NCBI RefSeq assembly: GCF_026427715.1 | Contig: NZ_CP107558.1 | Coordinates: 2,455,001 to 2,519,000, forward strand | Length of the DNA stretch: 64,000 bases | Source: Methylocystis sp. MJC1 | GTDB taxonomy: Bacteria > Pseudomonadota > Alphaproteobacteria > Rhizobiales > Beijerinckiaceae | Direction: 5' to 3' | Shown here: positions 1 to 64,000 of the stretch, one piece after another | How the letters are laid out: each line of letters opens with the position of its first letter | Position numbering within the stretch: the stretch's first letter is position 1 | The notes under the pieces: generated by a model | What the model saw: the letters and a program-made list of their open reading frames with translations, nothing else | Told to the model about the DNA's origin: nothing | Databases searched by the model: none | Made by a program: the position numbers and the translations under genes

Positions 1-503
1 CCTGGCGCGGGTGGCCATGGGCATATATCCTAGACGCGAGCAACACTGTTGGGCGAAGCAAAAACGTCTCTGTCAAGCTAGTTTTTCGGAGGCTGTTGCA
101 GAGTTGCTACAATTCAACTGGCTAAAGAACATTTGACAGGCGCTTTTTACTAATTCGTTTCCGTTCATTTGCTGGATTGTTTCTCAGACTCCTCCGAATG
201 AAACGAAGGCCTCCGCTACATTCATGTCCGAATGGCTGAAATGCCGAAGTCTGCAAAGGGTCTGTAGAGGCCTTTCGCGAGGGACTGCTTTGCGCCATTA
301 GCTGACTTCGTCGCTCGCCCCGATCGCCAAGATCGTAGCGGCTCGTTGTCCCAGTTCTGCCCGGGCGCAGGCTTAAGCGTCGGGGCCTCTCGGATCACAA
401 AGAGCAATCGCCGCCCACCATTGAGAGGGGCAGATTTATAGCGCAGCGACAAAAGCATTTTCGGACCACAAATAGATTTGGCCCTGCCGGCTCCTGTAAG
501 AGC
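1..503. other. Left edge, no supported gene
   Basis: I see no supported gene in this stretch. A reading frame enters from the left edge on the plus strand and stops near 139, and an open frame runs on the minus strand at 222-620, but neither resembles a known family and the latter overlaps the transporter gene. The sequence is less G+C rich than the backbone, in keeping with the accessory character of the first 20 kb. Confidence 0.4.
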
Positions 504-1751
504 ATGATATGGTTTAGCACATGCCGTCATTCGTGGGGGCCGTGTTCCCATTTGGGAAATCAACTCGAAAGGCCATGTTTGATCTCTCGGTTCCTCCATC
601 TCGCCATTGGTTACTGGCAAGGAAAGTCACGGACCGCCGCATGGGCTATATCGATCGGATTTCTGATATGCCTTGTTGTGAATACATACATGGCCTTGGC
701 GATCAATCGCTGGAGTAAGGGCTTTTTTGACGCGCTTTCGTCGCATGGCGTCGAAGAAATCTTTCAAAGCATGAATAGACTTGCGCTTTTGGCCATCGGC
801 ACCGGCCTGGCCTCCATCGCAACGACGCAGTGCCGCATGCGCTTGCAGGTGGGTTGGCGGTTGTGGTTGACAGGCACGCTTCTCGAACGATGGTTGCAAA
901 AAGGCAATCAGCGCGCCTGCGCGATTTCGCCCTCCATCGACAATCCGGAGGCGCGCATCGCCGACGACGGCCGCCTCGCCGTTGAATTGCTCGTCGATCT
1001 CGCCGGCGGTGTCGTCAATATCGTCTTGGTGTCGGCGGCTTTTATACTCGTGCTTTGGAATGTGGGCGGTTCATATACGCTCTTTGGAAACGTCGTGCCG
1101 GGGTATCTGGTTCTTGCCGTTGTCGTGTATTCGATGCTGACGTCGCTTGGAATGTGGGTTTTGGGTCGTCCGCTGGTCGCAAGCGTCGAGGAGAAGGCCG
1201 TTGCAGAAGGAAACTTCCGCTATGCACTCACGCGCGCCCGACATGAATTTGAAGCATCGACGATCATCGAGGACGAGGAGCGCCGGCGCGCGCTCGATGA
1301 CTACCTAAAGCACCCGGTAAAAAAGACTTTGGCTCTCGCCGCAAATCCACAAGCCTCATCCGAAAAGGAGTGCGTCGCAGGCAATCCATTCGATCGCTTT
1401 CTTTATCACCTTGCAAATTCGTGGGGCCGCGTCATCCAGGGTCAGACAAAAGTTGTCTTTTTGACTCACGCGAACAATCTGCTTGCGCCAATCGTTCCGC
1501 TTATGCTGGGCGCTCCGAAATATCTTGCGGGCGATATGTCGCTCGGCGACCTGATGCAAGCGGCGGCGGCCTTTCTTCAGGTCCAGCTTTCGCTCAATTG
1601 GCTCGCCGACAACGCCCTGAGCATCGCAAACTGGTCAGCGTCGGCGCGTCGGGTGGCCGCTCTCGACCTCGCGATGGATGCGCAACCTATGGAACTGGAG
1701 AACGAGAGCCTACGGGAAAAGGAACACACAGCGTTTGGCGCCGAGCCCTAA
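504..1751 (+). CDS. ABC exporter transmembrane subunit (ABC_membrane_2 type), no ATPase domain
   Basis: This 415-residue protein matches the transmembrane part of YddA/Rv1819c-type ABC exporters (the SbmA/BacA-related ABC_membrane_2 family). Several hydrophobic helices are visible (around residues 45-65, 90-110, 165-190, 200-225 and 325-350), with the family-typical stretch RWLQKG followed by [10 protein letters not shown] near residues 130-155. It ends soon after the helix that normally leads into the nucleotide-binding domain, so Walker A and the signature motif are absent. SbmA and BacA naturally lack an ATPase, but the sequence resembles the ATPase-bearing branch, whose members are usually 560-650 residues. 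The annotated ATG has a purine run only about 3 nt upstream, so the true start is uncertain. A hairpin follows the stop and an IS3 element lies about 120 bp downstream. Transport role is family inference; function as a lone subunit is doubtful. Confidence 0.7.
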
Positions 1752-1765
1752 CAGCTCAATCCTGA

Positions 1766-1784
1766 GCGGACCGTCAAGGTCCGC
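1766..1784 (+). terminator. Hairpin after the ABC gene
   Basis: A perfect 7-bp stem (GCGGACC / GGTCCGC) with a 5-nt loop starts 15 bp after the transporter stop codon. It is followed by TTTGGGTCTT rather than a clean T-run, so termination is plausible but weak. Confidence 0.4.
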
Positions 1785-1963
1785 TTTGGGTCTTGGTTGT
1801 GTGAAAACGGCACTGCGCCAGTCATCACAACGCTCAACCATAGCAGCGCGCTCCGGCGCCTGCGCTGGGGACTTAGAGCTGGCCTCGCAAATTCGGACGG
1901 TAGCTTGAGTGGATTTTCTGCCTGACAGCGGCGAGGATTCTCGCCGCGAATCAGGAGGATTCG

Positions 1964-2272
1964 ATGACGAAGAGGAGCCGCCGGACGCATTCTCCGGCGT
2001 TCAAGGCGAAAGTAGCTTTGGCCGCGATCAAGGGGGAGAAGACTCTGGCCGAACTGGCGCAGCAGTTCGACGTGCATCCGAACCAGATCACGACGTGGAA
2101 GAGCCAGTTGCTCGAAGGTGCGGCGGGCGTGTTCGGGCAGGAGAAGGCGGAGCCGAAAGAGGCAGCCGTGGATTTGAAGTCGCTTCACGCCAAGATCGGC
2201 GAGCTGACCCTGGCCAATGATTTTTTAGAGGGCGCGCTCAGCAAAGCCGGCCTGCTGAGCGCAAAGCGATGA
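1964..2272 (+). CDS. IS3-family transposase OrfA
   Basis: A 102-residue OrfA with a helix-turn-helix near the N-terminus ([19 protein letters not shown], then [19 protein letters not shown]) and a leucine-rich C-terminal helix that fits the coiled-coil typical of OrfA. It binds the element ends in this family. A good ribosome-binding site (AGGAGG) lies just upstream of the ATG. Its stop overlaps the start of OrfB by ATGA, the usual IS3 arrangement in which a minus-one frameshift makes the OrfAB transposase. It appears intact. Confidence 0.9.
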
Positions 2273-3156
2273 TCGATCGCAGCCACGCCTTCCCGATCAA
2301 AGGGCAAGCAAAGATGCTCGGCCTCGCCCGCAGCACGGTCTATTACAAGCCTCGGCCGGTCTCGACCGAGGACCTCAAGCTGATGCGGCGTCTCGACGAA
2401 CTGCATCTCGATTATCCCTTCGCCGGGGCGCGGATGCTTCGCGATCTCTTGCGGCGCGAGGGCGCCGTCATCGGTCGCCGGCACGTGGCGACGCTGATGA
2501 AGCGAATGGGGATCGAGGCGATCTACCGGCGGCCAAATACGAGCAAGCCGGCGCCGGGCCACAAGGTCTACCCGTATCTCCTGCGCGGCGTGACGATCGA
2601 GAGGCCGGATCATGTCTGGGCGATGGACATCAGCTACATCCCCATGCGGCGTGGCTTTGTCTATCTCGCGGCGGTCGTCGACGTGGCCAGCCGCCGCGTT
2701 CTGTCGCATCGCGTGTCGATCACGATGGAGGCGGCGTTCTGCGTCGAAGTGCTCGAAGAGGCGCTGGCGAAACATGGCAAGCCTGAGATTTTCAACACGG
2801 ATCAGGGGAGCCAGTTCACCAGCCTCGACTTCACGAGCGTGCTGCTCGATGCGAACGTCGCCATCAGCATGGACGGCAAGGGCGCCTGGCGCGACAATGT
2901 CTTTGTCGAGCGGCTGTGGCGCAGCGTGAAATATGAGGAGGTCTATCTGCGCGCCTACGACAGCGTGTCCGAGGCGCGCGCGTCGATCGGGCGGTATTTG
3001 GCCTTTTACAACGAGCGGCGCCCGCATTCGTCGCTTGACGGGCGCACGCCAGACGAGGCCTACTTTGGCATCAAGGAGACGGCGATGCCGCATGATATCG
3101 CCTTTCGATTTATCGCACCTCTGGTCGGGCCTACGGCCCTCCCGGCGCCGCGATAA
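2269..3156 (+). CDS. IS3-family transposase OrfB (DDE integrase domain)
   Basis: A 295-residue catalytic half of an IS3 transposase. An N-terminal HTH_21-like region (residues about 40-95, with YPFAGARMLRDLL) precedes an rve integrase core from about residue 110. The three acidic residues of the DDE triad can be placed in WAMDISYIP, FNTDQGSQF and DNVFVERLWRSVKYEEVY. The C-terminus ends with the usual YNERRPHSSLDGRTPDEAYF motif and a short tail. No stop or frameshift interrupts it, so the element may still be active. OrfB is normally translated as an OrfAB fusion by frameshifting at the overlap with OrfA. Confidence 0.93.
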   Translation: MIDRSHAFPIKGQAKMLGLARSTVYYKPRPVSTEDLKLMRRLDELHLDYPFAGARMLRDLLRREGAVIGRRHVATLMKRMGIEAIYRRPNTSKPAPGHKVYPYLLRGVTIERPDHVWAMDISYIPMRRGFVYLAAVVDVASRRVLSHRVSITMEAAFCVEVLEEALAKHGKPEIFNTDQGSQFTSLDFTSVLLDANVAISMDGKGAWRDNVFVERLWRSVKYEEVYLRAYDSVSEARASIGRYLAFYNERRPHSSLDGRTPDEAYFGIKETAMPHDIAFRFIAPLVGPTALPAPR

Positions 3157-3246
3157 ATCGAAGAACCCCGCGTTCAGCAAACCCCGGCAGAGATCCACTC
3201 AAAATCCGCGGGGAGCCGTCCAAGCGACCGGGGCCAGCTCTCTAGT

Positions 3247-3591
3247 TCACGCAACTTTGCTCGTGAAGGATAGCAGGCTTCTGCTCATGGGAAGTGACTT
3301 GGCTCGACTCGGCGCTAACGACAGCTTCTTGTGCGCGTCGCAGTAAATAGCCACCGATGAGCATACGCAACCGCAGAACCGAAATGTCTCCAAATGGTGC
3401 GAATCGCCGATTGGCCAACGGCACATGCCGTTACGAAGCTCCATGAATCTTACGGGAACCGAAGCCAAAAGGGGTTTCCAATTGTTGCTGTGTTCCTGGA
3501 CGCCTATGAAACGACGACCAGCATCCTGCCGTGCTTGGATAATACCACCTGTGGCGTCGGGTTGGGGAATGATCCCCCTTGTTTTGGTCAT
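3247..3591 (-). CDS. GcrA C-terminal-domain protein, next to the IS3 end
   Basis: The predicted 114-residue protein carries the conserved GcrA C-terminal signature MCRWPIGD, then FRFCG, then YCDAHKKL, in the second half. GcrA is an alphaproteobacterial sigma70-associated regulator that acts at methylated GANTC sites. The N-terminal DNA-binding helix-turn-helix of true GcrA is missing, so this could bind RNA polymerase or a partner but not DNA in the known way. The start is uncertain: the ATG at 3591 has no strong ribosome-binding site and the frame extends to 3627. The stop lies about five bases from the inner flank of the IS3 end, so the original C-terminus may have been altered by that insertion. 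A second, shorter protein of this type is at 10885-11100. Confidence 0.6.
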   Translation of the reverse strand: MTKTRGIIPQPDATGGIIQARQDAGRRFIGVQEHSNNWKPLLASVPVRFMELRNGMCRWPIGDSHHLETFRFCGCVCSSVAIYCDAHKKLSLAPSRAKSLPMSRSLLSFTSKVA

Positions 3592-3846
3592 TTCGATCCC
3601 GCAATCCTTTCTTTGGCCGAAGCGCAAATTTCAGCTTTACGGGCATTACAAATCAAAATTGAGGCGTGAAAGACCGGTTTGGGTCAAAAGAGGCCCTTCG
3701 GCAACCGAAGAGCGTGCGCGCGTTCTATTCGACGATCGCAATTGAGAGCCTAGACGCATTCGAGCCCCACCCTGCCCGTCCGTCGCAGCCGGATCTGACG
3801 GCGACAACGATACCCTTTATCAATCTCTTGTAGCTGTCCTTGCTAC

Positions 3847-4083
3847 CTAATACCGGGCCTTCGTGTCGATCTGGCGCATCTCATCCCAGTCCCCAGGCGA
3901 CAGCGCAGCCTGCAGCACTGTGTCCGCCTCCTCGAGGTAGCTCATCCACATCGGCCGTCCCTCGAACGTCGAGTCCTCCGGATTGCCAGCCTTCCGACAG
4001 AGCGCCCTAGCCGCTCGCTCCCGAGGCGATTTCAGCGACCGTTCCGATTCCCTACCTTCGACGGAAGTGCGCCGCCCTTTCAT
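3847..4083 (-). CDS. Small hypothetical protein
   Basis: A 78-residue protein rich in charged residues. The N-terminal 30 residues are Arg/Lys/Ser rich, then ARALCRKAGNPEDSTFEGRP and MWMSYLEEADTVLQAAL give a pattern seen in small hypothetical proteins of alphaproteobacterial phages and islands (roughly ARA-C-x-G-x-P ... PMW-x-Y). I chose the ATG at 4083 because AGGGGG stands 7 nt upstream, although the frame extends further. No function can be given. It stands alone between two regions without clear genes. Confidence 0.5.
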   Translation of the reverse strand: MKGRRTSVEGRESERSLKSPRERAARALCRKAGNPEDSTFEGRPMWMSYLEEADTVLQAALSPGDWDEMRQIDTKARY

Positions 4084-4185
4084 TGGACGCCCCCTAATAG
4101 CTCGAAAGCTCGATGAGGTGTAATTGCTTTCAAATACCAGAAATCCGGGCGGCCCGCTGGGCGCGGCTCGAGACAAGTGGCGGCA

Positions 4186-4237
4186 CTACCGCCCCATCCC
4201 GCTCGCCCGATATTGCGCCCAATCTGGCCGAACGTCG
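4186..4237. repeat. Direct repeat, left copy
   Basis: About 52 bp starting CTACCGCCCC and ending GGCCGAACGTCG is repeated with few changes at 4747-4799, in the same orientation. The two copies flank the tRNA-Gly fragment at 4513-4568. A shorter partial match (CCGCCCAATCCCGCTCGCCC) occurs near 10063. The repeat start can pair with the sequence just before it (GGCGG CACTA CCGCC). Apart from the repeats and the tRNA fragment, 4084-4864 holds no gene I can support. Confidence 0.7.
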
Positions 4238-4512
4238 CACGGCCGGCCGCCGCATGCTGTACAGCGCAATTTCCGCTTGAGCGACGGCAATTCAACCGAG
4301 CCAGGCAGCGCCGACACGTCGACGCTCTCTCGGCGACCGCAGGCGCATTTGACGGCCACGGCACATATGCCAAGGCTGCGCATATTCGTCAGGTCCATGG
4401 CAGGGCCTGTATAAGCGGGACGAAGGCGGCATTGGGCATAGAGTAGGCAGTCGGCGCCACGGAGGGAGATCGGCGCTGGCCTAAGATGATAGCGCCCGGT
4501 GGCAGCTGAAAT

Positions 4513-4568
4513 CGAACCCTGGGCATACAGCTTGGGAAGCTGTCGTTCTACCACTGAACTACGCCCGC
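4513..4568 (-). pseudogene. 5' part of a tRNA-Gly (anticodon CCC)
   Basis: Read on the minus strand from 4568, the sequence gives a good tRNA-Gly 5' acceptor strand (GCGGGCG), D-arm (GTTCAGTGGTAGAAC) and anticodon arm (ACAGC TTCCCAA GCTGT, anticodon CCC), then enters the T-arm with GGGTTCGAT. From there it no longer matches: the T-stem does not close and no CGCCCGC acceptor strand or CCA follows. It is therefore a truncated tRNA, not a working one. Loss of the 3' half is what a rearrangement at an integration site in a tRNA gene could leave. Confidence 0.7.
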
Positions 4569-4746
4569 GTGGCCGGTGAACGGCTTGGTTTCTATAGCCT
4601 TCTGGACGATTTCATGCAAGGCGGGAGCAAGGCTATTTGGCGTAAACGCGAACAAACGAAACTCTTCTGGAGCACAAAGTCCCGTAAAATCCCCGTCGGC
4701 GTTCTGGCTCGTCTCGCCCCCGACCCTACCCCGCGGTGGCGCGCCC

Positions 4747-4799
4747 CTACCGCCCCTTCCGCTCGCGCGATACTGAGCCCAATCCTGGCCGAAGGTCGA
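4747..4799. repeat. Direct repeat, right copy
   Basis: Second copy of the repeat described at 4186-4237, with a few substitutions and single-base indels. It lies about 180 bp from the 5' end of the tRNA-Gly fragment. Confidence 0.7.
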
Positions 4800-4864
4800 G
4801 CTTTCCAGCTCTCCCAATTGACCTTTAATCTTGTGATCTTGGCGGCGGAGTTAGGAGCGCGCGA

Positions 4865-4948
4865 ATGACTGAACACGCGATCGCCCTTGCCGGCCTAATT
4901 TTGGGGGCATGTCTCATCCTGCGCATCTTGTTGAGCGCTAGGCCTTAG
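4865..4948 (+). CDS. 27-residue membrane peptide
   Basis: ATG at 4865 is preceded by AGGAG at good spacing, and encodes a 27-residue peptide with one hydrophobic segment from about residue 5 to 23 (ALAGLILGACLILRILL) flanked by charged ends. It would be a single-pass membrane peptide. Such micro-proteins are common in mobile regions. Its reality rests on the ribosome-binding site and the clean hydrophobic pattern only. Confidence 0.4.
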   Translation: MTEHAIALAGLILGACLILRILLSARP

Positions 4949-5080
4949 GCGCCGGAATGAACCAATCGGCGACCACCAGCACTGGAAGTCGCGCGCCGTC
5001 GCGACACAATGCCACGTATTTATGACGGCTGGCGACGGCCAAAATATCTCCATCAAAATAATTACCTAGGCGAGGATGCA

Positions 5081-5311
5081 ATGTTCGATAACGAGCACCG
5101 CGGGATCGCTTCGCGCCTTCTTGAATGCGCCCTGGAAGGGATTACGGGAATGAAACTGATCGAGTGCGTTAGGGAGAAATTTCCCCACGCAGCTTTGAGC
5201 ACGATAAAAAGCGCAGCTTTCTTCGCAATTACTCGCCCTGACATAAACCCGGATGCCGTTCAGCCGATCTATGAATTTGGAATGATGTTGCGACAGAATC
5301 AGCCAAGCTAA
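5081..5311 (+). CDS. Small hypothetical protein, helical
   Basis: A 76-residue protein starting at an ATG with AGGAT 7-8 nt upstream; the open frame begins 24 codons earlier but without a ribosome-binding site there. The sequence looks all-helical: RGIASRLLECALEGITGMKL then IECVREKFPHAALSTIKSAA, and then PDINPDAVQPIYEFGMML. I do not recognise a family. The segment with an HTH-like pattern (HAALSTIKSAAFFAI) hints at nucleic-acid or protein binding, but this is weak. It lies upstream of the copper storage gene, separated by about 190 bp with its own promoter-like sequence, so it is unlikely to be in the same operon. Confidence 0.5.
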   Translation: MFDNEHRGIASRLLECALEGITGMKLIECVREKFPHAALSTIKSAAFFAITRPDINPDAVQPIYEFGMMLRQNQPS

Positions 5312-5453
5312 CTTCCTTCCAAAGTTGGAAGTTGAATCTAAGCAAACACCCCGCTTCTGGATCGGTTAGCCGCCTCCGCCGCCTGCAGCCTACGGTTCAG
5401 CCCTTCCTGACATGGCCGCATTACAAAAGTTGCATATTTCTGGTGACGCATCC

Positions 5454-5469
5454 TACCCTGGTCAGGGTA
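5454..5469. promoter_or_regulatory. Palindromic operator candidate upstream of csp1
   Basis: A perfect inverted repeat TACCCT-GGTC-AGGGTA sits 30 bp before the csp1 start codon. Short C/G-run palindromes of this kind are bound by copper-responsive regulators of the CsoR and CueR/HmrR groups, and csp genes are copper-linked, but no regulator gene is adjacent and the match to a specific consensus is not decisive. The position would overlap the -35 region of a start at the AT-rich GATAAATAC near 5477-5485. Confidence 0.4.
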
Positions 5470-5499
5470 CGGAATCGATAAATACGAGAGGATATAGCC

Positions 5500-5934
5500 A
5501 TGGAACGTCGCGATTTTATTGCTACGCTCGGCGCGGTTGCCGCGGCTGCGTCGGTCTCTTCTGCATTCGCCGAAGATCAGAAACCCATCCACCACCATCA
5601 CCCTGCGAAATACAAGGCCCTGTCCGACGCTGCCGCAAAATGCGTCCTGGACGGCAATAACTGCCTCCGTCACTGCTTCGGGATGCTGTCGATGAATGAC
5701 ACGAGCATGGCTGAGTGCACGAAGGCGACCTTCGACACGATTGCGGCTTGTGGCGCGCTGGAGAGCCTTTCGTCGGTCAATTCGGACTTCACCCCGGCAA
5801 TGGCCAAGACTGTGGCGACCATCTGTGAGGCGTGCAAGAAGGAATGCGACAAATTCCCAGACGTCGCCGAATGCAACGCCATGGGCGCAGCTTGTAAGTC
5901 CTGCGCCGAGGAATGCCACAAGGTCGCGGCTTAA
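5500..5934 (+). CDS. csp1: Tat-exported copper storage protein (Csp1-type four-helix bundle)
   Basis: A 144-residue protein with a twin-arginine signal peptide (MERRDFIATLGAVAAA, cleavage likely after SSAFA at residue 24) and a mature domain with 12 cysteines spaced along predicted helices: CVLDGNNCLRHC, then AEC, AAC, TICEACKKEC, AEC, AACKSCAEEC. This is the pattern of the four-helix-bundle copper-binding family (DUF326) and of Csp1 from methanotrophs, where cysteine thiolates lining the bundle hold many Cu(I) ions for later use. A His-rich stretch (HHHHP, near residue 31) precedes the bundle. Export by the Tat route means it folds, perhaps loaded, before reaching the periplasm. GAGAGGA gives a good ribosome-binding site. 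It is monocistronic, with a palindrome upstream and a strong terminator downstream. The nearest genes are accessory, which is unusual for such a protein. Confidence 0.93.
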   Translation: MERRDFIATLGAVAAAASVSSAFAEDQKPIHHHHPAKYKALSDAAAKCVLDGNNCLRHCFGMLSMNDTSMAECTKATFDTIAACGALESLSSVNSDFTPAMAKTVATICEACKKECDKFPDVAECNAMGAACKSCAEECHKVAA

Positions 5935-5947
5935 CCCTCTCCAATTT

Positions 5948-5989
5948 AAAAAAACGCCCCGCCGCTACCTCTGCGGTCGGGGCGTTTCT
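5948..5989. terminator. Rho-independent terminator after csp1
   Basis: A run of A's, a 9-bp stem AACGCCCCG / CGGGGCGTT with a GC-rich loop, and a TTTCT tail follow the csp1 stop by about 14 bp. The A-run on the other side would let it work in both directions. Confidence 0.85.
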
Positions 5990-6140
5990 CGCTCCGGGTT
6001 CCTGGCAGGGGCCGGAGCGAACGAATTCTCAGCGTCCGCTGCGCCGAAAACAAGGCCTATTCCGCCCGTGTCATGGCCCTCGTCTCCCGTTTGTTACTGC
6101 AACGTGAGGCATCGGGTTGCGCGAAGCGAGCGAATAAGCG

Positions 6141-6470
6141 GTGAGGCGCTTGAACGGCGTCGTCCTCGCATTTGAGTTCGCCCCGGACGGCCGCCTGCTT
6201 AATCACGAAGCGACCGCCGAGACGCCGCCCGGGATGACTGAGATGGCTGCGGCTGCACAGTTTTGTGCGTCTGTAACGACCAACTTCAACGCGCTTGCCG
6301 AAGCATTCTCCAAACTGAGCGGCATGCAGTGGATACCCCAACAGGGGTGGGCGTATTCCGGGGGTGAGTATACGATAGCCATCGGCTGCAATGGCTATCG
6401 CGGGGTTTTCATCAAGACCGAAAAGGCCGACTTCAACCAACTGTTTGAGCTGCTGGTTGCCAGCAAATAG
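6141..6470 (+). CDS. DUF2173 family protein (roadblock/LC7-like)
   Basis: A 109-residue protein matching the DUF2173 family, related in fold to roadblock/LC7 proteins. Typical landmarks are GVVLAFEFAPDGRLLNHE at the N-terminus, FSKLSGMQWIPQQGWAYSG in the middle, and GVFIKTEKADFNQLFELL at the end. No enzyme activity is known; roadblock-like proteins often act as small scaffolds or regulators. The frame opens with GTG at 6141 just after an in-frame stop, and a TTG nine bases on has the better ribosome-binding site (GGTGAGG), so the true start may be 6150. It lies after the csp1 terminator and is probably transcribed separately. Confidence 0.75.
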   Translation: MRRLNGVVLAFEFAPDGRLLNHEATAETPPGMTEMAAAAQFCASVTTNFNALAEAFSKLSGMQWIPQQGWAYSGGEYTIAIGCNGYRGVFIKTEKADFNQLFELLVASK

Positions 6471-6584
6471 CTGGCTTGCGATGAGCGCAGCGCGGGCTAT
6501 GGATGGCGCAGCCGCGCGGATAGGTCCGGCCCGGCGATCGGCGCGCCATAGCGTCGATGAGGGTGCGGCGTTATTATCGCCCCC

Positions 6585-6759
6585 ATGTGCGGACGGTTCA
6601 CACAATCCTACACATGGGCTGAGGTCGAGCGCTTCCTGAGCGTCATCGGCCCGGCGCGCAATCTACGGCCGCGCTACAACATTGCGCCTACCACACCGAT
6701 CGACATCCTACGGCTTGGGGGGACGGGCCGCGAGCTCGTCACCATGCGCTGGGGCCTTG
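6585..6759 (+). pseudogene. SRAP/YedK (HMCES-type) protein, 5' part, split by IS66
   Basis: The first 58 codons of an SRAP-domain gene: MCGRFTQSYTWAEVE carries the catalytic Cys2, and RYNIAPTTPI and MRWGL are conserved. SRAP proteins crosslink to abasic sites in single-stranded DNA and shield them. After MRWGL the frame runs into the IS66 left end and stops. The rest of the gene lies at 9546-10050. Removing the element together with one copy of the 8-bp target duplication restores one frame of 223 codons reading MRWGLVPSWW across the joint, so the insertion is the only visible defect. Confidence 0.92.
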
Positions 6760-6802
6760 GTAGCCATCCGGCGTAGGCCGCAGGCGATGCAGTCGGGCTG
6801 TT

Positions 6803-7042
6803 TCAGCGCCTGAGGAGCGTCGGATCGTTTTTATGCATTTTGATTAGTTCGATTAAATTCTCGACGCCGAAGTCGGTGAAGGCCATCACGGCGTCGTCGC
6901 CGATCCCCGACACCCATATGAGCCCGTCCTCGGGCTCCATCTCGGCGGCGACGTCGAACAGCCAATCCTCGTTTTCGCCGAGGTCCGAGGCGACCCGATT
7001 GATTGTCGTGACGTGAGAGACTTTGTTGACGTGCATGATCAA
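6803..7042 (-). CDS. IS66 passenger protein, unknown function
   Basis: A 79-residue acidic protein ([20 protein letters not shown] at the start, then [19 protein letters not shown] and [20 protein letters not shown]) inside the IS66 element, after tnpC. Its start overlaps the tnpC stop by ATGA, which shows translational coupling with the transposase genes. It is not TnpA, B or C and I do not recognise a family. Similar small downstream frames occur in other IS66 members. The overlap makes a role in transposition or its control plausible, but this is inference. Confidence 0.65.
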
Positions 7043-8649
7043 GCTGCACGAGCGGAGATTACCGGACCTTGTATCGCCCAGTTCCAGGGCAGCAACTCTT
7101 CAAGCCGATGTGCGGGATGGGCGGCGATACAGGACAAAACGTCTGCGAGCCATGCCTGCGGATCGACGCCATTCATTTTGGCCGTGACAATGAGACTATA
7201 CATGGCCGCAGCGCGCTGCCCTCCGCGATCGGACCCGCAGAACAGCCACGATTTTCTTCCCAGCGCGATGCCTCTTAGCCCTCGTTCTGCAGCGTTGTTG
7301 GACAAGCACACGCGTCCGTCTTCAAGGAAAAGCGTGAACGCGGCCCAGCGCTTGAGCATGTAACTGATAGCCTTGACCAGGTCGTGCCCGCGCGAGAGCC
7401 TGGCCGCCTGCTCGCGCATATAGATCCGCAGATCATCGACCAATGGACGGCTCAGCATCTGGCGGACCGACAGGCGTTCTTCCGCGCTCTTTCCATTGAT
7501 GGACCGCTCGATTTCGAACAGCGCGTCGATGCGACGCACCACCTCGATCGCGATGGGCGACAAAGGGATTTCCTTCTTGCCAGCAGCCTTGCGTCGCGCG
7601 TTCTCATCCAGATCAGCCATGGCGAAGAAGGGGCGTCGCGCATGGACCCAGCACGCCGCCTCGCGGATCGGGCCCGGCTTGCGGTCCGCTAGGTAGAGCC
7701 TGTTGTAGCCGTCATAGGCGTCGGCCTGCAGGATGCCAGCATATCCCGCCAGATGCGCCTGCGGATGTTCGCCTTTGCGGTCGCGTGAGTAATAAAAGAT
7801 GGCCGCCGGCGGCCCGGCGCCGCCGAAGGGCGCGTCGTCGCGGACATAAACCCAGCACCGACCCGTGTCGGTTTTGCCCTTCGCCAGCACGGGAACCGTG
7901 GTGTCGTCGCCGTGTAGGCGCTCGGCGGCCAGGACATGCGCCTCGATGAGACGCCGCAGCGGATCCAGCGCCGCACAGATGGAGCCGACGGCGTCGGCCA
8001 TGGTCGACAAGGAGATCGGCGCGCCTTCCAACGCATAGCGCTCCGCCTGACGGTTCAGCGGCTGATGTTGGCCGAACTTCTCGAAGGCGATCATCGCCAG
8101 AAGGCTTGGCCCCGCCCAGCCGCGCGGAACGGCATGGAACGGCGCCGGCGCCTGTGTGATCTTCTCGCAGTCCCGACAGGAGAATTTCTCTCGCACGGTC
8201 TCGATCACTTTCCACTGACGCGGCGTCGTCTCCAGCGTCTGCGTCACGTCTTCGCCGAGCTTCCGCAGCCGCGATCCGCCGCAGCAAGCGCAGCTCGTCG
8301 GCGCCTCGATTACGACGCGCTCGCGCGGTAGATGTTCCGGGAATGTGTGGCGCTCGGACCGTTTGCGCGTGAAGCCCGCGACCAGCGTGGTTTTCGTGAC
8401 CGCCTGCTCCGCCGCGAGCTCATCTTCCGTCGCGCTCGCTTCCAGCTCTTCGAGCTCGAGCGACAACTGATCGATCAGCCGCGCAGCGCGCTCCGACTTT
8501 TGCCCGTAGATCTGCCGCTGCAACTTGGCGATCTGAAGCTTTTGCGCGGCGATCAGCGCCGTGTCTTCCGACGCCTTCGCCCGTGCGACGGCCAACTCTG
8601 CTTTCAGCGCAGCATTTTCGTCGAGAAGGGCCTGGGCAGCAGCGTCCAT
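7039..8649 (-). CDS. tnpC: IS66 transposase TnpC
   Basis: A 536-residue transposase. It starts with a leucine-rich coiled coil (residues about 5-80), followed by a zinc-ribbon-like region with two Cys pairs (CACCGG and SCRDC, near residues 119-160), then the DDE_Tnp_IS66 core. Acidic positions can be placed in [20 protein letters not shown] and [18 protein letters not shown], the last being the family signature, with the C-terminal domain after [10 protein letters not shown]. The length is normal and no frame disruption is seen. It needs TnpA and TnpB, encoded upstream on the same strand, for full activity. Confidence 0.96.
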
Positions 8650-8719
8650 AGGCGAAGTGAATCACATATCTTGCGATTTGTGGCGCCCCAAAATGCCTCC
8701 GCCCTGGATTTTTTGCGAT

Positions 8720-9067
8720 TCACCCCGCGCTTTGCGGCCGAAAGGTCATTTGCGGATTTCGCCAATCTATCCCTTCGAGCATATAGGCCATCTGCGCCGC
8801 CGAGATCGACACCGCGCCCGCCGTCGCCGAGGGCCATATGAACTTTCCGCGATCGAGGCGTTTTGCATACAGCGACAGTCCGACGCCATCATGCCAGAGA
8901 ATTTTTGCGAGGTCGCCCCTGCGCCCGCGGAAAATGTAGAGATCGCCGGCGTGCGGGTCGCGCTTCAACTGCTCCTGCACCTGAAGGGCGAGGCCCTGCA
9001 TGCCGCGTCGCATGTCGGTGTGGCCGGTGGCGATCCAGACGCGGCAGCCCGCCGGCAACGGGATCAT
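8720..9067 (-). CDS. tnpB: IS66 accessory protein TnpB
   Basis: A 115-residue IS66 Orf2 protein, starting MIPLPAGCRVWIATGHTDMR, with the conserved GLALQVQEQL, DLYIFRGRRGDLAKILWHDG and GLSLYAKRLDRGKFIWP. I chose the ATG at 9067 because it overlaps the tnpA stop by ATGA and matches the family start; the frame extends upstream without reason. TnpB is required for transposition of IS66 elements, although its biochemical role is not settled. Confidence 0.95.
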   Translation of the reverse strand: MIPLPAGCRVWIATGHTDMRRGMQGLALQVQEQLKRDPHAGDLYIFRGRRGDLAKILWHDGVGLSLYAKRLDRGKFIWPSATAGAVSISAAQMAYMLEGIDWRNPQMTFRPQSAG

Positions 9068-9435
9068 CGCCGCAGCGCCTTCACGACCCGCGACAGCGCG
9101 GCTGCCTCGACATCGGACCACACGAGGATCCGGTCACCCTCGGCGAGGACGATCTCCATCTGGCCGGTCGGCCCCGGAGCGGAATGCTCCCCCACTGTGT
9201 CCGGCGTGATCGTCACGGGCAGGATCGGCGCGAGGTCCTGCGGCGCAGCCAGATCGACGCCGAACTGCCGGCGCCAGGTGAAGAGCTGGTTGGTGTTGAG
9301 GTCGTGCCGTCGCGCAACCTCGGCGATCGAAGCTCCGTCCTCAAGGCTCTCCTCGACGATCCGGCGCTTCTCTTCGAGAGACCAGGATCGGCGTCGGCGC
9401 CGGAGAGCCGGCGGATCGTCATCGTTGCGCGACAT
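9064..9435 (-). CDS. tnpA: IS66 accessory protein TnpA (HTH)
   Basis: A 123-residue protein with a helix-turn-helix of the HTH_8/transposase-8 type: SWSLEEKRRIVEESLEDG, then SIAEVARRHDLNTNQLFTWR. It is the first gene of the element and lies about 100 bp from its right end, so the promoter should sit in that interval. Family members bind DNA and are needed with TnpB and TnpC for transposition. Confidence 0.93.
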   Translation of the reverse strand: MSRNDDDPPALRRRRRSWSLEEKRRIVEESLEDGASIAEVARRHDLNTNQLFTWRRQFGVDLAAPQDLAPILPVTITPDTVGEHSAPGPTGQMEIVLAEGDRILVWSDVEAAALSRVVKALRR

Positions 9436-9545
9436 CGGCGATAGTGTCCGCTTGTAATAGAAGTGGACACGATCATCGCGCCACCCGTCAGGCAGCTATC
9501 TCAAAAACCGCAATCAACGCCAGGCGGCCGCCGCCGGAGGGATAC

Positions 9546-10050
9546 GGGCCTTGTCCCGTCCTGGTGGAAGAAACCGCTCAGCGAACTGCCGTCGACATTC
9601 AACGCCCGCGCCGAGACGCTTGCCGAAAAGCCGATGTTCCGCTCGGCGCTCAAGTCGCGTCGCTGCATCATCCCGGCGTCGGGCTTCTATGAATGGACCG
9701 GCAAGCCGGGGGCAAAAACGCCCCACTATTTCTCGGCGCGCGACGGCCGCCCGCTGGCTTTTGCAGGCCTATGGGAGTGCTGGCGCGATCCTGAGACACA
9801 GGAGCCCATGGAGTCCGCAACGATTGTCGTGGGGCCCGCAAACGAGTGGATGCGGCCGTTTCATGACCGCATGCCCGTCATTCTCGACTGGTGCGACGCC
9901 GGCGCCTGGATGGCGGGAGAGCGCCTTGGGGAGCTTCTTTGTCACCCGCCCGAGAACGCGCTACACGAATGGATCGTATCGCCGCGGGTGAACCGCTCTG
10001 GCGTCGGGAACGATGATCCGGCGCTAATCGAACCCTCGCGGGCGGCTTGA
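9546..10050 (+). pseudogene. SRAP/YedK protein, 3' part, split by IS66
   Basis: Continuation of the gene begun at 6585. After the second copy of the target duplication it reads GLVPSWWKKPLSELPSTFNA, then ARAETLAEKPMFRSAL, CIIPASGFYEW, FAGLWECW and RMPVIL, all SRAP landmarks, and stops normally at 10050. The ORF continues upstream into the IS66 end, so a translated product from within the element is possible but would lack the catalytic Cys2. SRAP genes are often carried on phages and plasmids, which fits the context. Confidence 0.92.
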
Positions 10051-10123
10051 TTATGCTGCCGCCCAATCCCGCTCGCCCCAGCCTGAGTCTCACGTTTCCT
10101 GTTCGCCCCGGCCGCTGCCTTTG

Positions 10124-10630
10124 TCAGTGATCGGCGTGCGCTCCCCAGTGCCCGTGGCCAATTGGCGTCAAAAGCACATGGAAGAGAAGAACGCCGAAGC
10201 GGCGCTTCTGCGCATCGTCGAGACTGTCGAAGAGCGGCTTCGCAGCGTCCGCGAGCTTGCTTAGCTCTGCGCCCCGTGAAGTAAGCCCCTGAGAGCGCAG
10301 TCGTAGCCCCTCGACGACGTTGTGATGCTCGCGAATGTCTTTCCATTTTCCGCGCAACTCAGCGACGCGATCCGCGCGAGCTTTCCATACCTCGCGCAAA
10401 GCCGTTTCGAGCGCGGGCCATGATTTTTCCTGCACCACAGTAAGCTTCAAACCCGATTTTAGCGCTGCTACCCGGGCGTCTAAAAAAGCCGCGCGGTCTT
10501 CAGGAGAGAAGCCTTGATCCCCGGCCTGAGTGGGCTGATCAGTTGCGGGTGGGTCGGCAAGAGCGGTCCCTGCCAGACCTGCGGCAGCGAGCATCGCCGC
10601 GGACATGATGGTGAGGAGTCGTTTACGCAA
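10124..10630 (-). CDS. Spy/CpxP-like (LTXXQ) periplasmic protein
   Basis: A 168-residue protein with an N-terminal signal peptide (RKRLLTIMSAAMLAAAGLAG, cleavage probably after TALA) and two LTXXQ-type repeats: LKLTVVQEKSWPAL and FDSLDDAQKRRFGVLL. This is the Spy/CpxP family of helical periplasmic proteins, which act as ATP-independent chaperones or as dampers of envelope stress signalling, often responding to metals such as copper or zinc. The C-terminus is His-rich (GHGHWGAHADH). I chose TTG at 10630 because it begins a clean signal peptide and has GAGG upstream; the open frame extends 36 codons further. No envelope-stress kinase is adjacent. Confidence 0.8.
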   Translation of the reverse strand: MRKRLLTIMSAAMLAAAGLAGTALADPPATDQPTQAGDQGFSPEDRAAFLDARVAALKSGLKLTVVQEKSWPALETALREVWKARADRVAELRGKWKDIREHHNVVEGLRLRSQGLTSRGAELSKLADAAKPLFDSLDDAQKRRFGVLLFHVLLTPIGHGHWGAHADH

Positions 10631-10831
10631 GACGCAGCCTCGATGTAGGAATGGATAGTTAGCCCGATGTATGTCCGCGCCTGAAAATGGCAAATTAAGC
10701 TTCTGTAACCAATGACTTGCTCGCCATCGAGCGGGCAAGCAGCGAGGGGCTTGAAGGGCAGCTACGGGGCGCTACCTCAAAAATATCAAGGGCGCGTCGT
10801 CGCCCACCCCCATCCCGGGGGATACGCGCCC

Positions 10832-10858
10832 AGCCCGGCCCTGAGCGGCCGGGCTTCG
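10832..10858 (+). terminator. Hairpin with T-rich tail
   Basis: A 9-bp stem AGCCCGGCC / GGCCGGGCT followed by TCGTTGCTTTC. No gene is visible directly upstream on this strand, so it may end a small RNA or transcription from further left. Similar AGCCC...GGGCT hairpins stand near 11216-11236 and 14700-14728. Confidence 0.45.
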
Positions 10859-10884
10859 TTGCTTTCGAGTCGTAGGAAGCCGAT

Positions 10885-11100
10885 ATGGACGAAGCGGCCG
10901 GCGTCATTGCAGATGACAAACAGAGCGAGCCGGAACAGCCCGGCATCACTTTCGAGGAATTGCGCGAGGGCCGCTGCAAATTCCCGCTCGGGCGCCTCAG
11001 CGACCCGCCAGAGCGCTTTTGCGGGGAGCCAGTGGCGATCGGCTCGCCATACTGTCCCGCATGCCGGCGTATTGTCTACGCCGAGCGTGCGACACCCTAG
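10885..11100 (+). CDS. GcrA C-terminal-domain protein, short form
   Basis: A 71-residue protein starting at ATG 10885 with AGGAAG 8 nt upstream. It holds the GcrA C-terminal signature: ELREGRCKFPLGRLSDPPE, then RFCGEPVAIGSPYCPACRR. Four cysteines (CKFP, FCG, CPAC) could hold a metal. The first 30 residues are acidic and there is no DNA-binding helix-turn-helix. In GcrA the C-terminal domain contacts sigma70, so this protein might bind host RNA polymerase. Stand-alone proteins of this kind occur in phages and islands. It is the second such protein in this window (see 3247-3591). Confidence 0.75.
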   Translation: MDEAAGVIADDKQSEPEQPGITFEELREGRCKFPLGRLSDPPERFCGEPVAIGSPYCPACRRIVYAERATP

Positions 11101-11169
11101 GTAGACTGCGTTCAAAATCCAGAAACGTTGTCGAAAAGCCCAGACCACGAGTGATCGTCTAGTTTCGGC

Positions 11170-11240
11170 TGCCCTCGATTCGCCCCCCAAGCCCCCGAGG
11201 GCGCAGGTCCTCGGTAGCCCGCCGGCGCCGAGGGCTTGCT
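11170..11240 (+). terminator. Tandem hairpins after the GcrA-like gene
   Basis: Two weak stems: CCCTCG / CGAGGG (11172-11201) and AGCCC / GGGCT (11216-11236) followed by TGCTTTCT. They lie 70-135 bp after the GcrA-like stop and may end its transcript. Confidence 0.3.
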
Positions 11241-11319
11241 TTCTAAGTTTCAAGAGCGCGAGCCGCGCTCAGGCCACTGGCGCAGTGGATGGCGCTCATC
11301 CCAGACTACGCATGCTAGC

Positions 11320-12363
11320 TGTTTGATCCCAGGATTTGATGGTGCAATCTTTTCCAGCGAATGGAAGGATGCGCTATGGGCCAGGTTCTCCACGGGAGCG
11401 CCCGCACGACTGAGGCGGTGCGTCGAGCGATACAACATAGTCAAGAGAGCCTGAGAGCTCTCGCCAAGCGGTATGGCGTCAACCAGAAGACGATCGCCAA
11501 GTGGAAGAAGCGGGCGTCGGTTTGCGACGAGCGCACGGGGCCTAAAGAGCCCAGATCCACGGTTCTCACGATCGAGGAGGAGGCGATCATTGTCGCCTTC
11601 CGCCGTCACACATTGCTGCCCTTGGACGACTGCCTCTATGCCCTCCAGGCGACTATTCCCCACCTGACGCGATCGTCGCTGCATCGCTGTCTTCAGCGCC
11701 ACGGCATCTCACGGTTGCCGAGCGTCGAGGGCGAGGTCTCCGCCAAGCGGAAGTTCAAAGCCTATCCGATTGGCTATTTCCATATCGACATCGCCGAAGT
11801 GCGCACGGCCGAAGGCAAGCTCTACATGTTCGTGGCGATCGACCGAACGTCGAAATTCGCTTTCGTCGAACTGCATGAGAAGGCCACGACGCGGATCGCC
11901 GCCGACTTCCTGTTCGCGTTGATCAAAGCCGTTCCCTATAAAATCCACACGGTGCTCACGGATAATGGAACGCACTTTACTGATCCCCGCGGCGAGACCT
12001 GGACCCCTGCGGAAATCAAGCAAATGCTGGCGGAGGGGCGACCCTTCAGGGCGCATGCGTTTGAGTTCGCCTGCGCCCGCGCCGATATCGATCATCGCCT
12101 GACCAAGCCCAAGCATCCTTGGACCAATGGCCAGGTTGAGCGCATGAACCGCACGATCAAGGAAGCGACGGTTAAGCGCTACTTCTATGAAACGCACGCA
12201 GAGCTGCGAACGCATCTCGACCACTTCGTCACCGCATACAATTTCGCCCGCCGCTTGAAGACCCTCAAAGGCCTCACGCCGTACGAATTCATCTGCAAAC
12301 TCTGGACGAAAGAGCCAGACAGATTCATACTCGATCCGCTCCATCAGATGCCGGGACTAAACA
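11320..12363 (+). mobile_element. IS481-family insertion sequence
   Basis: A 1,044-bp element whose ends are inverted: TGTTTGATCCCAGG at the left and, read inward from the right, TGTTTAGTCCCGGC, then GATGG on both sides. It is flanked on both sides by GCTAGC (11314-11319 and 12364-12369), which fits the NCTAGN 6-bp target duplication known for IS481. It encodes one transposase whose stop codon TAG is supplied by the flanking target sequence. Confidence 0.92.
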
Positions 12364-12368
12364 GCTAG
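11376..12368 (+). CDS. IS481-family transposase
   Basis: A 330-residue DDE transposase. An N-terminal helix-turn-helix (RTTEAVRRAIQHSQESLRAL, then LAKRYGVNQKTIAKWKKR) is followed by an rve integrase core with FHIDIAEVRTAEG, VLTDNGTHF and TNGQVERMNRTIKEAT, giving the D-D-E triad, and by the C-terminal FVTAYNFARRLKTLKGLTPY motif. I chose the ATG at 11376 (MGQVLHGSART); the frame starts five codons earlier. Length and motifs are complete. The last codons read GLNS then TAG, and the TAG lies in the duplicated target, so the protein end depends on the insertion site. Confidence 0.93.
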   Translation: MGQVLHGSARTTEAVRRAIQHSQESLRALAKRYGVNQKTIAKWKKRASVCDERTGPKEPRSTVLTIEEEAIIVAFRRHTLLPLDDCLYALQATIPHLTRSSLHRCLQRHGISRLPSVEGEVSAKRKFKAYPIGYFHIDIAEVRTAEGKLYMFVAIDRTSKFAFVELHEKATTRIAADFLFALIKAVPYKIHTVLTDNGTHFTDPRGETWTPAEIKQMLAEGRPFRAHAFEFACARADIDHRLTKPKHPWTNGQVERMNRTIKEATVKRYFYETHAELRTHLDHFVTAYNFARRLKTLKGLTPYEFICKLWTKEPDRFILDPLHQMPGLNS

Positions 12369-12507
12369 CGAGGTCCTTTGCAGGGCCGGTGTAGGCGGAG
12401 GCCGCGGCAAGAATTCACTGCCTAGCGCAGCTTTCGTAGTTGACGAAATGTGCAACCACGCCATGTCCGCCGAATTGCCGGTTCGTCGGCAACGGAGGAA
12501 GACGCCC

Positions 12508-12705
12508 ATGACGTATCTCATGCTCCGAGCGACCCTTGCTGGCGCAGCGCTGTTCTCTGGCGCACTACTCGCTCAAGCTCAGTCAGTCCCACCGATCGAT
12601 GCTCCTGCTCAGATGGCGCCGGCCCCCGATGACCAAGGAGGCCCCGCCGATCTCCCAACTACGCCAGGCGTGCCTGAGCCCGACGACGACTCGGATGGTG
12701 GCTGA
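12508..12705 (+). CDS. Small exported Pro/Asp-rich protein
   Basis: A 65-residue protein starting at an ATG with GGAGGA upstream. The first 25 residues (MTYLMLRATLAGAALFSGAL, then LAQAQ) form a signal peptide, and the mature part is short, proline-rich and acidic (PPIDAPAQMAPAPDDQGGPA and a PDDDSDGG end). It would be a small disordered periplasmic peptide. I do not recognise a family. A longer frame starts at 12448 but lacks a ribosome-binding site. Confidence 0.55.
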   Translation: MTYLMLRATLAGAALFSGALLAQAQSVPPIDAPAQMAPAPDDQGGPADLPTTPGVPEPDDDSDGG

Positions 12706-13489
12706 TACAGAAGTGGGTTTCTGCAACTGCAGGCTATACAGAAGGGTGATCACCTGCTCGCGCAGCTAGCGGGCTCTGATGCGCATCTAAACAAAGCCCG
12801 CCCCTATAGAAGCCGTCGAGGCGCTGCGTCGATGCGCCAGGTGGGGGCAATGCAGCGGGCGGCTCGGCGCGGGCGCCAAGGGCTTGTCCCAAAAACCGAG
12901 CCGCCTTGCCCGGTTGGCGGATGGAGGCCGGGCGACCTTGTTTCACACCGCCATCAACCGCCCGCAATTGGGGGGAATACTCAGCAACCAGTCGCGCAGC
13001 GCGCCGCCGGCGTCAGCGCACGCGGCTGACTTGTTGGCGGTTCTGCGTCAGTTCCTCGACGATTTCCCCGAAGCGCGTGTTTTTTCGTGCGCCTGCCATC
13101 AGCTGGGGTGAGAGCCTGTCTACGTACTTCGCAACATAGGCCGCGCCACCTACTGTGAGCGCCTATGCTGGCATTGTCCGCCAAACGCCGCCAGCCCTGC
13201 ATGCAACCCTGCCGAATTCGAGAGCAGCGTAGGACCTCACGTTCAGCCGCCCGCGACCGCCATGGCGAGGCCACCCATCGTCGCGACAACGATCGATAGC
13301 AGCACTGCGTTTGCGATTTGCGCACGGATGAACATGCCCGAGAAATTAACGCCCTGCCTTGGTCATCACAATTAGCAGAAACCGAGCGGTGGATTGTCGC
13401 ACGGAGGCGACGCTACAGGATTGCGGACCTACGCCTTTGACCAGAGAAACCTTGGAATTCCCGCCACGTTTGCCGCAGGCGAGGGTCAT
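12706..13489. other. 784-bp stretch without a clear gene
   Basis: Several short frames are open but overlap one another. The two that look most like protein are on the minus strand: a 30-residue peptide at 13243-13335 (listed separately) and a start-less frame at 13013-13162 reading TVGGAAYVAKYVDRLSPQL then MAGARKNTRFGEIVEEL. They may be pieces of one decayed small membrane protein. The rest shows nothing I can support. Confidence 0.35.
13243..13335 (-). CDS. 30-residue hydrophobic peptide (possible gene remnant)
   Basis: The frame starting at ATG 13335 encodes MFIRAQIANAVLLSIVVATM followed by a short Gly/Ala-rich tail: one hydrophobic helix after a charged N-terminus. The ribosome-binding site is weak. 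It could be a membrane peptide or the start of a decayed gene whose later part is the open frame at 13013-13162. Confidence 0.3.
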   Translation of the reverse strand: MFIRAQIANAVLLSIVVATMGGLAMAVAGG

Positions 13490-13810
13490 CTAGCGGGATC
13501 GTGGGATGTTTTTGGGCAAAGCGATCATCAAACGCTCTGCGAAAATGGCGGTCTTTACCAATTGCCGGGTCAACGCTGCGGCTCCGGCCGTTTCAGCCAT
13601 CAGCGCGCTCGTCGCGTTGCCGCAATAAGAAAGGAAATCATTCGGCATAACCGCGCCGTCCGTCGCTTTGGCTATGGCTTCAAGAACTGCGAGCGTTGGG
13701 TTGATTTTGCCGTTCCGCAGCTTGTTGATTGTGCCCTGAGCATAGCCAGTCGCTTCCGCGAGAGCTTTCTCCGAGACCCCGTATTGACGAAGGTAGGCGT
13801 CGAGCTTCAT
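13490..13810 (-). CDS. XRE/Cro-type regulator, probably leaderless
   Basis: A 106-residue DNA-binding protein with a Cro/C1 helix-turn-helix at residues about 8-55: YLRQYGVSEKALAEATGYAQ, then GTINKLRNGKINPTLAVLEA. The C-terminal half (SYCGNATSALMAETAGAAAL) is not recognised. I chose the ATG at 13810 because a consensus promoter (TTGACA, 17 bp, GAATAT) ends 7 bp before it, which puts the transcript start at or one base before the ATG; the mRNA would then have no leader, as known for some phage repressors. It is divergent from the second XRE regulator at 13896. Because the same promoter sequence also drives the operon from 14857, this protein or its neighbour is the likely repressor of both. 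Confidence 0.8.
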   Translation of the reverse strand: MKLDAYLRQYGVSEKALAEATGYAQGTINKLRNGKINPTLAVLEAIAKATDGAVMPNDFLSYCGNATSALMAETAGAAALTRQLVKTAIFAERLMIALPKNIPRSR

Positions 13811-13860
13811 GCCCACGATATTCTCTACCGGAATAAATCTTGTCAAGAATAATATTCCGG
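13811..13860 (-). promoter_or_regulatory. Promoter-operator P1 (reads left)
   Basis: On the minus strand: TTGACA (13846-13841), a 17-bp spacer and GAATAT (13823-13818). The -35 lies inside an inverted repeat with 8-bp arms CCGGAATA / TATTCCGG, and a smaller palindrome TCTTG-T-CAAGA covers it. About 36 of 42 positions match the second copy at 14753-14811. It should drive the regulator gene at 13490-13810 and be autoregulated. Confidence 0.8.
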
Positions 13861-13895
13861 AAGCGGTCTGGCGATCCGAGGCAATCGCTGCGACG

Positions 13896-14237
13896 ATGCA
13901 AGCCATGGAAAACTCAGACGAAATCAAGCAGAGACGGCAGCCAACGTTTCTCCGTCAATGGCGAAAGCACCGAGCGCTATCGCAGGAGGAGGCGGCAGAT
14001 CGCATCGGCGTGAAGCAGGGAACCCTGTCGAAGGTCGAACGGGGCGAGCTCCCCTACAATCAGGATTTCCTCGAGCGCGTCGCTCTCGCGTATGGCTGCG
14101 AGCCGGAAGATTTACTCAGTGTTAACCCGTTGAAGCCCGACCCGCTGAGACTGGTCGTTTCAGATCTGCGCAAGGCCCCGGCAGACGTCCGCGCGCGAGC
14201 GATCAATGTTCTCGAAGCGTTGCTGAAAGCCGGGTAG
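13896..14237 (+). CDS. XRE-family regulator, divergent partner
   Basis: A 113-residue protein with a clear XRE/HTH_3 domain at residues about 18-75: LRQWRKHRALSQEEAADRIG, then VKQGTLSKVERGELPYNQDF and ALAYGCEPEDLL. The C-terminal part (LRLVVSDLRKAPADVRARAI) looks helical and may dimerise. The start is ATG 13896 or ATG 13905; neither has a strong ribosome-binding site, and the open frame starts further up inside the P1 operator. With the divergent gene at 13490-13810 it forms a two-regulator switch like those of temperate phages and integrative elements. Which of the two binds the repeated operator cannot be told from sequence. Confidence 0.85.
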   Translation: MQAMENSDEIKQRRQPTFLRQWRKHRALSQEEAADRIGVKQGTLSKVERGELPYNQDFLERVALAYGCEPEDLLSVNPLKPDPLRLVVSDLRKAPADVRARAINVLEALLKAG

Positions 14238-14401
14238 TAATCCGGTTAACCTTAAATATCAGCGCTGCCTTTACGCTCGCGACCTATGTCAGATTCCGAT
14301 AATTCATTCGGAAGACGGCACGGCATGCCGCGCTTGTTTTGTTGCTTGCTCTTTCGTCTTTCCCTGCTGCAGCGGCGTAAACTTTCATTTCCGGTGAGCC
14401 A

Positions 14402-14554
14402 ATGGGCTGGCGTGCACAACAGAACCGCGAGGACGATGAACAGCGTCAGCGGCGCAAGCTGCCGCTACGCGAGCGCTATGATTGGAGCGGATTAACGATT
14501 CTGGCCGCCATGCTCGTGACTGCTGCCGGAGCGATCATCTATTGGCGTCGCTGA
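14402..14554 (+). CDS. 50-residue membrane protein
   Basis: ATG at 14402 with GGTGAG close upstream encodes 50 residues: a very basic/acidic N-terminal half (QQNREDDEQRQRRKLPLRER) and one transmembrane helix near the C-terminus (LTILAAMLVTAAGAIIYW). It would sit in the inner membrane with the charged part inside. Small one-helix proteins of this layout are common in prophage-like regions. Function unknown. Confidence 0.55.
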   Translation: MGWRAQQNREDDEQRQRRKLPLRERYDWSGLTILAAMLVTAAGAIIYWRR

Positions 14555-14699
14555 ATTCAGGCGGTTAACGGAGTGGTTTAATAAAAAATTAGCTCAGGTC
14601 TCACGGGGGTTTTCTCGTATTGCAGATACTCTATCGGCCGATCGAGGGAAGCCGTCTTAGTCGCTTCGTCTGCCACTCCCCAAGCCCTCGCTTTGATTG
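14555..14699. other. Spacer before the operon promoter
   Basis: No convincing gene. A minus-strand frame covering 14578-15168 runs through here and over the two small plus-strand genes; its part near 14578-14690 looks somewhat protein-like, but there is no start, promoter or family match. Confidence 0.35.
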
Positions 14700-14728
14700 A
14701 GCCCAGCCTCGCGCTGGGCTTTTTGTTT
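14700..14728 (+). terminator. Strong Rho-independent terminator
   Basis: An 8-bp stem AGCCCAGC / GCTGGGCT with a 5-nt loop and the tail TTTTTGTTT. It isolates the operon that starts at the P2 promoter from transcription coming from the left. Confidence 0.85.
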
Positions 14729-14752
14729 ATCCCGTCGTTTGGCGGGCAATAT

Positions 14753-14811
14753 ATATTCTTCCATAGAATATTTTTCTTGACAGGAATTATTCCGCACGAG
14801 AATATCCTCCC
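14753..14811 (+). promoter_or_regulatory. Promoter-operator P2 (reads right)
   Basis: TTGACA at 14777-14782, a 17-bp spacer and GAATAT at 14800-14805 form a near-consensus promoter. The core TTCTTGACA, then TTATTCCG and GAGAATATC are shared with P1 (13811-13860). Upstream of the -35 is an extra perfect palindrome ATATTCT-TCCAT-AGAATAT (14753-14771). It should drive the operon 14857-18820 under the control of one of the two XRE regulators. Confidence 0.8.
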
Positions 14812-14856
14812 ATCAGCCGCCACTAACGCCCCCCCTCGGGCGGCAAGGAGGACTCC

Positions 14857-14976
14857 ATGTTCCACCTTCTCACCGAAGCCCAATTCGTCACCCTTCTCGT
14901 CGCCGCGCCCGGCCTGATCTTCTGCGCCGCCTTCGCCGGCGGCCGCTACTTCGCGCGCAACCTCATCGAGGCGTGA
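14857..14976 (+). CDS. 39-residue membrane peptide, first gene of the island operon
   Basis: ATG at 14857 with AGGAGGA upstream. The product has a hydrophobic central segment (FVTLLVAAPGLIFCAAFAGG) and a short basic end (RYFARNLIEA), so it is a one-helix membrane peptide. It lies about 45 bp after the predicted P2 transcript start and 3 bp before the next gene. Function unknown. Confidence 0.6.
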   Translation: MFHLLTEAQFVTLLVAAPGLIFCAAFAGGRYFARNLIEA

Positions 14977-14979
14977 GCG

Positions 14980-15144
14980 ATGGCGACCTTCTTCGCCTTC
15001 CTCTTCGGCTTCGCGCTCGCGCTGATCATCGGCTTTTTGCTCGGGTTCGCGGCGGCGGCGCAATCCGTCAAAGACGAGGCGGCGCGTGGCGTCATGTCCA
15101 TCGGCGGCAACCATTATCGCTGCACGAAGATCGATGCGGAGTGA
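14980..15144 (+). CDS. 54-residue membrane protein
   Basis: ATG at 14980, three bases after the stop of the previous gene. The N-terminal 30 residues are one transmembrane helix (FAFLFGFALALIIGFLLGFA), followed by a soluble tail (QSVKDEAARGVMSIGGNHYR then CTKIDAE). No family is recognised. Close spacing shows co-transcription and probably translational coupling. Confidence 0.6.
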   Translation: MATFFAFLFGFALALIIGFLLGFAAAAQSVKDEAARGVMSIGGNHYRCTKIDAE

Positions 15145-15148
15145 CGCG

Positions 15149-15418
15149 ATGCCTTTCAACCACAACACTCTTCTTTGGTGTTGCCATGTGCGCGGCCCAG
15201 ACGATCTTTACGCCGCGAAAGATTATGAAGAAGCGCGGCAAATGGCGGACGACCTCAATTTTCTCTTCGCGCCCCGCAAAGGCGTCGAACGACATGAGTT
15301 TGACCCGATCATCATAGCAGCGCCGATGGTTTGGCCAGGGACCCGTGACGAGCACGCGAAGGATTTGATCCGCCTCATGGGCGAACGCGTGCGATTCGCT
15401 CAGCGAGGCCGCAAATGA
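15149..15418 (+). CDS. Hypothetical protein, 89 residues
   Basis: A soluble-looking protein beginning MPFNHNTLLWCCHVRGPDDL and ending VRFAQRGRK. It starts four bases after the previous stop and overlaps the next gene by ATGA, so it belongs to the same operon. I do not recognise a family. The open frame extends further upstream but across the preceding gene. Confidence 0.6.
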   Translation: MPFNHNTLLWCCHVRGPDDLYAAKDYEEARQMADDLNFLFAPRKGVERHEFDPIIIAAPMVWPGTRDEHAKDLIRLMGERVRFAQRGRK

Positions 15419-15654
15419 CGCAGCCGACGAAGCTCCGCACGCATCTCGAGTTGGAGGAGATTTTTACTTCTGTCGAAGAGCGCCTGCACCCGGACGAGGC
15501 GGCGGTCCTCGTCATCGCATCGCCAAAAGAAGGCGGCGGCACACATATCAGCCTTTCAATGAATTGCAGCGACGCGATCGTCCAGGCTGCCCTTACCCAC
15601 GTCCTTCGCGGCTACGACGAAAAGGTGGAAATCGTCGAAGGGGGCACGCATTGA
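15415..15654 (+). CDS. Hypothetical protein, 79 residues
   Basis: Starts in an ATGA overlap with the previous gene. The product begins MTQPTKLRTHLELEEIFTSV and contains VLVIASPKEGGGTHISLSMN, a strand-rich middle with a Gly-rich turn, and ends in a charged tail. No family recognised. Its stop overlaps the TTG start of the next gene. Confidence 0.65.
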   Translation: MTQPTKLRTHLELEEIFTSVEERLHPDEAAVLVIASPKEGGGTHISLSMNCSDAIVQAALTHVLRGYDEKVEIVEGGTH

Positions 15655-15938
15655 GCGCCGCCGTAATCGATTTCCGCACACGTGCGCAGGCCGGGCCCAC
15701 CGAGCGCAGCCGCCTCACCACAACCTATCGCGAGATGCTCGCCGAGCCGCTCGAAGAATTCGAAATCGCCGTCGCCGGCGGCGACCTCTCGACCGCCCGC
15801 GACGCGCTTGCCGCCTTCATCGCTTTCGATCTGCCCGAGGGAACGCCGCTCGAGGCTCTCGAATGGCGCGGCGAACAAATCCGCACGCTCGCCGAGAAGC
15901 TTTGCGCGACCGAATGCGCGCCGAAAAGGACTCTCTAA
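15651..15938 (+). CDS. Hypothetical helical protein, 95 residues
   Basis: I chose TTG at 15651, which overlaps the preceding stop (TTGA) and has GAAGGGGG upstream; no ATG gives a better start. The product (SAAVIDFRTRAQAGPTERSR at the N-terminus, then REMLAEPLEEFEIAVAGGDL and EWRGEQIRTLAEKLCATEC) looks helical and acidic. It ends in a TAATG overlap with the ParB-like gene, so the two are translationally coupled and probably work together. Function unknown. Confidence 0.65.
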   Translation: MSAAVIDFRTRAQAGPTERSRLTTTYREMLAEPLEEFEIAVAGGDLSTARDALAAFIAFDLPEGTPLEALEWRGEQIRTLAEKLCATECAPKRTL

Positions 15939-17881
15939 TGACCACGCTTCCCCTTGCCAGCATCACCCGCATTTCGCCGTTCAATCCCAACCAGGACATG
16001 GAAAGCGACGTGTCATCGCTCGCCGCGACGATCCGCGCGATCGGCATGGAATATCCCTTGAGCGTGCGCGAGCGGCCCGATGTCAGGGGCGAGTTCGAAG
16101 TTCTGGATGGCGGCCGTCGCTGGCGCGCGCTCAAGTTGCTTGCCGCGCAGGATTCTGGCTTCGAGGAACATTTTCCTGAGGTCAAGATTTTCAACGGCGA
16201 CGACGCAGGGGCGCTCCAGCTCGCCCTTACGCTTTCCGTAACGCCTCGCGCGAAACATCCCGTCGACGATTTCGAGCGCTTCTCCCTTCTGGTCGAACAG
16301 CACGGCAGAACGATCGCCGACATCGCCCGAGACTTCGGCGAGACCGAGCGCCTTGTCCGCCAGCGCCTGGCGCTCGCTGCGCTGGCGCCGCGCGTGCGCG
16401 AGATGTGGCGCAAGGGCGAGATCACGCGCGAGGCCGCCGAGGCCTATACGATCGCACCGCTCGCCGCGCAGGAGGCGCTGCTCGACGATTGGGAAAAACG
16501 GGCGCCGGGCAAGATAAAGGACGCCTTCTTCATCCGCGCCGCCTTGCGCGGCGACACGATGGTCGCAGTCGAGCCCGTCGCGAAATTCATCTGCGCTGAT
16601 CTTTCGCGTCTCGCCGTCTACCGCGATCGCGGCGGTCGTGTGCTGGAGGATTTGTTCTCCGAGCAACCGGGGCTGCAAGACCCTCCGATCGCCGTTGCGC
16701 TTGCCAATGATCTGCTGCGCGACGAGGCGCAATGGGTCGCCGATGCGGAGGGCTGGGGCCACGCCTTCGCGGGCGAGGACGAGGGCGGCTTCGAGGAATG
16801 CCTTCTCTCGACCGATGATGAGGAGCGGCTCAACACGATCGCACGCGAGCTCGCCGGTGAATGCTCGAAGGCAAAGCGCAAGAAGCTGATTGCCGAGCGC
16901 GAGGCGATCATGGCGGCGGTCGACGATCGCGCCGCCTATGGCGTGCGCGCCGACCTCGATGCGGCAGGCGAGATTTATTTTACCCGCGGCGTCGCGCTCC
17001 CCGACGAAGCCGCGCAAAGGCCCGGCGGCGACGACCAAGAGTCGCCGCCGGGCGAGAGTGAAGATCAGTCTTTCGCGACATGTGAACGCCCGGAGCAGGG
17101 CGATGTTCCGAAGCCTCTCGGTGATCCCGGAAAGCAGCTTCGCGCCGTCATCGACGCCGGCGCGACCCTGGCATTGCGCGACGCCGTGCGCCAGCGGCCT
17201 GACATCGCCTTGATGCTCGCCGTGGCGGCGCTCGGGTGCCAGTGGGGCGCCTTTGGCCTCGGCCTGCGTCCCGTTCAATCGCAGGAGCCAGAAGACGACG
17301 ATCTCCTGAAGCGCATCCGGCCGCTCTATTTCGCCGATGCGCTCGCCGCATGCGCGGAGGCCTCGACGAACGATCTCACCGTCGCTTTCGCACGTATCGT
17401 CGCAGTAGGGATGGAAGCGCAAGGGATCGGCTTCGATGCGATCGGTAAGCTCTTCCAAGCCATCGCCGCGCGCGGCGGCGACGTGACGGGCGCGATCTTA
17501 CGGGCCCACGATCACCGCGCCTTTTTCGAGGCCGCCGAGAAGGAGCGCACGCTGCGCATCATCGGCGCGCTGATCGGCCCCGCCGAGGCCGCCCGCGCCA
17601 GCCGGATGAAGAAAGACAAGCTCGCAGCACATGCCGCGACGCTCGCCAAGGAAAAGGGCTATCTCCCGCCGCCCTTCGGCAATTGGGTTTCCTTCCCCAC
17701 GCGCTCCGGCGCGCTCGACGAGGCGATTTATTCTGACCGCGATACGCCGCTCGCCCAGGCGATGCGCGAGGCGATCGACAAGGATGAGGCAGGCGAGAGC
17801 ACCGGCAAGGGGCGCAGGCGCGGCCCGCGCAAGACGCCGATCGAGAAGGCAATTGCTAAGACGAAAGGAGCCGCGGCGTGA
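15938..17881 (+). CDS. Large ParB/Spo0J-type protein
   Basis: A 647-residue protein with an N-terminal ParB nuclease-like/CTP-binding fold at residues about 10-100 (ISPFNPNQDMESDVSSLAAT, then GGRRWRALKLLAA) and a KorB/ParB helix-turn-helix region near 125-170 (TIADIARDFGETERLVRQRL). The following ~450 residues are unlike chromosomal ParB (usually about 290 residues) and end in a basic Arg/Lys-rich tail (GKGRRRGPRKTPIEKAIAKT). No ParA gene is nearby. Large ParB-like proteins of this type are found on alphaproteobacterial plasmids, phages and ICEs, where roles range from partition to gene regulation. The start is the ATG overlapping the upstream stop. No parS-like site was recognised by eye. 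Confidence 0.88.
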   Translation: MTTLPLASITRISPFNPNQDMESDVSSLAATIRAIGMEYPLSVRERPDVRGEFEVLDGGRRWRALKLLAAQDSGFEEHFPEVKIFNGDDAGALQLALTLSVTPRAKHPVDDFERFSLLVEQHGRTIADIARDFGETERLVRQRLALAALAPRVREMWRKGEITREAAEAYTIAPLAAQEALLDDWEKRAPGKIKDAFFIRAALRGDTMVAVEPVAKFICADLSRLAVYRDRGGRVLEDLFSEQPGLQDPPIAVALANDLLRDEAQWVADAEGWGHAFAGEDEGGFEECLLSTDDEERLNTIARELAGECSKAKRKKLIAEREAIMAAVDDRAAYGVRADLDAAGEIYFTRGVALPDEAAQRPGGDDQESPPGESEDQSFATCERPEQGDVPKPLGDPGKQLRAVIDAGATLALRDAVRQRPDIALMLAVAALGCQWGAFGLGLRPVQSQEPEDDDLLKRIRPLYFADALAACAEASTNDLTVAFARIVAVGMEAQGIGFDAIGKLFQAIAARGGDVTGAILRAHDHRAFFEAAEKERTLRIIGALIGPAEAARASRMKKDKLAAHAATLAKEKGYLPPPFGNWVSFPTRSGALDEAIYSDRDTPLAQAMREAIDKDEAGESTGKGRRRGPRKTPIEKAIAKTKGAAA

Positions 17882-18204
17882 GCGAGGAGACAACCAATTC
17901 AGACCTCCCGCGCGCTGACAGCGGCGGATGGGAGTGGGCGATCGTCGAGATCTTCGGACATCGCCGCCACGCCGAGCGCACACGCGAGGAAGAGCGCTTC
18001 GGCGCGAAGATGCTGCGCATCGACGTGCCGAACAAAGGCGATCCCCAGCAGCATGGTTGGACGACGCATTACTACGGCGGCTCGGCGATTTTTTCTTTCT
18101 CGCTGACGGACGAAGCGACCGCGCAGCGCGCCAACAAGCCCTATGAGCCGCCGTCACGCCTCACCTATGTTGCCGATGAAGACGAAGAGAAGTTGGAGCA
18201 ATGA
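17878..18204 (+). CDS. Hypothetical protein, 108 residues
   Basis: GTG start overlapping the ParB-like stop (GTGA). The product contains GWEWAIVEIFGHRRHAERTR, then GAKMLRIDVPNKGDPQQHGW and THYYGGSAIFSFSLTDE, with an acidic tail. This resembles a small family of phage/island proteins with the pattern W-x-VVEIFGHR-x-H-x-G that occur next to other small genes in alphaproteobacterial mobile elements. Function unknown. It overlaps the next gene by ATGA. Confidence 0.7.
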   Translation: MSEETTNSDLPRADSGGWEWAIVEIFGHRRHAERTREEERFGAKMLRIDVPNKGDPQQHGWTTHYYGGSAIFSFSLTDEATAQRANKPYEPPSRLTYVADEDEEKLEQ

Positions 18205-18452
18205 CGGAGCGGCTCGCCCTTCAATATTCCGACAATTCTTTCGGCGTTCTCGCCGAAGGCGTGACGCTCGAAAAGGCCCATGAGGAACGCCGCCTTATCG
18301 ATGAAAACGAGAGACGCCCCGAGCATCTCACGCGCATCGTCCGCGTTTCGCTCACCCTCGTCGAGACGCTCTTCGATCCGACGATCCCGCCGGCAGCCAA
18401 GAAGCCAGAGCGCTACGCGCAGTGCAAACGTCTTGTCCCGGAAGAGCCGTGA
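18201..18452 (+). CDS. Hypothetical protein, 83 residues
   Basis: Starts in an ATGA overlap with the previous gene. A charged, mostly helical protein (GVTLEKAHEERRLIDENERR, then TRIVRVSLTLVETL). I do not recognise a family. Last gene of the tightly overlapped block before a 62-bp gap. Confidence 0.6.
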   Translation: MTERLALQYSDNSFGVLAEGVTLEKAHEERRLIDENERRPEHLTRIVRVSLTLVETLFDPTIPPAAKKPERYAQCKRLVPEEP

Positions 18453-18514
18453 TCCGGCTCGCCCGCTTCGTCGCGTGGCGCCAGGTCTGAAAGGACCAAT
18501 CGACGAGGTCTGCG

Positions 18515-18607
18515 ATGGCTGAGCTGAAATCGAACGTTTTGAAACGTGGCGCGATTGCCGATTGGAACAACGGCGACTGCGCTCTCCCAGATAACTATGA
18601 GGCCTGA
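18515..18607 (+). CDS. 30-residue peptide
   Basis: ATG at 18515 with GAGG 6-7 nt upstream encodes a 30-residue soluble peptide (AELKSNVLKRGAIADWNNGD at its core). It fits the spacing of the operon and has a good ribosome-binding site, but nothing else supports it. No family known to me. Confidence 0.4.
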   Translation: MAELKSNVLKRGAIADWNNGDCALPDNYEA

Positions 18608-18610
18608 AGT

Positions 18611-18820
18611 ATGTCGCGCCGCCCTGCCCTCGTCACCAAGACCGATTTGCGCATGGCCGTCGCCGCCGCTGCGACAGCCCCATCTCCCATGGCCGTCAGG
18701 ATCGACAAGGCCGGAAATATCCTCATTCTGCCGGTAAACGGGAAGCTAGACCAATCCTCCCTGAAAGCGCCCTTTGTCCTGCCGCAGGATAACGCCGACG
18801 AGAACGAGCCCGACCTTTAA
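18611..18820 (+). CDS. Hypothetical protein, 69 residues
   Basis: A small protein between the 30-residue peptide and the integrase. It starts MSRRPALVTKTDLRMAVAAA, has a strand-like centre (MAVRIDKAGNILILPVNGK) and an acidic end. Short proteins with VTQADIARALRAA-like starts and a 'VEI..DG.I.I' core are often found just upstream of tyrosine integrases in alphaproteobacterial prophages, and some are excisionase-like, but this is resemblance only. It ends three bases before the integrase start, so both are likely co-transcribed. Confidence 0.6.
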   Translation: MSRRPALVTKTDLRMAVAAAATAPSPMAVRIDKAGNILILPVNGKLDQSSLKAPFVLPQDNADENEPDL

Positions 18821-18823
18821 GCC

Positions 18824-19897
18824 ATGCCGCGCCGCCGCCCGATATACCTGCACAAGGAGACGACCCGCCACGGGCGCACGGTCTATTACTTCCGGCGCGA
18901 CAAGGACGCGCCGCGCATTCGAATTAATGGCGAGTATGGGTCGGAGCAGTTCATGGCCGAGTATATGGCCGCGCTGGCCGGTGAACCGGTCGAGTCGGCC
19001 CCGGCAAAGACTGCACAAGGCACGCTCGCCTGGCTGATCGAGCGCTATCGGGACAGCGCCGAATGGGCAAAGTTCTCTCCCGCCACCAAGCGCCAGCGCG
19101 AAAACATCCTAAAGCAGGTCATCAAAAATGGTGGCGACTCGACGCTGACCTCGATCAAGCGTTCGACAATCGCGAAGGCTCGGGACAAGCGCGCCAATAC
19201 GCCCGCTCAGGCAAACCACTTCCTGAAGGTCATGCGCTCCCTGTTCAAATGGGCGCACGAGGCCGGGCTTGTCGCCGATAATCCGACCCTCGGCGTCTCA
19301 TTCGCCCGCAGCAAGACGGACGGGCACCACGTCTGGACGGAGGAAGAGGTTCAGCAGTTCAAGCGCCGCTGGCCGGTCGGGACGCGAGAGCGGCTCGCGC
19401 TTGCCATCCTGCTCTACACCGGCCTGCGCCGCGGCGACGCGGCCCGGCTCGGGCGCCAGCACGTCCGTGACGGCGTTATCATGCTGAACACAGAAAAAAC
19501 CGGCACCCGGGTCGAGATCCCCATCCTGCCGGAGCTCGCCGAGATTATCGACGCGTCGCCTACGGGAGACTTGGCATTCATCGCCAAGCTAGATCGCGCC
19601 CCAATGGACAAGAACAGCTTTGGGAACTGGTTTCGAGACGCCTGCGTTGCCGCCGGCGTCCCCGGGCGCGCTCACGGACTCCGTAAAGCTGGCGCGACCC
19701 GGGCTGCTGAGAACGGGGCGACCGAGAAGGAGCTTGAGGCGATATTCGGTTGGACGGACGGCGGCAGGACGGCCGCGATCTATACGCGCGAGGCTGACCG
19801 GAAAAAGCTCGCCCGGGCGGCCGTTGGGAAGCTATCGCGACGAAAATCCAATACCCGCACCACTCTATCAGGTGCGGGGAATTTTCGAGAAAAGTAA
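18824..19897 (+). CDS. Tyrosine recombinase / phage-type integrase
   Basis: A 357-residue integrase. A short N-terminal arm-binding part (RRRPIYLHKETTRHGRTVYY) is followed by a core-binding SAM-like domain (residues about 65-160) and the catalytic domain. Conserved residues seen are Arg in LLYTGLRRGD (near 201), Lys in LNTEKTGTR, His-x-x-Arg in HGLRKAGATR (His near 283), Trp in the FGWTDGGRT box where many relatives have His, and the nucleophile Tyr in IYTREA (near 320). It ends 26 bp before the 3' end of a tRNA-Cys gene, the expected attachment site, so it marks the right boundary of an integrated element. Confidence 0.93.
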   Translation: MPRRRPIYLHKETTRHGRTVYYFRRDKDAPRIRINGEYGSEQFMAEYMAALAGEPVESAPAKTAQGTLAWLIERYRDSAEWAKFSPATKRQRENILKQVIKNGGDSTLTSIKRSTIAKARDKRANTPAQANHFLKVMRSLFKWAHEAGLVADNPTLGVSFARSKTDGHHVWTEEEVQQFKRRWPVGTRERLALAILLYTGLRRGDAARLGRQHVRDGVIMLNTEKTGTRVEIPILPELAEIIDASPTGDLAFIAKLDRAPMDKNSFGNWFRDACVAAGVPGRAHGLRKAGATRAAENGATEKELEAIFGWTDGGRTAAIYTREADRKKLARAAVGKLSRRKSNTRTTLSGAGNFREK

Positions 19898-19923
19898 GGT
19901 TTTACAGATACTTATAAACGGAG

Positions 19924-19997
19924 TGGAGGCCTCGGAGGGAATCGAACCCCCGTACAAGGATTTGCAGTCCTCTGCGTAGCCACTCCGCCACGAGGCC
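19924..19997 (-). tRNA. tRNA-Cys (anticodon GCA)
   Basis: Read on the minus strand: acceptor strand GGCCTCG, D-arm with GGAGTGGCTACGC, anticodon arm AGGA CTGCAAA TCCT (anticodon GCA), T-arm GGGGG TTCGATT CCCTC region, and closing CGAGGCC followed by T and an encoded CCA at the 3' end. The fold is complete. The 3' end faces the integrase gene, which fits use of this tRNA as attachment site. No second copy of the 3' segment was found in the 19.9 kb to the left. Confidence 0.93.
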
Positions 19998-20085
19998 ATC
20001 CGGCAAAGCGCTCAGCGCTTCGCGTGAGCCGCTCTTACAGGAGGGCGGCGCCGCGAGCAAGGGGATGTGACGTAAAAGCGAAGGA

Positions 20086-20799
20086 TCAGTCTGAGGCGCG
20101 CGAGGACCAGGCGGCGTGGGCGACATTGGTCAGCCGGGCGAGCTCCTCGGCGATGGCGTCGAGCTCCTCGGCCTCGACGCTGGTCGCCGCGAGCGTGGCG
20201 ACGATTTCCACGCCATCCTCCCGCTCCATTTCCCGAATTTCGCGGGCCGGATATTTCGCCGCCTCCAGCCGCTCGTCGAGCAACTCTCGCAGCGCGTCGC
20301 GGCTCTGCTCGTCGGTCGTCACGCGCATCTCGAAGATCGACTCGGTGCGGCTTTCGTCGATGGGCGCGCGCTCGATGAGATTGACGAGCGGCCGCAGGAA
20401 GGTGTTGCCGGCCAGCACGAATCCGCACAGCAGCGCCGCCTCGGCCGGATGGTCGGCCCCGGCGAAGGCGCCCGTCACCGCCGAGCACCAGACCGTCGCC
20501 GCCGTATTGAGGCCGCGGATGTTCATCCCCTCTTTCAGGATCACGCCCGCGCCCAGGAAGCCGACGCCCGAGGCGACATAGGCGAGCACCTGGGTCGCGC
20601 CCTGATTGCCCATGAGCCGCATGCCCAGATCGACGAAGGCCGAGGCGCCCAAAGCCACGAGGGCGTTGGTGCGCAGCCCGGCGTTGCGCTGGCGATATTG
20701 CCGCTCCGCGCCGATCAGCGTGCCCAGAAGCAGCGCGACGAGGAGCGAGACGAAGGTGTTGACGAATTCGACGCCATTGAAGCTGAAGATGCCGGCCAT
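20086..20799 (-). CDS. MgtC/SapB family membrane protein
   Basis: A 237-residue protein. The N-terminal half holds about five transmembrane helices with MgtC landmarks: LLVALLLGTLIGAERQYRQR, GLRTNALVALGASAF, VGFLGAGVILKEG and GLNTAATVWCSA. The C-terminal half is a soluble ACT-like domain (RTESIFEMRVTTDEQSRDAL). MgtC proteins help survival under low Mg2+ or inside hosts and can affect the F-type ATPase; here only the family is certain. It follows the tRNA-Cys and is separated by 18 bp from the cupin gene upstream on the same strand, so the two may be one operon. Confidence 0.9.
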   Translation of the reverse strand: MAGIFSFNGVEFVNTFVSLLVALLLGTLIGAERQYRQRNAGLRTNALVALGASAFVDLGMRLMGNQGATQVLAYVASGVGFLGAGVILKEGMNIRGLNTAATVWCSAVTGAFAGADHPAEAALLCGFVLAGNTFLRPLVNLIERAPIDESRTESIFEMRVTTDEQSRDALRELLDERLEAAKYPAREIREMEREDGVEIVATLAATSVEAEELDAIAEELARLTNVAHAAWSSRASD

Positions 20800-20817
20800 A
20801 GGCTCACATTTCTTAAT

Positions 20818-21303
20818 TTAATAGGGACGGCCGTCCTTGTGGAAGAATCGCCAGCGCCCGTCCCGATCGAGGCGCGCCGCGAGGTCGTCCTCGGGATAGT
20901 CCGCGCGATCCCCTGCGGTTCGGTCGCCGATTTCGAGATAGACCGCATCTATGTCAGTTCGGTTGACAAGATGATGGGCAAGGCCGCCGGCCGGGAAGCC
21001 GGCGCACATGCCGGGATGAAGCGCTGTCTCGCCCGATTCGGTGACCAGCGTCGGCGCGCCTTCCAGAACATAAATGAACTCGTCCTGCCGGCTGTGCCGG
21101 TGCATCAGCGCCGAATGCGCGCCTGGCGCGAGCCGCGTGAGATTCACGCCGAAATTGCTCAATCCGAAGAGATCGCCGAGCACGCGCTTCTCGCGCCCGG
21201 CCATTCGCGCGGCGAAAGGCTCGGGGTAGATGGAGGGGCGACTGCGCGGGGCGACCGCTGCCGCCTCGACCACGGCCGGAAGCTTTTTCTCATCGTCGGC
21301 CAC
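20818..21303 (-). CDS. Cupin-domain protein
   Basis: A 161-residue single-domain cupin. The two cupin motifs are visible: HRHSRQDEFIYVLEGAPTLV (metal-binding His and Glu) and the second around HPGMCAGFPAGGLAHHLVNR. The rest (YPEPFAARMAGREKRVLGDL, GDRTAGDRADYPEDDL) matches a widespread proteobacterial group of unknown substrate. I chose GTG at 21303, which has AAGGGGGAG at good spacing; the frame extends ten codons further to a TTG. Enzyme activity cannot be assigned. Confidence 0.85.
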   Translation of the reverse strand: MADDEKKLPAVVEAAAVAPRSRPSIYPEPFAARMAGREKRVLGDLFGLSNFGVNLTRLAPGAHSALMHRHSRQDEFIYVLEGAPTLVTESGETALHPGMCAGFPAGGLAHHLVNRTDIDAVYLEIGDRTAGDRADYPEDDLAARLDRDGRWRFFHKDGRPY

Positions 21304-21408
21304 CCGGTCTCCCCCTTCCCGTGATTCCTCCAATTTGACAGGCGCCGCTCATTCTGCCCATCTTCGCGCCCCGTGCGCCAGAGCGGCGCCTTGTGGGATC
21401 GCGCTGAA

Positions 21409-24282
21409 ATGAACGTCGTCATCGTCGAGTCGCCGGCCAAAGCCAAGACCATCAATAAATATCTGGGCCGCGATTTCCACGTCATCGCCAGCATGGGCCA
21501 TGTCCGCGACCTGCCCGCCAAGGACGGCTCGGTCGACCCCGAGGCCGATTTCGCCATGGTCTGGGAGATGGACGCCAAGGGCTCGAAGCGCGTCACCGAG
21601 ATCGCCCAGGCGGTGAAAGACGCCGACAAGGTCATCCTCGCGACCGACCCGGATCGCGAAGGCGAGGCCATCTCCTGGCATCTGATCGAGATCCTGAACA
21701 AGAAGAAGGCGCTCAAGGACAAGAAGATCGAGCGCGTCGTCTTCAACGCCATCACCAAGGACGCGGTGCGCGACGCCATGGCGCATCCGCGCCAGATCGA
21801 CCAGGCGCTGGTCGACGCCTATCTCGCCCGCCGCGCGCTCGACTATCTCGTCGGCTTTACCCTCTCGCCGGTGCTGTGGCGGAAGCTCCCCGGCGCGCGT
21901 TCCGCAGGCCGCGTGCAATCGGTGGCGCTGCGCCTCGTCTGCGACCGCGAGCTGGAGATCGAGAAATTCATCTCGCAGGAATATTGGTCGCTCGTCGCGC
22001 ATCTGAAAACCAAGGCGGGCGAGCCCTTCACGGCGCGGCTCGTCGGCGCGGACGGCAAGAAGATCACGCGCCTCGACATCGGCAAGGGCGAGGAGGCCGA
22101 GGACTTCAAGAAGGCCCTGCTCGCGGCGAATTTCACCGTGCGCTCGGTCGAGGCGAAGCCGGTCAAGCGCCACCCTTACGCGCCCTTCACCACCTCGACG
22201 CTGCAGCAGGAGGCCTCACGCAAGCTCGGCCTCGCGCCGGCGATCACCATGCGCATCGCGCAGCGGCTCTATGAGGGCGTCGACGTCGGCGGCGAGACCG
22301 TCGGCCTCATTACTTATATGCGAACCGACGGCGTCGACATGGCGCCCGAGGCCGTGGCGAGCGTGCGCAAGGTCATCGCCAAGGAATATGGCGACCGCTT
22401 CGTGCCCAACGCCCCGCGCAAATATACGGCCAAGGCGAAGAACGCGCAGGAAGCCCACGAGGCCATCCGCCCGACCGACGCCTCGCGCCTGCCCAAGCAT
22501 GTCGCCAAACATCTCGAGCCCGACCAAGCCAAGCTCTATGAGCTGATCTGGACCCGCACCATCGCGAGCCAGATGGAGTCCGCCGAGCTGGAGCGCACAA
22601 CGGTGGATATCGACGCGAAAGCCGGCGCCCGCACGCTGGACTTGCGCGCGACGGGTCAGGTGGTGCGCTTCCCGGGCTTCCTGGAGCTGTATCAGGAAGG
22701 CCGCGACGACGACGGCGACGAAGAAGGCGGCCGCCTGCCGGCGATGAAGCAAGGCGAGCCGGTGACGCGCGAGAAGATCGACGCGACCCAGCATTTCACC
22801 GAGCCGCCGCCGCGCTACACGGAAGCGACGCTCGTGAAACGCATGGAGGAGCTCGGCATCGGACGCCCTTCGACCTATGCCTCGACGCTCGCGACACTAC
22901 GCGACCGCGACTATGTGCGGCTCGATAAAAAGCGTCTGGTGCCGGAGGACAAGGGCCGCCTGGTCGTGGCCTTTCTGGAAAGCTTCTTCTCGCGTTACGT
23001 GGAGTTCGACTTCACGGCGTCGCTCGAAGAAAAGCTCGATCTCGTCTCCAATAATGAGATCGACTGGAAGCAGGTGCTGCGCGATTTCTGGCGCGACTTC
23101 TCGGCGGCCGTGAACGAGACGAAGGATCTGCGCACGACGCAGGTGCTCGACAGCCTCAACGAGCTTCTCGGGCCGCATATCTTCCCGGCCAAGGAAGACG
23201 GCTCCGATCCGCGCCTCTGCCCTGCCTGCAGCGCCGGGCAATTGTCGCTCAAGGTCGGCAAATTCGGCGCCTTCATCGGCTGCTCGAACTATCCCGAATG
23301 CCGCTACACGCGCACGCTCTCGCCGCCGACCGGCGACGCCGCGGCGGACGGCCGCCCCGGCGTGAAGGTGCTGGGCCAGGACCCCGAGACCGGCGCCGAG
23401 ATCACGCTACGCGACGGCCGCTTCGGCGCCTATGTGCAGGAGGGCGAGCAGGAGGACGGCGGCGAGAAGCCCAAGCGCGCTTCCCTGCCCAAAAACATCA
23501 AGCCCGACGATCTCACTTTGCAGCAGGCGCTGGCTTTGCTTTCGCTGCCGCGCGAGGTCGCCAAACATCCGACGACAGGCGAGCCGATCATCGCCAATAT
23601 CGGCCGCTTCGGGCCCTATGTTCAGCACGGCAAGACCTACGCCAATGTCGGCCGCGACGACGATGTGCTGACGATCGGCGCCAATCGCGCCATCGACCTC
23701 ATCGTGCAGAAGGAATCCGGCGGCGGCGGCTCGCGCTTCTCGCGCGCCTCGGAGCCCGGCCGCACGCTCGGCGACCACCCCGAAGGCGGCGCCGTGACGG
23801 TGAAGTCCGGCCGCTTCGGTCCCTATGTGAATTGGAAGAAGGTCAACGCCACCCTCCCCAAGGGCGTCGACCCGGCGAGCGTGACGTTGGCGCAGGCGCT
23901 GGAGATGATCGCTGCAAAATCGGCGGGCGGCGGGGGCGGCTCGGCCGGCGGGCGCGCGCTCGGCGAACATCCGGACGGTGGAACCATCACCGTGCGCGCC
24001 GGGCGTTTCGGGCCTTACGTCAATCTCGGCAAGGTGAACGCCACTCTGCCAAAGAGCATGTCCGCCGAGGACGTGACGCTCGAGGACGCGATCAAGCTCA
24101 TCGAGGAAAAGGGCGGCGCGCCGAAGAAGAAAGCCCCGGCCAAGAAGGCGCCCGCCAAGACGAAGAAGGCCATCGAGGACAGCGACGAGGCGCCCTTCGA
24201 CGACGCCAAGCCCGTGAAGAAAACGGCGGCGAAAAAGGCGCCGGCAAAGAAGCCCGCGACGAAGAAACGAGAGACAGCTTAG
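21409..24282 (+). CDS. topA: DNA topoisomerase I (type IA)
   Basis: A 957-residue TopA that relaxes negative supercoils behind RNA polymerase. It begins with the TOPRIM domain (VVIVESPAKAKTINKYLG, ATDPDREGEAISWHL), carries the active-site tyrosine in GLITYMRTDG near residue 305, and has a Cys4 zinc-ribbon (CPACSAGQLSLKV ... GCSNYPECRYTR) near 605-635. Then come repeated GRFGPYV-type C-terminal modules at about 670, 725, 800 and 860. It ends in a Lys/Ala-rich tail (KKKAPAKKAPAKTKK and later copies) that resembles histone-like tails and probably increases DNA binding. The ATG at 21409 matches the family start. Essential in most bacteria; intact here. Confidence 0.97.
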   Translation: MNVVIVESPAKAKTINKYLGRDFHVIASMGHVRDLPAKDGSVDPEADFAMVWEMDAKGSKRVTEIAQAVKDADKVILATDPDREGEAISWHLIEILNKKKALKDKKIERVVFNAITKDAVRDAMAHPRQIDQALVDAYLARRALDYLVGFTLSPVLWRKLPGARSAGRVQSVALRLVCDRELEIEKFISQEYWSLVAHLKTKAGEPFTARLVGADGKKITRLDIGKGEEAEDFKKALLAANFTVRSVEAKPVKRHPYAPFTTSTLQQEASRKLGLAPAITMRIAQRLYEGVDVGGETVGLITYMRTDGVDMAPEAVASVRKVIAKEYGDRFVPNAPRKYTAKAKNAQEAHEAIRPTDASRLPKHVAKHLEPDQAKLYELIWTRTIASQMESAELERTTVDIDAKAGARTLDLRATGQVVRFPGFLELYQEGRDDDGDEEGGRLPAMKQGEPVTREKIDATQHFTEPPPRYTEATLVKRMEELGIGRPSTYASTLATLRDRDYVRLDKKRLVPEDKGRLVVAFLESFFSRYVEFDFTASLEEKLDLVSNNEIDWKQVLRDFWRDFSAAVNETKDLRTTQVLDSLNELLGPHIFPAKEDGSDPRLCPACSAGQLSLKVGKFGAFIGCSNYPECRYTRTLSPPTGDAAADGRPGVKVLGQDPETGAEITLRDGRFGAYVQEGEQEDGGEKPKRASLPKNIKPDDLTLQQALALLSLPREVAKHPTTGEPIIANIGRFGPYVQHGKTYANVGRDDDVLTIGANRAIDLIVQKESGGGGSRFSRASEPGRTLGDHPEGGAVTVKSGRFGPYVNWKKVNATLPKGVDPASVTLAQALEMIAAKSAGGGGGSAGGRALGEHPDGGTITVRAGRFGPYVNLGKVNATLPKSMSAEDVTLEDAIKLIEEKGGAPKKKAPAKKAPAKTKKAIEDSDEAPFDDAKPVKKTAAKKAPAKKPATKKRETA

Positions 24283-24290
24283 GCTCGTCC

Positions 24291-24393
24291 GTCATTCCCG
24301 ACGGGCCACAGCCCCGATCGGGAATTCAGAGCCGCAATAGCCAACTTTGCTCTGGATTCCCGATCGCTCGCTCACGCGAGCGTCGGGAATGAC
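24291..24393. repeat. Intergenic palindromic repeat, family A copy 1
   Basis: About 103 bp starting GTCATTCCCGACGGG and ending GTCGGGAATGAC, so the ends are inverted copies of each other, with CAGAGC/GCTCTG near the centre. A second copy is at 28564-28665. It lies between topA and a minus-strand gene. Confidence 0.85.
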
Positions 24394-24417
24394 AAGCCCA
24401 TTGCGATGATTTCCCGT

Positions 24418-24624
24418 TCAGTAATCCCCGCTGCCGACCAGCGGATGGATTCCGCTGGACGCGCTGCTCTTTTGGCGGCGCGGCGGCGCGCGCGTCTTCT
24501 TCGCGACCGGTGTGATCGCCTCCGCCTTCGACATCTCTAGGGATTTTGAACCGATCGTCGGCAGGGCGAACGCCGCAGGCGCGCCGATCGTGCAAATGAG
24601 AACAGCGGCAAGGATATAACGCAT
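24418..24624 (-). CDS. Small exported basic protein
   Basis: A 68-residue protein with a signal peptide (MRYILAAVLICTIGAPAAFA) and a basic, Ser/Pro-rich mature part (AKKTRAPPRRQKSSASSG). AAGGAG precedes the ATG at good spacing. No family is recognised. It would be a small periplasmic peptide. It is transcribed away from the histidine kinase region and convergent with topA across a palindromic repeat. Confidence 0.6.
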   Translation of the reverse strand: MRYILAAVLICTIGAPAAFALPTIGSKSLEMSKAEAITPVAKKTRAPPRRQKSSASSGIHPLVGSGDY

Positions 24625-24687
24625 TTAAGTCACTCCTTCGGGCTCTCTGGCGGCTTGGATGCTAACACAGTTTGCCGAAGTGTCGCC

Positions 24688-25938
24688 CTAAGGCGCCCAC
24701 AAAGGCAGGCGAAGCGAAAATTCGCTCCCACGGCCGAGCCCTTCGCTCCTTGCCTGCAATGTCCCGCCATGCATTTCGATGATGCGCCGCGACAGGTTCA
24801 AGCCAATGCCGAGACCGCCGCTATAGCCCTCGATTTGCTCGAACATCATGAAGATCGACTCCAGCCTCTCCGCCGGAATCCCGACCCCATTGTCGCGCAC
24901 TCTCACAACTGCTTCCCTGCCCGCCCACGTCGCCGCGACGTCGATTTCTCCGTTGGAGGACGTATATTTCGCCGCATTGTCGATCAGATTGGCGATGGCC
25001 TGAACCAAACGCACCGGATCGCCGCGCACATGCAGAGATTCCGACGGAAGAGATAACGCCAGCGTGTGATTTCTCGACGTCAAAGCGAATTCACAGGCCT
25101 CGATCGACCGATTTACCACCCCGGTGAGATCGATCACCTCCATCTTGACTTCGATCTTGCCGGTCGCGATCCGTCCCATATCCAAGAGATCGTCGACGAG
25201 GCGAACCATGTGCGAGAGCTGCCGTTCGATGATCGGCTGCAATACCGGCATCGCTTCGTCGCCGATCCTGGCCATCGCATGAAAGCCATGGTGGATCGCT
25301 GCGAGCGGATTGCGCAGCTCATGCGCAAGCGTTGCGATAAACTCGTCCTTGCGCCTCGCGCACTCGCGCAGCGCCTGTTCCATATGCGACCGGGCGACCG
25401 CTATCGATACGAAATGGCTCAGGGTTTCCATCAGCATTATCTCGGAATCGTCGAACGACTGACGCGTCTGCGATCCGAAGGAGAGCGTGCCGATGATCCG
25501 GCCGTAGCTTGTGAGCGGGAAGCAGCAATAGCCGGTAAGGCCGTAGGCGCTGGCCAGCGACTCGCGCAAAGCGCGCGCGGGGCACGAATTTTGACATTCG
25601 CAGTCGCGGATCGCGCAGCCGCGCAGGGCTATATTATAGTCGAGGGTCTCGAATTTGCGCGCTTCCTCTTCGGGGAGCCCGGCGAAGGCGTTCAGCCGCA
25701 GCCCATGCGTATGCTCGTCGAAAAGGAAGTTGAAGAAAAACTGACAATCGAGGTCGGTCATCGCTGCTCTGCAAATATCCGCGATAACGTCTTTTGGATT
25801 GTCTACTTGCAGGAGCTGGCCTGCGGCATGAGACAGAAACGCGTTGCGGCGCGCGCCCGCTCGCAGGGTGTCGTCAGACTCGCAGCCATTGCCCACCAAG
25901 GCATCGAACACTTGCTGCCCCATCGATATTACCTTCAA
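24688..25938 (-). CDS. GAF-domain sensor histidine kinase with a Cys-rich sensor
   Basis: A 416-residue soluble kinase. A GAF-like sensor (residues about 50-185) is followed by HisKA with the phospho-acceptor in FIATLAHELRNPLA and a HATPase_c domain (N box NLIDNAAKYT, G1 DNGVGIP, G2 YSGGLGIGL). No transmembrane segment is seen, so the signal is cytoplasmic. The GAF domain has an unusual cluster of cysteines, RGCAIRDCECQNSCPARAL, and another pair in GYCCFPL, which could bind a metal, an Fe-S cluster or sense redox state. No response regulator is adjacent, so it is an orphan kinase. Signal and partner are unknown. Confidence 0.9.
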   Translation of the reverse strand: MKVISMGQQVFDALVGNGCESDDTLRAGARRNAFLSHAAGQLLQVDNPKDVIADICRAAMTDLDCQFFFNFLFDEHTHGLRLNAFAGLPEEEARKFETLDYNIALRGCAIRDCECQNSCPARALRESLASAYGLTGYCCFPLTSYGRIIGTLSFGSQTRQSFDDSEIMLMETLSHFVSIAVARSHMEQALRECARRKDEFIATLAHELRNPLAAIHHGFHAMARIGDEAMPVLQPIIERQLSHMVRLVDDLLDMGRIATGKIEVKMEVIDLTGVVNRSIEACEFALTSRNHTLALSLPSESLHVRGDPVRLVQAIANLIDNAAKYTSSNGEIDVAATWAGREAVVRVRDNGVGIPAERLESIFMMFEQIEGYSGGLGIGLNLSRRIIEMHGGTLQARSEGLGRGSEFSLRLPLWAP

Positions 25939-26227
25939 CGCACGCGCTTAGATCGATAGGGCAGCCTATCGATCGTTCCTTGAGTCCGCCATTTCAAGAA
26001 ATTTAACCTAGGCGGCGCCCGCCTTTTAGCTTGGAGGATCACTTAGGACATTGCGCGCTTATCGAGCAATACGTAAAATTACCTAAACTTTTCCGTTGTT
26101 TCACTCAACGCAACATGGCCAGATTCTACTTTGACGTGCAACGGGAAACCGCGTCGGCGCATGCCCGGCGAATTTCAACCACGATGGCGCGCCGGCGTAT
26201 TTGCCAATATTATGAAGAGGCATTGCA

Positions 26228-28543
26228 TTGTCGCGCGCTGCCCTTATCTTGAGCCATATCTTGACAACTAAGAAAACACCCCAACAACCCTCCCGCGAGG
26301 ACATCCTCGCCTTCCTTCAGCGCGAACGCGAAGCCACGGGCGCCCGCAAGATCGGCGTGCGCGAGATCGCCCGCGCCTTCGGCGTCAAGGGCGAGGACCG
26401 CGTCGCCTTGAAGCGCATGATTGCGACGCTTGCCGACGAGGGCGCGATCGAGAAACGTGGTCGCCGCGTCAACAAAAAGGGCGCCCTGCCGCCCGTCGTG
26501 CTGGTCGACATTACCGGTCGGGACCGTGACGGCGAGCTAATCGCAACGCCCGTTGAGTGGGACGAAGACGAGCTCGGCCCCGCCCCGCGCATCCTCATCC
26601 GCTCCGGACGCGGCGTCGCCTTCGGCAAAAAGCTTTCCGGCGAGCCCGTGGGCGGCGTCGGCGACCGCGCGCTGGTGCGGGCCGAGCCGGACCACGACGC
26701 CGAAGCCGGCGAGCCGCCCTATACCGGCCGCGTCGTCAAACTCCTCTCTCGCGCGCGCAACCGCGTGCTGGGCGTGTTGAAGATCGAGCCCAACGGCAAT
26801 GGCCGCATTCTGCCAATCGACAAGAAACAGGCGGGCCGCGGCGAGCTTTCGGTCGCGTCGGCCGACATCGGCGAAGGCAAGGACGGCGATCTCGTCTCAG
26901 TCGATGTCGCCGGCAAGACGCGTTTCGGCGCGCCGCGCGCCCGCGTGCGCGAGACGCTTGGGTCAGTCACGAGCGAAAAGGCCGTGAGCCTCATCGCGCT
27001 GCGCGCCCATGACATTCCCGACGTCTTCCGCCCGGAAGCCATCTCGGAAGCCGAACGCGCCAAGCCCGCGACCATGCATGGCCGCGAAGATTGGCGCGAC
27101 CTGGCGCTCGTCACCATCGATCCGCCGGACGCGAAAGACCATGACGACGCCGTGCACGCCGCGCCGGATTTGGCGCCCGATAATGACGGCGGATTCATCC
27201 TCACAGTCGCCATCGCGGACGTGGCGCATTATGTGAAGCCGCATTCGCCCTTGGACAAAGACGCGGTGGAGCGCGGCAACTCGGTCTATTTCCCCGACCG
27301 CGTCGTGCCCATGCTGCCCGAGCGCATCTCCAACGATCTCTGCTCGCTGCGCGAGAACGAGGACCGGCCCGCCATGGCCGTGCGCATGCGCGTGACAAGC
27401 AAAGGCAGGAAGATCGGCCACAGCTTCCATCGCGTCATGATGCGCTCGCGCGCGAAGCTCTCCTACCAACAGGCGCAGGCGGCGATCGACGGCGCGCCCG
27501 ACCAGAAGACGAAGCCGCTTCTCGAAAATGTGCTGCGGCCGCTCTACGCCGCGCATGAAGCGCTGCAACATGCGCGCAATCTACGCGCGCCGCTCGATCT
27601 CGATCTCCCCGAGCGCAAGATCTTGTTGAAGCCCGACGGCGGCTTCGATCGCGTCGTCATTCCGCCGCGCCTCGACGCGCATCGGCTGATCGAGGAGTTC
27701 ATGATCCTCGCCAATGTCGCCGCCGCCGAGACATTGGAGGAGCATCGCCAGCAGCTCATCTATCGCGCCCATGACGAGCCCTCGAAAGAGAAAGTGACGG
27801 CGCTGGGCGAGTTCCTCGCCACCATCGGCGTGAAGCTCGCCAAGGGACAGGTGCTCAAGCCCGAGCATTTCAACGTGATCCTGGCGCGCGTGAAGGGGCT
27901 GGAGCACGAGAACATCGTTAATGAGATCATTCTGCGCACACAGGCGCAGGCCGAATATACGCACGAAAACTATGGTCACTTCGGCCTGAACTTGCGCCGC
28001 TACGCGCATTTCACCTCGCCCATCCGGCGCTATGCCGATCTCATCGTGCATCGCGCGCTCGTCCGCGCTTTGAAACTCGGCGACGGCGCGCTGCCGGAAA
28101 TGCCCGTGGGAGAGCTCGCGGAAATCGCCGCGCGCATTTCGGCGGCCGAGCGTCGCGCCATGGCGGCGGAGCGCGAAACAGTGGACCGGCTGATCGCGCA
28201 TTATCTTGCGGATCAACTCGGCGCGCGTTTCGGCGCGCGCATTTCGGGCGTCACCAAATCGGGGCTGTTCGTGCGGCTGATCGAAACGGGCGCCGATGGC
28301 TTCGTGCCGGCCGCGACGCTCGGGCGCGAATATTATTCCTATGATGAAGCGAGCCATTCGCTCACCTCGCGCTCAGGGATGAGCTATCGGCTCGCGGACA
28401 TTATCGAAGTGCGGCTCGTCGAGGCCGCGCCCATCGCCGGCGCGCTGCGCTTCGAGGTGGTGGGCGGCGGCGAGCGGCGAACGCCGCCGCGCAATCCCAA
28501 ATCCTTCAAGCCCGGCCCGCGCGGCGGCCGCTCGAAACGGTGA
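26228..28543 (+). CDS. rnr: Ribonuclease R
   Basis: A 771-residue 3'-5' exoribonuclease of the RNB family, which degrades structured RNA. The N-terminus has a winged-helix part (SREDILAFLQREREATGARK), followed by cold-shock RNA-binding domains, the RNB catalytic domain with the Asp cluster in TIDPPDAKDHDDAV (near residue 300) and the typical HFTSPIRRYADLIVHRAL, and a C-terminal S1 domain (ISGVTKSGLFVRLIETGADG) with a basic tail (GPRGGRSKR). I chose TTG at 26228, with AAGAGG at good spacing; a second TTG at 26261 is possible. Length and motifs are normal. In alphaproteobacteria it often follows topA, with only a kinase and small gene between here. Confidence 0.95.
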   Translation: MSRAALILSHILTTKKTPQQPSREDILAFLQREREATGARKIGVREIARAFGVKGEDRVALKRMIATLADEGAIEKRGRRVNKKGALPPVVLVDITGRDRDGELIATPVEWDEDELGPAPRILIRSGRGVAFGKKLSGEPVGGVGDRALVRAEPDHDAEAGEPPYTGRVVKLLSRARNRVLGVLKIEPNGNGRILPIDKKQAGRGELSVASADIGEGKDGDLVSVDVAGKTRFGAPRARVRETLGSVTSEKAVSLIALRAHDIPDVFRPEAISEAERAKPATMHGREDWRDLALVTIDPPDAKDHDDAVHAAPDLAPDNDGGFILTVAIADVAHYVKPHSPLDKDAVERGNSVYFPDRVVPMLPERISNDLCSLRENEDRPAMAVRMRVTSKGRKIGHSFHRVMMRSRAKLSYQQAQAAIDGAPDQKTKPLLENVLRPLYAAHEALQHARNLRAPLDLDLPERKILLKPDGGFDRVVIPPRLDAHRLIEEFMILANVAAAETLEEHRQQLIYRAHDEPSKEKVTALGEFLATIGVKLAKGQVLKPEHFNVILARVKGLEHENIVNEIILRTQAQAEYTHENYGHFGLNLRRYAHFTSPIRRYADLIVHRALVRALKLGDGALPEMPVGELAEIAARISAAERRAMAAERETVDRLIAHYLADQLGARFGARISGVTKSGLFVRLIETGADGFVPAATLGREYYSYDEASHSLTSRSGMSYRLADIIEVRLVEAAPIAGALRFEVVGGGERRTPPRNPKSFKPGPRGGRSKR

Positions 28544-28563
28544 GCCGGGCGTAAGCGGCCTTT

Positions 28564-28665
28564 GTCATTCCCGACGCTCACGAAGCGAGCGATCGGGAAT
28601 CCAGAGCAACTATTGCTATTTTGGCTCTGGATCCCCGGTCGGGCTTTCAGCCCGCCGGAAATGAC
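28564..28665. repeat. Intergenic palindromic repeat, family A copy 2
   Basis: About 102 bp, starting GTCATTCCCGACGCTC and ending in AAATGAC, with the CCAGAGC/GGCTCTGG centre, as in copy 1 (24291-24393). It follows rnr and may also serve as its terminator. Confidence 0.85.
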
Positions 28666-28714
28666 ATGCGACAATGCGAGCTGTTCAACGGTATGTCGCC
28701 CGCCCGCGGCTGCC

Positions 28715-30013
28715 TCATTTAACGAGCCTCGTCACGGCGCTCGACTGAAGAATCGACGTAAAGGCCGATTGAATCGACGACACGCTGGACGCCGAGATAA
28801 AGAGGTTTCCGGCGCAGCTCTGCAAATAGGGCGCGATATCGTCGCGACGCGTCGCCCCAATCGTCCCTGGCTGGCCGAGAGTCGCATTGTAGCCCCAGTC
28901 CCAGCTCATCGGAAGATAGGGCGTGTTGATGATGCCGACCTGCACATTATTGGCCTTCAGCGTATCGCAGAAGCTCACGTCGAAGCTTTTCACCTGCGAT
29001 TGAAGCCAAGTCTGGTAGGTCCATTGGCGGCCGGGATCCTCGACCCCGTCGGTGGCGATGATGAGCAGTTTTTTCGGGTTGGTCGAGGTCGAGCCGTCGC
29101 CGCCCTTCCCGATCGCCGTGACGACCGACGAAATATTCTCGTTGAACCATGTCGCGCCATTCGTGTCGTTGCTGTCGATCGCAGGGGCCGGATAGTTGCT
29201 CATGATTTGCGACCAGTTGCTCGACAACGGACTTACGACCGTGAGCGACTGGTCGAACGTATAGAGAGCCATTTTGAACTTGGAGCCGGCGGGATCGAGC
29301 CCCTTCATGTAGTTCACGAGTTGCGACACGCCGGATTGGACGACCTGATAGCGCGTCGTGACATTATTGAGTGTCGCCCATTGATACGCGTCGCCGAAGT
29401 AAGAGCCGTTCCAGACGGTATTTGATCCGTCATGACAGGCGAAGACGCAGCCGAACTTGGAGCTGAGCGTGTTCATGTCCGCCTGAGTGGCGCCGATCAA
29501 CATCGAACCGGAGATGTCGACCATCACATAGACATTCACATAGGAGGAGGCGCTCACCGCTCCGGCTTTCAGCGCGATTTGCACGAATGGCAGACGCGCG
29601 AGCTGCAATATGTACGTCGGCGCCTGAAGAGTGACCGAGGGATTGAAAGCGGCGGTGGTGGAGGTGACGTTTGCCCCCGTATTCAAGCTGACGACGCTGA
29701 CATTGCGGCTGGCGATGCCGGCGCCAAGATAGGTCCTGAGGGTATTCTCTCCCGCTGTCGTGGCCGCGGCGACCGTTCCCCCGGAGCGCAATACGGCCGC
29801 TGCGGCGTTCGAAGCCGCGAGCGCCGCCTCGTCCAGCGCCGCCTGGCCATAGGACCGCGCCCTGGCGATGTTGTAAAAGTCGATTGCGCCGCCGACTGCC
29901 AGCATGAGGCAGAGGAAGACGACGCCGAATATAATAGCAACGGAGCCGTCACGGTCAGAGGCCAGGCGCTTGAGATCAGGGAGCGGGAGCTTTACTCGCG
30001 ACCAGGACGTCAT
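28715..30013 (-). CDS. TadG-type pilus assembly protein with von Willebrand factor A domain
   Basis: A 432-residue protein. Near the N-terminus is the TadE/TadG-like segment with DRDGSVAIIFGVVFLCLMLA, one membrane helix and GAIDFYNIARARSYGQAALD. From about residue 160 a VWA domain follows with the metal-ion-dependent adhesion motif VMVDISGSM and the later IIATDGVEDPG. Such proteins are part of, or related to, Tad/Flp pilus systems and act at the cell surface. GAGGGAAT is a good ribosome-binding site. The Tad ATPase and secretin genes are not in this window; TadE/TadG relatives are at 35899-38091. Confidence 0.85.
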   Translation of the reverse strand: MTSWSRVKLPLPDLKRLASDRDGSVAIIFGVVFLCLMLAVGGAIDFYNIARARSYGQAALDEAALAASNAAAAVLRSGGTVAAATTAGENTLRTYLGAGIASRNVSVVSLNTGANVTSTTAAFNPSVTLQAPTYILQLARLPFVQIALKAGAVSASSYVNVYVMVDISGSMLIGATQADMNTLSSKFGCVFACHDGSNTVWNGSYFGDAYQWATLNNVTTRYQVVQSGVSQLVNYMKGLDPAGSKFKMALYTFDQSLTVVSPLSSNWSQIMSNYPAPAIDSNDTNGATWFNENISSVVTAIGKGGDGSTSTNPKKLLIIATDGVEDPGRQWTYQTWLQSQVKSFDVSFCDTLKANNVQVGIINTPYLPMSWDWGYNATLGQPGTIGATRRDDIAPYLQSCAGNLFISASSVSSIQSAFTSILQSSAVTRLVK

Positions 30014-30285
30014 TTTATTCCCTCAGCCAACGGCCCGCGCTGCATCCCCGCATCTGGATGCTAGGCGAGGGGTGAGACGACCGCCGCTGCAGCGATCGTT
30101 TTCGCCCGCTAATAGCCTCGGCCGGAGGGGCGAAGGCTCAGCCGTCAGGACCCGACTTAAGCCTAGAGTCCCTAACAATTTTTTGTCTGAAATTGCCTAA
30201 ATTTCAGCCGATCGCGGGCAACGTTTGGCGCGAGACGACCGTCATGGCGGGGCTTGTCCTCGGCGCCCTCGCTGGATAGGCCGGC

Positions 30286-30657
30286 TCAAAACTGAAATTT
30301 AAGCCCGACCCCGCCGCCTATGGGTTGCTTCAAGTTCGGATCGTCGATGATATTCTGGCCTGGGCCTTTTAAGAACAGCTTCGGCGTCGTGGCGTTGTCG
30401 CCTGCTCGCCCGCCGCCATAGCCTTTGACCCGCGTCGGCGAAGCATTGAGATCGCTGGCGCCTAAACAGATCGGATCGTCCTTCTGTTGTCCGCCGCGTG
30501 GACAAGGCGGTGCAGCCTCTTTGGGTTTGGTTTTCTTCGGCTTACCGACGGGCTGCATCGATGGTTGTGCGGCCGGCGCCAGGCCTTCCTCCGAAGCGGC
30601 GGCGCAGGACGTCGCAATCGTCAAACAGGACAGAAAGATCGCGAGTTTCGAAATCAT
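30286..30657 (-). CDS. Exported hypothetical protein
   Basis: A 123-residue protein with a signal peptide (MISKLAIFLSCLTIATSCAA; the Cys near residue 18 could be a lipobox residue) and a mature part rich in Pro, Lys and Gly (VGKPKKTKPKEAAPPCPRGG, then GYGGGRAGDNATTPKLFLKG), ending GGGVGLKFQF, which looks like a terminal beta strand. AGGAG precedes the ATG. No family is recognised. It stands alone; the 272 bp on its left up to the TadG gene hold nothing I can identify. Confidence 0.6.
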   Translation of the reverse strand: MISKLAIFLSCLTIATSCAAASEEGLAPAAQPSMQPVGKPKKTKPKEAAPPCPRGGQQKDDPICLGASDLNASPTRVKGYGGGRAGDNATTPKLFLKGPGQNIIDDPNLKQPIGGGVGLKFQF

Positions 30658-30813
30658 AACGGCGCTCCTAAAATAGTGGGCGCATTCCGGGGTTATCTTG
30701 ATTGGCCAAATTAGTCGAAGACGCTTCCTCGAGCGGCGTGGCGAGCGTCAGCTTGCCCGAATCCCACAGGGAAAGAAAGTGTCGGGTCGCCTGTTCTGCA
30801 ACGCGCGGAACAA

Positions 30814-31419
30814 CTACCGGGCGGCCTCGCTCAACCGCGCCGCATAGCGCGCCATCAAATCGACTTCGATATTCAAGGCATCCCCTGCCCCGCGCGTCCC
30901 GAAAGCCGTGACGGCGAGCGTATGCGGGATGAGCAAAATGGAGAAACGGTCGCCTTCGACCTCATTCACCGTCAGCGACACGCCGTCGAGTGCGACGGAG
31001 CCCTTTTGCGCGACGAAGCGCGACAGCGCGTGCGGCGTCTCGATCCAGAAGCGCGCCATACCGTCGAAGTCGTCCCGCGAGACAATGCGCGCGACGCCGT
31101 CGACATGGCCGGTGACGATATGGCCTCCGAGCTCGTCGCCGATCTTCAGCGCGCGTTCGAGATTGACGCGCGTTCCCGCTTTCCAGCTCCCCACGGTCGT
31201 TTTCGCCAGCGTCTCGGCGGCGGCGTCGACGTCGAAAACCGTGCGCGAGCCTTCTTGCGCCACAGCCACCACGGTCAGGCAGACTCCGGAATTGGCGATG
31301 GAGGCGCCGAGCGCGATCGTCTCAGCGTCATAGGCGCAGGCGATGCGCAGCCGCCTGAGATCGCCGCGCGGCTCGACCGAGATGACCTCGCCAACATCCG
31401 TGACAATGCCTGTAAACAT
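30814..31419 (-). CDS. ribE: Riboflavin synthase, alpha subunit
   Basis: A 201-residue enzyme that dismutates two 6,7-dimethyl-8-ribityllumazines to riboflavin. It starts with the strict family N-terminus [12 protein letters not shown] and has two lumazine-binding repeats: NSGVCLTVV ... GHIVTGHVDG and VALDGVSLTVNEV ... IPHTL. Length is normal. It overlaps the ribD stop by one base, so both are translated from one transcript with nrdR and probably glyA upstream. No FMN riboswitch was seen before this group. Confidence 0.96.
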   Translation of the reverse strand: MFTGIVTDVGEVISVEPRGDLRRLRIACAYDAETIALGASIANSGVCLTVVAVAQEGSRTVFDVDAAAETLAKTTVGSWKAGTRVNLERALKIGDELGGHIVTGHVDGVARIVSRDDFDGMARFWIETPHALSRFVAQKGSVALDGVSLTVNEVEGDRFSILLIPHTLAVTAFGTRGAGDALNIEVDLMARYAARLSEAAR

Positions 31420-32543
31420 CAGTCCATCCTCGCATAGCGCGTCATCTGGTCCGCGCCGAGCATGCGGTTTTCGATCATGCGGTAGCGGCTTTCCAGCGCC
31501 GCGCGCGCGGCCGGGGTGAGCGCCGGCCGGCCAGGACGTCCCAACGGCTTGAAGCCGGTGTGGATGATGACCTCGTCGGCAAGCCCCGCCGCCAGCAGGC
31601 TCTCCGCCACAAGCGGCCCGCCTTCGCTGAAGACGCGCGTGATCCCGCGATCCGCCAGCAAGCGCAGGGCCGCGAGCAGATCCAGCCGGCCGTCGATCGT
31701 CGGAATGCGCGCCACATCCGCGCCCGTGGCTTCCATGAAGGCGCGCGTCGCCTCTTCGCTCACATTCTCGCCGGCAATCACGAGCACAGGCGTCTCCCGC
31801 GCGGTCGCGGCGAGACGCGACCGCGGCGAGAGCGTCAATCTTCGGTCCAGCACCACGCGCAGCCGCTTGGCGCCGTCGAGGCCCGGCAGCCGCACGGTCA
31901 TCAGCGGATCGTCCTCGCGCGCCGTGCCGGAGCCGACCATGATGGCGTCATGGAGCGAGCGCTGCACATGGGTGAAGGCGTCGGCGATGGGGCCGGTGAT
32001 ATGCAGGCGCGGGTCATGCGCGGCGCCGGCGGCGTAGCCGTCCGCCGTCTGCGCGAGTTTCAGCGTCACCGTCGGCCGATGCTTGGTGACGCGCAGTATA
32101 TGGCCGAGATGGTCGCAGCGCGCGGCCGCCTTCTCAGGGCCGACAACGACCTCGATCCCCGCCTCGCGCAGCAGCGCATGCCCCCTACCCGCGACGCGCG
32201 GGTCCGGGTCTTCGATCGCCGTCACGACACGGGCGATCCCCGAAGCGATGATGGCGTCGACGCAGGGCGGCGTACGGCCGTGATGCGAACAGGGCTCCAG
32301 CGTGACATAGAGCGTCGCCCCGCGCGCTTCGGCGCCGGCGGCGGCGAGCGCGATGGTCTCGGCGTGCGGGCGCCCGCAGTCCGCCGTATAGCCCCGCGCG
32401 ATGATCACGCCGTCCTTGACCACCAAGGCGCCGACGGCCGGATTGGGGGCCGTGCGGCCCATATTGCGGCGCCCGAGCGCCAGCGCCGCCGCCATATAGG
32501 CGCCATCGGTCGGGGCGAGCAGGATCTTTTCGTGGAGGCTCAT
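31419..32543 (-). CDS. ribD: Riboflavin biosynthesis deaminase/reductase
   Basis: A 374-residue bifunctional enzyme for the second and third steps of riboflavin synthesis. The N-terminal deaminase has [11 protein letters not shown] and the zinc-binding [14 protein letters not shown]; the C-terminal reductase starts near residue 145 ([20 protein letters not shown]) with the later [20 protein letters not shown] chose the ATG at 32543, which overlaps the nrdR stop by ATGA; the open frame goes on upstream across nrdR in another frame and that part has no meaning. Intact and of normal length. Confidence 0.95.
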
Positions 32544-33022
32544 TCGTCTTCGGCCGCGTCGGCCGTTTCGGCCCCGCTTTCCAATTCGTCGATCAGGGCG
32601 TTGAAATCGCGCGCCTCGCGGAAGTCGCGGTAAACGGAGGCAAAGCGCACATAAGCCACGGCGTCGAGCGAGCGCAAGCCTTCGATGATGAGCTCGCCGA
32701 TGCGCTGGCTGTCGATCTCCGCCTCGCCGAGGCTCTCGAGCTGGCGGACGACGCCGGAAATCATCTGCTCGACGCGCTCGGGCTCCACGGGGCGTTTGCG
32801 CAGCGCGATCTCGACCGAGCGGGTGAGCTTGTCGCGATCGAAAGGCGCGCGCTTGCCGGATTTCTTGACGACGATGATCTCGCGCAGCTGCACGCGCTCG
32901 AAAGTGGTGAAACGTCCGCCGCAGGTCGGGCACACGCGCCGACGCCGGATGCAGGCGGAATCCTCAGCCGGGCGCGAATCCTTCACCTGGGTGTCGAAGG
33001 AGCCGCAATAGGGACAGCGCAT
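32540..33022 (-). CDS. nrdR: Transcriptional repressor NrdR
   Basis: A 160-residue regulator of ribonucleotide reductase genes. The N-terminal zinc ribbon is clear ([13 protein letters not shown] and [20 protein letters not shown]), followed by an ATP-cone domain (residues about 49-139, with [20 protein letters not shown]) that senses ATP/dATP. It lies between glyA and ribD as in most Rhizobiales. The acidic C-terminal tail is normal for the order. Confidence 0.97.
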
Positions 33023-33075
33023 CTTATGCCCTCGACAAGGCCCGGTTGGGTGGTCATCACCCGGCTTTTCTAACC

Positions 33076-33155
33076 GTCATTGCGAGGAGCAAAGCGACGA
33101 AGCAATCCAGAGCCGTGACCGCTGCCCTGGATTGCTTCGCTTCGCTCGCCATGAC
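33076..33155. repeat. Intergenic palindromic repeat, family B
   Basis: About 80 bp from GTCATTGCGAGGAGC to CGCCATGAC. The two halves are inverted (GAAGCAATCCAG / CTGGATTGCTTC). This type is widespread in intergenic DNA of alphaproteobacteria. A short GGGGAGGG palindrome follows near 33217-33236. Confidence 0.8.
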
Positions 33156-33243
33156 GAAAAAGCGCAGGGACGCAGATGAGAATCACCGCACCCCGCGCCT
33201 TTGGCGCCCCTCCCCCTAAGGGGAGGGTGTAAGCATCGCCCGA

Positions 33244-34521
<1,278 letters not shown>

Positions 34522-34760
34522 TGAATGTCCTCTAGCCTAAGGGGCGCGAGAGTAAGCGAAAAAACCGGCCTCCCCGTCTCGAGCGGCGAACCCGGCCCTC
34601 CATATCGCGCATGGTTGAGGCGTTCGCCTTATCACGGCCCGGGCGGGACGGGAAGAGCGGGGGTGGACGGCTGAGAAGCGTTGGGCGCGAGGAAATTCCT
34701 CTCCGCGCGCCAGATTTTCTTTGCCGGACTTAATCCGTATATCAAAGAAAGAGGTGAGCA

Positions 34761-35030
34761 ATGCCCCGCGAGCATGTCGAAAATGGCCGAGTTGAACTGC
34801 GGCTGAAGCCCGAGGACAAGGCCGTGCTGGCGCGCGCCGCCGCCCTTGAACGGCTCGACTTGACCGGCTTCATCCTTCGCGCCGCGCTGCCGCGCGCGCA
34901 AGATGTGATCGCACAAGCCGAGCGACTGCAGCGGTCGGAACGCGACTCGTTGCGCGTGCTCGATCTTTTGGAAAACCCGCCGGAACCGACCGCACGTCTG
35001 ATGCGTGGCAAAGGCCGGTTTTGCGCTTGA
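34761..35030 (+). CDS. DUF1778-type antitoxin (TacA-like), toxin decayed
   Basis: An 89-residue DUF1778 protein with the ribbon-helix-helix start (RVELRLKPEDKAVLARAAAL, then ERLDLTGFILRAAL) and a C-terminal toxin-binding part (LENPPEPTARL). AGAGGTGAG precedes the ATG. In a working pair it would bind and neutralise a GNAT toxin that acetylates aminoacyl-tRNA. Here the next frame encodes only the first third of such a toxin (35031-35180), so this is an orphan antitoxin or a relic. A complete pair is at 49264-50084. Confidence 0.85.
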   Translation: MPREHVENGRVELRLKPEDKAVLARAAALERLDLTGFILRAALPRAQDVIAQAERLQRSERDSLRVLDLLENPPEPTARLMRGKGRFCA

Positions 35031-35180
35031 ATGACGGCGCTGATTTGGGAGGAAAGTCCCCTCGCCAAAAACCATAACCGCAATGCATTTGACTGCGGCG
35101 AAATCGAACTCAACGCATACCTGAAAAGACGCGCGCCAGAAACAAGCAAACTGATAGCTACTCGCGACCATTGCTTTTAA
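35031..35180 (+). pseudogene. Truncated GNAT toxin (TacT-like)
   Basis: The ATG follows the antitoxin stop directly. The first 36 residues match the N-terminus of TacT-like toxins (NAFDCGEIELNAYLKRRAPE; compare DFDCGEPVLNDWLRHRALRN in the intact gene at 49572). After residue 43 the similarity ends and a stop comes at residue 50. The acetyl-CoA-binding region is missing, so no toxin activity is expected. Confidence 0.8.
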
Positions 35181-35756
35181 CGCGACGCTCACCGGCGAGA
35201 CCGCGCCAGTCATCGCCCTTAATTTATCCCCACCCTCCAAACCTCCCCTATACTCCGCCTTGCCTCGCCAACTTGCAGGGGCGTCGTCAGGGTCGGCGGC
35301 GCCGGCGGGGTCGGTTAAGCGCGGGACGCGACCCTCGTTCCGCGCGGGAGTCCGGCGCCGCCCGCCGGGTCTCTCCTTCGTGGGGAGATTGCGTGGCGCA
35401 AGTCACGCAAAGGCTGGGCATAGTTTTCGCGCCCGCGACACGCGGCCGATTACCGAAAGGGAAAGCGCCGGCGGGCCGGAGGCGGCGCATGTTGACCCCT
35501 TGCGACGCGCTCGAAGGCTGATCGAGCCTTCGGGAAAGAAGCAGCCGCCGTCTGGCGGCTGCGCCGGACGAAGGAACCGCCACAGGATGGCGCTACTTCG
35601 GCCCGGAAAGGTGCGCGCGAATAAAGACCGCAGCCGGGACGCTCTGGTTCCGATGCGCTTATTTTCTCACGCTACCGGCCGAACGGGGCGGGGGCGTCCC
35701 GGCTTCCTGGATCAACCTGCGTCGGGAATCGGCGGCGGGAATTGTGGCGCTGGATC
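35181..35756. other. 576-bp GC-rich stretch without a recognised gene
   Basis: Open frames exist on both strands but are typical of high-G+C DNA and match nothing I know. The sequence is full of potential stems, for example GCAGCCGCC GTCT GGCGGCTGC near 35545, and has a TATACT hexamer near 35251 without a clear -35 partner. A structured RNA is possible, but it does not match tmRNA, RNase P, 6S or SRP RNA as far as I can see. Confidence 0.4.
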
Positions 35757-35875
35757 GCCCCCTCCCCGACCCTCCCCCGCTTCGCGGGAGAGGGAGCGGG
35801 TTGTCGCCTTCACGGAGAATGCCGATCGCGAGCGTCCCCTCTCCCGCTTGCGGGGGAGGGACAGGGAGGGGGTCG
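35757..35875. repeat. Intergenic palindromic repeat, family D copy 1
   Basis: About 119 bp starting CCCCCTCCCCGACCCTCCCC and ending GACAGGGAGGGGGTCG, with GCTTCGCGGGAGAGGGAGCG and an inner AATGCCGATC. A second copy with an extra hairpin is at 47488-47640. Confidence 0.85.
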
Positions 35876-35898
35876 TTTCAGTAATGAGTCTGACGTCG

Positions 35899-37650
35899 TT
35901 AATTCACCAACACTCCAGCGCCGCATTTCACGCCGCTAACCCAAGTATCCGCCTGGCCAAGTCCGACGCCGAGTGTCTGGAGCAGTTGCGACAGCGTCTG
36001 ATCGATGGGCGTTGTGGCGCTCGCCAGCGTCGTCGCCACGGTCTGGTCCAGGCCCGGGGGGACCAGCAGGCTGAGCCCCAAGGCCGTTACGGTCAACTGC
36101 AAATCGCCGAACAGATTGTAGAGGAGCGAAGAAATGAAGTCCGTCGTCGAGGTCGTCTTCTTCGTCGCCTGCAAAATGTCGGAGTAGGAAAAGGAAACCG
36201 GCGTGGGCTGCAGATTTGTGATCGTCGCATGGGCGAGACCAGTCACCTTGGCGATATTCGCCAAATTGAGCAGCGTCGCCGCGCCAGGATTGGGCGCGCT
36301 GGTGAAATTGCTGAACTGGGCGCCCGAGACATTCCCGATCCAGGCGTCCACGACCGCCGGCGTAACGCCCAATGTGACCGAAGCGCTTGTCGGGTCTCCA
36401 GAGCCGCATTGGACGCTGGAAAGCTGCGCGGTTCCCGAGGCGAGCTCGACATAGAGAGGCGCATGGACTGTTGTCGACAGGCCCGGAACAGTGAGTTCGA
36501 GCGTCAGCAGAAGACGCGTCTGCGCCGTGTGAACCGACGCGCCCGCGGCGCCGACCGCGACCCAGCTTGTCCCGACCGGCCGCTCGCCGATGGCGAGCTG
36601 CAGGGACGCCGAAGCGACGCCGGGAAGACCGAGGTTGAGGCTCAGCTGGATCTGATGCTGTCCATTGGCGATCTGGGCGATGGCGGAAACGAGGTCGAGG
36701 GCCGAGACGCTGACGGAAATCGGCGCGGGGGAGCCGACCGTCATCGAACCATAAGGGCCGTAAGAGAGCAGCTGACTGATCGGCGCCACTGCATTCGGCG
36801 CGATAGCGACAATCTGCGACAGCGCGGCGATCGCATTCGATCCGATCGCCGAATTGGCCTTGGCGGCGTCGAGCGTTGCGCCCAGAAGATCGCTCGCCTT
36901 GAAGCTTCCCGCCACAAGTTGGTCATAGGTGACGGCGGTCAGGCTCGCCCGTGTCGCAAGCGCATTGGAAAAAGTGAAGAGGTCGATGTTGGCGCTTGCG
37001 AGCGCTTGATAGTCCATAAGGGAGAGGGACAGATTGCCGCCGAGCAGCGCGCCGAGCAGAGCATTTTCGATACCGCCGTTCAGACCGAGAAGCCGCGATC
37101 CTATGGCGAAGGAGGCCAGCGCGTTCTGCGCGGCCGTGGCCTGAGCGGAAATCGTCACGCCCTGCTGCGACGCCCCGCCTGCAGCCGCGCCGCAAGGAGA
37201 AGCATTGGCGCAAGGATCAGAAATAGCGGCGGCCGTCGCGGGCGGCATGATCGTGAAAATGGCGCTGAAAATACGCGGCGCCGTGATTTGCGTCCTGAGC
37301 CGCACGCCATTCGCCGTCGCGAGCGGCTGCAACGTAAAGCGCTTGTCTGCAGGCAGGGAGGGGTCCGCGACATAGGCTCCGGTTTCCAGCGTCTGCAAAG
37401 CGTCGGCCGAAAATCCATTGAGCGCCAGCGTTGCGACGGCCGCGTCTCTCGCCTTTGCGAGATTGCCCGCCGCCGCCACGGCGGCGAGATCCGTCGCCGC
37501 CTGGAGGCGTCGCTTTTGATAGAAAAAACTGCCGAGATCGACCGCCAATGCGGCGACGCCGACGATGACCAACATGGCCAGGGCCGTCAATAAGGCGACG
37601 GAGCCCTTCCTGTCGGAAAGGAAGCGCCTGCTGCTGGGCGAGTTAGCCAT
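35899..37650 (-). CDS. TadG-type pseudopilin/pilus-associated protein, long
   Basis: A 583-residue protein with the TadG start: SDRKGSVALLTALAMLVIVG (membrane helix), GVAALAVDLGSFFYQKRRLQ and AATDLAAVAAAGN. The long C-terminal part is Ala/Ser/Thr-rich, apparently extracellular and strand-forming, with four cysteines near residues 147-154, 408 and the C-terminus that may form disulfides. Its role is probably on the surface with a Tad pilus. I chose the ATG at 37650, which has GGAGGAAGG just upstream; a start five codons earlier has none. It follows the TadE gene by 18 bp, so they form one operon. Confidence 0.85.
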   Translation of the reverse strand: MANSPSSRRFLSDRKGSVALLTALAMLVIVGVAALAVDLGSFFYQKRRLQAATDLAAVAAAGNLAKARDAAVATLALNGFSADALQTLETGAYVADPSLPADKRFTLQPLATANGVRLRTQITAPRIFSAIFTIMPPATAAAISDPCANASPCGAAAGGASQQGVTISAQATAAQNALASFAIGSRLLGLNGGIENALLGALLGGNLSLSLMDYQALASANIDLFTFSNALATRASLTAVTYDQLVAGSFKASDLLGATLDAAKANSAIGSNAIAALSQIVAIAPNAVAPISQLLSYGPYGSMTVGSPAPISVSVSALDLVSAIAQIANGQHQIQLSLNLGLPGVASASLQLAIGERPVGTSWVAVGAAGASVHTAQTRLLLTLELTVPGLSTTVHAPLYVELASGTAQLSSVQCGSGDPTSASVTLGVTPAVVDAWIGNVSGAQFSNFTSAPNPGAATLLNLANIAKVTGLAHATITNLQPTPVSFSYSDILQATKKTTSTTDFISSLLYNLFGDLQLTVTALGLSLLVPPGLDQTVATTLASATTPIDQTLSQLLQTLGVGLGQADTWVSGVKCGAGVLVN

Positions 37651-37668
37651 GCGCCTTCCTCCCATCGT

Positions 37669-38091
37669 TCAGAACCCGCCGTTCTGGACCGCTGCGGAGC
37701 GGGCGATGGTCGGCGACGCCGAGGCAAGAACATTGTAGAGCTTGAATGCAGGGGAAGCCGACATGTCGTAGGTGAGCGTCACCTGAAATGTCCCGCCCTG
37801 CGAATTGGTCGCGACCGAAAGCTTTTGCGGATCGAGCATCCCATAGACGCCGACGTTTTTCGTTACATAGCTCTTTGCCAATTGGTCGCGCTCCGCCGCG
37901 CTGAGCCCGCTGACTGAGGCGCGCGCCGACTCCGCGGCGAGCTGCTGCACAGAATTGTAGACGCTGAATACCAGGCCAAAGCATATGATTCCGCATAGGA
38001 TCAAGAATAGGACTGGAGCAATAAAGGCGAACTCTACCGCCACGACTCCCGAGCGGTTTTCAAGGAACCGCCGATCCAGCCGTTTAGCCAT
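37669..38091 (-). CDS. TadE-like pilus protein
   Basis: A 140-residue TadE family protein: a short cytoplasmic start with FLENRSGVVAVEFAFIAPVL, where the Glu after the hydrophobic start is the hallmark of this prepilin-like family, one membrane helix (LFLILCGIICFGLVFSVYNS), then an outer domain. It is the first gene of a two-gene operon with the TadG-type gene at 35899-37650. Other Tad genes are not in the window. Confidence 0.9.
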   Translation of the reverse strand: MAKRLDRRFLENRSGVVAVEFAFIAPVLFLILCGIICFGLVFSVYNSVQQLAAESARASVSGLSAAERDQLAKSYVTKNVGVYGMLDPQKLSVATNSQGGTFQVTLTYDMSASPAFKLYNVLASASPTIARSAAVQNGGF

Positions 38092-38305
38092 TGAACTTAT
38101 TCCCGAATTTTTGCCTTGCCATCGTCGATCAAAGGTGGCGGCAAATTCCTAAGAAATGGATTATTCGGAAAAGCTTATTTCGAGATATCCTCGCAAAAAG
38201 AACTACTGCAACTAAAGCTGAAACATAGCCATTAGGGTAGCGCGGTTGCTCGAGAGTTGAACGCAACCTTAGACTAGATTTCCTCACAACCGCGGGAACA
38301 GAAGA

Positions 38306-39121
38306 ATGCGCGCGTTATTCCGACTTGCCCTCCTCCTTCTGCTGACCTTCGCCCTTCCCGCGCGCGCCGCCTCATGCGGCGACTCGGCCGCCGGCTTCGA
38401 GGCTTGGCTTGACGACTTCAAGCAAGAGGCGACTGCGAAGGGGATTTCGCAAAAGACGCTCGACTCGGCGCTCGCCGACGTCGCCTATGATCGCGCCATC
38501 ATCTCCCGCGACCGTAGCGGGCAGAAGGTCTTCAAGCTCAGCTTCGACAAATTTGCCGCCCGGCTGATCACGCCATCTCGGCTTGCGCGCGGTCGCAATC
38601 TGCTCGAGCGCCATGCCGATCTCTTGCGCCGGATCGAAGCCCGCTACGGCGTGCCCGGTCCTGTGCTGATTTCGATCTGGGGTCTGGAGACGGGCTTCGG
38701 CGACAGGAACGGTAATTTCAAAACCCTGCAGGCGCTTGCGACGCTCGCCTATGACTGCCGCCGCTCGGCGCAATTCACGCAGGAACTGAACGACGCCCTC
38801 AGGATCGTCCAATCGGGCGACATGTCGCCTGCTAGGATGCGCGGCGATTGGGCGGGCGAGATCGGGCAGACGCAATTCATGCCCTCCTCCTATCTTAAAT
38901 ACGCCGTCGATTTCGACGGCGATGGCAGACGCGATCTCATTCTCTCAAACGCCGACACCCTCGCGTCGACCGCGAATTTCCTGCGCGGCAGCGGCTGGCA
39001 GGCCGGCGCCGGCTGGGCCGAAGGCGAGCCCAACTTCCCCGTCTTTCTCGAATGGAACCAGTCGCGGGTCTATGCGCGAACGCTTGCCCTTTTCGCCACG
39101 AAGCTTGCAGGCGAGCGATAA
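38306..39121 (+). CDS. Lytic murein transglycosylase (MltB/SLT_2 type)
   Basis: A 271-residue exported enzyme that cleaves peptidoglycan glycan strands to form 1,6-anhydro ends. A signal peptide (RLALLLLLTFALPARAASCG) is followed by the SLT_2 fold: GFEAWLDDFKQEATAKGISQ, RYGVPGPVLISIWGLETGFG with the catalytic Glu near residue 130, and GEIGQTQFMPSSYLKYAVDF. The Cys near residue 23 follows the signal peptide without a clear lipobox, so it is probably periplasmic. It is shorter than MltB because it lacks a C-terminal peptidoglycan-binding domain. It converges with prfC with only 9 bp between stops. Confidence 0.9.
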   Translation: MRALFRLALLLLLTFALPARAASCGDSAAGFEAWLDDFKQEATAKGISQKTLDSALADVAYDRAIISRDRSGQKVFKLSFDKFAARLITPSRLARGRNLLERHADLLRRIEARYGVPGPVLISIWGLETGFGDRNGNFKTLQALATLAYDCRRSAQFTQELNDALRIVQSGDMSPARMRGDWAGEIGQTQFMPSSYLKYAVDFDGDGRRDLILSNADTLASTANFLRGSGWQAGAGWAEGEPNFPVFLEWNQSRVYARTLALFATKLAGER

Positions 39122-39130
39122 GGCGTAGGA

Positions 39131-40717
<1,587 letters not shown>

Positions 40718-41143
40718 GCGTGGCTCGTTTCTAGAGGAACTGGTTTGGAGATGGGATTAACGGCAAGCGGCCTGCCTCGCAATCCCGAAGAGGCGCAGGT
40801 CAATCAGGCGAACAGCGATCCAGCGTCATTAGCCGCAGATACCTCCCCTTTACGGGGAGGTCGGCGGCCCCAGGCCGCCGGGTGGGGTCCGTGCAGGAGC
40901 GGCAGGGTTGGGGCTTTACCCCACCCGACCCCGCTTCGCGGGGCCACCCTCCCCGTAAAGGGGAGGGATTGGCTCACGCCCAGCGGGGCGCTCCCTGATA
41001 GGAGGCGCATGCCGGCTCGGCGCGGTCTCCTCACTCTTCGCGATAATCCAGACCGAGAAAGTCGCGACTCATAATTTTTCAGCCATTTGAGCCTCGCATA
41101 AAGCGCGCCTGACAGCTGGTCGATCGTAAAAAAACTCCTGCTC
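40718..41143. other. 426-bp intergenic region with one repeat
   Basis: Between prfC and the DUF3501 gene, no gene is supported. It holds the family C palindromic repeat (40842-40968) and about 170 bp of further sequence in which I see nothing. Confidence 0.6.
40842..40968. repeat. Intergenic palindromic repeat, family C copy 1
   Basis: About 127 bp from CCTCCCCTTTACGGGGAGG to CCCGTAAAGGGGAGGG, the two ends being inverted, with a central GGGTGGGG ... TACCCCACCC stem and GCTTCGCGGGG. A second copy is at 41796-41922, so the two flank the DUF3501 gene. Confidence 0.88.
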
Positions 41144-41734
41144 TTACGCGAAATCCCCCCCGAGCGCCTCGCGCGTCGCCTCCGACATCACCGCCATATG
41201 GCTGTAGTTCGGATGCGAGAGCCCCAGGATCGCCCGTGCATTCAGCTGCCGGAAGGCCTCGACCTGCGCGTCCGTGAAGAGAAAATGCACGAATTGCACG
41301 CTGCTCGCCTTGCCGTCGGCCGTGGTGCGGTCCTGGTCGGTCTCGGCCTTGCCGATCACGCGCTCGGAGCCGATCTCGATAAAGGCGGCGTCCTCGACGC
41401 CGCCTAGCCCGGCCAGCACGCGGGCGCGGCGCAGCGGATCGTCGATCTCGATCATAAAGGTCGCGACAAGTTCGCGCCCCTTCGGGATGAGCGGGTTATA
41501 GGCGGCGAGTTCTTCGGGGATCTGCGCGTCGCCGCCGCGCTCGATGTGCAGCATCTCCTGCACTTGCAGCCACATCGTGTCGAAGCTCTCGAAATAGAAG
41601 GTCACGAAAGGCCCGACCTCGACGCGGCGGTTGCGCTTGATCGCCGTGATGCGCTTGCGGTGCTCCGCTCGCGTCTTGGCGTATTCCGCCCAGGGGAGAA
41701 TGTCGGCTCGGGTGATTTCGGTTTTGCTTGACAT
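41144..41734 (-). CDS. DUF3501 family protein
   Basis: A 196-residue protein of the DUF3501 family: RITAIKRNRRVEVGPFVTFY, FESFDTMWLQVQEMLHIERG, then a domain around VQFVHFLFTDAQVEAFRQLN. No activity is known. In many proteobacteria it is encoded with a rubrerythrin and a heterodisulfide-reductase-like Fe-S protein, exactly as here (41942-43866), which points to a shared role in peroxide or redox defence. It is separated from the Fe-S gene by about 200 bp with a palindromic repeat. I chose the ATG at 41734; a GTG seven codons earlier is possible. Confidence 0.88.
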   Translation of the reverse strand: MSSKTEITRADILPWAEYAKTRAEHRKRITAIKRNRRVEVGPFVTFYFESFDTMWLQVQEMLHIERGGDAQIPEELAAYNPLIPKGRELVATFMIEIDDPLRRARVLAGLGGVEDAAFIEIGSERVIGKAETDQDRTTADGKASSVQFVHFLFTDAQVEAFRQLNARAILGLSHPNYSHMAVMSEATREALGGDFA

Positions 41735-41795
41735 GAGACTCTCTCGAACCCTCACCCTGGGTAAATAGCTAATCTGTCGTCGTTGACCCCAAATA

Positions 41796-41922
41796 CTTCC
41801 CCTTTACGGGGAGGTCGGTCGCCGAAGGCGGCCAGGTGGGGTTCGCGCCGCAACGGTAGCGGTGGGGCTTTACCCCGCCCGACCCGGCTTCGCGGGGCCA
41901 CCCTCCCCGTAAAGGGGAGGGA
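41796..41922. repeat. Intergenic palindromic repeat, family C copy 2
   Basis: Close copy of the repeat at 40842-40968, same ends (CCCCTTTACGGGGAGG and CCCGTAAAGGGGAGGG), in the gap between the DUF3501 gene and the Fe-S protein gene. Confidence 0.88.
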
Positions 41923-41941
41923 TGAGTCGCCCGACGCCGCC

Positions 41942-43285
41942 CTATTCGCTCGCGACGCCGTAAGCGCGCGCCATCAGCACGATCGGGTGGCTCACCCGCT
42001 CGTGCTTCGGCTTGTCGCCGGCGAGCGTCTCGATCCCCTGCTCGATGTGAATGCCCGCGAGCGGGCACTCCGACACCACATGCTTCTTGCCGGCGGTATC
42101 GAGCTGGCGCATGGCCGGCTTGCCGACCTTCATCGCGGTTTCGAAATTGCCCTTCTTATAGCCCCAGGCGCCGCCATGGCCCGAGCAGCGCTCGACAACT
42201 GCGACGTCGGCCTGAGGAATGAGCCTCAGTAGCTCCGCGCCCTTCTGGCCGAAGTTCTGCGCGCGAGAGTGGCAGGACATATGGAAGGCGACGCCGCCGT
42301 CGACGGGCGCCATGCCTTCGGCAAGCCCCTCTTTCTTGGCGATGTCGACGATATATTCGGACAGGTCGAAGGTCGCCTCGGCGAGGCGCTTCACGCTTGC
42401 GTCATTCGGCAGAATAAGCGGCCATTCGAATTTCAGCATCAGCGCGCAGGACGGCACCGGCGCGACAATGTCGTAGCCTTCGTCGATATAGGGCGCCAGC
42501 GCCGCCGCGACCTTGCGCGCCCCATCGGCGACCTCGTCGAGCAGCCCCTGCTCCAGCTTCGGCATGCCGCAGCAGCCCGGATAGGCCACCTTGGTCTCGA
42601 CGCCATTTTTCGCGAGCACCGCAATCGCCGCTACGCCGATCGAGGTGTCGTTGTAATCGCCATAGCAGGTTGCGTAGAGAGCGACCTTGCGGGCTTTGGC
42701 GGGCGCCGCCTCGTCGCGGGCGGGCGGATTGGCCTTGGCGCGCGCCTCTAGCGTCTGGCTGGCGTATTTCGGCAGCTCGGCCTTCGTGTCTATGTCCGCA
42801 AATTTTTCTTCGAGCGCGCGCAACGGGCTGCCGCGGCGCGTCGCCCAATTGACGGCGCCCGAAATCAGAGTCGCCCATTTGCCGTTGCGGTCGGTCTCCG
42901 TCAGCGCGCGATCGGCGGCGCCGACGCCATTCTTTTTCGCCTCGACCGCGCGGTAACGCAGCAGCAGATGCGGGAAGTCGAGATTGAACTCGTGCGGCGG
43001 AACATAGGGGCACTTCGTGAGGAAGCACATGTCGCAGAGCGTGCAGGCGTCCACGACCTTCTTGAAGTCTTTGCTGTCGACCGTATCGAGCTCGCCGCTT
43101 GCCGATTCGTCGACAAGATCGAAGAGCCTCGGAAAACTGTCGCAGAGATTGAAGCAGCGGCGGCAGCCATGGCAAATGTCGAAGATGCGGCGCATTTCCG
43201 CGTCGAGCTTCGCCTCGTCATAGAAATCGGGATTTTCCCAATCCAGCGGGAGTCTGGTTGGCGCCTCGAGACTGCCTTCTCTCAT
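41942..43285 (-). CDS. Heterodisulfide-reductase-related Fe-S protein (GlpC-like)
   Basis: A 447-residue protein with two N-terminal 4Fe-4S ferredoxin motifs ([15 protein letters not shown] near residues 38-52 and [17 protein letters not shown] near 81-97) and two C-terminal CCG (DUF224) domains ([14 protein letters not shown] ... [13 protein letters not shown] and [10 protein letters not shown] ... [13 protein letters not shown]), which hold an additional cubane or noncubane cluster in relatives. This layout is that of GlpC/HdrD-like electron carriers. With rubrerythrin upstream it probably passes electrons to it or to another acceptor at the membrane; that is inference from conserved neighbourhood. 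No membrane helix is visible. Confidence 0.92.
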
Positions 43286-43446
43286 GATCGTCCTGCTTCA
43301 AGCCGCGCTTTGGCCTCTCCCCATAAAAACGGGGAGAGGCTGGTCGTCAGGGGCCAGCGAGAGGAACTGGGGCTAGCCCGGCCCCTCACCCCCGCCGCAC
43401 AGCGTCTTTCAACGCCTTATCGCGCGACGGGGGAATTCCGAAAAAC

Positions 43447-43866
43447 TTACTTCAGCTCGTCGAGCGCCTTCTGGAAGCGGCCAGCGTGGGAGCGCTCGGC
43501 CTTGGCGAGCGTCTCGAACCAGTCGGCGATTTCCTCGAAGCCCTCTTCGCGAGCCGAGCGGGCCATGCCCGGATACATGTCGGTGTATTCGTGGGTCTCG
43601 CCGGCGACGGCGGCCTTGAGGTTGTCGGCGGTCTTGCCGATCGGGAGGCCGGTGGCCGGATCGCCGACGACCTCGAGGAATTCGAGGTGGCCGTGGGCGT
43701 GGCCGGTCTCGCCTTCCGCGGTGGAGCGGAACACGGTGGCGACGTCGTTGTAGCCTTCGACGTCGGCCTTTTGAGCGAAATAGAGATAGCGGCGGTTCGC
43801 CTGCGATTCGCCGGCGAAGGCGGCCTTCAGGTTCTCTTCGGTCTTGCTGCCCTTGAGCGTTGCCAT
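43447..43866 (-). CDS. rbr: Rubrerythrin (ferritin-like diiron domain only)
   Basis: A 139-residue protein made only of the diiron four-helix bundle: [40 protein letters not shown], then [20 protein letters not shown] and [17 protein letters not shown]. The Glu and Glu-x-x-His residues of the diiron site are in place. The C-terminal rubredoxin domain of classical rubrerythrin is missing, so reduction must come from another protein, perhaps the Fe-S protein encoded 161 bp downstream. Rubrerythrins reduce hydrogen peroxide. GGAGG precedes the ATG. Confidence 0.94.
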
Positions 43867-44003
43867 TTATTGCCTCCAAGGAGAAATTTCGTAACGGAGC
43901 CTCTAGGGCTCCGTGACGCATTATTAGAATAATTCAAAACTGAGCGGCAGTCCAACTGAAATATGATCGAGCGCGCCGCCTTTCCGCCCGTTCTTGCACA
44001 CGC

Positions 44004-45014
44004 CTATTTGATCCCCACTACCATGGAGTCCGGCCCGACGAGATGCTCGACGCGGGTCTCGCTGAAGCCCGCGTCCTTCATCCAGCCCTGGCAGTCGGCG
44101 CCGGTATAATCGAAGCCGCCCTGGGTTTCGATCAGCATGTTGAGGCTCATCAGCAGGCCGAAAGCGTTCTGGCGGCGGTCGTCGTCGATGAGCGCCTCAT
44201 AGACGATGAGCGCGCCGCCGGCGGGCAAGGCCTCATGAGCCTTCTTCACGAGGAGGCGTTTCTGCTCGAGATCCCAATCGTGCAGGATGTGTCCCATGAT
44301 GATCACATCCGCTTGCGGCAGCGCGTCTATGAAAAAATCGCCCGCGTGGAACTGCAGCCGCTCCGACAGTCCGTTTGCGGCGACGAATTCGTCGAAGATC
44401 AGCCCGACGGGCGGCAGGTCGAAGCCCCCGCCGCTCAAATGCGGATGGGCGCGCGCGATGGTGACGGGAACCATCCCCTGGGCGACGCCCACATCGACGA
44501 AGCTCTTATAGTTCTTCCACGGAAATTTGCCGGCGATGGCGTTGGCGGCTCCGGCGCTCACCCCGCTCATCGCGGCGAGGAAGCCGCGCAGCCGCGCCGG
44601 ATCGGCATAGAGCGCGGCGAAGAAGTCGCCCTCTTCCTTGTTCTCGCTCTGGCGTTGGCCGGTCTTCAGCGCCTCGGTGAGATGGCCCCAGCTTTCGTAA
44701 AGCCGGGTGTTGGCCATCTCCAAAAGCCCGCCGACATAGCTGGGCCGGGCGCGCACGAGGAAGAAATCGGCGTCGGGCGCATTGCGGTAGTTGCCGTCCT
44801 GACGCTCCAGCAGCTTCAGGGCGACCAGCGCGTCGAAGAAATCCCGCGCCGAGCGCTCATGGAGGCCGAGCCGCTGGCGTAGCGATTCGAGATCGGCGGG
44901 GCCTTCCGCCAGCGCGTCGAAGACGCCGAGCTCCACGGCCGAAAGCAGCGCTTTGGCGTTCCAGAAAGACATGCCGAGGACGAGGAGCTTTTCGGGCGAG
45001 GGCCGCACGGTCAT
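44004..45014 (-). CDS. SAM-dependent O-methyltransferase (family 2 type)
   Basis: A 336-residue methyltransferase. An N-terminal winged-helix dimerisation domain ([38 protein letters not shown]) is followed by the SAM-binding fold with [40 protein letters not shown] and [20 protein letters not shown]. It resembles the acetylserotonin/hydroxyneurosporene O-methyltransferase group; the first glycine-rich motif reads VGVAQG instead of the usual VGGGTG. The substrate cannot be told. It is divergent from the next gene with 34 bp between starts. Confidence 0.85.
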
Positions 45015-45048
45015 GACAAACCTCTTCTCGAAAAGCTAATTCCTTTTC

Positions 45049-45636
45049 ATGGCCGACCAATATCACAGCTTCACGGCGCTCGCCGCGCGCGAGGTCAAGG
45101 ATGTACACTACCGCATCCGGCTCACGGCGCGTCCTTCTCCGATCGCCATCGTCGCGCCGCATGGCGGCTTCATCGAGCCGGGCACGTCGGAGATTGCCGC
45201 GGCGATCGCCGGCGAGACGCATTCGCTCTACTGTTTCGAGAGCCTGATGATGCGCGCCAAAGGCGACGGGTTGCATATCACCTCGACGCGTTTCGACGAG
45301 CCGCAAGCCTTGCTGCTGGCGGCGCGTTCGGAAATCGTTGTCGGCGTGCATGGCCGGAAGAATGGCGCGGACCCGGCGGCGGTCTGGGTCGGCGGCCTGC
45401 ACGAGGAATTGCGCGACGCCATCTGCGCCGCGCTGACAGTCTGCGGATTTGGAGCCAAAGCCGTCGGAGAGGGGCATCCGCTCGCGGGTCGCGATCCCGC
45501 CAATATTTGCAACAAGGGGCGCCTCGGCGCCGGCGTGCAACTGGAGCTGCCAAGAGCGCTCAGGATCGCCTTTGCGAAGGACGCGGCAAATAGCCGCGCC
45601 TTCGCCGAGGCTGTGCGGGGAGCGCTGCGAAGCTGA
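45049..45636 (+). CDS. Poly-gamma-glutamate hydrolase family protein (DUF867, YjqB-like)
   Basis: A 195-residue protein of the family that includes phage poly-gamma-glutamate hydrolase (PghP) and YjqB. Zn-ligand motifs can be placed: IAIVAPHGGFIEPGTSEIAA and VGVHGRKNGADPA, with FDEPQALLLAARSE between. Family members are zinc peptidase-like. Poly-gamma-glutamate as substrate is not certain here. No signal peptide, so it is cytosolic. Confidence 0.85.
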   Translation: MADQYHSFTALAAREVKDVHYRIRLTARPSPIAIVAPHGGFIEPGTSEIAAAIAGETHSLYCFESLMMRAKGDGLHITSTRFDEPQALLLAARSEIVVGVHGRKNGADPAAVWVGGLHEELRDAICAALTVCGFGAKAVGEGHPLAGRDPANICNKGRLGAGVQLELPRALRIAFAKDAANSRAFAEAVRGALRS

Positions 45637-45783
45637 AGGGATTTTCGAAAAATATCCCGGGGATGGCGCAGCATGCCGCTTATTTTGGCGCGGTCTCAGA
45701 TTTACTTCCAGCGCCCTTTAGCCTAGCCGTGCTGTGTGCTGAAAAGACGCACGGTCCAAAAATGCGGCCAAAGGAAAAAAACG

Positions 45784-45903
45784 ATGTCGCTTCCCAACCA
45801 GCCTTCCAAAATGAAGCCCCTGTTCATCGCTCTGGGCGTCATTGCGCTCATTGTCGCGCTCATCACCCAGGCTCCGCACCTGGTTCGGGCGCTGTCCGCT
45901 TAA
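45784..45903 (+). CDS. 39-residue membrane peptide
   Basis: ATG at 45784, after the purine run AAAGGAAAAAAA, encodes 39 residues with one membrane helix (LFIALGVIALIVALITQAPH) after a short basic start (SLPNQPSKMK). It reads like the very small inner-membrane proteins often missed in annotation. Function unknown. Confidence 0.5.
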   Translation: MSLPNQPSKMKPLFIALGVIALIVALITQAPHLVRALSA

Positions 45904-46006
45904 GTTAGATCAGAATGCTTCGGGCTCGAGCTGGAAGCGCTTCCGGGGTCGCCATGGCGACCCCGTTTTCGTTTGGCGTCCAGCTCTGCGGCTGAAGGAC
46001 TGGCGC

Positions 46007-47410
46007 TCAGCCTCTCCGCTTCTTCCCTGCAAAGGGATTATCCCCCGCCCGCTTCGAGATGCGGATCGGCACGCCCGGCAGATCGAAGGTCTTGCGCAGC
46101 CCGTTGATCAGGAAGCGCTCATAGCTTGCCGGCAATTCCTCGAGCTGATTGCCGAACAGCACGAAATGCGGCGGGCGGGATTTGGCCTGGGTCATATAGC
46201 GGATCTTGATGCGCCGGCCGGAAACGGCGGGCGGCGGCGTCTCTTCCACCGTCTGCAGCAGCCAGCGGTTCAAGCGCGCCGTGGCGATGCGCCTGTTCCA
46301 GACCTCATGGGTCGCGACGATCCCCTCCATGAGCCTGTCGAGCCCCTGCCCCGTCGCGCCGGAGACCGGCACAACCGGACAGCCGCGCACCTGCGGCAGC
46401 AGCCGCTCGGCGTCTTCGCGCAGCTTTATCAGCGTCGCGCCCTTGTCCTCGATCAAATCCCATTTGCCGAGGCCGATCACGAAGGCGCGGCCCTCGCGCG
46501 CGGTGAGATCGGCGATGGTCAAATCCTGCTTCTCGAAGGGGATCGTCGAGTCGATCAGCAGGACCACCACTTCCGAGAAACGCACGGCGCGCAGCGCATC
46601 GGCGGCCGAGAGCTTTTCGAGCTTGTCGATCACCTTGGCGCGCTTGCGCAGGCCCGCCGTGTCGAAGAGTTTGATCTTGCGGTCGCGCCACAGAAAATTG
46701 ACGCCGATGGAATCGCGGGTGATGCCCGCCTCTGGCCCGGTCAGCAGGCGCTCCTCGCCGAGAATGCGATTGATCAGCGTCGATTTCCCGGCATTGGGCC
46801 GCCCGACGACGGTGATGCGCAGCGGCTTGGTGACGTCGAGATCGCTGCCGTCCTCCTCGTCGTCATAGAGGTTTTCGTCCTGCTCTTCCTCTTCCTCGGC
46901 AGGCTCGGCGGTCTCTTCGGGCAGCGCCTCGCGCAGCGCAGAGTAGAGCTCACTCATGCCCTCGCCATGCTCGGCGGAAAGCGGGACCGGGTCGCCGAGG
47001 CCCAGCGAATAGGCCTCGAAAGCGCCCGCCTCACCCGCCTTGCCTTCCGCCTTATTGGCGATGAGGATCACCGGCTTGGCGGCACGGCGCACGAGATCGG
47101 CGAAATATTTGTCGTCCGGCGTCACGCCGACGCGGGCGTCGATGACGAAGAGAATGGCGTCCGCGGAGAGGATGGCGCTTTCGGTCTGGGCGCGCATGCG
47201 CCCTTCGAGGGTCGCGGCGGCGCCCTCCTCCAACCCGGCTGTGTCGATGATGGTGAAGCGCAGATCGGCGAGCTTGGCCTCGCCCTCGCGGCGGTCGCGG
47301 GTGACGCCAGGGCGGTCGTCGACCAGCGCCAGCTTCTTGCCGGTCAGCCGGTTGAAGAGCGTCGACTTGCCGACGTTGGGCCGGCCGATGATGGCGAGCG
47401 AGAAGGACAT
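46007..47410 (-). CDS. der: Ribosome biogenesis GTPase Der (EngA)
   Basis: A 467-residue double GTPase required for 50S subunit assembly. First domain: [20 protein letters not shown] and DTAGLEEG; second domain near residue 203: [20 protein letters not shown] and [11 protein letters not shown]; then the C-terminal KH-like domain ([20 protein letters not shown]). An acidic linker ([20 protein letters not shown]) joins the two G domains, as in other alphaproteobacteria. I chose the ATG at 47410, which matches the family start; the frame goes 23 codons further up without support. Confidence 0.97.
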
Positions 47411-47717
47411 TTCTTCAGTTTTCTCCGGAAGACCAGCGGGCATAACACAGATAAGCCGGCGGACGACCAGTTTACCCAAAAAAATGGCCCCCTCCCCAAC
47501 CCTCCCCCGCTTCGCGGGAGAGGGAGCAGATTGTGGCCTTCATCGACAATGCCGATCAGGAGCGTCCCCTCTCCCGCGCAGCCCGTCGAAAGACGGGCGT
47601 CCTTCGGACGCCCTATGCGGGGGAGGGACAGGGAGGGGGTCGCGGGGATCATAAGCCGGTCCGCGCGCTGCGCCGAGCCGGACCGATCGAAGCCCCAGCG
47701 GCGTCCGTCCCCTCAAC
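47411..47717. other. 307-bp intergenic region with one repeat
   Basis: Between ugd and der there is only the family D repeat at 47488-47640. No gene seen. Confidence 0.6.
47488..47640. repeat. Intergenic palindromic repeat, family D copy 2, with inserted hairpin
   Basis: Like 35757-35875 but about 35 bp longer. The extra part lies where copy 1 reads CTCCCGCTTGCGGGGG and contains its own stems (GCCCGTC / GACGGGC and GGGCGTCC / GGACGCCC). So a small palindrome has entered a larger one. Confidence 0.85.
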
Positions 47718-49025
47718 TCAGACCGGCCGGCCGATGCTGACGTAACGCAGGCCGTAACGCTCCGCTTCTCCGACCGGATAGACGTTACGAAGATCGACCA
47801 GGATCGGGTCGGCGACCAGTTCCTTCACCCGGCCGAGATCCAGGGCGCGGAACTCGTCCCATTCCGTCACCAGCGCGACAGCATGGGCGCCCGTCACGCA
47901 ATCATAGGCGTTGCCGGCGTATTCGATCGTCGGCATGAGCGCCTTCGCCTGCGACATGCCTTCGGGATCGTAGCCGCGCACGGTCGCCCCCGCGTCGAGC
48001 AGCGCCTGCACGATCGCCAGCGAGGGCGCGTCCCGCATGTCGTCGGTATTGGGCTTGAAGGTCAAGCCCAACAAGGCGATCGTCTTGCCGCGCACCGAGC
48101 CGCCGCAGGCCGCGATGATCTTGCGGCCCATGGCGCGCTTGCGCTGATCGTTGATGCTGACCACGGTTTCGACGATGCGAACGGGCGCCTCGAAGTCGTG
48201 GCCGGTCTTGACCAGCGCCAGCGTATCCTTCGGGAAGCAGGAGCCGCCATAGCCCGGCCCGGCGTGCAGGAACTTGGAGCCGATGCGCTTATCGAGGCCG
48301 ATGCCGCGCGCGACATCCTGCACATTGGCGCCCGTCGCCTCGCACAGATCAGCGATCTCGTTGATGAAGGTGATCTTGACGGCGAGGAAGGCGTTGGCGG
48401 CGTATTTGATCAGCTCTGCAGTCCGACGCTCCACAAAGACCATCGGCAGGCCGTTGAGCGAGAGCGGGCGATAGATCGCCGCCATGACCTCGCGGGCGCG
48501 CTCGCTCTCGACGCCGAGCACGACGCGGTCAGGCCGCTTGAAATCTTCGATCGCGGCGCCTTCGCGCAGGAACTCCGGATTGGAGACCACGTCGATCTGC
48601 AGGCCCGGGCGCGTCTCACGCACGATGCGCTCGACCTCGTCGCCGGTCCCCACCGGCACGGTCGATTTATCGACGACGACGAGCGGCCCGGTGGCGGCGC
48701 GCGCAACTTCAGCCGCAGCCGCGAAAACATAAGAAAGGTCCGCATGGCCGTCGCCGCGACGTGAGGGCGTGCCGACCGCGATGAAGACCGCATCGACGCC
48801 CGCCACGGAGGCTTTCAGATCGGTCGAAAAGCTCAGACGTCCGTCGCGAACGTTGCGCTCCACCAGTTGCTCGAGACCCGGCTCATAGATCGGCATCACG
48901 CCCGCTTCGAGGGCTTTGATTTTCGCCTCGTCGAGATCGACGCAAACGACCGTATGGCCGAAATCCGAAAAGCACGCCCCTGACACGAGACCCACGTAAC
49001 CACTGCCAATCATTGCAATGCGCAA
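47718..49025 (-). CDS. ugd: UDP-glucose 6-dehydrogenase
   Basis: A 435-residue enzyme oxidising UDP-glucose to UDP-glucuronate for capsule, exopolysaccharide or lipid A decoration. The NAD-binding start MRIAMIGSGYVGLVSGACFS, the conserved VVSNPEFLREGAAI, and GPGYGGSCFPKDTLAL with the catalytic Cys are all present. The start is TTG at 49025, preceded by GGGAGAGTGGA. Length is normal. No glycosyltransferase is adjacent. Confidence 0.96.
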   Translation of the reverse strand: MRIAMIGSGYVGLVSGACFSDFGHTVVCVDLDEAKIKALEAGVMPIYEPGLEQLVERNVRDGRLSFSTDLKASVAGVDAVFIAVGTPSRRGDGHADLSYVFAAAAEVARAATGPLVVVDKSTVPVGTGDEVERIVRETRPGLQIDVVSNPEFLREGAAIEDFKRPDRVVLGVESERAREVMAAIYRPLSLNGLPMVFVERRTAELIKYAANAFLAVKITFINEIADLCEATGANVQDVARGIGLDKRIGSKFLHAGPGYGGSCFPKDTLALVKTGHDFEAPVRIVETVVSINDQRKRAMGRKIIAACGGSVRGKTIALLGLTFKPNTDDMRDAPSLAIVQALLDAGATVRGYDPEGMSQAKALMPTIEYAGNAYDCVTGAHAVALVTEWDEFRALDLGRVKELVADPILVDLRNVYPVGEAERYGLRYVSIGRPV

Positions 49026-49224
49026 AATCCACTCTCCCTCGGTTCGTGGGGGCGTTCGGCCGACAGGCTCTCGCAGCGGAAGGAGTTCCGCACAGGCGGG
49101 TTAGCTACCCAGTATTACAGATTCTTGTCAGCGATCTCTGGCAGGCTTCCTTACAGAAGGGAGGCGGGAAAGTCGACTTGGGCGTTGGGGTGTGGGGCGA
49201 GGCCGGGGCTCTTTGGACCCGAAT

Positions 49225-49250
49225 CGTATTGACAATGTAGATACAACCCA
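49225..49250 (+). promoter_or_regulatory. Promoter/operator candidate of the toxin-antitoxin pair
   Basis: TTGACA at 49229-49234 can serve as -35, and it is followed by the perfect palindrome TGTA-GA-TACA (49237-49246), the kind of site through which DUF1778 antitoxins repress their own operon. A clear -10 is not seen. It lies 18-35 bp before the antitoxin start. Confidence 0.4.
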
Positions 49251-49263
49251 CCATCTTTCCCCC

Positions 49264-49584
49264 ATGTCTCGTTCCTCCTCTTCCGATAGCTTGGAAGCTG
49301 CCGCGCGCCCATCGACGGCCGATGCGAAAGCCAGCATCAACCTGCGTATCGAAGCGAATACGCGCCAGCTTATCGACGAGGCTGCGGCGGTCCTCGGAAA
49401 GACGCGCACGGAGTTCATGATCGAGAGCGCCCGAAGGCAGGCGATCGACGTGTTGCTGGATCAACGGCTGTTCGCGCTCGACCCGGACCGTTACGACGCC
49501 TTCATGCGCGCGCTCGACAATCCGCCGGCGCCGGGACCGAAGCTCGAGTCGCTGCTGCGCCGGGTTCCGGCATGGGGGAAGTAG
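49264..49584 (+). CDS. DUF1778-type antitoxin (TacA-like)
   Basis: A 106-residue antitoxin. After a Ser-rich start (MSRSSSSDSLEAAARPSTAD) comes the ribbon-helix-helix segment (ASINLRIEANTRQLIDEAAA, then KTRTEFMIESARRQAIDVLL) and the C-terminal toxin-neutralising part (RYDAFMRALDNPPAPGPKLE). It binds DNA and its toxin, and its gene overlaps the toxin gene by 13 bases. I chose the ATG at 49264; the open frame goes further up but through the palindromic operator. The pair is intact, unlike the one at 34761-35180. Confidence 0.92.
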   Translation: MSRSSSSDSLEAAARPSTADAKASINLRIEANTRQLIDEAAAVLGKTRTEFMIESARRQAIDVLLDQRLFALDPDRYDAFMRALDNPPAPGPKLESLLRRVPAWGK

Positions 49585-50084
49585 CGCGCGCCGCGCTTTC
49601 GGCGCCCGTTCCACTTACCGCCGAACATGATCTCTCCGATTTCGACTGCGGCGAACCCGTCCTGAACGATTGGCTGCGGCATCGCGCGCTCAGAAACGAA
49701 AGCCGCTTTTCGCGAAACTATGTGGTCTGCGCGGGCAAGCGTGTGGTCGCCTATTACTGCGTTTCGGCCGGGGCCGTGGAACGCGCCGCGGCGCCCGGCA
49801 AGATGCGCCGCAACGCCCCCGACGCCATTCCGGTCTCGGTGATCGGGCGTCTTGCCGCGAGCCGGGAGCATGCGGGCAAAGGACTCGGCGCCGATTTGCT
49901 ATCCGACGCCCTGCGCCGCATCACGGCGGTATCCCAGAGCATCGGCGTCGCCGCCGTGCTGGTGCACGCCAAGGACGAGGCGGCGAAGCGGTTTTATCTG
50001 CGCTGCGCGGAGTTTATCGAGTATCCGGCGGATAGCGGGATTTTGTTTTTGCCGATTGAGACGGTGATTCGGTCGCTAGTTTAG
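49572..50084 (+). CDS. GNAT toxin (TacT-like acetyltransferase)
   Basis: A 170-residue N-acetyltransferase toxin. TacT-type landmarks are DFDCGEPVLNDWLRHRALRN, then VVAYYCVSAGAV, the acetyl-CoA loop GRLAASREHAGKGLGADLL, AAVLVHAKDEAAKRFYLRC with the conserved Tyr, and the C-terminal LFLPIETVI. Such toxins acetylate the amino group of charged tRNAs and stop translation, giving dormancy. The start overlaps the antitoxin gene, with GGTTCCGGCATGGGGG context. All expected parts are present. Confidence 0.93.
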   Translation: MGEVARAALSAPVPLTAEHDLSDFDCGEPVLNDWLRHRALRNESRFSRNYVVCAGKRVVAYYCVSAGAVERAAAPGKMRRNAPDAIPVSVIGRLAASREHAGKGLGADLLSDALRRITAVSQSIGVAAVLVHAKDEAAKRFYLRCAEFIEYPADSGILFLPIETVIRSLV

Positions 50085-50129
50085 GAGTCGGCCGCCCGGT
50101 TAAGCTTCGACCATTAGATCAAAACCTCT

Positions 50130-50513
50130 TCAGGTCGAAGACCGCTCGGTTCGCCGCAGTTTATCCCCCAAACCGCCAACGTCCTCGAAGAACCAACATG
50201 TTGTCCCCCTATTTGACTCATAAACGAAGTTTCGCAGCGGCTCACTTCGAGCCAAGGCGCTTTCTATGTCGCCAATGATCGCAAGACAAAGCCGGTAGTT
50301 GACGAATTTTTGGATGAGCAAACCGGCAAACCCGGTTCTCAATCGGAGGAAATCTTCCGTAAGGCGTTCGATGGGCAAAACGACGACATCGGCTCGCTGA
50401 CCAAGAGCCTCGCTTACGAGATCGTTGACCTCTGCTTCGGCGGAAATTCGAGGGCCCTCCGCGCCGCAACTGAATACGCGGACCCCGCTAATGAGCAAAA
50501 CGTTACCATTCAT
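50130..50513 (-). CDS. DUF4180 family protein
   Basis: A 127-residue protein matching DUF4180: it starts MNGNVLLISGVRVFSCGAEG, then GPRISAEAEVNDLVSEALGQ, VVVLPIERLTEDFLRLRTGF, AGLLIQKFVNYRLCLAIIGD and, near the end, NRGTTCWFFEDVGGLGDKL. No activity is known. The open frame extends upstream to 51131, antisense to the ATPase gene, and a plus-strand frame overlaps it from 50310; both are rejected because the family match fixes the gene to this strand and this length. It is divergent from the small ATPase gene, with 69 bp between starts that must hold both promoters. Confidence 0.8.
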   Translation of the reverse strand: MNGNVLLISGVRVFSCGAEGPRISAEAEVNDLVSEALGQRADVVVLPIERLTEDFLRLRTGFAGLLIQKFVNYRLCLAIIGDIESALARSEPLRNFVYESNRGTTCWFFEDVGGLGDKLRRTERSST

Positions 50514-50582
50514 AGAACCGTTCTTTCTGTCAGCCGCGTAGAAAATCGAACACGATCTCGCGATGCAAAAGAGGATATTTCG

Positions 50583-51122
50583 TTGAACAATCGTTTCGTA
50601 TTGATCTCCGGCTGTTCCGGCGGGGGCAAATCGACCCTGTTGGCCGAACTGAGCGCTCGCGGCCATGCCGTTGTCGAGGAACCGGGCCGTCGCATCATAG
50701 CCGAGGAACTGGCAACCGCGGGAAAAGCTCTCCCTTGGGTCGATCAAGCGGCGTTTCTTCGTCGCGCCATAGATATGGCTTTGGCCGATCGCATTTCTGC
50801 AGCGGCTCATGAAGGGTGGGTGTTCTTCGACCGCGGTCTTGTGGATGCTGCGTCCGCGTTGGAGACTCTTACGGGAGAGCCGGTGCTGCGTCCTCTTTGC
50901 ACAAGCCAGCGCTACCATCGCCGAGTCTTCATGGCTCCACCGTGGCCCGAAATCTATGTGACGGACCCCGGCCGCCAGCACGGATTCGAGGCTGCAACGG
51001 CGGAGTATCATCGCTTGATGACGGCGTTTCCCGCCCTGGACTATGACGTGATCAACTTGCCGCAGACTGCGATATCGGCGCGCGCCGATTTCGTGCAGGC
51101 GTGTCTCGGGAACGTCGCCTAG
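50583..51122 (+). CDS. Small AAA-type ATPase (AAA_28)
   Basis: A 179-residue P-loop protein: the Walker A is FVLISGCSGGGKSTLLAEL, then RGHAVVEEPGRRIIAEELAT, WVFFDRGLVDAASALETLTG (Walker B-like) and VFMAPPWPEIYVTDPGRQHG. This is the AAA_28 group of small kinase-like ATPases found through proteobacteria, of unknown substrate. I chose TTG at 50583, with AAGAGGAT upstream, because the protein then has the family length; the longer frame from 50310 would run over the divergent DUF4180 gene. Confidence 0.88.
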   Translation: MNNRFVLISGCSGGGKSTLLAELSARGHAVVEEPGRRIIAEELATAGKALPWVDQAAFLRRAIDMALADRISAAAHEGWVFFDRGLVDAASALETLTGEPVLRPLCTSQRYHRRVFMAPPWPEIYVTDPGRQHGFEAATAEYHRLMTAFPALDYDVINLPQTAISARADFVQACLGNVA

Positions 51123-51270
51123 CCAAGGCAAACCGCTAAAAGCGGATAGCCCGCCAAACGCGAAACCACCTCATTTCATTCCCACTCTATTGTTTCCAAC
51201 CCGTCATCAAAGCGTATCATCCCGTCGATAGCTCCTGTTTTTGTAGGACTTTTCAACAGGGGCAATAAGC

Positions 51271-53847
51271 ATGGAGACTAATCCGCCGGAGCGAGCCAGG
51301 GGGCGGATCAGCAGGTTTTATCTCCGATGGGCGCTGGTCCCGATTGTCTTGGCGTCGGGTTTCGCCGGCCTTGGATATGAAATCGTTTGGACCCGCATGT
51401 TGAGCCTTGCGCTCGGTAGCGAGATGATGGCCGTGCTCGGGGTCGTCGCAGGGTTTTTCAGCGGATTGGCTCTGGGCGCCTTCGTTCTCGATCCGTTGAT
51501 CAGGAAAGCGCGAGCGCCCTGTCGCGCCTATGCGGCTCTCGAAGCCGCGATCGGGACTTGGGCTGTCGTGAGCGCCTGGCTGCTTCCGGGCGCCGCTCGG
51601 ATCATGCCGGAGTTGGTTGGCGCCGAGCCGTCGCCGCTTGCGCTGTGGTTCGCCAGCTTTGCCCTGCCGGCGCTGGCGCTTCTCCCGGCGACGGCGGCGA
51701 TGGGCGGAACGCTGACCGCGCTCGACCGTCTTACCGCGACGATCGAGGGCGACGCCCATGCGAGCGCCGGCGTCTATGGAGCCAACACCGCCGGCGCCGT
51801 CGCGGGCGCCCTGGCCTGCGCATTTCTTCTCGTGCCGCAACTGGGCTTGTCGAACACGCTCTTTGGCCTTGCCGGATTGAACGCGCTCTGCGCTTTCGGC
51901 GCCCTCGCCTTGCAAAGAGACACCGACGAAGCGGCGGAGCCGACGATCTTGCGGCCGGCGCCGGACGGTGCGCGGCGCCTGACGATCACCTTGTTTGCGA
52001 CGGGCTTGCTTGGGATCGCCTTCGAAACGCTCGTCGTTCGGCTTGCGGCGCAAATCCTTCAGGATACCGTCTACACTTTTGCCGCCCTGCTTGCCGCCTA
52101 CCTTCTTGGCGTCGCGGCCGGCGGGCTGCTGTGGCAAAGGTTCGGGCGGCAAGGCGATCACTCGAGCCTCGGCTGGCTTTTGGCGGCGAGCGCTTTTTCC
52201 TGCCTTTTGACCGCAGCTTTCGCGCCCTTTGGCACACCCCTTGCCGAAGGCGCCGCGGCAAGCGGCGTCATTGGCGAATTTGCGGTTGCGATCGCGTTTT
52301 TCTTGCTCCCATCATGCGCAATGGGCGCTCTGTTCGGCTATTTGGCTCAGCAAGCGCGTGACGCGCGTGGTTCGCTGGGCTGGGCCGTCGGCGTCAATAG
52401 CCTCGGGGCCGCGCTGGCCCCGCTGGCGACCGCGCTCATTCTCATTCCCAGCTTCGGCGTCTGGCGTGCGCTGGCGCTGGTGGCGCTCGGCTATCTGCTG
52501 TTGCTTCCACTACGCCAGGCGTCGCTTATCGCTCTTGCCGCGCCCGCTCTGCTCGGCGTGTTTTTATTCATAAGGCCCGAGCCGTCCTTGATACGGCCGC
52601 CCAATGGCGGCGCCGTGCTGGCGACACGCGAGGGGCCGATGGCGACGGCGAGCGTCGTCGATGATGCAGCGGGCGTGCGCTATCTCGATATCAACGGTCA
52701 TTTTCGCATGGGCGGCACGAGCTCCGCCCGTTCGGATTATCGGCAGGCGATATTGCCGCTGCTTCTACATCCGGCGCCACATCGGGCCCTGTTCCTGGGC
52801 GTCGGCACGGGCGCGACGCTCATAGGCGGCGCGATGATGCCCGGCGTCGAGGCGCATGGGGTGGAGCTTCTTCCCGAAGTGGTGGAGTTGCTGCCCTGGT
52901 TCGCCAATGAGACGCAAAGCGTCGCGCTTCCCAAAGTGACTGTCGCCGATGCGCGTCGTTACGTCACCGCCGATCGCGAACATCACGATGTCATTATCGC
53001 CGACCTCTTCCACCCCGCTCTGGACGGCAGCGGCGCGCTCTACACCACCGAGCATTTCGCCGCGGTGCGAGAGAGATTGGCCCCCGGCGGGATTTTTTGC
53101 CAGTGGCTGCCTTTGTATCAACTCGATCTGCCCTCGCTACGCGCCATTATTCGCAGCTTTCTGGAAGTCTATCCGGGCGGCTCAGCTTGGCTCAATCATT
53201 ATAGCGTGCGAACGCCGATGCTGGCCCTCGTCGGTCCGCGCGACGCGGGTGCGCCCGCGTTCGACACGCTTGCAACAAGACTCGACGAACCTTCGCTCGC
53301 TGCTGTCGTCAGACCGCTCGGGTTTATCGCGCCAATCGACCTCCTCGGGCAATTTTTAGGTGGACCGCGCGCTTTGGCGGCTTTCGCTGGGGACGGGCCG
53401 CGTAACACTGACGACAGGCCTTTCGTGACCTTCGACGCGCATCGCAATGTGGCTGCATTGACCGCCCCGCCGTGGAAGACTCTGCTCGCCGTCTCGCGCG
53501 GGATGATCACTGACGCTGGCGAGCTATTGCCTGCCGGAAGGCAAGACGCTTTTGCCGCGCGTCTCGCCTCCTATTGGCGCGCGCGCAATCGCTTTCTGGA
53601 GGCCGGCGCGGCCTTGCCGGGAGAACCGCGCGGGCGCGCTCTGATCGACGCCGCATCGCAAGGGCTACTCGAGACGCTCCGGCAGAGTGAAGAGTTCGAG
53701 CCGGCTTACGGCCCTCTGATCAGCATGGCGCGAGCGTTGATTGCGTCGGACCGCGCCGCAGGCGTCGCGCTGCTGCGCGAGATCGACGCCGCGGCGCCTA
53801 TGCGCGGCGCCGCTCGCGAACTGCTGGCAAGGGACGCCAGCCGGTGA
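51271..53847 (+). CDS. Membrane-fused spermidine-synthase-like protein
   Basis: An 858-residue protein. Residues 1-430 hold about ten to twelve transmembrane helices of the type fused to spermidine synthases (SGFAGLGYEIVWTRMLSLAL, GLALGAFVLDPLIRKARAP, GVYGANTAGAVAGALACAFL). Residues about 440-700 form a SAM-methyltransferase fold like polyamine aminopropyltransferase: ALFLGVGTGATLIGGAMM, AHGVELLPEVVELL, DVIIADLFHPALDGSGALYT, GGIFCQWLPLYQL. The substrate-binding acidic residues of true SpeE are not all evident, so the activity may differ. A further ~150 residues form a helical C-terminal tail. It probably acts on a substrate at the inner membrane. GGGGC precedes the ATG. Confidence 0.85.
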   Translation: METNPPERARGRISRFYLRWALVPIVLASGFAGLGYEIVWTRMLSLALGSEMMAVLGVVAGFFSGLALGAFVLDPLIRKARAPCRAYAALEAAIGTWAVVSAWLLPGAARIMPELVGAEPSPLALWFASFALPALALLPATAAMGGTLTALDRLTATIEGDAHASAGVYGANTAGAVAGALACAFLLVPQLGLSNTLFGLAGLNALCAFGALALQRDTDEAAEPTILRPAPDGARRLTITLFATGLLGIAFETLVVRLAAQILQDTVYTFAALLAAYLLGVAAGGLLWQRFGRQGDHSSLGWLLAASAFSCLLTAAFAPFGTPLAEGAAASGVIGEFAVAIAFFLLPSCAMGALFGYLAQQARDARGSLGWAVGVNSLGAALAPLATALILIPSFGVWRALALVALGYLLLLPLRQASLIALAAPALLGVFLFIRPEPSLIRPPNGGAVLATREGPMATASVVDDAAGVRYLDINGHFRMGGTSSARSDYRQAILPLLLHPAPHRALFLGVGTGATLIGGAMMPGVEAHGVELLPEVVELLPWFANETQSVALPKVTVADARRYVTADREHHDVIIADLFHPALDGSGALYTTEHFAAVRERLAPGGIFCQWLPLYQLDLPSLRAIIRSFLEVYPGGSAWLNHYSVRTPMLALVGPRDAGAPAFDTLATRLDEPSLAAVVRPLGFIAPIDLLGQFLGGPRALAAFAGDGPRNTDDRPFVTFDAHRNVAALTAPPWKTLLAVSRGMITDAGELLPAGRQDAFAARLASYWRARNRFLEAGAALPGEPRGRALIDAASQGLLETLRQSEEFEPAYGPLISMARALIASDRAAGVALLREIDAAAPMRGAARELLARDASR

Positions 53848-53873
53848 CGCCTTGCGAATGACGGACAAGACTC

Positions 53874-54497
53874 TCACGGCGTGAATTTGATCTCGTAGCC
53901 CCAGCAATCCAGCCTGTCAGGGATGGCGTTGAGCGCCACTGTGACTCTGACGTCGCCCTGGTTCTTCGGAACCTCGTGATAGAGGTAGCTTGGGAACAAA
54001 ATCAGGTCCCCCGGCTCGGCCTCGGGCACCACATATTTTCCGGCGTTGAACGGCCCCACTGCCGCCGAGCGCGTGTGATGCCGAAAAGAAAATTCGAATC
54101 CGCCCGGCGGCCGGACAAACGCCGTGCGGCTGCCGGGATGCGACGGCGTGAGATAAAAAACGCCCGACGCAAAACTATTGGCGTGCGAATGAAGCGCCTG
54201 GCTGCCGCCGGGCTCCAGCACATTCGTCCACATTTCCTTGATGGTCCACTGCAGCCGCTCGCCAAAGAGGAGCGCGCCGAAGTCGGCGAGCTTGGGAATC
54301 GCCAGCTCGGAGAGCTGCTCGAACAGCTTATTGTGGCGCGGGTCGGAGATCTGGGTGTGAAAGAGTTGATCCGACCGTAGATTTTTCTCGATCGGCGCGT
54401 CGCGAATTGCGGCGACAGCCGCGGCCACCAACTCCGGGCTCAACACGCCCGGACAACGCATGAGCGGAATGGGAAAGAGCGGTTCGACTTGATCCAT
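53874..54497 (-). CDS. 2OG-Fe(II) oxygenase-like protein (TIGR02466 type)
   Basis: A 207-residue protein of the putative 2-oxoglutarate/Fe(II) oxygenase family. The double-stranded beta-helix residues are visible: His-x-His in ALHSHANSFASGVFYL, GDLILFPSYLYHEVPKN with the distal His, and the Arg in DVRVTVALNAI. The start matches the family (MDQVEPLFPIPLMRCPGVLS). The substrate is unknown; relatives occur in many marine and soil bacteria and in phages. Convergent with the spermidine-synthase-like gene. Confidence 0.88.
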   Translation of the reverse strand: MDQVEPLFPIPLMRCPGVLSPELVAAAVAAIRDAPIEKNLRSDQLFHTQISDPRHNKLFEQLSELAIPKLADFGALLFGERLQWTIKEMWTNVLEPGGSQALHSHANSFASGVFYLTPSHPGSRTAFVRPPGGFEFSFRHHTRSAAVGPFNAGKYVVPEAEPGDLILFPSYLYHEVPKNQGDVRVTVALNAIPDRLDCWGYEIKFTP

Positions 54498-54564
54498 GGC
54501 TGAGTGACTCTGCGCTGCTTGATCGCCGTTTATGAACGCTTATGCGAAGATTGCACAAGGGGCG

Positions 54565-55062
54565 TCAGTGGCGAGATTTCTCATGCGCGTGTTTGCTCTC
54601 CGCAGCTTTGGAGCGCTCCGGCTGTTTCGCTGGCAATTGATCGGGCCGAAGGACGTCGATCTTGTCGTTTGCGGCGTGACGCTGCTCGCGAACCTCATCC
54701 GCAGCGCGCTCCGCCCAATAGAGGCAGTCGTCGAATTCGCCATTTCCGGCTTCGGCCATCGACTGATGCAGGTGTCGCTCAACGATATAGCGGGACGGAT
54801 GATCCGCAGGCAAAGGGTTAGCCAAGGCCCGCGCTTTGTCGACAGCGGCCACGCAATCTTCCTTGGTCGGCTCGTCATCGGCTGCGCTTGCTTCTGTCGC
54901 GGTTGGCGCGACTGCCAGGTCCGCGGCCGCCTCGACAGGAGCCGGCGCCGCTTGCGTGACTTTGGCTGCAACATCCTCTTCGGGCGCAAATCGCCACAAG
55001 GCGGCAGCCAGGACGCCGATCGCCAAGGCGAGGAGAAGGGGGAGAAGAGACTGGAGGCGCAA
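54565..55062 (-). CDS. Membrane-anchored hypothetical protein
   Basis: A 165-residue protein with an N-terminal signal anchor (RLQSLLPLLLALAIGVLAAA), an Ala-rich linker, and a small helical domain with two Cys (EPTKEDCVAAVDKARALANP and NGEFDDCLYWAERAADEVRE) that may form a disulfide in the periplasm; it ends in a His/Lys-rich tail. A pattern with Cys in two helices separated by HPSRYIVERHLHQSM occurs in other alphaproteobacterial hypothetical proteins. It lies next to the DUF3604 gene on the same strand, 83 bp away. Confidence 0.7.
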   Translation of the reverse strand: MRLQSLLPLLLALAIGVLAAALWRFAPEEDVAAKVTQAAPAPVEAAADLAVAPTATEASAADDEPTKEDCVAAVDKARALANPLPADHPSRYIVERHLHQSMAEAGNGEFDDCLYWAERAADEVREQRHAANDKIDVLRPDQLPAKQPERSKAAESKHAHEKSRH

Positions 55063-55145
55063 AATTCAGGAACCCGGTTAGCAGAATGGAAAGCCGGCGG
55101 CGCACACGACGCCGCCGGCATTAGTTTCGTTCTCGAGCCGCGAGA

Positions 55146-57140
55146 TTAGTCGCGCTCGGCGTGCTGCTCGTCGTCGTGATCGTCGTGATCGTGCTTGCCG
55201 AGACGCTTCGCGAGTTCCGCATTCTTCTCGACGAGGAGCTTGGGCGAGCCCGCGGGCCGGAAGAAGATCGGGTTCGCATAGAACCAGAGGTTCGACCACG
55301 CCTGAACGTCGTGAGTCACCTTCTTCACGCCGCCAACGGATTCGAGATGGGCGGGGCAAGCGGGATCCGCGCAATCGACGAGAGCGTTGTTCTTGTCGAG
55401 CAGCGGATTGCCGGCGGCGTCCGTCACATTCGGGGTCGCAAGCGGGATATTCGTGCCGCGCGCGCGAATATAACCCGGCTCCGATCCCATTTTCAGGGTC
55501 GCCTCGAAGGACAGGCGGACCGAACCGTCGGCCAGCTTCTTCGACTTCATGTCCTTGGAGACGATCTGCTGATAGAGCTTCGCGTTCGGATTGTAGACGA
55601 TGTCGGCGCCGGCGACGCCCGCGGCGTTCGAGACCGCGTAGCCAGCATCGCCCGGCTGGAGGACGCCGGTGATCTTGCTGGTGATCAGATCGACGTGATC
55701 GAGCGACGGCTTGTCGAGCGGCTGCTTGAGGCCGACCTGCGCCAACAGCGGGTTAGCGAAGCTATAGGGGCTGTTGTTCTTGGCCGGGATGGTCATTTCC
55801 ATCTCGATCTTGATCGTCTCGCCGGGCTTGGCGACGATGGTTTCGCCCATCGTCTTCCACTCGCCCTCCGGGCCCTTGGCGCGGAAGACCAGATCGGGGC
55901 CGACGACGTCGCCGCCCACCGAATAGGAATTGCCCCTCCGCATGCCGTCGACGATGGACTGATTACGGAAGCCTTCGGTCTTGGGGACATAGAGCTTCGA
56001 GTATTCACCCGGAATAAAGTCCGCCGTGGTGGCGCGGTCACGCGCGCCGAAGGCGCCGCGCGAATGCCAGTCGGAGCTGATGAACATGAAGAAGTTGCGG
56101 CCCTCGCCCAGCATGCCGTCCCAGAGGCCGCCGATCTTCGCGTTGTAAACGCCGACCATGCCGTAAGTGCCGCCGCCAACCGCGTTGGGGCCATAGGAGC
56201 CCGAGCCGCCGGTGAGTCCGCCCTCGGCCATATGGCCGGGCGATTCGATGCCGAAGGCGACCGTCGGCCCCGCATTGTTGAAGTCGCGGAAGTGCTCGAT
56301 GTTATAGCCCTTGCTGGCGGTCGCCGAGAACGGGCCCTGGCGTTCGGTATGCGTGGGGACCGCATAGGACTGCAGCGGGAAATTCGCCTGCAGCCACTTG
56401 ACGCCCTCGAGCGCCTTGCCATGGCCGGCGACGCCGCTGTTGTTGACGGTGTCCTTGCCGGTCCAGATCGGATTGCCATTGGCGTCGACCGGGCCGATGG
56501 CGTCGCCGTCGTTGCGGTCGAAGCGGAATTCGAATTCGGCCATCTTGTCGGCGTTGCCGCCGCCGTTGCGCGGGCGCTGACCCGCGATCACCGCGACGTC
56601 CGTATGCTCATGGCCGGGCACGACCCATTCCAGGCCTTCCACGAGCACCTTGTTGTACTGCGCGGTGCGATCGATGATGACCGGATATTCCAATTCCTTG
56701 ATCGACTGCCAGCGCCACATCTGCGCGCTGGTCCCCGTTCCATTCGGGGTGCCCTTGAGGCTGGTGATCGTGATGCCCTGGATCGTCTGGCCGAGCGTCT
56801 GCGACCAATAGGTCGTGGTTTCGCCCGGCAGATTGGCGCTCGTGTCGGCGAAGCGGCAGTCGCGATTGCCGGAGCCACCATGGTTGCCGAGCGTGAACCA
56901 GTCGAGATCGAAATTCACGCCGCCAGCAGGCGCCGCGCCCTTGCCGACCGCGCGATCGATCGTATAGCCCGCGGCTACCGAGCCGTCGGTGCAGGTGTTG
57001 TGGTTGTGCATGTCGCCGGCGACATACGGATTGTTCTTGCGGTGGCCTTCGTTGCTTTTTTCAGCCGTGGCGGACGAAGCGCCAAAAGCGAGCGAAACAG
57101 ACGCCGCCGTCAGCAAGAGCGCCTTTGTGGAACGCTGCAT
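55146..57140 (-). CDS. Exported DUF3604 protein with His/Asp-rich C-terminus
   Basis: A 664-residue secreted protein: signal peptide (MQRSTKALLLTAASVSLAFG, cleavage near ATA), then a DUF3604 domain with a PHP-like start, NPYVAGDMHNHNTCTDGSVA, and further His/Asp sites (LDWFTLGNHGGSGNRDCRFA, ISSDWHSRGAFGARDRATTA). PHP proteins are metal-dependent phosphoesterases; DUF3604 proteins have no proven activity. The last residues, KHDHDDHDDEQHAERD, can bind metal. I chose the ATG at 57140 with GAGGGG upstream. It is divergent from an operon of an isomerase, three HupE/UreJ-like proteins and a TonB receptor, and relatives often sit beside such genes. A role in periplasmic metal handling is inference. 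Confidence 0.85.
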   Translation of the reverse strand: MQRSTKALLLTAASVSLAFGASSATAEKSNEGHRKNNPYVAGDMHNHNTCTDGSVAAGYTIDRAVGKGAAPAGGVNFDLDWFTLGNHGGSGNRDCRFADTSANLPGETTTYWSQTLGQTIQGITITSLKGTPNGTGTSAQMWRWQSIKELEYPVIIDRTAQYNKVLVEGLEWVVPGHEHTDVAVIAGQRPRNGGGNADKMAEFEFRFDRNDGDAIGPVDANGNPIWTGKDTVNNSGVAGHGKALEGVKWLQANFPLQSYAVPTHTERQGPFSATASKGYNIEHFRDFNNAGPTVAFGIESPGHMAEGGLTGGSGSYGPNAVGGGTYGMVGVYNAKIGGLWDGMLGEGRNFFMFISSDWHSRGAFGARDRATTADFIPGEYSKLYVPKTEGFRNQSIVDGMRRGNSYSVGGDVVGPDLVFRAKGPEGEWKTMGETIVAKPGETIKIEMEMTIPAKNNSPYSFANPLLAQVGLKQPLDKPSLDHVDLITSKITGVLQPGDAGYAVSNAAGVAGADIVYNPNAKLYQQIVSKDMKSKKLADGSVRLSFEATLKMGSEPGYIRARGTNIPLATPNVTDAAGNPLLDKNNALVDCADPACPAHLESVGGVKKVTHDVQAWSNLWFYANPIFFRPAGSPKLLVEKNAELAKRLGKHDHDDHDDEQHAERD

Positions 57141-57431
57141 GATAACCCCTCGATAAAATCGACCCAACCCCGGGCGAACGCCCGTGGATGGCGCGGCAAG
57201 TAAGGGGTGAAAACAACAGACGTGTGAATGTTTTTTTACAGTGGGGCTGGTTTTAGCCCTTGATCGAATAAATGAATTTTTCGTTCGCCCCGGTGACAGA
57301 ACGTTTGTGGCGATGCATAAGGAGCCCCGTCAACTCGGCGCAAGAACTTCTACGTCGAAGACGAAAGAGAGAGCCGCCCCCTGTCACAGGTCGGCAATAA
57401 AACATTACAGGGCGAAGCGAGCGAGGAAAGG

Positions 57432-58250
57432 ATGTCGACCCCACAATCGACTGGTTCAGCGTTAACGAGAACTCTTTTGCGCGAGCCTTTGCTTCATTTT
57501 GCCGTCATCGGGGCTCTGATCTTCGCACTGGATGCGGCATTGCATCCGCCGCCGAAAGACGAACGCGTCATCACTGTATCGAAGGCGCTACGCCAGTCCT
57601 TCATCGACAGTTTCGACGAGGACAAGGAGCGCCAGCCCACAGACGCCCAGTTGCAGAAAATGATCGACAGCTGGGTTGCAAGCGAAATTCTATATCGCGA
57701 GGGAAAAGCGCTCGGCGTGGATCGCGGCGACGACACGATCCGCGATCGGATCGCCTATAAGCTTCAATTGCTCATTTTCGATCAGATCCGACTGCCACAG
57801 CCAACCGAAAAAGATTTACGCGACTGGTTCGAGAAGAACAGAGACCGGTTCGACGAACCGGAGCGCGTCGGCTTTTATCTGACGCCTGCGGCCGACGAGG
57901 TCACGGCGCGCCGGCAGCTGGAAGAAATCCGCGGCCAGCACGAGTCGGAAGAGCTTCAAAAGCAGACGCGCGCAATTCTCGCGCGCCCGATCGGCAGCAT
58001 TGCGCCGGCGTTCGGCGAAAAATTCCGCGACGCGCTTCTCGAGCTCCCGCAGGGAGAATGGGCCGCGCTCCAATCAAAGGAGGGATGGCATGTCGCGCGG
58101 CTCGACTCGCGCCGTCCTGGTCAGCGCGCAAATTTCGACGATTTCCGCGACGAAACCCTGCGCCTGTGGCGCGCGGATGAAACGCGCACGCGCGCCTGGG
58201 AGGCCGTCAACCGATTGAAGGCGTCCTATACAGTGCGGATAGAGCAGTGA
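57432..58250 (+). CDS. Parvulin-type peptidyl-prolyl isomerase, membrane-anchored
   Basis: A 272-residue protein with one N-terminal membrane helix (PLLHFAVIGALIFALDAALH), a SurA/PpiD-like N-terminal chaperone domain (residues about 45-130: QLQKMIDSWVASEILYREGK) and a parvulin-like domain (ERVGFYLTPAADEVTARRQL ... ALLELPQGEWAALQSKEGWH). The isomerase domain is short and lacks some canonical residues, so chaperone action may matter more. It overlaps the following HupE-like gene by ATGA and is the first gene of the operon, which suggests it helps fold exported parts of this system. Confidence 0.85.
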   Translation: MSTPQSTGSALTRTLLREPLLHFAVIGALIFALDAALHPPPKDERVITVSKALRQSFIDSFDEDKERQPTDAQLQKMIDSWVASEILYREGKALGVDRGDDTIRDRIAYKLQLLIFDQIRLPQPTEKDLRDWFEKNRDRFDEPERVGFYLTPAADEVTARRQLEEIRGQHESEELQKQTRAILARPIGSIAPAFGEKFRDALLELPQGEWAALQSKEGWHVARLDSRRPGQRANFDDFRDETLRLWRADETRTRAWEAVNRLKASYTVRIEQ

Positions 58251-59227
58251 GCGCCTTGCTGAGACGTCTTGCCGCCCTACTGGTTTTCGCGGGGACAATG
58301 CTTCCTCTTGCGCTTCACGCCCATGAAACGTCGTTGGGCGTGCTCGAATTTCGCGAGGTGCGCGCTGGCGCCTTCGTCGGCCGCTGGACGATGGAGCCCT
58401 CGATCGGCGCGGCGCGCGTCGATCTTCGCGCGCCCGCTCACTGCTTTCTGCGATTGCCGGAATTGAACTGCGGCGAAAAAGGCCTCGTCGGCCCGATCAC
58501 GATCGGCAACCTCGGCGCGAACATGTCCGCGGCGCTGATCAAGATCATTCCCATCGCGGGCGAAGAGCGCAGCTACACGCTTACCACGGCCAATCCCACC
58601 GTCACCGTTCTCGGTCAGGGAGCGCCAACGCTTCAAAGCTGGATCGAGCTCGGCGTCACTTACGTCAACTACGGTATCGATCACATCCTGCTCGGCGCCG
58701 ATCATTTGCTGTTCGTTCTCGGTCTGATCTGGATCGTGGGCGGCGGCTGGCGGCTGGTGAAGACCATCACCGCCTTCACGGTCGGCCATAGCGCCTCGCT
58801 GGCCGCCACGGCTTTCGGGCTGATCGGCGTGCCGGAACGGCCTTTGAACGCCTGTATTGCCCTCAGCATCGTTTTTGTCGGCGTCGAAATCGTAAAGAAG
58901 CAACGCGGCGAAACGAGCCTGACCGAGCGCTACCCCTGGGCCGTCGCGGGCGCGTTCGGACTCGTCCATGGCATAGGTTTCGCGAGCGCGCTTGCAGCAT
59001 TGGGGATCGAGCGCCGCCTGCTGCCGGCGGCCCTCGCCTTTTTCAATGTCGGCGTCGAGATCGGGCAGCTTGCATTCGTTCTCTTGGCGCTCGCTCTCAT
59101 TTGGGCGCACCGTCGTCTCGGCGCCTTGCTGCCGGAAAGGGCCGCCTTCGTTCCGGCTTACGCGGTCGGTTCCGTTGCAATGTTCTGGTTCATCGGCCGC
59201 TTGTTGCGCGTTCTGGCAATCGGCTGA
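58247..59227 (+). CDS. HupE/UreJ_2-type membrane protein, long form
   Basis: A 326-residue protein: signal peptide (LLVFAGTMLPLALHAHE), a periplasmic domain of about 120 residues (ETSLGVLEFREVRAGAFVGR) and then six or seven membrane helices with the family motif NYGIDHILLGADHLLFVLGL followed by ITAFTVGHSASLAATAFG and FGLVHGIGFASALAALGI. His and Asp in these motifs are probable metal ligands. HupE/UreJ proteins are proposed nickel or cobalt permeases; no hydrogenase or urease genes are near. It overlaps the isomerase gene by ATGA. Confidence 0.88.
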   Translation: MSALLRRLAALLVFAGTMLPLALHAHETSLGVLEFREVRAGAFVGRWTMEPSIGAARVDLRAPAHCFLRLPELNCGEKGLVGPITIGNLGANMSAALIKIIPIAGEERSYTLTTANPTVTVLGQGAPTLQSWIELGVTYVNYGIDHILLGADHLLFVLGLIWIVGGGWRLVKTITAFTVGHSASLAATAFGLIGVPERPLNACIALSIVFVGVEIVKKQRGETSLTERYPWAVAGAFGLVHGIGFASALAALGIERRLLPAALAFFNVGVEIGQLAFVLLALALIWAHRRLGALLPERAAFVPAYAVGSVAMFWFIGRLLRVLAIG

Positions 59228-59240
59228 GTGGAGCGTCCTC

Positions 59241-59840
59241 ATGTCCCATTACCGTCGGTCCGTTTTTTCGATCCTGATCTATTGGGGGATCGCCTCTCAG
59301 GCCGTCGCACATGAGCAGGCAGGCGTCGAGGGCGGTCTCGCCAGCGGCTTGCTCCACCCACTGAGCGGGGCCGATCATCTGATCGCCATGGTCGCCGTCG
59401 GCCTGTGGGGCGCGCAACTCGGCGCGCCGGCGATATGGCTGCTGCCGATCACCTTTCCGCTGGTCATGGCGATTGGTGGGGTTCTCGGCGTTTTGCATAT
59501 TCCGCTGCCCGCCCCTGAATTGGCGATCGCGCTTTCCGCTCTTGTTCTTGGCGCGGTCGTTGCGACCCGCTTTCGCGCGCCGCTTGCTGCTTCCGCAGTT
59601 CTCGTTGGGCTCTTCGCGATCTTCCACGGACATGCGCATGGCGTTGAGCTTCCGAGCGCCGCGCATCCCCTGGCCTATGGCGTGGGCTTCGTCACGGCCA
59701 CCGGCCTGCTTCATCTGTGTGGAATCGTTATCGGCGCTTTGTCGCGCTGGCCGCTGGGCGAAAGGCTGATCCAGGCGCTCGGCGCCGCAATCGCCGCGCT
59801 CGGCTGTTACTTTCTAGCGCTCAGCGTGGGAGCCGCCTGA
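59241..59840 (+). CDS. HupE/UreJ family metal permease-like protein
   Basis: A 199-residue classical HupE/UreJ protein with a signal peptide ending QAVAHEQAG, and helices carrying the motifs GLLHPLSGADHLIAMVAVGL and LFAIFHGHAHGVELP, both His-rich and typical for this family of Ni/Co transporters. The ATG at 59241 is preceded by GGAG. It follows the long HupE-like gene by 13 bp and overlaps the next gene by one base. Metal specificity is unknown. Confidence 0.92.
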   Translation: MSHYRRSVFSILIYWGIASQAVAHEQAGVEGGLASGLLHPLSGADHLIAMVAVGLWGAQLGAPAIWLLPITFPLVMAIGGVLGVLHIPLPAPELAIALSALVLGAVVATRFRAPLAASAVLVGLFAIFHGHAHGVELPSAAHPLAYGVGFVTATGLLHLCGIVIGALSRWPLGERLIQALGAAIAALGCYFLALSVGAA

Positions 59841-60457
59841 TGGCAAGCTGGCGAACAAAGGCCTTTACCGCCGCAGCGGCGCTGCTCCTTTGGGCAGGGC
59901 CAGCGGACGCGCACATCATCGGCGCGCGGCTCGGCGATTTTTACGCGGGCGCGGCGCATCCTTTGTCCGATCTTCAAGACGTCCTTCTTTGGGTGGGCCT
60001 GGGCTTACTTGCGGGCGCGCAGGGGCCATCGGCGGCGAGGCCGCTCGTCTTGTTGTTCCCACTGGGGCTTCTCGCCGGCTTGGGCCTGCATATGGCCACG
60101 AATGTCTCGTTCGACGACGCATTGGCGGCCGCGGGAACGCTTGTGGCGCTCGGCCTACTGTTAGCGACAGAGCTGCGCATTCACCGGGTCCTTCTCGCCG
60201 CAATGGCGATCGGACTGGCCGTCATGCGCGGCGCGTCCAACGCCAGCGGCATGACGCAAGAGACCAACGCCCTTCTCTTTGCCGCCGGATTAGCGCTCGC
60301 GGGCTATGTCACAATCACGCTATTTATGGCTGCTACAGCCGAGTTCAAGAAAGGGGACGCCAACTCCCCAGCCTGGCGACGTATCGCATTGCGCGCTCTT
60401 GGCAGCTGGATCGCCGCCATTGGACTGATGATGGGCGGGCTTGCCTTCGCGCCTTGA
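59840..60457 (+). CDS. HupE/UreJ-like membrane protein, third copy, divergent
   Basis: A 205-residue membrane protein with a signal peptide (TKAFTAAAALLLWAGPADAH) and about six helices. HIIGARLGDFYAGAAHPLSD resembles the GLxHPLxGxDH motif of HupE but has lost some His and Asp residues (HPLSDLQD), so it is a diverged member or a partner subunit. It starts by overlapping the preceding stop (TGATG), so the three membrane proteins are translated together. Role unclear. Confidence 0.75.
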   Translation: MASWRTKAFTAAAALLLWAGPADAHIIGARLGDFYAGAAHPLSDLQDVLLWVGLGLLAGAQGPSAARPLVLLFPLGLLAGLGLHMATNVSFDDALAAAGTLVALGLLLATELRIHRVLLAAMAIGLAVMRGASNASGMTQETNALLFAAGLALAGYVTITLFMAATAEFKKGDANSPAWRRIALRALGSWIAAIGLMMGGLAFAP

Positions 60458-60510
60458 CCGGCGAAGCCCGAATCTCGGGCCGCGTCCAAGAATGGGCCCC
60501 GCAAAGTCCG

Positions 60511-62736
60511 ATGCAGCACCTTCGCGTTCCTGGTTTAGCGTTCCTTTCAGCTGCGCTCTGCCTCACCGGCGGACAAGGGTCCGCAATCGCGCAGCAGGCC
60601 TTGCCCACGATCCAGATCGGCGCCGCGCATCGACAGCGCGCGACGGCTCCGCGCCCTGCAGCGCCAACCACCCGTCCCGTCGTAACGCGCGCCAATCTGC
60701 CTCCCCCGGCGCCGCAAGCCAGCCCTGCCCCGGCGCCGCAGCCCGAGCCAGACGCCCAGCGCGCCCGGCTCGACCGGCTGCTGCCGAAGATCGGCTCCAA
60801 TGTTTACACGCTGGATCGCCGCGCCATCGAAGCGCTGCCGCAAGGAAGCCAGGCGACGCTCGATCAAATTCTGCTGCAGACCCCGGGCGTGACGCAGGAC
60901 TCGGCGGCGGGCGGCAGTTTCCATATCCGCAACGAGCACGGCAATGTGCAGTATCGCGTCAATGGCGTGCTGCTGCCCGACGGCGTCACGGGTTTCGGGC
61001 AAGTCATGGACACCGGCTTTATCGGCTCGGTGTCGCTGCTGACCGGCGCTCTGCCCGCCCAATATGGACTTCGCACGGCGGGCGTCGTCGACATCGTCTC
61101 GCGCCCGCCGCCGCCAACGCCCGGCGGCGCTGTCGGCATTTACGGCGGCAGCCATGCGACGGGGCAGACCACCTTCGACTACGGCGCCAAAACGGGCCCC
61201 TGGCAGGTCTTCGCCTCCGGCCGCCTGAACATGAACAATCTTGGCCTGCAAAACACCACGCCGAGCCATGAAGCCTTGCATGATCGTGCGCGGCAAGAGC
61301 GGTTTTTCGGCTTCGCGTCCTATGAGATTGACGCCGCGACCAAGTTGAACTTCCTCACAGGCTCGTCGGTCGCTCATTATCAAATTCCCAACACGCCAAA
61401 CCAGCCGCCGCAATTTGCTGTCTGCGGGTTTGATCAATTCAACTCGGGGAAGCTCAACGAGAACCAGATCGAACGCACTTTCTACAATGTGCTGGCTTTA
61501 TCGAAGTCCTATGAAAACCTCGAGGCGCAGGTCTCGTATTTCTCACGCTATTCGACGGTCCATTATCTTCCTGACCAGCTCGGCGATCTCATTTTCAACG
61601 GCGTCGCATCGGACGTCTATCGTGGCAGCCTCGTCAACGGCCTGCAGGGAGACGCCGCTTACCGTATCGATGAAAGCCACACGTTGCGCGGCGGCTTCAT
61701 AGGCTTCGCCGAGAAGACGAATGTGGTGAATTCGTCGTCGGTTCTGGCGCTCGACGGCAATGGCGATCCATCGGCTTTGCCCGTCCTTGCCTATGACCCT
61801 AACAGGAAGGTCGGCTGGTTCGCGGGTGGCTACGTCCAGGACGAATGGAAAATCACCGATAAGCTCACATTGAACGCCGGCGTCCGCTACGACAGCATGT
61901 GGCAATATGTGCGAGCCGATCAGCTGAGCCCGCGCGCATCGGTTGTTTTCAAACCCACTGCCGATACGACCTTCCACGTGGGTTACGCGCGTTATTTCAC
62001 GCCGCCCTCGCAAGTGCTCGCCGCGCCGAGCAACCTCTTCGCCTACAACAACACGGTCGCTCAGCCGACCGTTCCTCGGTCGAGCTCGGTTCGGCCGGAA
62101 CGATCGCATTATATCGATGTGGGGATCACCCAGAAGCTGACTCCGGAGCTCGAAGCGGGGGTGGACTTCTATTACAAGCGCGCGCGCAACCTGCTCGATG
62201 ACGGACAATTCGGCCAGGCCTATGTGCAGACCGCTTTCAACTACGAACGCGCCTATAACAGCGGCGTCGAACTGAAGGCGCTCTACCAGCGCGCCGACTT
62301 CAGCGCCTACGCCAATCTCGCCTGGGCCCGCCAGCGCGCGACGCAGGTCACCTCGAACCAGTATCTCTTCGACCAGGAGGAAATCGACTATATCGCACGC
62401 CATTACATCTATACGGATCATGCGCAGACATGGACAGGTTCAGCCGTCGCGTCCTATGTCTTCGAGGGCGTGCGGGGCTCCATCAACATGATCTATGGCA
62501 GCGGCGCCCGCAGCGGCTTCGCCAACACGACCCACGTTTCGCCCTATACTCAAGTGAATCTGGGGCTCTCGCGCGAGATCGGGACCGTTTTCGGCAAGCC
62601 CCTGACCCTGCGCTTCGACATCGTCAATCTCCTCGACCACGCCTATCAGCTGCGCGACGGATCGGGGATCGGCGTCTTCGCCCCGCAATATGGGCCCAGG
62701 CGCGGGTTTTTCGTGGGGCTAAAGCAAGGGTTTTGA
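60511..62736 (+). CDS. TonB-dependent outer-membrane receptor
   Basis: A 741-residue receptor. Signal peptide (LAFLSAALCLTGGQGSAIAQ), a Pro/Ala-rich linker (residues about 45-90), the plug domain (ALPQGSQATLDQILLQTPGV, NVQYRVNGVLLPDGVTGFGQ, SLLTGALPAQYGLRTAGVVD) and a 22-strand barrel ending GPRRGFFVGLKQGF with the C-terminal aromatic residue. A typical TonB box is not obvious. The single Cys pair is absent. The substrate is not clear; the neighbours (three HupE-like proteins) favour a metal or metal complex. The ATG at 60511 starts the signal peptide; the open frame extends upstream through the previous gene and is not used. Ribosome-binding site weak. Confidence 0.92.
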   Translation: MQHLRVPGLAFLSAALCLTGGQGSAIAQQALPTIQIGAAHRQRATAPRPAAPTTRPVVTRANLPPPAPQASPAPAPQPEPDAQRARLDRLLPKIGSNVYTLDRRAIEALPQGSQATLDQILLQTPGVTQDSAAGGSFHIRNEHGNVQYRVNGVLLPDGVTGFGQVMDTGFIGSVSLLTGALPAQYGLRTAGVVDIVSRPPPPTPGGAVGIYGGSHATGQTTFDYGAKTGPWQVFASGRLNMNNLGLQNTTPSHEALHDRARQERFFGFASYEIDAATKLNFLTGSSVAHYQIPNTPNQPPQFAVCGFDQFNSGKLNENQIERTFYNVLALSKSYENLEAQVSYFSRYSTVHYLPDQLGDLIFNGVASDVYRGSLVNGLQGDAAYRIDESHTLRGGFIGFAEKTNVVNSSSVLALDGNGDPSALPVLAYDPNRKVGWFAGGYVQDEWKITDKLTLNAGVRYDSMWQYVRADQLSPRASVVFKPTADTTFHVGYARYFTPPSQVLAAPSNLFAYNNTVAQPTVPRSSSVRPERSHYIDVGITQKLTPELEAGVDFYYKRARNLLDDGQFGQAYVQTAFNYERAYNSGVELKALYQRADFSAYANLAWARQRATQVTSNQYLFDQEEIDYIARHYIYTDHAQTWTGSAVASYVFEGVRGSINMIYGSGARSGFANTTHVSPYTQVNLGLSREIGTVFGKPLTLRFDIVNLLDHAYQLRDGSGIGVFAPQYGPRRGFFVGLKQGF

Positions 62737-62774
62737 CGCCTGGGATTGACCTGCACGCTTCATGCGCAGGCACG

Positions 62775-64000
62775 CTATCGCCTGTCGGGCGTATCGACGC
62801 CGAACCACTTGGTTTTTACCTGCTCGAAATGGACGCCCGGATCATGGAGGGCGACGTCGAGCTGCAATTCCTTCGCCGAGAGGCGACCAATCGAGCCGAG
62901 CGCGGCATAAGAGGCGACGACGCGGTCTCGTTGCGACACCACCAAACTCACGCGCGCATTGAGCAGCGCTTGCTGCGCATTGAGCACGTCGAGCGTCGTG
63001 CGCTGGCCGACCTTCGCTTCTTCACGCACGCCGGTGAGCGCAGTTTCCGCTGCTTTCACCGCCGCCCGGCTGGAGATGATCGAGGCTCTGGCGGTTTCCA
63101 GCAGTCCGTAGCTCGACACCACGCTCGCGCGCACGCTATCGCGCTGCAAATCTGCGTTGAGCCGCGCTTGGCTCAATTGCTCTTTTGCCTGACGGATCGA
63201 GGCATATTCCGAGCCGCCCTGATACAGCGGCACATTGAGCTGAGCGAAGGCGGCGGCGGCGAACTGACGCGATCCTGGAACGCCGAGAAAGGAATCCCAT
63301 TGTTGGGAAACCTGGGCGTTTACTGACAGGGTGGGCGCCAGCGCGCTCTCGGCGACCTTCACCGCGGACTCCACCGCGTCCGCCTGATGCAGCGCTGCAA
63401 CGACGCCCGGATGTTCGACGAGCGCAATCTCGATCGCTTGCTGGAGCGAGCGTGGCAGAAGAGGTTCGAGCGAGCGTCCCGGCTCCAAATGCATGGGCTC
63501 GACGCCGATGATCTGACGGTAATTGGCGATGCTGTTTTTCAGTTGCGCTTGCGCGGCGTAGAGCTCCGATCGCGCCTGGGCGACGGAGGCCTCCGCCTGC
63601 GCCACGTCGGTGCGCGTCACCTCGCCGACCTGAAAACGGTCCCGGGTCTGCTTGAGCTGTTCCTCCAGCACGGCGATGTTGTTCTTGCGCAGATTCACGA
63701 CCGCAGTGTCGCGCAGCACATTCATATAGGCGGTGGCGCCATTTTGCAGGGTCGCTTGCTCGGTGAGCCGCATGGTCGCGCGCGCGGCGAAGACGCCCGA
63801 CTCGGCCTGTCTCACCGAATTGCTCGTGCGGCCTGCGTCGAAGATGCTTTGCGAGATGTTGAGCGCCGCGCCGCGCGGATAGCCGGTATATTCCTCCTGC
63901 GTGAACTGACGCTGGCCGGTCATTGCGTTTCGCCCGGCCGGTAAGCGCAAATTGCCATAATAGGGACCGGCGGAAGCCTGGATATTGACTCTGGGCCGCA
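62775..64000 (-). CDS. TolC-type outer-membrane efflux protein (5' end outside the window)
   Basis: At least 408 residues of a TolC family protein; the frame is open to the right edge, so the N-terminus is missing. The alpha-helical repeats are clear: RGAALNISQSIFDAGRTSNS, ARATMRLTEQATLQNGATAY, RDRFQVGEVTRTDVAQAEAS, IANYRQIIGVEP, and in the second repeat LNVPLYQGGSEYASIRQAKE and EAKVGQRTTLDVLNAQQALL. It forms the outer-membrane channel of type I export or RND efflux. The stop converges with the TonB receptor at 38 bp distance. Its partner genes are outside the window. Confidence 0.92.
   Translation of the reverse strand, partial: RPRVNIQASAGPYYGNLRLPAGRNAMTGQRQFTQEEYTGYPRGAALNISQSIFDAGRTSNSVRQAESGVFAARATMRLTEQATLQNGATAYMNVLRDTAVVNLRKNNIAVLEEQLKQTRDRFQVGEVTRTDVAQAEASVAQARSELYAAQAQLKNSIANYRQIIGVEPMHLEPGRSLEPLLPRSLQQAIEIALVEHPGVVAALHQADAVESAVKVAESALAPTLSVNAQVSQQWDSFLGVPGSRQFAAAAFAQLNVPLYQGGSEYASIRQAKEQLSQARLNADLQRDSVRASVVSSYGLLETARASIISSRAAVKAAETALTGVREEAKVGQRTTLDVLNAQQALLNARVSLVVSQRDRVVASYAALGSIGRLSAKELQLDVALHDPGVHFEQVKTKWFGVDTPDRR

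Follow-up and report, generated by a model that had tools for sequence, protein, structure and literature searches.

The probable immunity region of a lambda-type temperate phage in a prophage remnant of Methylocystis sp. MJC1

We analysed a stretch of 64,000 nucleotides of the Methylocystis sp. MJC1 genome (hereafter the window), in which two near-identical promoter sequences lie in opposite orientation around a pair of XRE regulator genes. The region around these promoters is very probably the immunity region of a lambda-type temperate phage, kept in a prophage remnant. This reading draws on sequence, geometry, recurrence, synteny and covariation, from which we infer binding, direction of control and present-day activity. 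The original prediction, in which a single repressor would control its own gene and a whole operon, holds in that the same operator-like sequence stands at both promoters in the layout of a lysogeny switch.

Results

Positions 13817-13857 and 14766-14806 are inverted copies of each other, with 35 of 41 bases identical in direct comparison. The near-identity first put at about 36 of 42 bases is real, and its figure is corrected here. A repeat search returned this pair as the top and longest inverted repeat (41 nt, 85% complementary), and in 200 first-order Markov shuffles of 13400-15000 the best 41-mer match averaged 25.2 and reached at most 27, against the 35 observed. No third copy of TTCTTGACA-N4-TTATTCCG-N4-AGAATATC occurs in the 4.54-Mb genome of the organism at up to three mismatches, and the reversed control had 0 matches. 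The promoters predicted in these copies, P1 (PR; 13818-13846, minus strand) and P2 (PL; 14777-14805, plus strand), both read TTGACA-N17-GAATAT, with the 17-bp spacer described in the original prediction, and the TTGAC of P1 lies 36 nt upstream of the XRE1 ATG. Their -10 hexamer GAATAT is weak, with three of six matches to the Escherichia coli consensus. A promoter scan of 13400-15000 called no sigma-70-like site, and so no candidate PRM-type promoter for XRE2, but the scan missed P1 and P2 as well.

The inverted repeats previously named at P1 and upstream of P2 are present in the sequence, and the more regular repeat unit is a 17-bp dyad, TATTC-N7-GAATA. Only one perfect dyad is found at P1 (13819-13835) and two at P2 (14754-14770 and 14788-14804), while degenerate copies cover both -35 boxes. 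At P1, the candidate OR operators, on the minus strand, are the perfect dyad TATTCCGGTAGAGAATA over the -10 box (13819-13835) and the degenerate TATTCTTGACAAGATTT over the -35 box (13835-13851), a position that holds better dyads in several relatives. At P2, the candidate OL operators, on the plus strand, are the distal TATTCTTCCATAGAATA (14754-14770), the degenerate TTTTCTTGACAGGAATT over the -35 box (14772-14788) and the proximal TATTCCGCACGAGAATA over the -10 box (14788-14804), with distal and proximal sites 34 bp apart. A terminator-like hairpin with a T run lies between XRE2 and P2 (14699-14721, plus strand); three such hairpins were found in the region, with 1.8 expected. The loose operator pattern TATTCYNNNNNRGAATATC had matches in 27 of 298 family genomes, compared with 7 for its reversed control; the match list by itself showed no link to XRE genes, and one of the matches (G125:C159:38275) was later identified as a PL site. 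Scanning viral contigs with the long consensus gave no match.

XRE1, the Cro-position helix-turn-helix (HTH) protein, has 106 residues (13490-13810, minus strand; HTH_3, 1.2e-9). Its homologues measure 67-118 residues with little outside the HTH domain, extending about 7-42 residues beyond NDFL in tails unlike that of the window protein, and the window protein consists of a fused duplicated segment from about residue 76 on. The XRE1 profile A2 found only three viral loci, weakly. XRE2, the CI-position repressor candidate, has 110 residues (13905-14237, plus strand; HTH_3, 9.2e-13); only HTH models of Pfam match it, and Peptidase_S24 is absent. Its AlphaFold model (mean pLDDT 85, pTM 0.61) comprises the HTH domain and two C-terminal helices, with no further domain. 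The best PDB matches to this model were SinR, 434 Cro and P22 c2, of which only SinR fell below an E-value of 0.001 (5.9e-4); among the 50 matches listed, identity to XRE2 was 18-35% and the TM-score by query length 0.37-0.55, and likeness of HTH-domain folds carries little information on function. The phi106 repressor-AimX and SinR-SinI complexes were also among the matches, and such structures with a bound partner offer a lead, and no more, to a release of XRE2 by a partner protein. Some repressors like SinR, P22 c2, 434 Cro and that of phi106 lack S24 and are freed by partner proteins.

The start of XRE1 has a constant position relative to its promoter. TTGA[CA] lies 35-37 nt upstream of the XRE1 ATG in 21 of 21 loci checked, all with a recognised MxLx-type XRE1 start (L099, L144, L149, L137 and L138 were left out), and Shine-Dalgarno-like AGGA, GGAG or GAGG is absent from about -20 to -4 in the same 21. 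Among loci with a PR call, an ATG or GTG stood at 35-37 nt in 9 of 11 from the family and 12 of 14 from the order. Given that this distance and the 17-bp spacer would place the transcript start at or beside the ATG, the XRE1 mRNA is predicted from sequence to be leaderless, as the cI and cro mRNAs of phage PY54 are described to be (PMC4488713).

Relatives of the element were found through its ParB_N-containing protein (15938-17881, plus strand; PF02195 at 6.7e-6, barely over the cut-off), which has a 63% match in prophage 2 of the same genome. At E ≤ 1e-40, 16 of 397 family genomes had matches, in 19 places. Six of the 19 were studied: the window, L059/L066 (same genome), L061/L067 in G177, L063/L068 in G190, L064/L065 in G114, and L062 in G297, where no switch region was seen. 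In the ParB-sharing elements, two divergent genes are separated by a gap that holds an element-specific operator, and that operator occurs again further on. In L061, two exact and one looser copy of ACAAG-N4-CTTGT lie in the gap and two exact copies before the downstream operon; in L063/L068, GTTG-N8-CAAC occurs three times in 26 kb, once where the repressor gene starts and twice ahead of the downstream operon; and in L064/L065, TACC-N5-GGTA occurs twice in the gap and once about 1.5 kb before the ParB gene. These three predicted operator sets have the OR/OL layout, and in L059 the operator recurs in a loose version only. The L061 operator, written as ACAA-N6-TTGT, is one that we take to resemble those of 434 and 16-3. 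At the rex position of the G177 prophage, between repressor and PL (L061:4777-7917), lie genes for an HD-domain protein and a HipA_2-like kinase and an uncharacterised gene, possibly accessory or defence cargo.

In L059, L061 and L065, the XRE1-position gene lies upstream of a primase-like gene on the same strand, which was recognised by DUF7146 in L059, by tblastn in L061 and by eye in L065; its primase zinc-ribbon match was below the cut-off. The divergent XRE2-position gene encodes an S24 domain in L059, L061 and L068, and its counterpart in L064 encodes a protein that shares 37% identity with the L059 repressor; no Pfam model matched the partner gene in L068. Such positions argue against XRE1 as the lysogenic repressor with XRE2 as its antagonist, an assignment that the wording of the original prediction suggests. 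P1 would drive XRE1, so this gene would be autoregulated if XRE1 binds, and both window proteins have QGT-type recognition helices, as that assignment would have it. However, with the XRE1-position gene preceding a primase-like gene in three elements, S24 repressors at the XRE2 position and so little beyond the HTH domain in XRE1 homologues, we consider it improbable. P1 most likely drives the Cro-position gene, and XRE2 holds the place that S24-type CI proteins have in syntenic elements.

In both L066 and L067, four gene products were recognised as tape measure, major head, portal and large terminase, indicating that both are prophages and that the window is best read as the remnant of one. 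The original remark that little else of a phage is present agrees with the ORFs scanned, which gave no virion gene, and fits the loss of a left arm, since head, packaging and tail genes are present in two close relatives. The switch of an integrative conjugative element (ICE) or genomic island, with XRE regulators acting on an integrase and transfer genes, had also been suggested. The integrase beside tRNA-Cys, the ParB-like gene and the lack of a structural gene among the window ORFs scanned would suit such an element, but no conjugation gene (relaxase or mating-pair) was found among these ORFs either, and portal, terminase, capsid and tape-measure genes are carried by the syntenic L059/L066 and L061/L067. 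We therefore regard an ICE or island switch as very unlikely, and it is not needed to explain the observations.

In the prophage remnant, a small MGW ORF lies 3' of XRE2 (14402-14554, plus strand) and is also present in L059 and L061. The first ORF of the PL operon encodes 39 residues (14857-14976, plus strand) and has relatives in L059, L061 and, weakly, L063. The P2 operon ends in a tyrosine integrase (18824-19897, plus strand; PF00589, 2.7e-15) adjoining tRNA-Cys(GCA) (19924-19997, minus strand), the 3' end of which is the right end of the element: blastn homology to stretches of three other genomes of the genus begins there, at 19920-19924. No attachment repeat was found for the window element, and a search of the genome for its 25-nt att-side sequence, allowing up to three mismatches, found this one copy alone. 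In the stretches compared, the G177 prophage had no attachment repeat, and prophage 2 had one 14-nt match, taken as chance.

Among the subset of ORFs scanned left of the tRNA there were no virion structural genes, and those scanned left of the switch included transposases. Window positions 6150-13581 align with G000:C1 at about 532.3-536.2 kb as four pieces, 94.6-98.1% identical and with insertions between them, of which 13009-13581 is 98% identical to about 535.7-536.2 kb. Given that this match ends inside XRE1 at about codon 76, the tail of XRE1 appears to be foreign and the left arm of the phage to be missing. The duplicated segment borders the window remnant as well as prophage 2, there at its tail/lysis-gene end (genes recognised by eye), and in the window it is interrupted by an IS66 element and an rve transposase. 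Elsewhere in the window, 4498-4568 (minus strand) has a weak Rfam tRNA match of 33.5 bits with no ARAGORN call, and is by eye tRNA-Gly-like with an altered 3' end. No viral relative was found for protein P0004.

The promoter arrangement recurs around XRE2 homologues. Our protein search yielded 73 XRE2 relatives among the matches listed, own copy included; it was limited to proteins no longer than 1.75 times the query, which kept S24-bearing relatives from appearing, and the search is silent on them. A profile of 28 relatives identified 16 IMG/VR loci, in 15 of which an XRE1 homologue is divergent from and adjacent to the XRE2 homologue (L093 is without XRE1). Together with the window, 16 of 17 loci had matching PR and PL, with half-sites that differ between loci. 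A script defined PR in 15 of the 17 and PL was present in all 15, located 30-621 nt beyond the XRE2 end with a dyad that shares at least 7 of 10 half-site positions with the PR dyad; L097 had its PR and PL located outside this set. Elsewhere in the 15 loci, the same scan gave five further plus-strand and three minus-strand matches among 1,818 TTGA-like sites (per-locus sum; 950 plus, 868 minus, PL sites included), counts in which related loci cannot be taken as independent and in which L090 nearly duplicates L091, and L098 nearly duplicates L099. The geometry test is not blind, since it was designed after a similarity scan and an exact-dyad scan: the former, a blind 36-nt test, scored above its 20 shuffles in 8 of the 20 cases and level with them in 2, and in the latter exact 5-nt OR dyads recurred outside OR in 10 of 20. 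Where both OL copies were located, they were 32-36 bp apart (34 in the window).

Further genome loci gave a mixed result. In longer stretches, which covered 11 of 15 non-window genome places and 2 of 27 phage records, PL was clear (9-10 of 10 positions) in L140, L141 and L149, matched at 7 of 10 in L146 and was doubtful in L142 and L137; L143 and L144 had paired dyads 36 bp apart, no PL was seen in L138, L145, L147 and L148, and the contig of L139 ends too soon. A uniform rescan with 1.5-kb flanks found PL at 8 or more of 10 positions in 6 of 15 family loci, several of them places already in the longer-stretch set, and in 8 of 18 order loci. This totals 14 of 33 with a clear PL, and 19 of 33 with none within 1.6 kb, including short contigs and loci without a PR call. 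L125, the same place as L142, has the helix, PR and 1.5 kb of downstream DNA yet no PL, and even at 3.2 kb L142 had no convincing one. Order loci with PL had half-sites as unlike as GTCAC, GTTTC and ATTGC. Four order-level loci (L108, L109, L111 and L112) have GTCAC-N7-GTGAC-type operators in the same PR/PL geometry. While their inverted orientation, spacing of ~0.9 kb and closeness to IS elements might suggest that the 41-bp copies are the terminal inverted repeats of a transposon with an XRE2 cassette, this is scarcely credible, as no transposase was found between them and the paired sites of relatives vary in half-site and in distance (30 to 812 nt after XRE2) with the TTGAC-dyad geometry kept.

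Sequence comparison suggests that in related phages the switch proteins have changed in step with their DNA sites. The first recognition-helix residue, which in the AlphaFold model of XRE2 is Q38 and opens helix 38-45, is shared by XRE1 and XRE2 in 17 of 23 loci, against 6.9 expected by re-pairing. None of 20,000 re-pairings reached 17 matches, although re-pairing leaves shared ancestry in, and with six near relatives dropped identity was found in 13 of 17. The input had 24 loci, of which L149 was unparsed (K/K by eye), and the pairs that did not match were L086, L095, L144, L146, L137 and L138. For most Q-type pairs the half-site is TATGC, TATGT or TATTC, and for most R-type pairs it is xGTGC or xGTGT. 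A rule noted before more loci were fetched, that a QGT-type XRE2 predicts TATTC sites, held in both of the two further QGT loci that were parsed, L140 and L141 (family and order rescans included); they have TATTC/GAATA dyads at PR and PL, the PR copy of L141 with one mismatch. Given that the genome of L140 was already among the TATTCYNNNNNRGAATATC matches with a TATTC site, L141 is the cleaner test.

Discussion

The window has divergent cI- and cro-position genes with operator-like dyads between them and, past the repressor gene, a second promoter with the same operator, both features of lambda-type switches, and an integrase at a tRNA-gene attachment site, as temperate phages do. The self-cleaving S24 repressor of SOS induction, also a lambda-type feature, is not found in XRE2, and the virion structural genes of a prophage were seen in two syntenic relatives and not among the window ORFs scanned. 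In the mechanism that we propose, a dimer of the CI-like XRE2 would bind the 17-bp TATTC-N7-GAATA dyads at OR and OL and so shut off P1 and P2. P1 would drive the XRE1 operon, which in relatives leads toward the primase-like gene, and P2 the small ORFs, the ParB-like protein and the integrase, while the Cro-like XRE1 would read the same dyads as XRE2. As XRE2 lacks an S24 domain, RecA-stimulated cleavage of the lambda kind is probably not the way to induction; one possible route is a protein antirepressor. With the left arm gone, the switch would at most silence the PL operon and give immunity to phages with TATTC operators.

The duplication of operators at OR and OL is textbook knowledge for lambda, with cI, cro, OR1-3, OL1-3, PR and PL. 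The window resembles lambda in its divergent Cro- and CI-position genes, in operators placed between them and at a second promoter beyond the repressor, in an integrase within the PL operon and in 17-bp operators; unlike lambda, it has a 110-residue repressor without S24, a Cro gene predicted to be leaderless and operator steps of 16 and 18 bp. SinR, P22 c2, 434 Cro and the phi106 repressor are among the nearest solved folds to the XRE2 model but have low sequence identity to it. In N15, cB and cro are described as flanking three OR sites, and two OL sites as preceding repA (PMC4488713). The group of telomere phages N15, phiKO2 and PY54 (immB) is similar in the OR/OL duplication of N15 and the leaderless cI and cro of PY54 (PMC4488713), and differs in its operators, its host group and in having prophages that are linear plasmids.

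Rhizobium phage 16-3, for which oL1, oL2, oR1 and oR2 are reported (PMC12429752), and the phiLM21-like prophages are, like the phage proposed here, temperate phages of Alphaproteobacteria. The phiLM21 repressor, at 227 residues and S24-like by eye, is longer than XRE2, and lambda- or 16-3-like operators are reported absent from phiLM21-like prophages (PMC12429752). In phiLM21 (L159:9911-9962 and 11215-11264), we observed GTAGC-N7-GCTAC exactly twice in 50 kb, 35 bp apart and beyond the repressor gp19, where permuted half-words gave a mean of 0.07. Against an operator role, two gap copies have two mismatches, like 30-odd other sites, and at up to one mismatch the N7 spacer is no richer (3) than other spacers (0-4). 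Correlation of Cro helix residues with operator half-sites has been described (Hall et al., 2005, as cited in PMC4488713); unlike in those Cro rules, here CI-like protein, Cro-like protein and operator covary in one family.

Whether these loci form a widespread class of alphaproteobacterial lambda-type switches, with an S24-less single-domain repressor, a leaderless Cro, 17-bp N7 operators and a fixed geometry in which specificity drifts in concert, is a proposal to which we give about even chances. In the literature searched we found neither this combination of S24-less single-domain repressor, leaderless Cro, N7 dyads and joint specificity drift, nor published operators for the XRE2 family, which is no proof of absence. 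If the proposal is true, the first recognition-helix residues of the two proteins would reveal the identity of the operator, and induction would need to be SOS-independent, for example through an antirepressor, which raises the question of how a repressor without a cleavable domain is released.

For Methylocystis sp. MJC1, the mirrored promoters are identified as probable OR and OL, and a seemingly phage-free island is explained as a remnant that has kept its switch. In the related loci, repressor, Cro and operator vary together while the layout stays fixed, and with such a natural series it would become possible to predict protein-DNA specificity and homo-immunity groups from sequence.
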